From Todiramphus chloris collaris (taxonomy: Eukaryota > Chordata > Aves > Coraciiformes > Alcedinidae), in assembly GCA_025345505.1 (NCBI GenBank), contig JANVCC010000185.1, positions 1,246,701 through 1,310,700 on the forward strand: a DNA stretch of 64,000 bases, written 5' to 3'. The position numbers and the translations under genes are program-made. Of the stretch, positions 1 through 64,000 are shown one piece after another; within the stretch, counting starts at the first letter, position 1; each line of letters begins with the position of its first letter. The notes beneath the pieces were generated by a model. That model had not been told where the DNA came from. It made no database searches and saw nothing but the letters and a program-made list of their open reading frames with translations.

Positions 1-760
1 TGCTACAATCACTCTCCTGGCATGGCAGCGGGCTGGTTCCCCAGCAGCTCAGGGGTGAGCTCCTGCCTTGGAAACTGGCCGTTCTGGGGCCTCCTCCTCT
101 CTTTCCTGCAGCACACACGCTCTCCCCTGTTGTCCTCTGCTGCCTGCCCCTGCCCTGCCCAGCCCCAGCTCAGGCAGTGGACCCCTGAGCCAGGCCCTGC
201 CCTCCCAGCAGAGCCCAGGCAGGGCACTGGCCAGGAGCTCCTGCCCACCAGCCCACCTTGTTCTCCATCCTATGCTCCTGCAGAAGACACCAAACACTCA
301 GTTGCTTGACTACCAGGAGTGGCCACTATGGGCACTAAGCCACGCCACTCTAGGGATTTAAACGACTTAAACCAATATGCTGCTAATAACAAGTAGGTAT
401 TTTAATAAACCAGAGTCTTCAGGATGTGTATCAAAACCTCCGTGGTTTTGGCAGGCAGGCTGTGTGTCTGGATTGGCCCTCGGGAGGAAAGGATGCTGCC
501 TGGTCCCTCACCAGCACTCAGCAACCTCTAATGCCCTGGGACAGGGGACCGGTGTCACCCTCCGTCTGCACACAGAGGGATGGGCCAGGCAGCTTCTGGG
601 GCTTGCTCAGCATAAACCACTGAATTTGTGCCAGAGCTGGTACCACCACCGGGTGTCCTGAGCCCCGGCTCCTTGCTGGAGCCATCAGACATCACTCCTG
701 GGCAAATACCATGCTCTGTGTGTGGGTGAAGGTGGAAGAACAACAGAAGACGTCACGTAC
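1..760. other. 3' flank or 3' UTR of ADGRD2
   Basis: I see no exon I can defend here. The minus strand may hold the ADGRD2 terminal exon and 3' UTR. No CR1 or other recognisable transposon was seen. NR5A1, expected next in vertebrate synteny, is not visible. Confidence 0.4.
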
Positions 761-807
761 CGGTCTCTCAGGTGACATAATTGATGAAATCCCCATGGGA
801 ATTTTGG
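761..807 (-). CDS. ADGRD2: possible ADGRD2 C-terminal exon
   Basis: This 47-nt candidate exon takes phase 1 and codes AKIPMGISSIMSPERP before a GTACGT donor. If not spliced, the same frame reads on to a stop at about 692. The next exon, if any, is not clear. A tail ending near this motif would fit the ADGRD family, but this is the weakest exon of the model. Confidence 0.4.
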
Positions 808-3800
808 CTCCAAAATTTCCTAGGGGGTGAAGCAGCACAATGAGTTCAGAGACTGGAGAGTAGAAATATTCATGTTTTACCACGAACTCGGTGCTTTGTG
901 TCCTCAGAGTACCCCCTACTGAAGCAAAGGTCCCAAACAGGTTACCTGCATAACTGAACCCGCTAACTGGTCAGAACATGCAACACTTTTCCCAGAAGCT
1001 AAAAACCCTGTTTCCCCCTGCCACTATCGCTTCCCCTTCTCCAGAAAACACATTTTAAGACACAAACATGGATTCTGGCCTCACGAGAACGCAATGCTAC
1101 ATAACACAGTGATGAGATGCCCTTGCCCACACCCAGCCATCCTGCAGGCATGAGCCTGACCCCTCTGAGATCCACGTGCACATGGCCCCTGCCTTCCTGG
1201 GAACCCCTCATCCCTGGGAACCCCAACACCCCAAGTGCTCACACGGGCCCAGGATGCAAACGAGTTAACGCGGTGCCAAGAGACTGTGCTCTACAATTCA
1301 AGCCTTGGGATAACATTTTACTGTAATCTGACCAGCAGGCCTGGGCCAATAGCAACAACAAGCCTCTTTACCTTTGCTGGTGATGTTCTTCACTGGAGGG
1401 TCCTTCTGCACAGGGTTTGACAAGGCACTCTCAGCTGCAGAAGGACTCAGTTTCCCTGTCTCCCAGGAGGTTGTGTTTCTTGGACTTGATAAGTAGCTGA
1501 TGGGATGAGAGCAGTTCTGTAATGACAGGGAGGAGATACAGGACAGATATGGGCCCAACTGTAAAAATCAGTTTCATCTGCACTCTGGCCCCTGGGACTT
1601 TGACTCCCATCCCACCCTGGTAGAGCAGGTTGCTGCCTAACTGGGGTAGATTATCTTTGGGTCTGCGTTGTCCAACAGGACTGCAAAAAAAGGGAGACAG
1701 CCTCTGCCATGCTCCCTACATAAGACAAGAAAAATAAGACTTCTTTCCAACGTCACCTCCTCAAAAGGGTCCAAAGGTATGTCTAGGGCTCTCCTCTGAC
1801 GGGTGCATGATGAACGAAGGGGGCAGCAGGACTTCCTTGCAACTTACTGTGAATGAGAGAGCTTTCTTCTTGTCCTTCATCCTCTGGATGGCATTCCTCA
1901 CCTGGAGCAGATCAGGTATGTTAGAGGGACACAGCGGCCTTAGCAGAGCAAGAGATCCTCCAGCAAGTCATGGAGAAAAAGCAGCTCTTGTTCCAGAAGC
2001 CCAGCTGGGGCTGTGCTGCATGTTGCACCCACTACAACCCCAGCTATGCCCTGCACAGTTAATAAACAGTTGCTGTGACGAGCGACGGAGCCCCAGCCAG
2101 GGGCATCTCTTACCTCACTGTTGTAGACTGCGTAGACCAGGAATATGTAGAGGCCCTGGAAAGGAGAGAGCACAGGAGGGGTTAGAGATGCACAGCTGCT
2201 CTGTGCTGCTTGGCACAGGAGGAATGAGTTCGATGAGCCCTAGAATGGGTGAGGACTGGGCTAAGGGGAAGAGGCACAGACAGTGGGCACAGCACAGCAG
2301 GGACAGCTGGGCAGGAAGGACCTTCCTTAAAATGACACTTGAGACCCAGCTCTTCACAGGCAGTCCAAAGGAGAGATGGTCCCTGCCCCAATCCCTCTTC
2401 CTTCTCCCATTTCATCCGGGGGGAGTGGGAATCCCTTACTGGGCACTTGGCTTCCCAGACTGAAGCTCTCCCGCACTCCCACTCACTCGTGAATGCGAAA
2501 TCCCCAGGAAACACCTCCTTCAGGTCTCAAAAGCAGAAACCACCAGAATTAATTGCTAGGGGAACTGAATTCTGGGAAGCAGACCTCCCTTCCCACCAAA
2601 CACTGACCCCAAGTACAGCATGATGCTAGGGCAGACCCCTGTCCCACGCAGCAACAGATCTCAGCACTAACACACTCTCTGACCCAAATTCAGTGGGGTA
2701 CGGACCCAGAGGCTTTGCTCAGCCCCAGTCTGGACAACTCTTCCTGCCAGGGCTCCAGCAGCCACCTCTCTTCACAGGCCAAACCACGCTGCTGTGTGCA
2801 CGTGAGGCCCAGGGAGCAATGACAGGCTGTGCCAGGACCAAAGCCCAGGCACAGCACGGTGCCCAGGGCATGCCCAACGAAAGCGGCCGGGGCAGGGCTG
2901 CAGAGAGCGTTGTCTGGAGGCCACAGCCTGGGGCTAATTACAGCTCCAGACCAATGATTTCGGCCTTAAGGCAGCCCTATCTGGCCCACCAGATTTATGT
3001 TGTATCTGTGGGGTGTTTGTTATCACAGCTAGATAAATCAGCTGCAGCAAGAAAAGTAATCCATCTTGTCTTCAATGAGCCTCGCTCTTCATCTGCGAGC
3101 TCTTGGCAGAAGTAATGGTAGCAGTACCCTGGCGCCGTGCCATGACCTGTCCTTCAGCCAGCAATGCTGGTCACTCCCCCAGACCAGATTTCTGGCCAGG
3201 CTGCCAAGGCAGGTCTTCCTTGAAATAATCATTTTGGATGAGCGCAGGGAGGGGGGATGGCGAGGTCAGCTGGGAGCAGAGCGGGGAAGGAGAGGAGGCC
3301 CAGCTGCAGCGGCGGGCGGAAGCAGAGCCATGGCTCTGGGGGAACCCGCTCCTGCCTGTGTTCTTGCCCGTGCTCCTGCCTGTGTTCCTGCCCGTGCTCC
3401 TGCCCGTGTTCCTGCCCGTGCTCCTGCCTGTGTTCCTGCCCGTGCTCCTGCCCGTGCACCCTCTTCTCCCGGCAGTGCCTGCAGCGCCCCGTTCCCGGGG
3501 CTCCACGCTCACGGCGAGGCAGGCGCTGGGTGGACACGGGTGAGAGCATGGCGTGCTCTGGAGCCCACGAAGCAGGATGGACGCTCCTGCCTGGCGTCCG
3601 TCTGTCCTGCTGTGTTCTGCACATCCCGGCTGGGAGCAACGTCATCTCCTGCTCCCATCTCACTGGGGGTGGGTGAATGGCTCTGAAATCTCTGCCCTGA
3701 GCCAGCCTCAGGACCATCCTTCCAGCTCTACAAGTCTGCATGAAGCCAGCAAGTTTTCACGAGCAGACACCTCTGCCCAGCAGCAGCTTGGCAGGGTGTT

Positions 3801-6800
3801 GGTGCTGCCACCTCTGAAAGCAGGGGCCGAGGCAGCCACCTACCCCCTGCACCGTGCCGAGTTGCTGCTCAGCCCCTCAGCTGGATTCCTGCACTGCCTG
3901 CCTGGAGAAGGAGCTCTCGTGTTTGGTGACAACGCACGGAGTAACCTTGAAGACAGGCTTTGGTTTCCGCAGATAAACAGAAAGCAGTCAAACAAACAAA
4001 CAACCGCAGCGGCAAAACTTCCCTGCGCAAGGCTCGTGCCTGAAGAACACTGGCCTTAGAGGAAATCCCAAGGAGAGCCATAAGGCAGCCAGCAAAGGGG
4101 CTGAAACGGGACGGCTTTGCCACTGTTCTCCCTCAGCTCCACAGCTTCCCGCCAGCATTCCTCTCCCGGGGTAATCTGCAAACTGACCTGAACTAGGTAA
4201 TGAAGGGACAGAGGGAAAAAAGCACAGCAAGCCCTCAACTCTCTGTCCACACAACAGCCACTACTGAGCTGCAGGAGAAAAAAAACCAATAAAAGCAGCA
4301 ATGACTTAGAAAGCAAGGGAAAAAACCAAGTCCTGATCCAGCAAACACCTTCAGCTCCTGTATCACCCAAGGTAGACTTTGTTGTGGTCTGTGAGAGAGT
4401 CTCGGGAGATGTATCATCCAGAGGACACATTTATTCATTCCAGGAGTTATTCAAAGAACCTCTCAGCCCAGCACCCATGTTATAACAGCCAGCATCCTGC
4501 AGCCCCTCCACCAGCATCAGCGGTGACATTCAGCACTGCGCTCTGATCTGCCTCCCTGATGATACTGATGGAGTTCACCCAAGCCCAGAAACCATTTTTC
4601 TTCTGTGAATGAAAAGATGCTGGTGCTGTTGTCAGCTCTGCTCACTGCATCTCCTCACAGCACAGAGCCTGGGGTTCTCTTCTGCTCAGTAACCTAAGCA
4701 TGGCATGAGAAGGCAAGGAGAACTGATGCTATATTTAATTACAGCTAGGACAGGCCTCCTGACACCCTTCTGATAGCCTTAATAGCAGAGATGTGGAGAG
4801 GCAGCCCTTGTCTGGCCTTGGAACATCCCCATCTGAGAGCTGACGGATGTGCGTGAGCAGCACCCGGCCGCTGGACCGGTGCCAGCCGCAGGCAGAACAT
4901 CCCTGGAGCAACCACCCATCTTGTGCACGTAGCGATAACGCCTGCACTTCACCCTTGGAGAGCTGGGCCAGTGCAGCACTGAAACTGGCCAAGTGTGCCA
5001 GAGGGAAGCATTGCGAGCTCGGCCGCTCCGTGAGCGAGAGCTACAGGGAGCCAATTTCTATGGAACCCGAAGGAAAAAGGGAGAAGAACTCTTTGGGTCC
5101 CAGTGCTTTGGAGGGTAGTGCCCAGCTGCTCTCTTGACTTGGATCCCCTGGAGTAGGAGTTGTCCTCAAGCACTGGGCAAGGGACTCTGAAGAGTCTCTC
5201 TGAAAATCCAGCACAAAGGGGCAGGACTGACTGTGGGGGTACCCCTGGGTGCCATCTGTGCTGGCACAGGTTTAGCCCAGGGCTTGGACTGAGTCCACCG
5301 TGTCCCCCCGGCTGGCTCTGTGCCAACAGTAACCCTGCCTGCAGAGAGCCCCAGGCCCGCCTTGGGACCATCCCCTCCTGCCCATGCCAGGAGCAGCGGA
5401 GTTCAGTGCTTCTCTAGCTCCATCTACAGCTGCTTTCTCTCCAGCTTGGGAGAGCTTCTGCCAGCAAGGGGGCTGATGTGCAGCGCAGGTGGCAAGCACA
5501 TGCTCTGGAACTTTTTGCCGCTCAGTTTCAAACATCTCATCAGATTTCAGTGTACCTCTCAGCAGACACTGGGAGCATCCCTGGAGAGAAGCTGCGTGGC
5601 TGCAGACAATACACATTTTAGGGGTTAAGATTTTCAGACCTTGATCTTCTCTTGCCTCCCTGTCACACAGCTGCCTCCCAGGCAAGGGGAAGGTGGCTCT
5701 GCCCATACAGCTCTTAGGACACAACCTCTAAGTACATGTGAACATGAACCATATGGAAAACACTCGCCCTAGAACACACAGCATCTAAGCTGCAGTCGAT
5801 CCCACTGTGTCTGGAAGTGACCTTTGAGACACTGTGAACAGCCCTGTTCTGACACTGATGCTGGCACACATGGTCCCTCCCTACCCTGTAGGAATGAGGC
5901 TCAAGCAGCAGCTGGGACATCTGCCCCATTAAACCAGACAGTTGTCATTTAATTACCCATTATATGACCAAATAAAAACTCTGATGAAGTTGCCCTCCAG
6001 CATTGTGGTGTGTCATTTTCAAACCATGCTCACGTCAAAAAATCTAACGTGAGAAACACGGTTTGAGCTGGAAAGCTGTGGCACCAGTAGGACCTTCCAG
6101 AGACTGGTGCTAAAGGGCCAATAGATGAACAGGGTCTCCAGGGCTGTATTTGAGAGCTTGAGAGCATGAGCTTAGTTTCCTCAGGCAGAACAGCACAGTG
6201 GCTTGGGAGAGGCAGGGCACCCTGAAGCACAAGAGAGCAGAGATACCTGCTTGGCTGTGATGTGAGGATCCATGTGGTACAGGACTCACCTGGAGGGAGT
6301 TCAGCATGATGAAGACATAGGCCCAAACGATGCTGAGGTGGACAAGGACCCCACACACCCAGGTCAGCCCCAGCACAGGCAGCAGCACCAGGATGGGCTT
6401 GGCTGTGGCCCTGTCAGGAAGAAGAGCCCAGGGTTACCTGGCTGCATGGCAAAACCAAAACAGTGTGCACCAGCACCCCCCTCCCAGCCACCAGCTCTCA
6501 CCTGGGCCCCTGTTGTGCCTCGGGGCCCTGAATCCAGGGTGTCCTGGCAAAACACCCCAGCCTGCCAAATATCCTTCCTGGCTCTGCAAACCCTGCCCTT
6601 GCCATGATCTCCCTGGGGCACCTGCACTGGGTTACACAGCACACATGGGTGCTCCATGGGAGCACTCTGGCCTCTGTCTTGCTGTTTAGGAGAAATTTTC
6701 CTTGTCTTCGTGCTGGAGCCAGCTCTCCTCCCCCAGCAAGTGCCTTTCAGATAACATGTCCGCCAAGAGGCACCCAAGATGGTAGAAATGGAACAAATTC

Positions 6801-9800
6801 CTCTGCAAACAAAACTAGTTAAGAGGGGAAAACCAAACATTTCACCTCCCAGCCCGCAGTGTGCCAGCCCTGCTCTCTATCTATCACTGAGTTAGCAAGA
6901 AGGGAGCTCATTGACGTCATTGGCCATGTGAAAACAGCTATTTCCCCCCCAGTTGCTGCTACAAGGAGGGCTTCTGTATTTGTTTTATTAGCATATGGGT
7001 GTCACCCTGCCCTCCAGCAATGCCCTATCTTCATGCTTCTGTAAATTTGGGAAAATTTATTTATGATACAGGGGAACAATGCGTGTCTACCAGGGGTATC
7101 CGGCGCCAGCTAACAACAATAAAGATTCACAGAGGATGATAAAGTAATGACTCAAGCAGCACTTTTTTAGAGGTCTCTCTATATTGACTGATTAGAGAAG
7201 TCCACATCCCCTCTCCTTCCCCATCCAACCCCCACCAGCGTCACTTTCAATACACCAAGTCCCAGAGTCACACAGCAAATGCTCTCGATAATGGCAAATG
7301 GCCCAAAGCCCCGCGCTCCCTACAGCTGGCACCATGCTGCAGGGCACACAGGGGCATGGCTGTGAGACGAGTCCAGCTACGGCCCCTTCCAGCAGCAGTG
7401 TTCTGTGAAGTGGAGCGGAGCTGCCTCTGCAGCTCAGAGCTCTGTAAAATCCCATGGAAATTAGGTACCAAGTTGGTTCCTTGAAGCCCTCCAAGCTGCT
7501 ACCTCACCTCCCCATGATGATCTTTGAGGGAATGCCCGCCAGCAACCTGCTCAGCAGCACAGTGGGCTGGTGTTAGCGAAGGGGAGTCTGCCCTGCTCTC
7601 CCATGCACGCCGGCACCACTGCAGGCGATGGGGATGCTCACACCGCCCATTCCCAGACTCAAACTGCTGCTCCTGGCGATGGCAATGGGCCCAGGGCAGC
7701 CAAGGGTGCTGCCAAGGGTCCCCTGTCCTAAAGTGTTGGTATTTGGGAGAGCAAGTGCAGCTGTAGGAGTCCAGCACTGGGTTTCCCAGGCTGCAAGTGC
7801 TGGCTGGGCTTCTTGGTGGCATAGATGTTAGAGCAGGCAGACTGCCTCTGCGTGATGCAGTTACCCTGGAGGAGAAAATCCTTTCTGCCCTGACTCCCCC
7901 AACTCCTGCTTTTTCACTGTGCCAAGGCAAAGACTCAGCTTAACAATAATTGCACCATTTCATCCCCGGAGCAGCCACGGTGGGGAAAACCAGCCCCTTC
8001 CCTGCTCACCAGCCACGGTGGGGAAAACCAGCCCCTTNNNNNNNNNNNNNNNNNNNNNNNNNNNNNNNNNNNNNNNNNNNNNNNNNNNNNNNNNNNNNNN
8101 NNNNNNNNNNNNNNNNNNNNNNNNNNNNNNNNNNNNNNNNNNNNNNNNNNNNNNNNNNNNNNNNNNNNNNNNNNNNNNNNNNNNNNNNNNNNNNNNNNNN
8201 NNNNNNNNNNNNNNNNNNNNNNNNNNNNNNNNNNNNNNNNNNNNNNNNNNNNNNNNNNNNNNNNNNNNNNNNNNNNNNNNNNNNNNNNNNNNNNNNNNNN
8301 NNNNNNNNNNNNNNNNNNNNNNNNNNNNNNNNNNNNNNNNNNNNNNNNNNNNNNNNNNNNNNNNNNNNNNNNNNNNNNNNNNNNNNNNNNNNNNNNNNNN
8401 NNNNNNNNNNNNNNNNNNNNNNNNNNNNNNNNNNNNNNNNNNNNNNNNNNNNNNNNNNNNNNNNNNNNNNNNNNNNNNNNNNNNNNNNNNNNNNNNNNNN
8501 NNNNNNNNNNNNNNNNNNNNNNNNNNNNNNNNNNNNNNNNNNNNNNNNNNNNNNNNNNNNNNNNNNNNNNNNNNNNNNNNNNNNNNNNNNNNNNNNNNNN
8601 NNNNNNNNNNNNNNNNNNNNNNNNNNNNNNNNNNNNNNNNNNNNNNNNNNNNNNNNNNNNNNNNNNNNNNNNNNNNNNNNNNNNNNNNNNNNNNNNNNNN
8701 NNNNNNNNNNNNNNNNNNNNNNNNNNNNNNNNNNNNNNNNNNNNNNNNNNNNNNNNNNNNNNNNNNNNNNNNNNNNNNNNNNNNNNNNNNNNNNNNNNNN
8801 NNNNNNNNNNNNNNNNNNNNNNNNNNNNNNNNNNNNNNNNNNNNNNNNNNNNNNNNNNNNNNNNNNNNNNNNNNNNNNNNNNNNNNNNNNNNNNNNNNNN
8901 NNNNNNGGCCCTGGCACTTACAGCCAGGATGAAGAGGACAGGCCCTGGCACTTACAGCCAGGATGAAGAGCACAGGCCCCACGAAGGCCCAGATGACGTT
9001 AGTCTGAACGTTCAGCCAGCAGTGGTTGTCTGCCACATACTTGTTAAAGGAAGTTGCAAGGGTCACACCCACAATAACGACTGGAAGGCCTGCAGAAAAC
9101 AAGCACAAATTAAATGCCAGGAAGGGCAGAGATGATCCATGCAGGGCAGCTCTGCTCTAGACAATTGCTTCAATGCCCCCATGACCAGCCAGGCTCCAGC
9201 ACGAGCCAGCTTAGCCTCTGAAACCCCACGAGCAACATCAATTTACTGCAGCTGAAACCTGTCCCAGCTCTGCAAGGCCAGATTTATACGCTGTCAGCAT
9301 CGCTCTCCTAGGTATAAAGCACTCCAAGTCCCAAGTCCTGATCAAAGCAATTTACTCCTCAGATTGCTTTTTTAACAAAATGGACAATCAAAGACATAAA
9401 CCAATCCAAAATATTGGAACTGGCTGCCCAGTGTCCAACTGGGGGTGTGTTTTGCAAGGAAGAGGCTCCTCTCTGGTATGAAACTCAGCTTATTCAAATG
9501 AATTCCGTGTCCCTAAAGGGCTCACTCAGAATAAAGGGTGCTTAGTCTGGACCATATTTATATTTAGATTACTAGCAGACACTAGTAATGCTCTCTGAGA
9601 ACAAAACCTTACCATAAACTTTCTCCTCCTTTTTTTTTTTTTTTTTTTTTGTATTGAACTCTGTTTTAGAAAAATAACAGAAATTCTTTTTAACTTATAT
9701 TCTAAGACCGGCAACTTGAGCCGTAAAGGTTAAGACAGCCTCTGCAGAGCACTGGTACCTGCCTCACACATGGAGTCAAACCAAACTCTCTGGAATCCCT

Positions 9801-12800
9801 CCTATTGAAACTTTTGCTAGAGAAAAACTTGACACATTTTGTGAGTGCCCAGCACAGAGGATAGAGACGATAGAGATAGACATCCAGAGGTAGATACCCC
9901 AGCCTGTCATGTAGTAGAACTTCATTCTCCTGTCTTCGCTCATGTTGACTGCTACCACTTTGCTCCACAGGAGAAGCCCCTCTACCAGCATCCACGAAAA
10001 GGCTGCCATGAAGAAGAGATGAAGGAAGGCAGTGATGGTGAAACACACCACCTGGGGAGAACAGAAATCACGGGCTGTTTCAGGAGGAGTCCTCTGGGAG
10101 CTTCCGTGTGTGGTCAGGGGGAAGAGACTGCTGCAGACTGTGCAGAAATGTACTGAAGCATCCACAAGCACCAGGAAGAGTTCTTAAAATGGCAACACGT
10201 GAACAGTCCACTGCTGCAGCTCACACACTTCATCTGTGTGACCCTCTCCAGCCACAGAAGGGGGACCTGACCGCATCTTTTCCTGCAGTTCTTGGACGTT
10301 CATTGCAGGCCTCTCATCTCAGAGCTGCTCAACACAGCCCTGGGATGGGGAAGTAGCCACAGAAAGGATCAGAACTGTATGTTGCTGTTTTCTACCTAGT
10401 TAAATTTCCCGATGGATTTTTTTTTTGTCAGAAACAAGCTGTCAGAAAAAAAAGCAGTGACTTTTCCCTACAAATGGCACAATGCATGTACGCTTATCTC
10501 CAAACACAGGGACACAGACCTTCCATAGGTGCAAGTTACAGGTAATTAATGAAACATTAATAAATGGGATTACAATTCTGTTGTGTTTGCTTGAGCAGGC
10601 CTGGTCCTGCTCGTTGAACAGAACACTTTCTGGTGAGCTTACCTGGTTGGTCTTGGCCAATTCACTGAACATGAGCAGAGCCTCTGCTGCAGCTAATGCA
10701 AAGATCAGGTTCTTGTGCACGGTTGTTCGTTCACTCTTGGGGACACTGAGGAAGGAGAGAGGAAGGCCTCAGGTGCTGGCGAATGAAAGGGTGCCCATGT
10801 TCTCACTAGTCCTTGCCGGGCTGTACACCCTGCCTGGGTGACCCGAGATCTCTGCTACTCGCTGCAAAGACAACGGTCTGGTGAGGCCGGGGACCACCCT
10901 GCTGTGTGAGCACCTGGTGCTGGGGGCACGCTTGGGTGCCGCTGCTCAGACCTTGGCCAGTGCTCCAAGGAAGAGGCAGCGAGGAGGAGGTGGAGGGAGC
11001 CACCTCTGTGCTCACAAGGCAGATCTCTGTGCTTGCCAAGCGATGCAGAACAGTTGGCAATTGAAGGAATAGTCTTTGCTCCATTTATTTTATAAAAAAT
11101 AACTCTAGCAGAGTCGCTTTTATGGCAAACGTTGTCACTGCTAACAGCCTTTCCACAGACAGCCAGGTGTGTGCACAGCTCATACAAGCATCTCCTCAGA
11201 AACAACCAGCGCTGCAACACCTCTCCAGCCAACAACAACTGCTCCCCAACCTCCCCTCTGCCACCGACTGCCAGTGCAGCTCCCCACACGCCCGCATCAC
11301 CTCACACTGACAAAGGACACCTTGTTTGTGTACTTGTTCTGAAGCAAATAGTGAACAAAAAATACAGAGAAGGCTACAGGAGTCTGGACTTTTCTTACCC
11401 AACTGCCAAGAACAAAATGAAGGTAACAACCAAGGCACAGAAGGAAACTCCACATCCAATGAAAGTCAGGGTCTGCAGTGTGAGCTCCTCCTTGGTGGTC
11501 CTCTGCTCCAACCATGAAACAACAGAAGATAAACCACCCCCCAGAATTAACCACAGACTGCTCCCAGTTCTGGCATCCACCCCGGAGTGGCAGGGGAAGC
11601 TCCTCACTCACCTGCATCTCGTAAACCTGCAGCAGGACAGCGAAGTTCGTGGTGTGGTTGCAAAAACAGGCAGTGGAGTCCGGGAGAGACGTCACCACAG
11701 AGCAGCCGGCTGTGGACCACATCCCCCCAGAGTCTGGGCTGACATGCAGGAAAAAAAACAGAGAAAACACGTGGAAATTACCATCCACTTCAACAGAACC
11801 ACACATCTCAGTGCCCAGCAGTATTTATGAGGCTGGGAGTCCTGCACGTCTGTTGGGCTGTCTATCTTGGACCAACCCTTCTTTGCTGTCGGCAACAATC
11901 ATAATTAACTAGGGCTTTCCATTTTAGTTGTATACACCTCCTTAAAGGTCACTTGCTTGTGGGTGACTTCTCCAAAGGGAATCTTCCCAGGAGAGGGCTC
12001 TACTCCAGCAGGTAGAGGATGCCAGCATGCAAAGCAGGCAAAGTATTATAGATCCCTACTCTTACCAATACATTTATATTGTTATGTTTGGTTTTCCAGT
12101 GGAAATTAAAGCTCACAAATCTGGGGACCTGAACTGAAACAAGGCACCTGAGGCTGAAGTTCCAGAAGGCACAGATGGGCCCCACCAGCTTATTGGGCAG
12201 GTCCTGCAGGCAGAGAGGGAGAAGAAGCAATTACACAGCCACGCACATACTGAATGCAGCCCGGTGCGGTTCACTCACGAGGCTGCAACAAGGTCCATCA
12301 GCACAGGAGAAATACCTCCCCAGACAAGGTGACAGAGCTGGGCATGGGACAGCCCAAGAGCTCTGGGGGCCTTAAGCCAAGGCTGCTGGGTCAGGAGGAA
12401 GCACGGCCCCTCCTCAGGGTACCTGGACGTGGTGCTGCAGGCGGTAGCGCACCGATGTGCTAATCTCCTGGTGGTCACTGAACAGAGCGGATGAGATCAC
12501 AGCGGTGCCCACCATGGTGGTCAGGAACCTGCCAGGGAAAGCATGCTGCTCACAGGCACAGGAACCACGAGACGTGCTCAGAAATCAGGATCTTGTGTTA
12601 TACAAGGGAGCTGGAGAGATCGAGAGCCATTCGGGAGTGTGTCAGTGCCACCAGCAAAGGGCCTGGGCACAGGGCAGAAAGCACCTCAGATAACCTGGCA
12701 AACAGGAACCACCATCACTGCCCCTGTAGATGCAGGATGTGACCGTGCAGACAGGTACTGTGGCATCCCAAGTGGCTGGCAGCTCAGCAGCGCAATGGCA

Positions 12801-15800
12801 GAGCCAAAGTCCAGTGAAGGAGCTGGGAGATGTGCTGGGATGGATGTGTGGGCTGCCATCCCCACCTAGTGTTCAGAGACCTCCCGGGAGAGCAGCGAGC
12901 TCTGCCTCCCTCCCGCTCCGCAGAGCGACCCTGGCTCCAGCAGCTCCTGCCCCAGCCGGAGGGGGCGATGGAGCAGCCCCAGGGCTCTGCAGCAGAGCAG
13001 AAAACCTCGGGGGAAACAGAAGCACTTGGAAGAGACACCGTGGTGCACAGAACCATAGAGTCATTGAACCCTTTAGATTGGAAATGACCTTTAAGATCAC
13101 AAAGTCCAATGATTCCTCCAACACTGCCAGGGCACCAGTGCCCCCTGTCCCTCAGCACCACAGCTCCATGGGTTATAGAAATCCCTCCAGGGATCATGGG
13201 GACTCCCCCACTGCCCTGGGCAGCCTGGGACAGCCCTGGACAACTTTTTCAGGGAAGAAATGTTTCCTAATGTCCAACTTAAACCTCCCCTGGCACCATT
13301 TGAATTTATTTCACTCACTTCTGTCCTCTGTCAGAGGCAGCCACATCCTGGGAGACACGGGTGCTGCCAGCACTGGACAGGCTGCGCTGCAGGGAGCCGT
13401 AGCCGAACCACATGTGCTTCACCATCACCCCGCAGAGACCTGGAGGGACAGAGCCGTGCAGGATGGGTGCACACAGGGCAGCTCTCAGCAGCCCATGCTT
13501 CAGCTGCCCTGTTCTGGGGGTGGGATACTGGGGGTCCAAGGCACCCACAGCTTCAAGCTGTGTCTGTAGAGAGGCTGTAGAGAATCTCTCCCCTGTGGCC
13601 CAGCTCCCTTCCACCAAGGGCACGTCCTCCCCGCTGCACGTGTGTGGGGTGAAGAGCTCCTGCCATTCAGGAAGATGCTGCAGAAGTGCCAAGGGGAGAG
13701 CCAGGGAAGCACAGGCATCACAACCCACCTCTGTTTTTCAGTCTTTGCATTTCTTCTGCAGGAATTTCAATGAGGTCATGCCTGCCTTTCTCAGGGCTCT
13801 GGACCAGATACGCCTCACTGCTCAGCTCTGGCCCGCTCAGCTCCAGCTTCCTGACCTCCATTCCTGGGGAGGGGTAAAATCAGGTGCTGAACCAGGGTTC
13901 AGCCTCAACCCAGAGCTACTGCTCCCCCAGAGTACCACAGGGACATTATAACTCCAGCCAAGACCCACAGCAGCAGCAGACAGATCCCTTTCAGTGCAAA
14001 CCTCGTGCATCTGGGCTCAGTTTGTCTCCTGTGCCCAGATGTTTCTTACGATCACAGTGTGAGAGGTGCCTTCACACTGTGACACTTCCGCATGGAGGAA
14101 AGGGGGAGATGGTTGTAGGCTGAGCAAGAGATGAGCCAGAGGAAGAGAGGTGCCAGGAGTGGACTTGGATTGGGAACCAGGCAGGATGACTAAGCTGGGT
14201 CCCAGTGTGATGCCTTTCCCCAGCTCGCCAGTGCCACTCACCGACATTCCTGTGCTGGATCCTGATCCTTGTCCTCCCGGTGGTCAGCAGCAAGGCTAAG
14301 TGTGACATCATTCTGTCACAGAGCTCAACAATAGCCATGGGCCCTCTGATAACCTACAAACACGCAGAGAGCAATGGAAATCAGCACCTGCACCACCAGC
14401 TCACACTGCCCACAGCTCACAAGAATTTCTTAAATGCTTGGCCTTTGGCAGAAAAAGGGAAGTTAAGATTCAAAGCTTTTGCTTTCCTTTGATTTCCTCA
14501 CTAAAGGATGTTTCCAGTTCCTTCAGCAAGGAGAGCAGACTGGCAACAAGGGAAACTTTCTGGTCTTTATAAAAAGCCATTAAACCAGCATGGAAATAAA
14601 TAACTAAAGAAGCTTCTGGAAAGAAAGTAGATTTTTAGACCTGACTCTTGATTTTGGCAAAGCTGTAAAAGAACCATCCTCGCTTCCTGGAAAAGGCTTC
14701 ACCCAGAAATCAACTCCACTGCAGGAAGGGTAGCAGGTGACTGGCCCCATTATGCAAGGTCCTGTGTGTGCTGGGCAACACAAGTGCCACCCCGTAGTAC
14801 ACAAACTCAAACCTCTTCTCCTTCAGCAGGCAGATCTGCTGCACCAGCCACGCTGGGCCAGAGCTGGGTTTATGCCACTGTCAAGAAGCTGTGAGTAATT
14901 GTGGCCACGGAGACCTAAGCAACTCTAAGAGATGAGGTAAACTCTGAACTATTCAGCATCCTTTCATCTCTGGAGGTCCCTGGCTCGGTTCCTGGAGCAC
15001 TGGCCAGGCCAGATGCTGTCACATATTTCCCAGAGACAGGTGGAGAGTGCAGACCATACAACAGACACAAAAGACCCACATGAGAAGAGAAGAAGGTAAT
15101 GGAGAAAATCCTAATGGGGATGGGATGATGGAAATCCCTCACACAAAGCCTGATGGTGTTTTGAACAGCGTGGGGGCTGATGACAGATCGCTCCTTGGCA
15201 GCTCCCCCATGGAAAATACAACAAACTAGAAAGTGAAGGGCATTGCCCTGCCAGAGACAGCAGGACGTGGGAGCAAGGCATCTACAAAGCACCAGGAATC
15301 TGCAAACTGTGAGTAAGCACATAAATCCAGGCTGAGAAAATGGAGAAGCTTCAAGAGAGCTGAGACAACTGCTGAGTTTGGTAGGATGGCACCACTTGAC
15401 TGAACTTGTTTGCAGAAGAACTTGTTTGCACCTCCAACAAATGAGTCAGCAGTGAGGCAGCCAGCCCTCACCTGAGCTGGCAAGGAGGCTCTGTGCCCAT
15501 CTGCAGCATTTTCACAAGCTCCAGAATATGGCCAGAAAGGCTACTTGTGCCCATGCAAGGACACGTCCTCAGCCCGTGGTCATGCAGCAGGCCAAGGAGC
15601 TGCACAGGCCACGAGATGAAGAGCTGTGGCACCGGGCGGCCAGGCTGCTGGTGACACTGTTACCTGGCTGACTGATGACCACGTTCCAATATTCTGCTCT
15701 TCCAAGATAAACTCAGTCACTTCCACATAATACTGGCCCAACTGCTCCAGCATCTCCGGCTCCTGTCCCTCCTGGACTTCCAGATCAGAAACTTGCTTTA

Positions 15801-18800
15801 GCAAATGAAGCACTGCAAGGAGGTCAGACGACTCCAACACGGGTGCCTCTGCTTCCCGCAGAACAGTTGCCAAGACATCAAGAGCATCAAGAGCAACAGA
15901 GAGGTTCATGTCCTGGATATCACTTGTGAAGATGTTCTCAGAAATCTGCCATGGAAAAGACGTTTTAGTTCACTGCAGAGCCCTGATTCTGCCTGATCAT
16001 CAGCTACGCCTTGGTACTGCCCTGCATGCCCTTACAGGCGTCAGGACACCTGCCTGGCCAAGCAGGCATAACTCAGGGTGGGAGATCTGCCTTGACAACT
16101 GGAACTCTGCTGTCCAGGTTCTCAATCTCGGTGAGACGAGTCAGCCTGAAGAAACACTTTGCTCGTTTCACCACAGCACTATTTCCAGTTGTACTGGTCA
16201 CGCTCTCTGACAGCAGCTGAGGAAACGCTACAGGCATAACTGCTGTCAAAGGGACCTCAAACACCAGTAGGTGCCAGCAAGCCCACCCCAACAGCTCCTG
16301 CCTGCTCCTGGTGTCAGCTGCCACTGCTGGGGCTGTAGGACTCACCACAGTCCTCTCTGCGAGCGTGTTCACGCGGCTGACAAGCGAACGGCTGGATTCC
16401 AGCTGAGCTCTCTGCAGCTGCCAGTATGCATCTGAGAACAAAACAACAGCACAAGCATTGCTGTGGTGTCCAGCAGCATGGTGCCATGAGCAAAGCCTGG
16501 GGAATGGCCCTCACACGGTGGGTAAGTTTATAGGACAGTCAGGGCAAGGAGACTTCGTAGCCGTACTTTATTTCTAGTACAAGATCCCATCTGGAAAGAC
16601 AGCCTAACACTTCTTTTCTGCCTCCTCCCCATGTTTCCCTGGCCAGTAAGTCTGGAGATGCCTGCATTGGGAGCATTCTACAGCACTCCAGCCAGAAGCC
16701 ATGTAATGTGCACAACTGCTGCTCACAGGAGAACAGCAAAGCAGCCTGTCAGCACATGTGCACCCACAGCAAATCACAGCTACAGCAGGTTGTGCACATG
16801 GTCTGTTCGGAGCAGACACGAAGCCTCCCCATCAATGCCCATCACTCTAGCATGGAGCTCCAGGAGTGAATGCTGTGGAAGTAACGAATAAATAAATAAC
16901 AGATGCCATACCCTTTCTGTAGCAACAGATAAAAGGCAAAGACTGCAAACAAGATGTGTAACTGAATCCACTGCTGCCAGCTTCAAAAACTCGGCATTCC
17001 TCAACAGGCCCTGTGGAAACACACACAAAGAGAAGGGCCAGGTCCCCCAGAGACGTGCCACCCCCAGCAGGTATCACACTTCCTGCAAGCAATCCACAAA
17101 CCCTGCTGAAGACAAAAGCTGTGAGCTCCTCAGGCAGCCCTGGAGTCAGAGCAGAGCAGGGACTGTGCTCAGAAACTGCTCCCAACCTGCCTGGTAAATC
17201 CTCTCCCGAAGGAACTCAGAGGAGGTGGCAGTGCCAGGTCCTGAGTCCGTGACTGGTCAGCAATGTCACACCAGTCTGGCTGAGAGGCTGAATCCCCCCT
17301 CCCAGCAGAACATGGATTTACTGGGTGTGCAAAGCCCCGGAACAGCACCGCTGACAAGGCAGCCATGCCCCAGCTCTCAGCAGAAGAGGAAGCCTGTCAA
17401 TGGCCCAGGAGACCTGAGCAGTTCGCTTTGCTGGGGTCACTGCAGGGGTCTTCAACGACCAAGGGTTTGGTGATGACTGGGCCTCTAGGTACGATTTGTA
17501 AACTGCCCAGCCCAGCTCTGAACGTGCTTCTGCTTTCCTTCCTGAAGGAGAAGTATCATTCCCCAGACCACACCAAATTCCCTAAGGATGGGCCTGGATT
17601 CCTGGATTACCCCAGTTGCTGACCCCCTGCTGCAGAAGGGAGCTGGAGCAGGGAGGACAATGACACTTACCTGGGCAGAGAAACTGTGTGGTCACTTCCT
17701 GAACGGTGCTTTCAACCTCCAGAGCGTTTGGGCTCCACCCAAATACAAGGTCTTGCTCTACCACCCAGCACGACCGAACCTTCTCAATCTGCTCTGCACT
17801 GAGGACTTTCTGCCAGATGTGCAAGTCGGTGATGTTCCCACTGAAGGACTCTTTCTTCCTGAAGGTGCCTCCCAGGGAATCTTGATCCTGCCCAATTATG
17901 AAAGTCCCCTGGCCGTAGATGGCCTGGGGGGCAGATGTCCCCACAGCACACAGGCCGCCGGCAGATGCTCTCCTTTTACCATCAGCGTAGATGGCCCAGG
18001 TCCCATTTTCCTGCTGCCAGGTCACGCAGAAGTGATGCCACTGTCCATCAGCACGGAACACGGGCAGGTATGGGGAATGGTGCTCATGGACTATGAGAGC
18101 AAATCGAACAAAGCCTTCCTCATCGACAAAGCCGCGGAGCTGGAACTCGTTCATAAAAGCCGGCACAGCGTAGGAGAAGACGGTAGCAATCTCCTGGGTC
18201 CTGGTGTCCCACTGGAGGTGGGCACAGGCTGTGACAGCAGGCAGTGCTGGGAAGTCAGCGAGCACCCTTGCGTACTTTGTGTCTGTTTTGTTTCTGAATA
18301 CCAGGACTGGTACAACGTGGTCCCCTAGAAAGAGAAATTTCAGCCAGCATAAAGGAAGAAGTGTGGGCCAAAGCCTGCTCACCGTCCACTGGGATGAAAC
18401 CATCATTTTCATTTGCCTCCTACTCAGGCTAAGAACTCACAGGCCCTGCAGGCAAGGGCATAACACAGCTTCTGCTTCCCCTGTGCCTGGAGGGGATCAG
18501 GAGGGCAGGCCAGCTGAGATTGCATCATTTCAGCAAGCGTAATTTCCAGATACTTAGTTTTCTAGCAGATAGGATTGAAAGCAATGAATATGGAAGGAAC
18601 AGCATGTTCCCAATCTTCCCATGTATAGCAACCAAGAGCATAGTCAAACGACCTTTGAGGCATCTGCCACATGGAACCTTCTGCTGGGGCACTCCCATTC
18701 TCCTGGTCCTGTCTCTAACACCATTGCTCTGCAGGACCCACAGATCACAAGTGGTGAAGCTGAGCAAAGCCAGACCCGCTTTACAGGGAGAGAGACGGCA

Positions 18801-20144
18801 CCGAAGGACAGAGCAGAGGAGCCCCTTCACAACTCCCTTCTGCTGCAGTGCTTTAAAAGACCTGGGCAGTGACCAGTTGATGTGCTGGGATCACTGTTGC
18901 TCATGTTGCCAGTTCCAGCTGGTGACTAGAGGCCCTGGGTGTTACCACACTGACAATAAAAAATGAGCAGAAACTTTTCCAGTCAGATTAATTTTTCAGA
19001 AAAAGAGCCAGCAAGGAACATGCCTCCAAAGAGTCCAAGCCCGCTTATACTCACGTCTCCGTCTGGGTTTGTGCAGGACACCATCCCTTTCGTTTAGCCA
19101 GACAGGACCTCTGATGTGGTGGGACTGCAGCAGTGCGCTGAAGGAAGCTTGCTCACTGTCCTGGGGTTCAAAAAGCAACTGAGCAAAGCGCTGTTCACAG
19201 TATCTGTCTGCATGCCACCAGTCCAAAGCAGTGGCCACATATTCGTACATGTGTCTTGAGGTCTCAACTGTGACAGGAGCAAAACCTAGAGAAAGACACA
19301 CCTGATGTGGAGAAACAGAAAGACTCCCCGACCCATTGTGGTGCCACGCTACAGGAGCAGTCTCCTGCAGGAGCCCCTGGGATGTTCATTGAGCACAGTG
19401 TGACAGCAAAGTCCAGACCATACTGGACCTAAAATGAGGGACATCTGTCAGAGTCTCACAAACGGAACTGCTGGCTGAGGGCCGGAGCCAGGCACACTTC
19501 TCTGGGATGCACAAAACCATGTTGAGCTCAGCCCAAAGGAAAAGCTCACCATGGTATGCGCAGGGATCGCCCAGGGGTTGTAAGAGCTTGCTCCAAGCAG
19601 CTCTGCACAAGCCAATTTTCTCACTTTATCCCTAATTCCCAGCCCCTGCCAGCCTCTGCATTTGCACGTGCAAACTGCAAGCACAGAATGGTCTGGTTTG
19701 TTTTGTTGCAGTGGCACAAAGGCTGGCAGCTGAGCACTGCCTACCTGATTTCAGACAGTGGTTTCAGAGTCAGCCAAGCAAATGCTTAGCTATGAAAATA
19801 GAATTTCAGGCACAAAACAGGGTATCAGAAAAAGTTTCTTTACCTTTGTTTGTGCCACTGGACATCTTCTTACGCGTTGTTTCTTTGCACTGAATATCGC
19901 TTGTAAAAATACACAGGTGGTGGTAAAAGCACTAACCTTTAGAAGTCTGATTCTTGGCAAGGGCTGCGAAGGCAAAGAGACTCCTGGACAGGCTGCCGAC
20001 CTGTGGAACAGGAGGGTTTCTAACATTCATATAAAGCATTAGTGTTATCTCAAATACTCAAAGTATTAACACCACTGTAAAACTCACCAGAAAGCTGAAG
20101 AACCAAGAATCGGGTCTCAAGTCTCTCCTAAACATGCTGACCAT
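761..20144 (-). CDS. ADGRD2: ADGRD2 (GPR144), adhesion G-protein-coupled receptor D2, multi-exon gene
   Basis: Class B2 adhesion GPCR of the plasma membrane; ligand and coupling are not known to me. Coding exons in transcript order: 20088-20144, 19937-20000, 19055-19285, 17671-18324, 16912-17010, 16346-16431, 15664-15945, 14242-14353, 13729-13863, 13319-13439, 12423-12528, 12148-12203, 11612-11738, 11399-11502, 10643-10745, 9898-10051, 8956-9089, [one missing], 6290-6410, 2114-2155, 1848-1901, 1372-1516, 761-807. All have GT-AG boundaries and compatible phases. The model gives about 1011 residues plus the missing exon. Order: signal peptide (1-34), lectin-like N half (42-117), pentraxin (119-335), lectin-like C half (337-368), GAIN (about 370-697), GPS cleavage at about 697/698, then the 7TM region. 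Naming rests on the pentraxin-GAIN-7TM order and PSMB7 adjacency. ADGRD1 is the main alternative and lacks this neighbour. The 3' end is unresolved. Confidence 0.9.
1372..1516 (-). CDS. ADGRD2: ADGRD2 coding exon 22: cytoplasmic tail
   Basis: This 145-nt exon, phase 0 to 1, codes a Ser/Pro/Asn-rich tail that begins NCSHPISYLSSPRNTT and ends KNITSK. It has canonical splice sites and lacks hydrophobic segments, consistent with an intracellular C-terminus. Confidence 0.8.
1848..1901 (-). CDS. ADGRD2: ADGRD2 coding exon 21: helix 8
   Basis: This 54-nt exon, phase 0 to 0, codes VRNAIQRMKDKKKALSFT, a basic amphipathic segment directly after TM7 that fits helix 8. The donor is GTAAGT. Confidence 0.88.
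2114..2155 (-). CDS. ADGRD2: ADGRD2 coding exon 20: TM7
   Basis: This 42-nt exon, phase 0 to 0, codes GLYIFLVYAVYNSE, the second half of TM7. Short exons at this point are usual for adhesion GPCRs. Confidence 0.92.
2156..6289. other. large ADGRD2 intron between TM6/7 and TM7 exons
   Basis: A 4.1-kb intron of moderately GC-rich unique sequence. It contains a 12-bp minisatellite at 3349-3456 and a GATA/E-box-containing stretch at about 2930-3090. No additional exon with correct phase was found. Confidence 0.6.
3349..3456. repeat. 12-bp minisatellite, nine units
   Basis: Nine head-to-tail units of YTCCTGCCYGTG with alternating C/T variants, giving a 24-bp higher-order pattern. Because the period is a multiple of three, long repetitive open frames run through it on both strands; they are not genes. 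Confidence 0.92.
6290..6410 (-). CDS. ADGRD2: ADGRD2 coding exon 19: TM6, ECL3 and start of TM7
   Basis: This 121-nt exon is phase 2 to 0. It codes AKPILVLLPVLGLTWVCGVL (TM6 with its conserved tryptophan) and AYVFIMLNSLQ. It needs a preceding exon ending in phase 2, whereas exon 17 ends in phase 0, so one exon is missing between them. Confidence 0.95.
7973..8037. repeat. 38-bp tandem repeat truncated by gap
   Basis: One full unit and most of a second (period 38, from AGCCACGGTGGGGAAAACC) run directly into the N block. The array probably continues into the gap. Confidence 0.85.
8038..8906. other. assembly gap (869 N)
   Basis: Unresolved sequence flanked on both sides by short tandem duplications (period 38 on the left, 34 on the right). 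It lies between ADGRD2 exons 17 and 19 and very probably contains the missing exon 18 (end of TM5 and third intracellular loop). Open frames crossing it are artefacts of N translation. Confidence 0.97.
8907..8974. repeat. 34-bp tandem duplication covering a splice donor
   Basis: Two near-identical 34-bp units (GGCCCTGGCACTTACAGCCA core), differing at one visible base, abut the gap. On the minus strand each holds the exon 17 end and its GTAAGT donor, so the donor is duplicated at 8916-8921. Confidence 0.88.
8956..9089 (-). CDS. ADGRD2: ADGRD2 coding exon 17: TM4, ECL2 and start of TM5
   Basis: This 134-nt exon is phase 1 to 0. It codes LPVVIVGVTLATSF, then DNHCWLN (conserved ECL2 Cys-Trp) and IWAFVGPVLFILA. 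The donor region is duplicated next to the adjoining gap. Confidence 0.95.
9630..9650. repeat. poly(T) tract
   Basis: A run of 21 T in an ADGRD2 intron, that is, poly(A) on the transcribed strand. No SINE-like body is recognisable next to it. Confidence 0.95.
9898..10051 (-). CDS. ADGRD2: ADGRD2 coding exon 16: TM3, ICL2 and start of TM4
   Basis: This 154-nt exon is phase 0 to 1. It codes VVCFTITAFLHLFFMAAFSW followed by MLVEGLLLW, the hallmark TM3 signature of adhesion GPCRs, and then KFYYMTGWG. The Cys at the start of TM3 would pair with the ECL2 cysteine in the next exon. Confidence 0.95.
10643..10745 (-). CDS. ADGRD2: ADGRD2 coding exon 15: ICL1 and TM2
   Basis: This 103-nt exon is phase 2 to 0. 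It codes VPKSERTTVHKNLIFALAAA, typical of the first intracellular loop ('t.iH.Nl') and start of TM2 in adhesion GPCRs, and ends ELAKTNQ. Confidence 0.9.
11399..11502 (-). CDS. ADGRD2: ADGRD2 coding exon 14: TM1
   Basis: This 104-nt exon is phase 0 to 2. It codes a charged juxtamembrane RTTKEELTLQ followed by a hydrophobic helix from TLTFIGCGVSF through FILFLAV, which is transmembrane helix 1. Confidence 0.9.
11612..11738 (-). CDS. ADGRD2: ADGRD2 coding exon 13: GPS cleavage site and tethered agonist
   Basis: This 127-nt exon is phase 2 to 0 and contains MWSTAGC and then CFCNHTTNFAVLLQ. All remaining GPS cysteines and the second tryptophan are present. Autoproteolysis would fall between Thr697 and Thr698, freeing a tethered agonist that starts TNFAVLL. 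The usual leucine before the scissile bond is replaced by threonine. Confidence 0.92.
12148..12203 (-). CDS. ADGRD2: ADGRD2 coding exon 12: start of GPS motif
   Basis: This 56-nt exon, phase 0 to 2, codes DLPNKLVGPICAFWNFSL. The CAFWNFS run supplies the first GPS cysteine and first conserved tryptophan. Confidence 0.88.
12423..12528 (-). CDS. ADGRD2: ADGRD2 coding exon 11: GAIN beta strands
   Basis: This 106-nt exon is phase 2 to 0. It codes FLTTMVGTAVISSALF and later VRYRLQHHVQ, matching the 'V..p.i.v.L.h' strand block of GAIN subdomain B. The donor is GTACCC. Confidence 0.82.
13049..13306 (-). mobile_element. CR1 LINE fragment (3' end), 5'-truncated
   Basis: The sequence carries the CR1 3' region in antisense: CATAGAGTCATT, then 'TTGGAAATGACCTTTAAGATC', 'CCTCCAGGGATCATGG', 'CTGCCCTGGGCAGCCTGGGA' and 'CCTAATGTCCAACTTAAACC' blocks. 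Order and spacing match avian CR1. It lies in an ADGRD2 intron in the same orientation as the gene and ends about 12 bp from the exon 10 donor. Confidence 0.9.
13319..13439 (-). CDS. ADGRD2: ADGRD2 coding exon 10: GAIN subdomain B
   Basis: This 121-nt exon is phase 1 to 2. It codes GVMVKHMWFGYGSL, resembling the WS.V.gLLY segment of related receptors, and ends RGQ plus a split lysine codon. A CR1 fragment starts only about 12 bp into the following intron. Confidence 0.8.
13729..13863 (-). CDS. ADGRD2: ADGRD2 coding exon 9: GAIN subdomain B
   Basis: This 135-nt exon is phase 1 to 1. It codes MEVRKLELSGPEL and later HDLIEIPAEEMQRL, the strand-plus-IP.E pattern seen in the equivalent part of ADGRD-type GAIN domains. 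The donor is GTGGGT. Confidence 0.8.
14242..14353 (-). CDS. ADGRD2: ADGRD2 coding exon 8: GAIN domain
   Basis: This 112-nt exon is phase 0 to 1. It begins VIRGPMAIVELCDRMMSH and ends RIQHRNV before a GTGAGT donor. Its placement is supported by phase continuity on both sides. Confidence 0.8.
15664..15945 (-). CDS. ADGRD2: ADGRD2 coding exon 7: GAIN subdomain A helices
   Basis: This 282-nt exon, phase 0 to 0, codes 94 residues beginning ISENIFTSDIQDMNL and ending WSSVSQ. It is leucine- and glutamate-rich with helical periodicity (LDALDVLATVL, LLAVLHLLKQV), as expected for the all-helical half of an adhesion-GPCR GAIN domain. Confidence 0.85.
16346..16431 (-). CDS. ADGRD2: ADGRD2 coding exon 6: linker/helix before GAIN
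   Basis: This 86-nt exon, phase 1 to 0, codes a polar helical stretch that starts AYWQLQRAQLESS and ends at a GTGAGT donor. It leads from the lectin-like domain into the GAIN subdomain A helices. Confidence 0.75.
16912..17010 (-). CDS. ADGRD2: ADGRD2 coding exon 5: C-terminal half of a C-type-lectin-like fold
   Basis: This 99-nt exon is phase 1 to 1. In the spliced frame it codes PVEEC, a Gly/Ser-rich stretch, a second Cys (356), then LPFICCYRK. This matches the end of C-type lectin domains (two inner cysteines and a PFICEY-like final strand). A second open frame through the same exon looks superficially coding but does not match the phases of exons 4 and 6. Confidence 0.75.
17671..18324 (-). 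CDS. ADGRD2: ADGRD2 coding exon 4: complete pentraxin (PTX) domain
   Basis: A single 654-nt exon, phase 1 to 1, codes residues 119-335. It holds the pentraxin signature as HFCVTWQQ (215-222), the partner cysteine Cys151, and the blocks FIIGQDQDS, GGTF and DLHIWQKVLS typical of the family's calcium-loop and C-terminal region. N-glycosylation sites NKT, NGT and NIT are visible. The signature ends in Gln where Ser or Thr is usual. The domain probably mediates extracellular ligand or glycan binding. Confidence 0.93.
19055..19285 (-). CDS. ADGRD2: ADGRD2 coding exon 3: N-terminal half of a C-type-lectin-like fold
   Basis: This 231-nt exon is phase 1 to 1 and codes residues 42-117. The pattern YEYV, then WWHADRYC, an LL-helix region and GPVWLNERDG matches the first strand, first helix with its cysteine (Cys70), and the WIG-like strand of C-type lectin domains. 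The exon ends in a basic run (KPRRR) just before the pentraxin domain. The gene assignment is firm by context; the lectin reading is my inference from motif spacing. Confidence 0.75.
19937..20000 (-). CDS. ADGRD2: ADGRD2 coding exon 2: rest of signal peptide
   Basis: This 64-nt exon runs in phase 0 to 1 between a CAG acceptor and a GTTAGT donor. It codes the hydrophobic segment SLFAFAALA followed by KNQTS. A likely signal-peptidase site follows Ala34, and NQT is a possible N-glycosylation site. The split glycine codon joins exactly to the lectin-like exon. Confidence 0.6.
20088..20144 (-). CDS. ADGRD2: ADGRD2 coding exon 1: start codon and first part of signal peptide
   Basis: Codes 19 residues from an ATG at 20144, ending at a GTGAGT donor in phase 0. 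A pyrimidine-rich AG lies directly before the ATG, so an upstream non-coding exon is likely, probably in the CpG island at 20.9-21.8 kb. The hydrophobic run WFFSFL continues into the next exon. I chose this start because its phase joins correctly and because joining the two exons makes a signal peptide. Confidence 0.6.
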
Positions 20145-20949
20145 CTGGAAAACTTTCACCCTTCGCTAGAACAAACAGAACGTTGCTAGAGAAGCATTGC
20201 AGAGACAAGCCTTCTGCAGAAAGCTGCTCCTGAGCTCTGCTGTCCTCAGAAAGTCTTGAAAAACAAAAGAGAAAACGACTCTCCCTGAAATATCCATCCT
20301 GGGTAGCATCTGATCAAAATAATTATCAGTTCTTCCTAAAGAACTCATAGTCTCAGTTGACCATTTGTTTCCAGGATACAGAATAATTAATCATAAAACA
20401 TGTACAGATGTGCGATGTTAATAGGCAAGTTCCCAGAGCCTCTTTATCCGCATTAACTAAATAAAAAAGCCATCATAAAATTCAGTTAAACAGTGTTGCA
20501 TCACTGGCAGCTTTTCTCATTTCTTTCAAAGCCTGAAGACCAGTAAACCCAGGCTCCGTGAGCAGCGCCCGCTCACACAGCTCAGCGCCACAGAGCCGTG
20601 CCGGATTGCTGCCCGGCACCCTGCACGCCCGCTCTGCGCAGCGTGGGAAGGCCTCACCGCCCAGCCCTATAAAATCCAGTGAAGTCGTAGATAAGGGTAT
20701 GTAAAGATGCAAACATGGAAACTGGCAATGTGACCTCCAGTGCAAACAAGTCCGAAAGCCGTCTCTGGGCACAGACACCGCCAGCCGTGAGTAATCTCTC
20801 TGCTCTCGATGGGGCTCTTCTACAGTAAAAACACAGCGAAGCACTTTGCTGCTAAGGGACTAAGGAGATCGGTTCTGCAGCCTGGACTCTAACAAACAGC
20901 CTTCCAAAGTTCAGCAGTAACTTCACAAACACTGAACACGCTCCGAGCC

Positions 20950-21760
20950 CTCGGGAGAAGGATGTTCGGCTCTGCGCGCATCTGAGCGCTGCCCGGCCCT
21001 GCCGACCTCCCGCTCCTGCAGCCCCAGGTCTCCGCTTCTCCAGGGAGGCCCCTGAAGATGCTACCGCAGGAAACTGGAACGCGGTCTTGGAAGAAAAAAC
21101 CCAGCAGAAGTGGGCAGTTCCCTGGCAGCCGCCGGCAGCACGGGGCTGGGAACGGGCTGGGCAGCCGGGGAAGGGGCATCCAGCAGAGCTGCCGCCGGGA
21201 CAAGCCGGACCCCGGGCGGCAACGCGCAGCTCGGGCTTGCAGGCGACGGGGACGCGGGGGTCCCGCGGCGTCTCCGCTCCGCCCGCGGCCCCGAGCACCG
21301 CGTCCCGCATCGCACCCCGCAGCTGCCGAGCCTCCTCCGCGCCGGGATCCTCGCCCCGCTCGGCCCCGCGCAGCTCCGCGCAGCTCCGCGGCTCCCCCGC
21401 GCCGGCAGCGCCGGGCCCGGTGCGCACACAGCGGCCGCTGCTCCCCGCACCGGGGCGGACCTGGCCTCCCGTCCCCTCCCTTCCGCAGCCCCATCCCGCA
21501 GCCCCATCCCGCAGCCCCATCCCAGGACGGCTCCCCCGGCACACCCCACTCCTGCCGCCCTGGCCCCGACACTCACAGTCCTGCCCGCTCCTCTGCTAGC
21601 AGCGCAGGGATCCTCTTCCCAGGTGGTCACTGCTCCATGCGAGTCCCCGATGAATCTTCCCAGGAAATCTGGCACATGGTCTTGGAAGAAAAAAATCAGG
21701 CACTGGGGGAGCTCCCAGGGCGCCCCGCAGCAGCGAGAGTCTAATGCGGCGTGCTCGGGA
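20950..21760 (-). promoter_or_regulatory. CpG island, likely ADGRD2 promoter and 5' UTR exon region
   Basis: Very GC-rich with dense CpG, about 0.8-1.6 kb upstream of the ADGRD2 start codon on the minus strand. The acceptor-like AG just before the ATG implies an upstream leader exon, and this island is the natural place for it. Long open frames here on both strands reflect GC content. The transcription start cannot be fixed from the sequence. Confidence 0.6.
21484..21522. repeat. 13-bp tandem repeat, three units
   Basis: CGCAGCCCCATCC occurs three times in a row within the CpG island. Confidence 0.9.
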
Positions 21761-22299
21761 GTGCAGGTGGAGAAGGTCAGCTCTGGAAGAGATGTCTTGG
21801 AGGACAAACAACAGAGCCAGGCGGGTACAATGAGCAGGGGCAGGGCTGGAAGGCAGAGTCAAACCGGCAGGAGCTCTGCAGGGCACCTCCAGCGCGTCCC
21901 TGCTGCGGTTTCCTTGCCAAGTGGCTTTAGTGCTCTGGTGTTTCCTCAAGCCCGGGCCCGCAGCTGCCCCGGGGAAGATGTGGAGGCCGGAGGGCCCAGG
22001 CCACCCCGGTGGGACAGCAGCACTCCCCACCCCAGGACAGAGCTGCTCTTTTGGCTAATGCCCACTCACTTTTACTACAGCAACAGGCACACAGTTCCCA
22101 CTGCCCCTCCAAGTGAATGCTTGAATCACACCATGGATTCACGGGCAACTGGCTTTTGTTCCTCAGGGTCTTCGTCTGGGAACAAAGGCAATTATCACAT
22201 CCCAGCGCCTCTGCTCACTGCAATAAATCTCTCGCGGAAGAATGGACCTTAGAGGCAGCTGCTCTGGGCTGCTTAGTGACCAGCTGGGAAGCAGCCTGG

Positions 22300-25200
22300 C
22301 ACTCATGGACTGATGGCACAGAGTGCCAAGGGCTTGCGGAGCAGCATGGCAGGGCTGGGAAAGGCTCTGCTGCTCACTGCTCTTAGGCCAACACTGGATC
22401 CTATTTCCCTTGGTGATGGAGGGAGTAAAGGGTATGAGGCAGAGCCCAAATTGACACCAAAGATCTTCATAAGAAAAGTGCAGTGTTTTTCAAACTTTCA
22501 GCTGGATTAGGTTTCCCCAAGAGTTAGAGCTCCCCAGCAGACAGTAAACTATTTTCTTTATGTGCATGTCTTAGAATTAAACACCTTTTGTAACAGCACT
22601 AAATACAGTTTTCTGGTAGCATTAGAAACAGAACCCAGCCCACAGCCTCCAGCATCCCTCCTCTTTTCTATAGCCATAAAAATAAAGCATCCTCTGTGCA
22701 TATGCAGAGAGGTGAAATTTCCCATGCTCACTGAATGCCACCTGAGTTCCCAGCCTCGCTTACACAACTTCTTTGGATTTAAATTTGGACCAACTTGTGT
22801 ATTACACAGTGGACTTTCAAATGCTTTCGCTGCCACCAGGGATGGCTCCAGAGACTCTGGCAAGAACACTTTGCTGGCACTTCAAAGGTCACAGCCAGCA
22901 AGTGGAGGCTTAATAATTGGCACCTCATCATCCCTTCGCCTAAAATCACACCCAAAAGGCCCCAGTGAGTGCAGGCTCCCGGGCTGCTGAGCAAGTCCAG
23001 AGAGCGAGGTCCAGCACCTGGCCTGCTGGACGTTTCCTTTGGACCTCTCAGCTCTCTGTAGGGTTTCCTGCACATGGGCACTGCCATCTGTTTGCTCCCT
23101 GCCATGGCAGCAGTCGTTGCCACCAGTGCTGGTAATTCATCATTGCATTGGCAGCGATGCCACGAAGCCACCATCCCAGCCAGTCAGCTGTCTCCTCAAG
23201 GCAAGTGCAGTTCTGCAGGCAGCCTCCATTCATCCATCTCAAAACAAATCAGAAAGAACAGAGTTCTTAGAGTTAAGAGGCGTCCATCCAGTGCAAGAAG
23301 ACCGTGGCACGCAGACGTATGACCTTGGGACAGTTAGATGGTCAAATCCCAACGTACTTTTAATGCCTGTAAATCTCTCTAATAAGCGGCTGAGCAAAGG
23401 GCAATAGTGCGGCGCAGTTTGGGGGACGCTGTCACTCTGGGTTAGCTTGTGTTTAAATAGGTTTCAGTTCTGGTTACATGCAGTCAATTTAAAAAATCAG
23501 CTCAGGTGCATTTTCAGAAGCGTTGCCCTCACCAGGCAGTACCCCCGATCTGCCACCCTCGAGGCACATCTTTCACACAACCCTTGGAAGGGCTTCCCAG
23601 CACGTGGTCTAGCAACATGTTAATCTTTATAAATCAAATATTTGCCAAGTGGAGTAGAAAGCCATGTGTCTAAGCAAGATGCACTAAAAAATGGAACAAA
23701 GAGCTGCGTGTGTCAGAGATCATCACTAGGTCGTGTCGCAAGCCTGTCCCTCGCAGAGTTACCCTTCAAAATAACATTTCCCTAACCCAGCCGTAGATGT
23801 TGTTCCACTCCAGCCTTTGTTTTTTCCTACTTTTTACTGCACAAAGCTGACCCTCTCTCTGATCCAGACTCCTCATGGAGTTCAATGTCACCCAAACTTC
23901 TTTTGAATTGGATTCGGTTCTGAGCTGAGACAGGGCTTGCCAAGTGTTGGCCGTGGAGGCATGGGTAGAAGAAATGCAGACTTACCTCCTCCCCCAGGAC
24001 AGGGGCCGGGAAAGTACGTCACACGCTGCCGTATCTCCAACTATTTTACACTTTCACACATCTGAAAATTTCAAAAGCTGCTGCTTGGTGCTGCTGCCTC
24101 ACACTGATACCAGCGCTGCTTCTGCATTTCAAAGCTTCCGGAGTAGCCTTATTTATCTGCATATGGATGTTTCTCTCTCTGCTGCTGCAAGGGATGCTTC
24201 TGTCAGAGCATTTGAGAGGAACTAAAAGCACAAAGTCTCCAGCCTAATAAACCATCGTTGACTGTTTGACTGCTTATTATTCAGAAAGAAGAGTGAAGCA
24301 GTTGCTGCCTCCTTCTTGGCTAATGCTGAGGACTTGAAAAGGGGCTTTTAAATCAGACCCTTCCTTTATGAGCACAGATGTCTCTCACACACAGAAACTA
24401 AGACTCCAAGCTGCTTCTGCAGGCCAAAACGCTTCTGCTTTCCAGTTCCACCAGCAAGGCCTCCCATCAAATGCCATACACCTTTGCTTATGCAAATGGG
24501 TGGTCTGTAATTTCCACAAATAAAAGTCTGTGGCAGACTTAAGGCTGAGAACACAGTCCACCACTGAAACAGGAACAGGACTAACAGATTTCTGCGTGTG
24601 TTCTCAGCCTGTATGTTCAACACATCCCTAGACCAGACACTTCCATGGTAAAGCTCCTCTCCTTTTCCTTCCCACATCCCTGAGATGAGCTTGCTGTCCC
24701 ATGAGCTCCAGCTGGCTGAAAGGCTGCTGGCTTCTGCCCCTGCAGGGCCTCCAGGTCAGCTCTCCTAAGAGAAGATTCATCAGTACACAGGAAGCAATTA
24801 ACACTGCATTGCAGTGATCCGGTCATCACACAGCTTCCCGCTGTTCCAGCTGACAGGCGTCAGTCCAGGGCATCCCAGTCTGCCACTCCAAGCAAGCTGT
24901 TAACACACGCTGTCAGTCTCACATGGAGCAGAAGCAGCAGCGCCTGGAAAACTCTAGACAGCTCTTCCACCTCCTCTGGACAAAGTCACAGCACACCACG
25001 TAACCTCCATGCACACACCGCCCGACAGACTGGTCTGTAGCTGCACTGCAAGCACTGCCTGGCCGGGCCAGCTGCACCACTATTCGCTTTCTGGACTTTG
25101 GATTGTGGATGCAATTCCACATCACAGCTCTGCAGGAGAGGTACACAGAGGACACGTGTTCACGCTAATTCTTCCCGCTTCCAAACAAGCATCCTTATTC

Positions 25201-28200
25201 TGCACACTAAAGGTCTGTGCTGACTTGCTTTTATGGCCAGACACCTGCATCTTTGGAAATGATGTTATTTGTCTAGGTCTCTCCATTCTTCTCCTCCTTT
25301 CCTTTCAAGTCTGTCACAACAGGGTCGACCAAACTTCCTATCAGGGATATGTCCCCCAGGAAGCCGAGGGGAGAGGGCACAAGTTCACAGGCAGGATGAG
25401 CAACATCTCCCCACGGGGACAGAGACCCAAGAGCCTGGCTGAATCTTCTCACCTCCTCCTGCAGCAAGCCACAGTTCACCCTGCAGTCCTCACCCCACCG
25501 TGCCCCTGTCAGCAGCAACGTGTCCTGCCTCTGGCGCACGAGTCACCGCAATGGCTTGCACACAGGAAGACGTGCAAGAGCTCTGCAGTGAGGATCAGTG
25601 CCCCCTCACCCTATTTTGTGTGCTGCCTGGGATGGAGCACTGCTGGCCCACAGCAGACACTGCTCTGTGGCATACAGCAATCCTGAGCTACATGCCTGGG
25701 GAGATGGAGCTGACAGCAAGGAAGAGATCTTCCTAATTTACCTCTGTGACTTTCCTCACACCTGCGTGTTGGCAGAACTCCTGCACCAGCAGAAAAAAGG
25801 TTGAAGCTTACTGACTATGTTAGTTTATTCTAAGAGCTCTCTCAACGGCTGAGCAGTCAACTCCTCTCCTCCCAGTTTCAGTGCTGGTCACAAGAGGCAG
25901 CTGAGACTACCTGTGTGTCTGCATTGCTTTCAGGGCCTTTGTAGGGTTAATAATTTAGGAGACTTTTAAACATTCAGAGTGTTGAGTCTGGAGTATTGCC
26001 CAGGGCTTAGAGCTTGTATTAGCTGGGTAAAAAAACCTATTCCATGGTTGCTGGTGCTTAGTCCTAGTCCTGTCTCAGCAAGGCAGAAGCCCCACTGCAG
26101 CTGCAGTGCGCAGAACCCCGCTCCCTCTTTATTGCCTGTGATACGCCGCTGACAAGACACCTCAGCTGAGAAGAAAGTCTTTCCTCCACAACCCCAGGCT
26201 TAGATTTCTAAGGCCAATGATCCCATTCCAGTGCTATTTTGCTTTCTAGACTTACTTGTAGAGTTAGATTTAACCAGGGGTTTCATTTTGTTGGTTTTGT
26301 TTCTTAAATGCCCCCAAGTCTCAGCGAGGTTTGTTTCAGCAATCTCGTGCAGACATGCCAGCCTTAATCTCACTCTTCCAGGCCCTTCTTATTGTCTGGG
26401 ATGAAAGCACAGCACAGAGCCTCCCCTGCTAATTGCCAGCCCTCTGTTTCCCAGTGACAGGTGTATTGTCTGGAGGAACAGACACAATTGTGTGCCTGCA
26501 CAGGGGGGCATCAGCTGCTGATGTTAGAGAGCCTTTCAGGGGAGCTTGGGCATGGCTGGTTATTTAGTGCCATCATTTGTAACAAATCTGTGTAGCCTAG
26601 AAACTTTTAATAGAAGAAAGTAAGACCTGCCCTTATTATTCATCTTTGGGTTTTTTTTCTAAGCTCCGAACTACTCCTAAATCTCCCATCCTCCTACCAG
26701 CAACACACAGCATGTGGTTCTGATCCTCTTGGAAATCCTAAATCTTTCTAGTGTCCTTTTCCTACTGTTCTCTAATAAAGGGGGTTTGCTTGGCTAACCA
26801 GACACCCACCATGCATCTACTTCAACCTGTGGTCACAGCTAGCACCAGGTCTGCAAACCAGTACTCCTGCACGGTGCGCGCCGAAGCAACGGGACCAGGC
26901 GATACGCACGGGCCGACTGACAGACATCTCAGAGAGATGATCTATATCCTCTGGAGATCCCGAGGAACAGCCCTGAGGCAGGCAGCTCGCTTCGGGGGAC
27001 AGCAACTCTGTGCCTGCTTTATCAGGTAAAAAGAGGGCCTCTGGTGCTCAGATGGAGTGAGGAAAGGCAGCAGCAAGCTCATGAGAGATGAGAGGAAAAA
27101 GTACAAGAGCAATATTAGACCCAGATTGCATCTGTCTTTCCCATTTTCCCCATTAAAGGGTAAAGCTTTCCATACGTGCCTGCTGCACAACAGCAGAGCT
27201 CCAGCCAGGACGGCAGCACCACGCCACCAGAAACGCGACAGACCATTAAGCAGATGGCCCAAGTTTTCGCTGCAGGAAGCTGGCAATGGAGAAACCATCT
27301 CTTTACTGGATTTAATCATGTCAGTCACAAGACAGGAGGGAGGGTCTACAAACAACCAGCATAAGCAGTTCCACATCAACTCACAGGGGCACTGCTGTTG
27401 AGGAAGAGGAAGCTCGTTGTGTCTGGCAGAGCCCTGGGTGCCTCTGAACTTTCGGAGCAGTGTTTTGGTCAGACCAGCACAGCCACCTGCAAGGAGGTTT
27501 CCCCATCTTTCTGCTCTCTCCTACGTTGTGCAGCATCAATATGTGCCTCCAACAACGCACTGGAGAGCAGCACAGAGACCTCTTCATACCTGAAACTCTC
27601 TTCCTCCTCTTCCAACTTGTGTAGTTTTGCCAGCTTGTTCTGCCAGAACCTCAATAAAGCTGAAAACTTGATTCCAACGGTACTAACAGAAGGACTTTTG
27701 CAATTGTCAACAGAACACCAGAAATCCAGGCACTCCTCCTAAACGGTATTGACAAGTGACAGACAGTAGCATAATGATTTCAGTGGCATAATGCTAGAAA
27801 GTAGTGCGGGATCAGCGTTGGGCTTTCTGGTGTTTCTAGCCACACATCATTTAGCTGAAAGCAAGCGAAGGGCTCCCTGGGTAGCTCATGTGTCCGCTCC
27901 CCTGGCCAGAGAGTCTGTTCATACATCCACACCCCCGCCAGCAACTTCTCATTCAGAAAACAGTTCTTTCAGAAACTCTTGGGAATTTGCTTCACATTTC
28001 AGTGCACCATCCCCTTGGCTGCATCACTTCTCTGCTCCCAGGTTCAACCCCTTCTCTCAGTTTTCAAAGTGACGAAGACACTCTCTTGGGCTCAGGTCAC
28101 CTCTCTATTTCCTCTAATGAATTTGAACACCTCAAATAATTCTGCTCCTGGAAGCTACAGTTGCACAACAAAGAAGATCCCTGAGAGGTCATGTTCTGGC

Positions 28201-29940
28201 CAGAACTGGGCAAGCACTTGTCCAGTTAACTTTGTTTTAGCCACAGGTTGGTAAAGTTTTAGTCTATCTAGTTCTGATCTTGTCAGAATTGTATTTAAAT
28301 TCTTCTGACAGATTCTTGGCCTGCAGTTTGTTAACAGATCGTTGTTGAGGCAAGATGTTTGAAATTAGAGTGTCTCTGAACAGGAGAGACACATGGTGCA
28401 TTTATTCTCCAGTTCAGTGATTCTCTCTCTGCCTGGCTCCAGTCCGAGCACAAGTTCACCCTGGGACATTACAGGAGTTGCTGGTTAGTTTGGGAACGAG
28501 CGAGCGTTTGTGGGAACACGCATGAGATGCAGCCATGGTGGGTTCAGGTGCAACTGCAGCACGTGCTTTCAGCTGCTGGACAACTGGCATTGCCTTTGGC
28601 CAGCTCTGACAAAAACCAGTGCCATGCAGGGCAGGGTGGTGCAGGGCCCCGCTCTGTTCTCCCCAGAGCTCTGCAGGCAGACGCTGAGCTAAGGGGCTCC
28701 AGATACCAGTGATACTCACAGCACAAGGAAGCCGTTCTTGGGTTTCTCTCCTTGACTGTCCCTTCACGTGCGTGCACTGGGGTGATTTGCCACCTTTCAT
28801 TTTGAACGGTTGTAGGCACCAGTGCCAGTAGCTACTGGGCTACACTCTCCCACCAGTGCAATCCTGGGATCCCTGCTGGCTTTCACCTACCAGTGCTGCA
28901 GGCTTCACTGGTGCATTACAGCACTCTCGAGACTGTCAATGTGTGCAGCTGCTGGGCTGACTGTGGCTGCCAGGGTTGTCTGGCTGTCCTTCAGAAACCT
29001 TCAAACAGGTTTAGGTGCCCAATAATTCCATCAGTGTGTTGGAACAATGGAAACCCTCTGCCCATTGCTCAACCCCATTACATAAAACTACTCCTGTCTC
29101 TACAGGATCAAACCCTCATCTGCCCAGACTCTGCTTTTTGCAACTCCCTTATTCTAGAGATTAAAATCTGCCTGATGATTTACACTTGTTACCCTGGAGA
29201 AACAGCACGGTTGTCTTTCACACTGCAAGAGCAAGTGCAAACTTCAGAGAGTAAAATTGTTCTGAAGATTTTGTTAAACATTCCCAGTTACCCAATGTCT
29301 TTTTAAATAAGGTCCAAGAATTGAAGATGACATCTGGCACTCACGCAGAGAACTGGGAAACCAGGCAGGGTATAAACGCAGATGCCAAAATACCTGGAGT
29401 TTACCATGACATGCACACACACGTGCTGTACGTGCTGTACAGACCCAGACCCCAGCCTGAGCACCCACCTGTTGAGAGACACCCTGGCATTCCCTGGGTG
29501 CCAAATCAGTTTTGGAAAATGTATCCGGAGTGCTATTTCACCTCCCTGTCAGATGCCTTGTAGGATGATAAACCGGGATTGCAGCTTTGTTAAGGCTGGA
29601 AACAGACTTCGGGATGTCTAAAAAAATAACAAACCAAAACAATAAAGAGAAAAGTTTGCATTCTTCAGGCTCCAGCACAGCCCATCCTGCCCAGTGAAGG
29701 TAAGCCCTGAAAGTACGTAGCCCTGTGTCTTCAGAGAGGGTATTTCAGACAGTAGAAAGATGACCTTCCTCATGCTCAACAGGAACAGCTGAACAGACCA
29801 TTTGCTGTGTCAGCCCAGTCAGGAACTCCTTTAGATATTGCCCAGAACCTTCAAAATTCATTGAACTTGACACTCTTTCTCCCAGTCTTCTTATAAATAA
29901 TTTCAGACTTACCAAGGTGTGAAAAGGTCTGTGTAGGATG
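22300..29940. other. intergenic sequence between ADGRD2 and PSMB7
   Basis: No supported exon, RNA gene or recognisable transposon. Composition is unique and mixed. Some stretches (for example about 24000-24330, 26460-26610 and CpG-rich 26860-26960) look like possible regulatory DNA by motif density, which I could not test by alignment. Confidence 0.5.
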
Positions 29941-29943
29941 TTC

Positions 29944-30062
29944 AGAAGAGATCTGAAGACCATCAGCTGGACTTAAACAAATGGTACTGGAAATAAGCAT
30001 CCTATGAAGCTGAGAGGCAGAAACAAGCATTTGCCTGCATCTCAGCCGCAATTAACCAGCAA
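29944..30062. repeat. interspersed repeat, copy A
   Basis: About 119 bp nearly identical to 31293-31417, including GAAGACCATCAGCTGGACTT and GGAAATAAGCATCCTATGAA. It is in direct orientation about 1.35 kb from copy B. The family is not recognised; an LTR fragment or a local duplication are both possible. Confidence 0.88.
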
Positions 30063-31292
30063 TAGGTGGAGCTAGTGGTGCACTGAGATGGCATTGAAAC
30101 GGGGAGACGTACCTGCACATCTGCAGAAGAGCCAGTCGCGTACCTGGGAGGATAGGGAAAGACACTATATTACCAGAAGGTAAAACAATAATTGTAGGAC
30201 ATCTGCTTAGTTGTCAAGGACCAAGAGGGAAATAAAGCTGTTGTCCCCTCTAGCTAAAACCTGCTGTTTCTTTTTCCCCAGACTCCCAACCACCAACTGC
30301 TCTACAGTTTGTATGCCAATCCAATTTTGACGCCTGTAATTCACCCCAGAGACTGTTTATTTTAACTTTATCAAGTGAAGAGATAAACAACTGTGTTAGA
30401 ATAAAAAAAAGAGCATCTGGCAGCAGGATATTCTTTCTCTCAGTTTCCCAGCCTGACTGGTGTACAAGAAAATGGGACTTTAGTTACTTAAAGGTTGAAA
30501 GAAGGGAGAGAAGGGAGAAGAGTGCAGATTCCTGGAGTGCCTCTCTTGAAGATGGTCTTTCATGGTGTGTTGGAACAAATGCTCTCAGCCCACTGTGCTC
30601 CACATCAAGAGGCAGCTGAGCCTCCCCTGGGCCCTGGGGGACACAGCAGCGATGACTCCACGCACAGGACACTGCCCGCTGTGGCCTGGGCCAAGAAAGT
30701 CACCTCTGGAGCACCACCAGCTTAGTCACGTATCGCCAGAGCCTGCATCGGCCAGAGCCCCACGGAAACCATCGGGCACACGGGGAAACAGACACGTCCG
30801 CTCCTCTTCCCAGACTTCCCACATCAGGAGCTTTTCCCTTTCCAGTGGTGCGGCAACTTTGAGCCACATCAGCCTGTGTCACAGAGCTCTCCACCTGCGG
30901 GGTGTCCTCAGTGAGAGCTCGTCCCTCTCATTTTCTGATCCCTAACACAGGCTGATTCCTTCCTGTTCCACACCGGCCTTCCCCAGCACGGGCAGGGGGT
31001 CGTGCCACGCTGGGCTCTGCAGCTCCTCCCGCCTGCATGGTTTTTCTGCAAGACTGGCGCCATCGAGAGAGAGGCTGGGTCTGGTTTCCTTCTCCTCTCC
31101 CTGGCAAGTATTTTTGAGCATTGGAGGAAAGAACAGACATTCCACAAGAGTTCTGCCCACCCACCCCCTTTTTTTTTGGCGTATTTTCATCTGAGTAACA
31201 CACTGACAGAGAACACCCGTTTGTCCAGAGTAGGAGGGATGCTGCAGACACGTAGATTTGGTCTGGACACACAGAACCCTGGTTTCATTTTT

Positions 31293-31417
31293 AGAAGAGA
31301 TCTTATTCTGAAGACCATCAGCTGGACTTAAATAAATGGTACTGGAAATAAGCATCCTATGAAGCTGAGAGGCAGGAACAAGCATTTGCCTGCATCTCAG
31401 CTGGCAATTAACCAGCA
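31293..31417. repeat. interspersed repeat, copy B
   Basis: Direct repeat of 29944-30062, with a 6-bp insertion (TTATTC) near its start and a few substitutions. It lies about 0.3 kb before the CR1 copy that precedes the PSMB7 promoter. Confidence 0.88.
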
Positions 31418-31726
31418 AGAGGGTTTTTTTTGTGTTCTGTTCAGAGGGGCCCTGGAGATGTCCAGTTCCCTTCTGATGCAAGGGCCCATTGCTGCCAGCT
31501 GCATCCCGTCCCCTGGTACCTGCCTCAGGAAGACAACACTGTGCCCAGCAAAACACCTGGACAAAGTTCCTTCAGAGAAGAAGCCAACATACTCCTTACG
31601 TTCTTTTGAGAGCTTCTCTCTTCCAGAGCAACACATAATTAAGATTTAATGTTTGGTACAAATAACATTTTTTTTTTTAATCAACATTTCAGGCACTTAC
31701 ACATGTGGAAGGAAAATTACAATGTG

Positions 31727-32095
31727 GTAGACTTTGGAAAGAGGTCATCACCAACCCCAACGATTCCCCCAGCACTGCCAGGGCACCACTGCCCCTGTCC
31801 CTCAGCACCACAGCTCCACGGCTCTGAAACCCCTCCAGGGGTCACAGGGACTCCAGCACAGCCTGGCACAGCCCTGGAGGGGAAGAGGTTGTTCCTCAGC
31901 TCAAACATAACCCTCCCCTGCTGTCACTTAAGGCCGGTTCCTCTTGTCCTGGTGCTTGTTCCTTGGGAGCAGAGCCCGACCCCCCTGGCTCCAGCCTCCT
32001 GCCAGGAGCTGTCAGAGCCAGAAGGGCTCCCCTCAGCCTCCTTCTCTCCAGGCTCAACACCCCCAGGGCCCTCAGCCGCTCCTCACCAGGGCACC
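31727..32095 (-). mobile_element. CR1 LINE fragment (3' part), antisense to PSMB7
   Basis: Typical CR1 blocks in order: CCCAGCACTGCCAGGGCACC, CTCCAGGGGTCACAGGGACT, GAGGTTGTTCCTCAGCTCAA, GCCGGTTCCTCTTGTCCTG and CTCAGCCTCCTTCTCTCCAG. The homology runs to CTCAGCCGCTCCTCACCAGG, about 250 bp upstream of the PSMB7 start codon. Its 3' end is to the left, so it is antisense to PSMB7. Confidence 0.93.
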
Positions 32096-32342
32096 CAGAG
32101 GCCCCAAGGGCAGAACCAGGGCCCGGCTACCCCCGCAGAGATGCCCGATCCCGCAGCCCCGGGCCGGCAAGCCCGGAGAGCCGCTGCCAGCAGAGGGACA
32201 GAGCCCCGCCGCCAGCCCCCGCCCCGGCGCGGCCGCCGCCATTTCAGGGTCCGCGGGCGGGGGGGGCGGGCCCTGCGCAGGCCCCGCCCGCGGTGCCCCG
32301 GAAGCGCTCGGCGGGCGGCGCCGCGGCTGCGGGAGCGGTGAG

Positions 32343-56321
<23,979 letters not shown>

Positions 56322-56404
56322 AGGGGCATGCACAGCCCTTCTGCGTCCCGGGAGCCCAGCACTCCCTGCGTAGAAGCGTGATGAGGAAAAGGCGGCTGCT
56401 ATAG

Positions 56405-56410
56405 AATAAA
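56405..56410 (+). terminator. PSMB7: PSMB7 polyadenylation signal AATAAA
   Basis: A canonical AATAAA 84 bp after the stop codon, followed within about 30 bp by TTGTTTGTGTTTTTATGG, a GU/U-rich downstream element. It implies a very short 3' UTR. Confidence 0.85.
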
Positions 56411-56429
56411 GAGGTTCTGACCATTCTCC

Positions 56430-57480
56430 TTGTTTGTGTTTTTATGGTTTCTTTTGCTGCTTTTCCCTTCTGACACTACTGGAAGTGTGAGGCACCTGCA
56501 GAACACAACTGTAGCAACTCACCCCCTCTTTTGAGGGCTGGGAAAGGGAGTTGGACTTCACCTCTGTAGTAGCCTGTGAAAGAGGCAGGCTCCTGGAACA
56601 GGTACCAGGCACTGTTCTGACACCGAGGGCAGAAAAACCACCCCACTACAACAGCTGGTTTGGTACTTCACTCTAGGAACAGAAAGGCAAAGGTAAAACT
56701 ATGCTGCATAAGCCTGATTTGATGAGCGTTAATTTAACACCATGTTCTCTTGATGGATACATACAAGCTCAAAAACTGGTATGAAAACAGTGAGTACTGA
56801 CCTTGACCTAGAGCAGCCTGCTCCTACTTGCATCCCTGCAGGGCAGTAACACTGGCTTTCAGGGGAAGGTTATGTTAATTCTTCCCTGTTTTCTGCAGAG
56901 ACAGGATCAGGAGTAGATCAGCCTCCACCCTGGTACACACATTTTCATTTCTAAGCTGCATGACTGAAGATGGTGTAGTTCCAAGCCTAATTGTCTTTGT
57001 TACTTGCATCCACTTGGACCTTGTCTGTCCTAAAATCCTCAGCTTGTACTATTTGAGAGAAACTCATTTCAAACAGTACCTGAAAAAACAGAGGGGAAAA
57101 AAAAAAGCAAGCTAGCAGAAAAATCCACATGCAGAATTACTTCCTCATCTAGTCAAAGGGAAGGCCTGTCATCTACAGTCACCTTCAAACTGTTAACTGG
57201 TACCAGTACGTGCCTGGTCTTCAACATCCTGCCCCAAACAGCCCGGGGAACCAGCTCAGCTGTGCCGCGACGTCAGGGGTGAGCCTCTCACAGTTTTCCA
57301 CTGGCACAACGGACAGTGTCCCTTGTCCATTTTCTGGAAAAGATCTACACGCAGCAGCTGTTAAACACTTCCACACACATTTCAACCCACTTTCACTGTT
57401 TGCACGAGGGAGGCTTTTGTGTTGTGGGTTTTTTATTTCATATATTTTCCTTAATACCAGACTTTTTTGTAAACAAAAGT
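56430..57480. other. intergenic gap between convergent PSMB7 and NEK6
   Basis: About 1 kb without exon signal. If NEK6 uses the TTTATT (minus-strand AATAAA) signals near 57.48-57.51 kb, the two transcripts do not overlap. Confidence 0.45.
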
Positions 57481-57481
57481 G

Positions 57482-57506
57482 TTTATTTTGTAAATATTTT
57501 TTTATT
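57482..57506 (-). terminator. NEK6: possible NEK6 polyadenylation signals
   Basis: Minus-strand AATAAA occurs at 57501-57506 and 57482-57487, in an A/T-rich tract. They lie about 2.2 kb beyond the NEK6 stop, a plausible 3' UTR length. Other signals nearer the stop cannot be excluded. Confidence 0.35.
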
Positions 57507-58793
57507 TATCTAAAAATGCACAATTGCAAAAAAATTACCTCTTGCAATACATTTACTTATAAGCACTAATAAATTTTATGTAGCAAGAAAGTGACCAGAC
57601 TTCTCAAGATACTCAAATTTAAGCTGAGCTTCCCTGGAAGCCAAAGATCCTTTTCCGTGTTACACCAAGAGGCGCAGCACAACCCTCCCTCTGACCGTGT
57701 AGCTGCCACCGCGGCTTAAAGGAAATCTGCAGTGGAACCGCGAGTCTGAAATGCGAGAGCTGCTGAAGGAGCTGGGTATGAATTAAACAGGGTAGCAGGG
57801 GAACGTTGGAAGCAATCTGGCGCCTCCACTACGTTCTCATGCTGATTTGAATTTCCCGAGTCTCTCATGAGAGCAGCAGGCTCAACTTTCTGCTGAGAAG
57901 ACTCAATAAAATGGCACCTTGCATTAATGATACCAACATTATTCACAGCAATTAATAGCTTTTCTTTGTTACCCTATATAAATATTTCGAAGTCCGAGGG
58001 GAAGCAGTTGAAGATGGCACTGCAGGTTTCCTTTAAGTACAGCAAATTAGGTTAAAAAAAAAAATTTCACTAAAAGCATATATATGTATGTAACCCTCTA
58101 ACCCTATTTCCAAAACATTAAGGATTGTATGCTTTTCTTAAAAAAAAACAAAACCAGGCACAGGCTGCATCTGAACTGTCACACACAGCTCTAGGTGTTG
58201 GCACTGCCGCCGTCGCACGGCCGCGGCGCGGAACAGGCGTGGTGATCTCCCCCGCTGCAGTCCCGGAGAACAGGGAGCGCAGCTCTGCTCCTCTGAACGG
58301 GAGAATGAAATGGAAACACTTGAACGTGAATCCACGTTTGTTCCTAAAGCAGTGGCTGTTTCTCATCGACAGTAATGAAACTAATCATTGATTCAATGAA
58401 TGAATTTAGGCTGTTGACAATTTTTCTGTAGCTAAAGAAGATGACTCCTTCAAACCAGGTTGAGATTTTATAAAAATTCACATTCTGTAAATTGTCGTTC
58501 ACAGTTGCACAGACGGGGGCCGATCCTCAGACAGAGTTACAGAAATTCCATACCCAAAGCATCTGACTTGGTTTTTACAAGTGTTCAGAGTGTTCTACAC
58601 GCTGCTTAGCTTCAGTTTTACCTTGGTACCTAACGTACTGCTGAACCTGTAGATGCATCTTCACCAAAATCTGTCTGGCTTACATAAACACTGGGTTTTC
58701 ACAAGAACCTGGAGTCTAAAAAGAATCATGCCAAATGGGAAAAGAAGTTTAAAGAAAAATTCCTTGCGGAAGCAATGCTTGTTTGGGGTTGGT

Positions 58794-58993
58794 TTGGCAT
58801 GTTTTCCTCTTTTCCCCCCAGGGCACATGCTTAACTCGCCTCATTGGCTGTAGCCAAGTTAACAGATAAATCAGCAAAATACTCACTCTAAATTTTCAAT
58901 TAAAAGAGGAAAAAAAAAAAAAAGAAGAAAAAGAAAAAAATTTGGCATGTTTTCCTCATTTCCCCCCAGGTAAAATACTTAACTCGCCTCATT
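58794..58993. repeat. 147-bp tandem duplication cut by gap
   Basis: A segment starting TTTGGCATGTTTTCCTC and ending TTAACTCGCCTCATT occurs at 58794-58846 and again at 58941-58993, where the gap begins. An A/G-rich tract lies between. The copies differ at several bases, so this is not a simple exact assembly duplicate. Confidence 0.88.
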
Positions 58994-59093
58994 NNNNNNN
59001 NNNNNNNNNNNNNNNNNNNNNNNNNNNNNNNNNNNNNNNNNNNNNNNNNNNNNNNNNNNNNNNNNNNNNNNNNNNNNNNNNNNNNNNNNNNNN
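58994..59093. other. assembly gap (100 N)
   Basis: Exactly 100 N, the conventional placeholder for a gap of unknown size, at the edge of a tandem repeat. Confidence 0.98.
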
Positions 59094-59704
59094 ATCTTCA
59101 AATAATCACATTTCCCGCCCCCCAACCCTTCCCAGTTCCTAAGTCTGAAGAGGCAGGAATTAATAAAAACACAGAAATGGCTGCTTTAAAATATATGAAG
59201 TAAAAACTGAATTTGCTATTAACCATTTGCAGAAGAGGCAAAGTAGCAGTTATACAAATTACACAAAATCTACTGTAATCCTTACATTAGTATAAAGTGA
59301 TTTCACCGAAGGAATTATCTCAATATTTCACATTACAGTTAAGATGAGGGCTGTTCAATGCCCCCGTTAATACGGTCTATCCTAGGTTACACACGACAGT
59401 TTTAAGAAAGGGCCCTTAAATGATCTACATCTGTAACAAGTTATTGGCCTTAAAAAAAAAAAAAAAGAAAAAAAATAAAAGAAAAAACAAAAGAATCACT
59501 TGCAATACCTCACAGAATCTTCACCTTAAAGCATGACCACCTTGTAAGAGTCCTTGTCAAATAACCTGCAGAAATAATGGAGCATCTTGCTACGAGTGCT
59601 CAACCCTCTCACTTGTGTGACTGGGCACCAGTCGGTTTCATCTGAGAAAAAAAAAATTCAAGTAAGACTGAGCTGTGCTGGCTTCTCGAGCGTCTGCAGA
59701 GGGT

Positions 59705-59815
59705 TCATGTGCTGGAGGTCCACACATGCATTTGTTTTGCTATTTGGTGCACGTAACCAATGTCGGGTCTCTGATCCGGATCAGGGTATATGCACATGCT
59801 GACCAGCTCCCGCAG
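59705..59815 (-). CDS. NEK6: NEK6 last coding exon with stop
   Basis: A 111-nt coding part beginning [20 protein letters not shown] and ending WTSST, with TGA at 59705-59707 on the minus strand. The acceptor TTTCAG is directly upstream. Confidence 0.96.
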
Positions 59816-62800
59816 CTGAAAGACAGGAAAACAGGCACACAAACGTCAACAAACCCACTGGTTTCTTACTGGGAAAGGGTATGGGAACATCTGGCCCACC
59901 ACTGGAGCTGGGAACCTCTCGTGCAGACATTCCTGGGCAGACTTCAGCTACACCTCTGTCTGTCCCCTCCCCTGTCCCCCCACCCTACAAAAGGCCCAGG
60001 AGGAACCTTTCCCCCCAAACCTTCAGCACGGGAGGTCCAGCTCTGCCACACGACCCGGTGGATTTTACAACACTGTGTACAACAGGCCAGCAGCACAGGC
60101 AGACCCGGGGGTCCCTGCTGGGTGCTGTAGTGCTGCTCTAGAGAGTGCTACAGCCTCTGACCTGCTACTCCTGACACCGGGAGCTTCAAAGCTACTTCTG
60201 GGGGAGGCAGCGCTGGGCTGACAGGAGGGGATGGGCTTGCCCATGAAAGTGGACTCTGAGGAAAGGGGGGAGTAGAGGGAGGGGTTTAAGCCTGCGACCT
60301 GAACAGAGCTCTCCTGTACCACAACTGCACTTCCCTCCCCACAGCAATCCCTGGGAACGAGCCAGTTCAAGGTTTTTAACGCAACAACAGCACTTGTGTA
60401 TCTGCAGATGCTGGCACATGGCTGTCGAACACCAGTGCTTCCTAAAAACCTTTGTGCAGAAGAGAGACTGGTCATTGATTATGTTTAATAAATAAAATGC
60501 AGAAGGGCTGAAGTCTCCCCACCTCCCAACCCTCTTTATTGTGCACATGAAAGATTGTAGCTTTTAATTACACAGACACTGAAAGCCGCTCGTACCCCTG
60601 AGGCACCGGGAGAAACAGCCTTGAGCCTCTGATCTTCTCACAGCCTCCCAGTAGCCGCGGTGCCAATTATTTTAGTGGTAATTAAAAGCATGACCATAGA
60701 GCTATCAAGCACACGGCTTCAGCTGCGTTACCGAACGCACCCGAGGTTTCCCATCGCCCGCTCCTGGCGCGGGTTTCAGCCGGGAAGGCGTCGGCAGGAC
60801 GGGGGACACGGAGTAGCGCGGTTACCGCTGGCCAGCTCGTCGCCCTGCCTGGCACTCCGGGTGTGCACAGAGGGCAATACCAGCCCCAAGCCGGGCTGTC
60901 TCCTGAGCAAACCCACTCCCCCTGCCTGACCCATCCTCTCCTACCTGCTGCGGTGTCTGCGTTCATCTGAGGGTGGGGAGGATGCCTCTGTAACCCCAAG
61001 ACCCCAAAGATTTAACAGGTACCTCAGCCCTGATCACACCAGACACCCACCAACAAATTAAAATACTTGTAAAGCTCTGACCTGTGCTATCGGCAGAGTT
61101 TGTCCAACCGGTACCTGTGCTCCCACGCAAGGAGGGCTCTTAAAGCCACTGGGCAGCTGTGTCCTCTGCTGATGCCCAGGATAGCTCCAGCGTCTCACCA
61201 TCAACTACAAGGCACTGGTGGACCAAGCCCTGACAAGCACCACCAGCCAGGATCTCCAGTTACTAGCAAATTTGTTCCCGATACAGAAAATTAATCCCAG
61301 CTGGAGCAGCAGCAGCTCCTCCTCCTGCAAGCAGCATGCCAGTTGGTCAGGCAGGGTTTGGACTGGGTAGGCACAGAAGGCTGCAGGGAAGAGGGTGATC
61401 CCCGAAAGGACACCCCGCTACAGCAGGCGCTCTTCAGTGGAAGCTCTGCCTCGTTCCCCTGAAACAACACTGCAGCTACAACACCCGTGTGATCAGCAGC
61501 CAGCCTACAGCCAAGGCTTCGCTTGGAGACTGCGCTACCGGGGTGCAGGAGACAGGCTGAGGGCTCCACACTTCCTCCCCGGGAACTCTGGGAGTGTGGC
61601 ATGGCCCAGTCCTCCCCGCTGCCCTCAGCAAGAGGACGTAAAGGCTTTACTGCTTTCCCACACCACTCACGACCTGCAGCAGCGACGTTATGAGAGTGGT
61701 TGTTCCAGATTGAAAGGGCAGAGTCTTTACAGAGACATTTGCTCCTGAAGGAAAACGTGTACGGCCAGACTGGAACAACCACCCACCATCGGCCCTGGGG
61801 AGAACAAATGCTTTCTGGTGCAACTTGCTGCCCTGCGTTTTCGACCCCGCCTGCACAGTTCACCCAGCCTGGCTGCTGGGAGACACCAGCACACCTTCAG
61901 TGGTCCCCTCCAAAAGCATCTCAAACCCCATCTTTAAGAGCATGTACCGAGCCCCGTGCTGTTCACGTGCAGTCATGCTCTAACACTCCCAGAACTGCAG
62001 CTCCCCACGGTTTCCGTCAGAAGCGGCAGCTAACGCAGCGAGACGAGCTGCAGCCAAAGGCAGAGCCCTCCTCCAACTCTGCCAGCGTTCTGTTAATAGT
62101 GTATGCACACCATCTGGAGTCTGGTTCTCTGGGACCTGGCGCCTTTGTGCTCTAAACCATCCTTCTCACCCCGGATTGTATCGCTGCACTACACACGCTC
62201 TTTAGCACTGCCAGAGGGAAGCAAACAGACAGTAATTGTAAAGACAGGAAACACATCTGTCAACTTACACTAATTCCTGCTGCCAGCAGGCATATCCTGA
62301 AACGCACGCTGCAGCGCACGGCAAACGGGGCCGCGCGGAGCCAGGACGCGCTGCTGCGGCAGCTCGGGGGACAAACAATTTAGAACTATCAAATCACCTT
62401 CCGCACAAGTTACTTTGCAAGTAAAAAACTAAGTAAAATGTAGAGTGTGTGGTGCAGGGTCCCTCTCAGGGTGCAGAGCAGGCCCTCTGCTGCTGGCTGC
62501 GGATGGCATTGCCCCTGCATCCTGCTTCTTGCTCCTCAGAACTCTGAGGAGGAATAAAACAAAAGGAAACCCCCAAAGGACATGGTGAACATTTAAAAAC
62601 CACATTAGCCATTTCCTTTCAAATAGAAGGCAACTGTGACTGAAGGAGGTAAGGAAAACCAGCTAGCTTGTCTAGGTAAGAGGGGGAGGGGGATAATTAA
62701 AAAAGCCAACCCAGCTCAAAAGGCCCCGAAGAAGAACAGCACACACGTTTGCAGCTGAAGTGAAACAGCACCGAGCGAGTGAGCACAGCAACAACTTCTT

Positions 62801-63430
62801 TATCCACTCCAGGCAGCTCCTGCTCCATCCCTCGCTTCCACACGCACAAAAGCCATACCCTACAAAGCCCCCGGACAGCTGCTCTACGGATGCTTACTGC
62901 AGTAAACCAAAGAGCTTCTCTCCCTCTTTCTTAAAAAGGATCTTTCTCTCCTTGTCACACATGGAAGAGTTCATAAACAAAAGTTCAAGGGCTGTCCTCT
63001 GGTGTGTTATTGCAAGGGAAAGGAAGCAAAGGAGAGGGCTTTCCCATGGTTCCCCGTTAGGTTTGCCAGCATCACAGATTTTCAGTTTCAAAATATTCCC
63101 CACTTCAAGAAATCTCTCACGTCTCAGAGTTTGTCAGCATTCAGTCCTCACAGGAATTATTGCCTTAGCCGGCCCCGAGGGCACCCCGGACACTCTGGCC
63201 ACCTCCTGTTATGCCTTGGGTGGGGGGCACGTCTCCTCCCAGGTTCCCTGTCCCTCATGGGGAGGAGCTTTGCTGCGCCCCCCACCACCTTCCCCTGCAA
63301 AAGGCTCCCCGTTTACCTTTTCAGAATAATGTTCAGCTGGAAGAGGTGGGTAGTCACATTGCTCTATTTTTTGGCAAAGAGAAAACAGGTTCATTTTATC
63401 CCCGTAGAAAGGGCTCTGAAGAGCTGCCAT
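59705..63430 (-). CDS. NEK6: NEK6, NIMA-related Ser/Thr kinase 6, C-terminal exons only (partial)
   Basis: Mitotic kinase that acts downstream of NEK9 in spindle assembly. Only the last two coding exons (63317-63430 and 59705-59815) are inside the window; the other exons lie past the right edge. Together they code the final 74 residues, the end of the kinase C-lobe: [26 protein letters not shown], and QRPDIGYVH with the conserved subdomain XI arginine. The protein ends [11 protein letters not shown]7, the closest paralogue, differs in the C-terminal tail and in the [17 protein letters not shown] region. The gene is convergent with PSMB7, as in other vertebrates. Confidence 0.96.
59816..63316. 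other. last NEK6 intron (3.5 kb)
   Basis: No exon seen. It contains a 12-bp perfect inverted repeat of TAATTA-type sites at 60560-60571 and 60678-60689 and a CpG-rich patch near 62290-62370; both may be regulatory. Confidence 0.55.
63317..63430 (-). CDS. NEK6: NEK6 penultimate coding exon
   Basis: A 114-nt exon, phase 0 to 0, from a CCAG acceptor to a GTAAAC donor, coding 38 residues of the kinase C-lobe that end AEHYSEK. Confidence 0.96.
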
Positions 63431-64000
63431 CTGGAGAGAGAAAACAGAAACGGTTTCAGAAGCGCAAAGGATCTGCAAGCGAGAGCAAGTTTTGTTCTTT
63501 GTCAGCGAGCAAGCGATGACGTTGCTCTCCGCGCCGCTCCCACGAGCCTCGCACGCAAGCGTCAGCGAGCGCGGCTGCAGCAGCGGCAGGGAGCTGCTCC
63601 GGCCCCGCCGAGACACGGCAGTGCTAGACGTGCCAGCTCCGGCCCCGGCACTCAGCACCCTGTCCCTGCGGCCCCCCGGAGCTGCGGGTGACCGTGGTGC
63701 ACGGCCCCGGGCAGCACCCAGCCTGGAAAAGTCTCTGTGTTTCCCTGGCACTGGGACTCTTCCTGTCCAAGGCGTCCCCGCTGTGGGATGCTGGGTGTAT
63801 ACAGGGAATTTCTCCAGGTACGCAGAATAAGGCACCTTTTAAAAAAGGAAAAGCCACGAAATAGGCTGCTTGGAGTGCAGGGCAATCAGCACGAAAGCGG
63901 CTGGCTCGGAGATGACTGCGGAACCCTCGTCTCTCTAAGCAGGAGAGCCTCTTCTGTCATTGATAACAGCATCACAGTTCCAATCCTCCTCAGTCTCAAC
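63431..64000. other. NEK6 intron with CpG cluster
   Basis: The upstream NEK6 exon is not reached. A CpG-dense stretch at about 63515-63720 includes TGACGT and GC-rich runs. It could be an intragenic CpG island. Confidence 0.5.

Follow-up and report, generated by a model that had tools for sequence, protein, structure and literature searches.

A complete pentraxin exon, probably nested in the long loop of a C-type-lectin-like domain, in a candidate ADGRD2 receptor gene

The stretch of DNA analysed here (the window) covers 64 kb of a 1.17 Gb genome and carries a receptor gene on its minus strand, in which three exons, referred to as A, B and C, form the feature under study. Together with the neighbouring exons and the stretches that match receptor domains, they are arranged as follows:

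19937..20000, minus strand: exon upstream of the first half of the C-type-lectin-like domain (CTLD), VGSLSRSLFAFAALAKNQTSK, phase 0 to 1, with one N-glycosylation sequon; its splice sites were placed by eye and its frame joins exon A
19055..19285, minus strand: exon A, predicted first half of the CTLD (beta1, a helix with Cys70, a second helix and the WIGL-like strand PVWLN), 231 nt, phase 1-1
17671..18324, minus strand: exon B, a complete pentraxin domain in a single exon, 654 nt, phase 1-1
16912..17010, minus strand: exon C, predicted last part of the CTLD (Cys341, Cys356, LPFICC), 99 nt, phase 1-1
16346..16431, minus strand: coding exon after C, a linker towards the GAIN part, phase 1 to 0, splice sites placed by eye
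15664..15945, minus strand: GAIN-domain exon stretch, Pfam GAIN 21.6 bits for the stretch alone, under the cut-off of 26.5
11612..11743, minus strand: GPS (proteolysis site) stretch, Pfam GPS 49.7 bits
9896..10051, minus strand: 7-transmembrane stretch 1, Pfam 7tm_2 49.0 bits
8953..9093, minus strand: 7-transmembrane stretch 2, Pfam 7tm_2 39.6 bits
6290..6409, minus strand: 7-transmembrane stretch 3, Pfam 7tm_2 19.7 bits, under the cut-off of 20.6

Judged by its domain content and its neighbours, the gene is best identified as ADGRD2 (GPR144), an adhesion GPCR. Pentraxin, GPS and 7tm_2 matches follow each other in successive stretches of the same strand; it is this order that groups them into one gene, with splicing between them presumed. 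ADGRD2 was chosen because the pentraxin exon of ADGRD1 is located elsewhere in the genome (L053, recognised by its sequence) and because the other pentraxin matches look different. On the plus strand, opposite to the receptor, coding pieces at 32601 and 33013 (span 32601-33096) were identified as PSMB7 by characteristic motifs. A motif search of the neighbourhood returned no NEK or nuclear-receptor motif; a NEK6/7-like C-terminal kinase piece was later spotted by eye near 63424 on the minus strand. PSMB7 is the neighbour to be expected for ADGRD2 from the human gene order, NEK6-PSMB7-ADGRD2, and the PSMB7 and NEK6/7-like pieces beside the receptor agree with this order. Runs of N occupy window positions 8038-8906 and 58994-59093; as the former lies between the 7-transmembrane stretches, the receptor gene is unreadable there. 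Pentraxin-like domains among adhesion GPCRs are listed for ADGRD1, D2, G4 and G6 in a passage of PMC10687090. Passages of two further papers describe ADGRD2 as a frequent pseudogene in mammals (PMC8584163) and report a low level in human tissue, made up partly of variants that do not code for the full-length receptor (PMC11039983). For zebrafish, enrichment in the adult testis is reported (PMC4335454).

All borders of exons A, B and C carry AG acceptors and GT donors, and the length of each exon is divisible by three. A, B and C form one open frame, and the frame is likewise open when B is skipped and A is joined directly to C. With phase 1 at the end of the exon before A and again at the start of the one that follows C, the block from A to C is in turn a 1-1 unit; the arrangement is that of a symmetric exon nested inside a symmetric pair. 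The original prediction had described a region from 16912 to 19285 in these terms, and this interval is exactly the span of the three exons, all of which are phase 1-1, with B removable without loss of frame. The motifs that it named are also present, WWHADRYC and GPVWLNERDG in exon A and EEC, TSC and LPFICCY in exon C. The numbering of the cysteines (70, 341, 356, 364 and 365) assumes 40 residues before the junction residue of exon A, as the signal-peptide exon was not located.

Exon B matched the Pfam Pentaxin family with 92.9 bits against a cut-off of 25, covering positions 2-188 of the 194 in the profile. Its best sequence matches in the PDB were neuronal pentraxin-2 (E 8.3e-27) and neuronal pentraxin-1 (E 2.7e-26); when compared with eight pentraxin pieces of its own genome, several of which are partial exons, it was nearest to a PTX3-like locus (E 2.9e-16). 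The pentraxin signature is H-x-C-x-[ST]-W-x-[ST], and the corresponding HFCVTWQQ of exon B agrees with it at every position except the last. Three N-glycosylation sequons (NKT, NGT and NIT) were read directly from the exon. In known structures the two ends of a pentraxin chain lie close together. Folds predicted for single exons without an alignment reached a mean pLDDT of 47.3 (exon A) and 41.4 (exon B), and these models were too poor for use. Exon B ends in FLCP, and exon C contains the adjacent Cys364 and Cys365; an extra cysteine left over by these could link the CTLD and the pentraxin.

For the two flanking exons, we built a first CTLD profile from 11 further loci of this genome. Aligned with these own-genome CTLDs, exon A supplies beta1, two helices, the first of which bears the cysteine, and the WIGL strand in the form PVWLN, of which the W is kept and the remainder is degenerate, while exon C supplies the second and third conserved cysteines and the final FIC. 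The four canonical CTLD cysteines (C1-C4) are in register and their order is kept. The first profile gave 25.9 bits for A+C, 22.5 bits for A (positions 3-57), 3.9 bits for C (positions 94-120), 23.1 bits for the halves in swapped order and -0.6 bits for the pentraxin; the halves match complementary regions of the profile in the correct order. With shuffled sequences that returned no reported score counted as lower, the score of A was reached by none of 20,000 shuffles (best 10.8 bits) and that of A+C likewise by none of 20,000, compared with 95 of 20,000 for C. A blind scan with the CTLD profile covered 3,361 six-frame segments, drawn from the window and from four pentraxin neighbourhoods of 9.5-10 kb, and ranked exon A first (E 3.9e-5), the next segment following at E 5.2. 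The four neighbourhoods, which belong to other genes, yielded no CTLD match better than E 5. By these sequence measures, the CTLD likeness of exon A is well beyond chance.

The halves were also searched against Pfam, singly and joined. Exon A alone matched Lectin_C with 14.6 bits (E 0.056), only just ahead of the unrelated family C5orf34_C (E 0.059), and exon C alone had no match; A+C matched Lectin_C in two stretches with 22.5 bits (E 1.9e-4), the next family following at E 0.11. As this score lies 0.1 bit below the curated Lectin_C cut-off of 22.6, and that of A+B+C at 18.3 bits, we regard A+C as CTLD-like by homology and not as a curated match. The swapped order C+A still gave 19.8 bits, so the bulk of the Lectin_C signal comes from exon A. 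A search of NCBIfam returned no match. With hhalign, A+C aligned to the first profile over columns 3-121, that is, along the whole domain, with a probability of 90% that was reached by none of 500 shuffles; A alone gave 87.6%, A+B+C 72% and C alone 2%. Among PDB sequences at E<=10, A+C had ten matches, all of them weak and none significant, of which nine were C-type-lectin-like, led by mannose receptor 2 (E 0.046), and the tenth was an RNA-binding protein (E 0.07). The original prediction had named beforehand a profile search of the joined halves, with the pentraxin removed, as one that might refute it, and the prediction withstood both the Lectin_C search and the full-length hhalign alignment. 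The lack of a curated-threshold match and of a significant PDB match would suit the view that the likeness of the flanks to a CTLD is due to chance or convergence, and that they adopt another disulfide-rich fold, which braces the pentraxin. Yet the shuffles of A and of A+C, the wide lead of Lectin_C over every other Pfam family and the predominance of C-type-lectin-like proteins among the weak PDB matches all argue against such a coincidence, which we consider highly improbable. A search of the same genome for a paralogue of A+C returned the locus itself and four places at E 3.5-7.3, which were taken as noise. Absence from the Pfam listing of this genome (133 matches) means little, since exons A and C are themselves not listed there.

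The assignment of exon C is the weaker of the two. After the weak first result for C, the profile was enlarged to 31 sequences with 20 last-half pieces of further CTLD genes. It gave C alone 7.3 bits (positions 93-119), a score that 20 of 20,000 shuffles with the cysteines preserved (highest 10.5 bits) and 6 of 20,000 full shuffles also reached. On the same profile A+C scored 27.3 bits, which was equalled or passed by 25 of 20,000 sequences carrying a shuffled C behind A (highest 32.8 bits). The blind scan at E<=10 did not contain exon C, nor did it contain a rival last half in the introns. Exon A might accordingly be seen as a degenerate half-CTLD relic, exon C as an unrelated cysteine-rich linker and the pentraxin as an ordinary domain of a bead-on-a-string array. 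Such a view is favoured by the shortness of exon C (only 32 residues, without a Pfam match of its own), by the ease with which shuffles reached its score on the first profile, by its low hhalign probability and by its absence from the blind scan. However, exon C fits the missing part of the CTLD with Cys341, Cys356 and the final FIC, few shuffles matched it on the enlarged profile either alone or behind A, and the hhalign alignment of A+C continues to column 121, and we therefore hold the relic-and-linker view to be unlikely. That exon C is part of a CTLD is supported by its modest score together with its place, order, phase and cysteines. The lectin-like character predicted for both halves was supported, strongly for A and modestly for C.

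Exon A ends 12 residues past VWLN, and 5 residues of exon C, counting the junction residue, precede the C2 cysteine. The alignment places the predicted insertion point of the pentraxin in the long loop of the CTLD, past the WIGL-like strand and ahead of the second conserved cysteine, where the original prediction had also put it. According to a passage of PMC7618208, the long loop is the variable, ligand-binding part of the CTLD. Introns at related positions were found in other CTLD genes of this genome. In CTLD2 of mannose receptor 2 (MRC2; L083, G000:C46:142380-143800), a long-loop phase-1 intron recognised by eye lies 10 residues before C2, and the last-half exon is 1-1. A further CTLD (L028/L075, G000:C21, about 8.039 Mb) is split by a phase-1 intron with its donor 15 residues from the W of WIGL and its acceptor in phase 1; exon A ends at the same distance from its own W and in the same phase. 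These precedents were sought after the fact. By a crude splice score that leaves several sites ambiguous, the best acceptor was phase 1 in 11 of 20 last-half pieces of other CTLDs, which speaks for the proposed insertion; the best donor in first-half exons of other CTLDs (n = 7) was phase 0 in five, phase 1 in one (L028) and phase 2 in one, which speaks against it. Introns downstream of the WIGL motif in other CTLD genes also appear in a passage of a Fugu CTLD survey (PMC514892). The phase-1 long-loop introns of MRC2 CTLD2 and L028/L075 are empty sites of the kind that a pentraxin exon would need. From the nested 1-1 phases, together with the phase-1 introns that other CTLDs have in this loop, we infer an origin by exon shuffling.

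So far, our findings, all of which come from one genome, are as a whole best explained by an N-terminal ADGRD2 module in which a CTLD encoded by exons A and C carries a complete pentraxin, encoded by exon B and shuffled into the long loop. On the strength of the sequence comparisons, we consider this nested module probable. Its likeliest history would start from an ancestral CTLD whose long loop was interrupted by a phase-1 intron, into which a phase 1-1 pentraxin exon was shuffled. The two CTLD parts would fold as one domain, a core that may serve as a scaffold closed by putative Cys70-Cys364 and Cys341-Cys356 disulfides, and the pentraxin would replace the long loop and provide a binding surface. 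Force, ligand or clustering acting on the pentraxin might then be passed on by the CTLD to the GAIN domain with its tethered agonist, the usual route of adhesion GPCRs. The calcium and sugar motifs of calcium-dependent lectins, EPN/QPD and WND as named in a passage of PMC7618208, are absent, and exon C has GFSYTSC at the position of WND-x-x-C. Because exon C lacks WND and the loop that would bear EPN/QPD is gone, classic calcium-dependent sugar binding by this CTLD is unlikely.

Exon B could in addition be a cassette, with an A-C splice giving a compact CTLD receptor and the inclusion of B giving the pentraxin form, which would add to the nested module and not deny it. The symmetry of B and the in-frame A-C junction, which unites the CTLD halves with a short loop, would allow such a switch; however, passages of a human transcript survey (PMC11039983) describe a pentraxin-less variant for ADGRD1 and name none for ADGRD2, and we regard the switch as quite unlikely. 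A wider proposal, which we put forward tentatively and with some doubt, is that a nested lectin-in-lectin module is general among ADGRD2 orthologues. The pentraxin would be a giant folded long loop, strain on it from ligand or oligomerisation would be levered to the GAIN domain through two closely spaced CTLD strands, and a receptor lacking exon B through skipping would be a second, compact form. If so, the module would have escaped notice because the CTLD, divided by the pentraxin, falls below detection.

ADGRD2 is poorly understood among adhesion GPCRs. If the nested module is real, it would change the domain map on which constructs and ligand screens are based, as the usual pentraxin borders would cut the CTLD in two. 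It would also illustrate cleanly how a symmetric exon can lie within the loop of a domain, and further CTLD genes in this genome have corresponding introns that are empty. Among the open-access papers searched, the relevant passages do not mention a CTLD around the ADGRD2 pentraxin; those of PMC13197933, PMC10687090, PMC8584163, PMC11039983, PMC4335454 and PMC7911577 show ADGRD2 with a pentraxin at most. These open-access passages on ADGRD2 agree with the earlier claim that family descriptions give only the pentraxin domain. A combined search of these open-access papers for domain insertions into the loop of a CTLD likewise returned none. A CTLD in ADGRD2 may already be visible in InterPro or AlphaFold DB.

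Compared with known systems, the receptor described here resembles ADGRD2/GPR144 in the literature in combining pentraxin, GPS and 7TM in one protein, the pentraxin-like domain being listed in PMC10687090; it differs in that the passages on ADGRD2 mention the pentraxin alone, with no surrounding CTLD. Exon B resembles the classical and long pentraxins, a group that includes CRP, PTX3 and the neuronal pentraxins, in its matches to neuronal pentraxin-2 and the PTX3-like locus. Classical and long pentraxins are stand-alone or C-terminal domains and are not known to be nested in another domain.

ADGRD1 belongs to the same receptor subfamily and also has a pentraxin-like domain. In contrast to that of ADGRD2, however, this domain (L053, L061, L062) is divided among two or more exons, and L053 shares 20% identity with exon B over 86 residues (E 0.06). 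ADGRD1 was rejected as the gene from which the CTLD came: 862 segments from about 9.5 kb on either side of its pentraxin exon contained no first half. One match there resembled the C-terminal half (E 0.074, 40 residues, one aligned cysteine) and was judged to be chance, and the others had E 3.3 or worse. Since the ADGRD2 pentraxin is encoded by a single exon and lies near the classical pentraxins, whereas that of ADGRD1 is split and barely similar, these sequences hint at separate pentraxin origins within the ADGRD1/ADGRD2 subfamily.

Among CTLDs, link-type domains have a compact core without canonical calcium or sugar motifs. Group V CTLDs share this absence of motifs and the compact core with A+C, as described in passages of PMC514892 and PMC7618208. 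Unlike in A+C, the long loop of both groups is short or absent and no domain replaces it. The CTLD at L028/L075 has its halves separated by about 0.5 kb that contain no domain, and yet its phase-1 split falls at the same distance from the WIGL W as the end of exon A. MRC2 CTLD2 has an ordinary long loop without an insert, and another intron interrupts its first half; nevertheless, mannose receptor 2 gives A+C its best PDB match, albeit a weak one, and this CTLD shares with A+C the phase-1 intron of the long loop and the 1-1 last-half exon.
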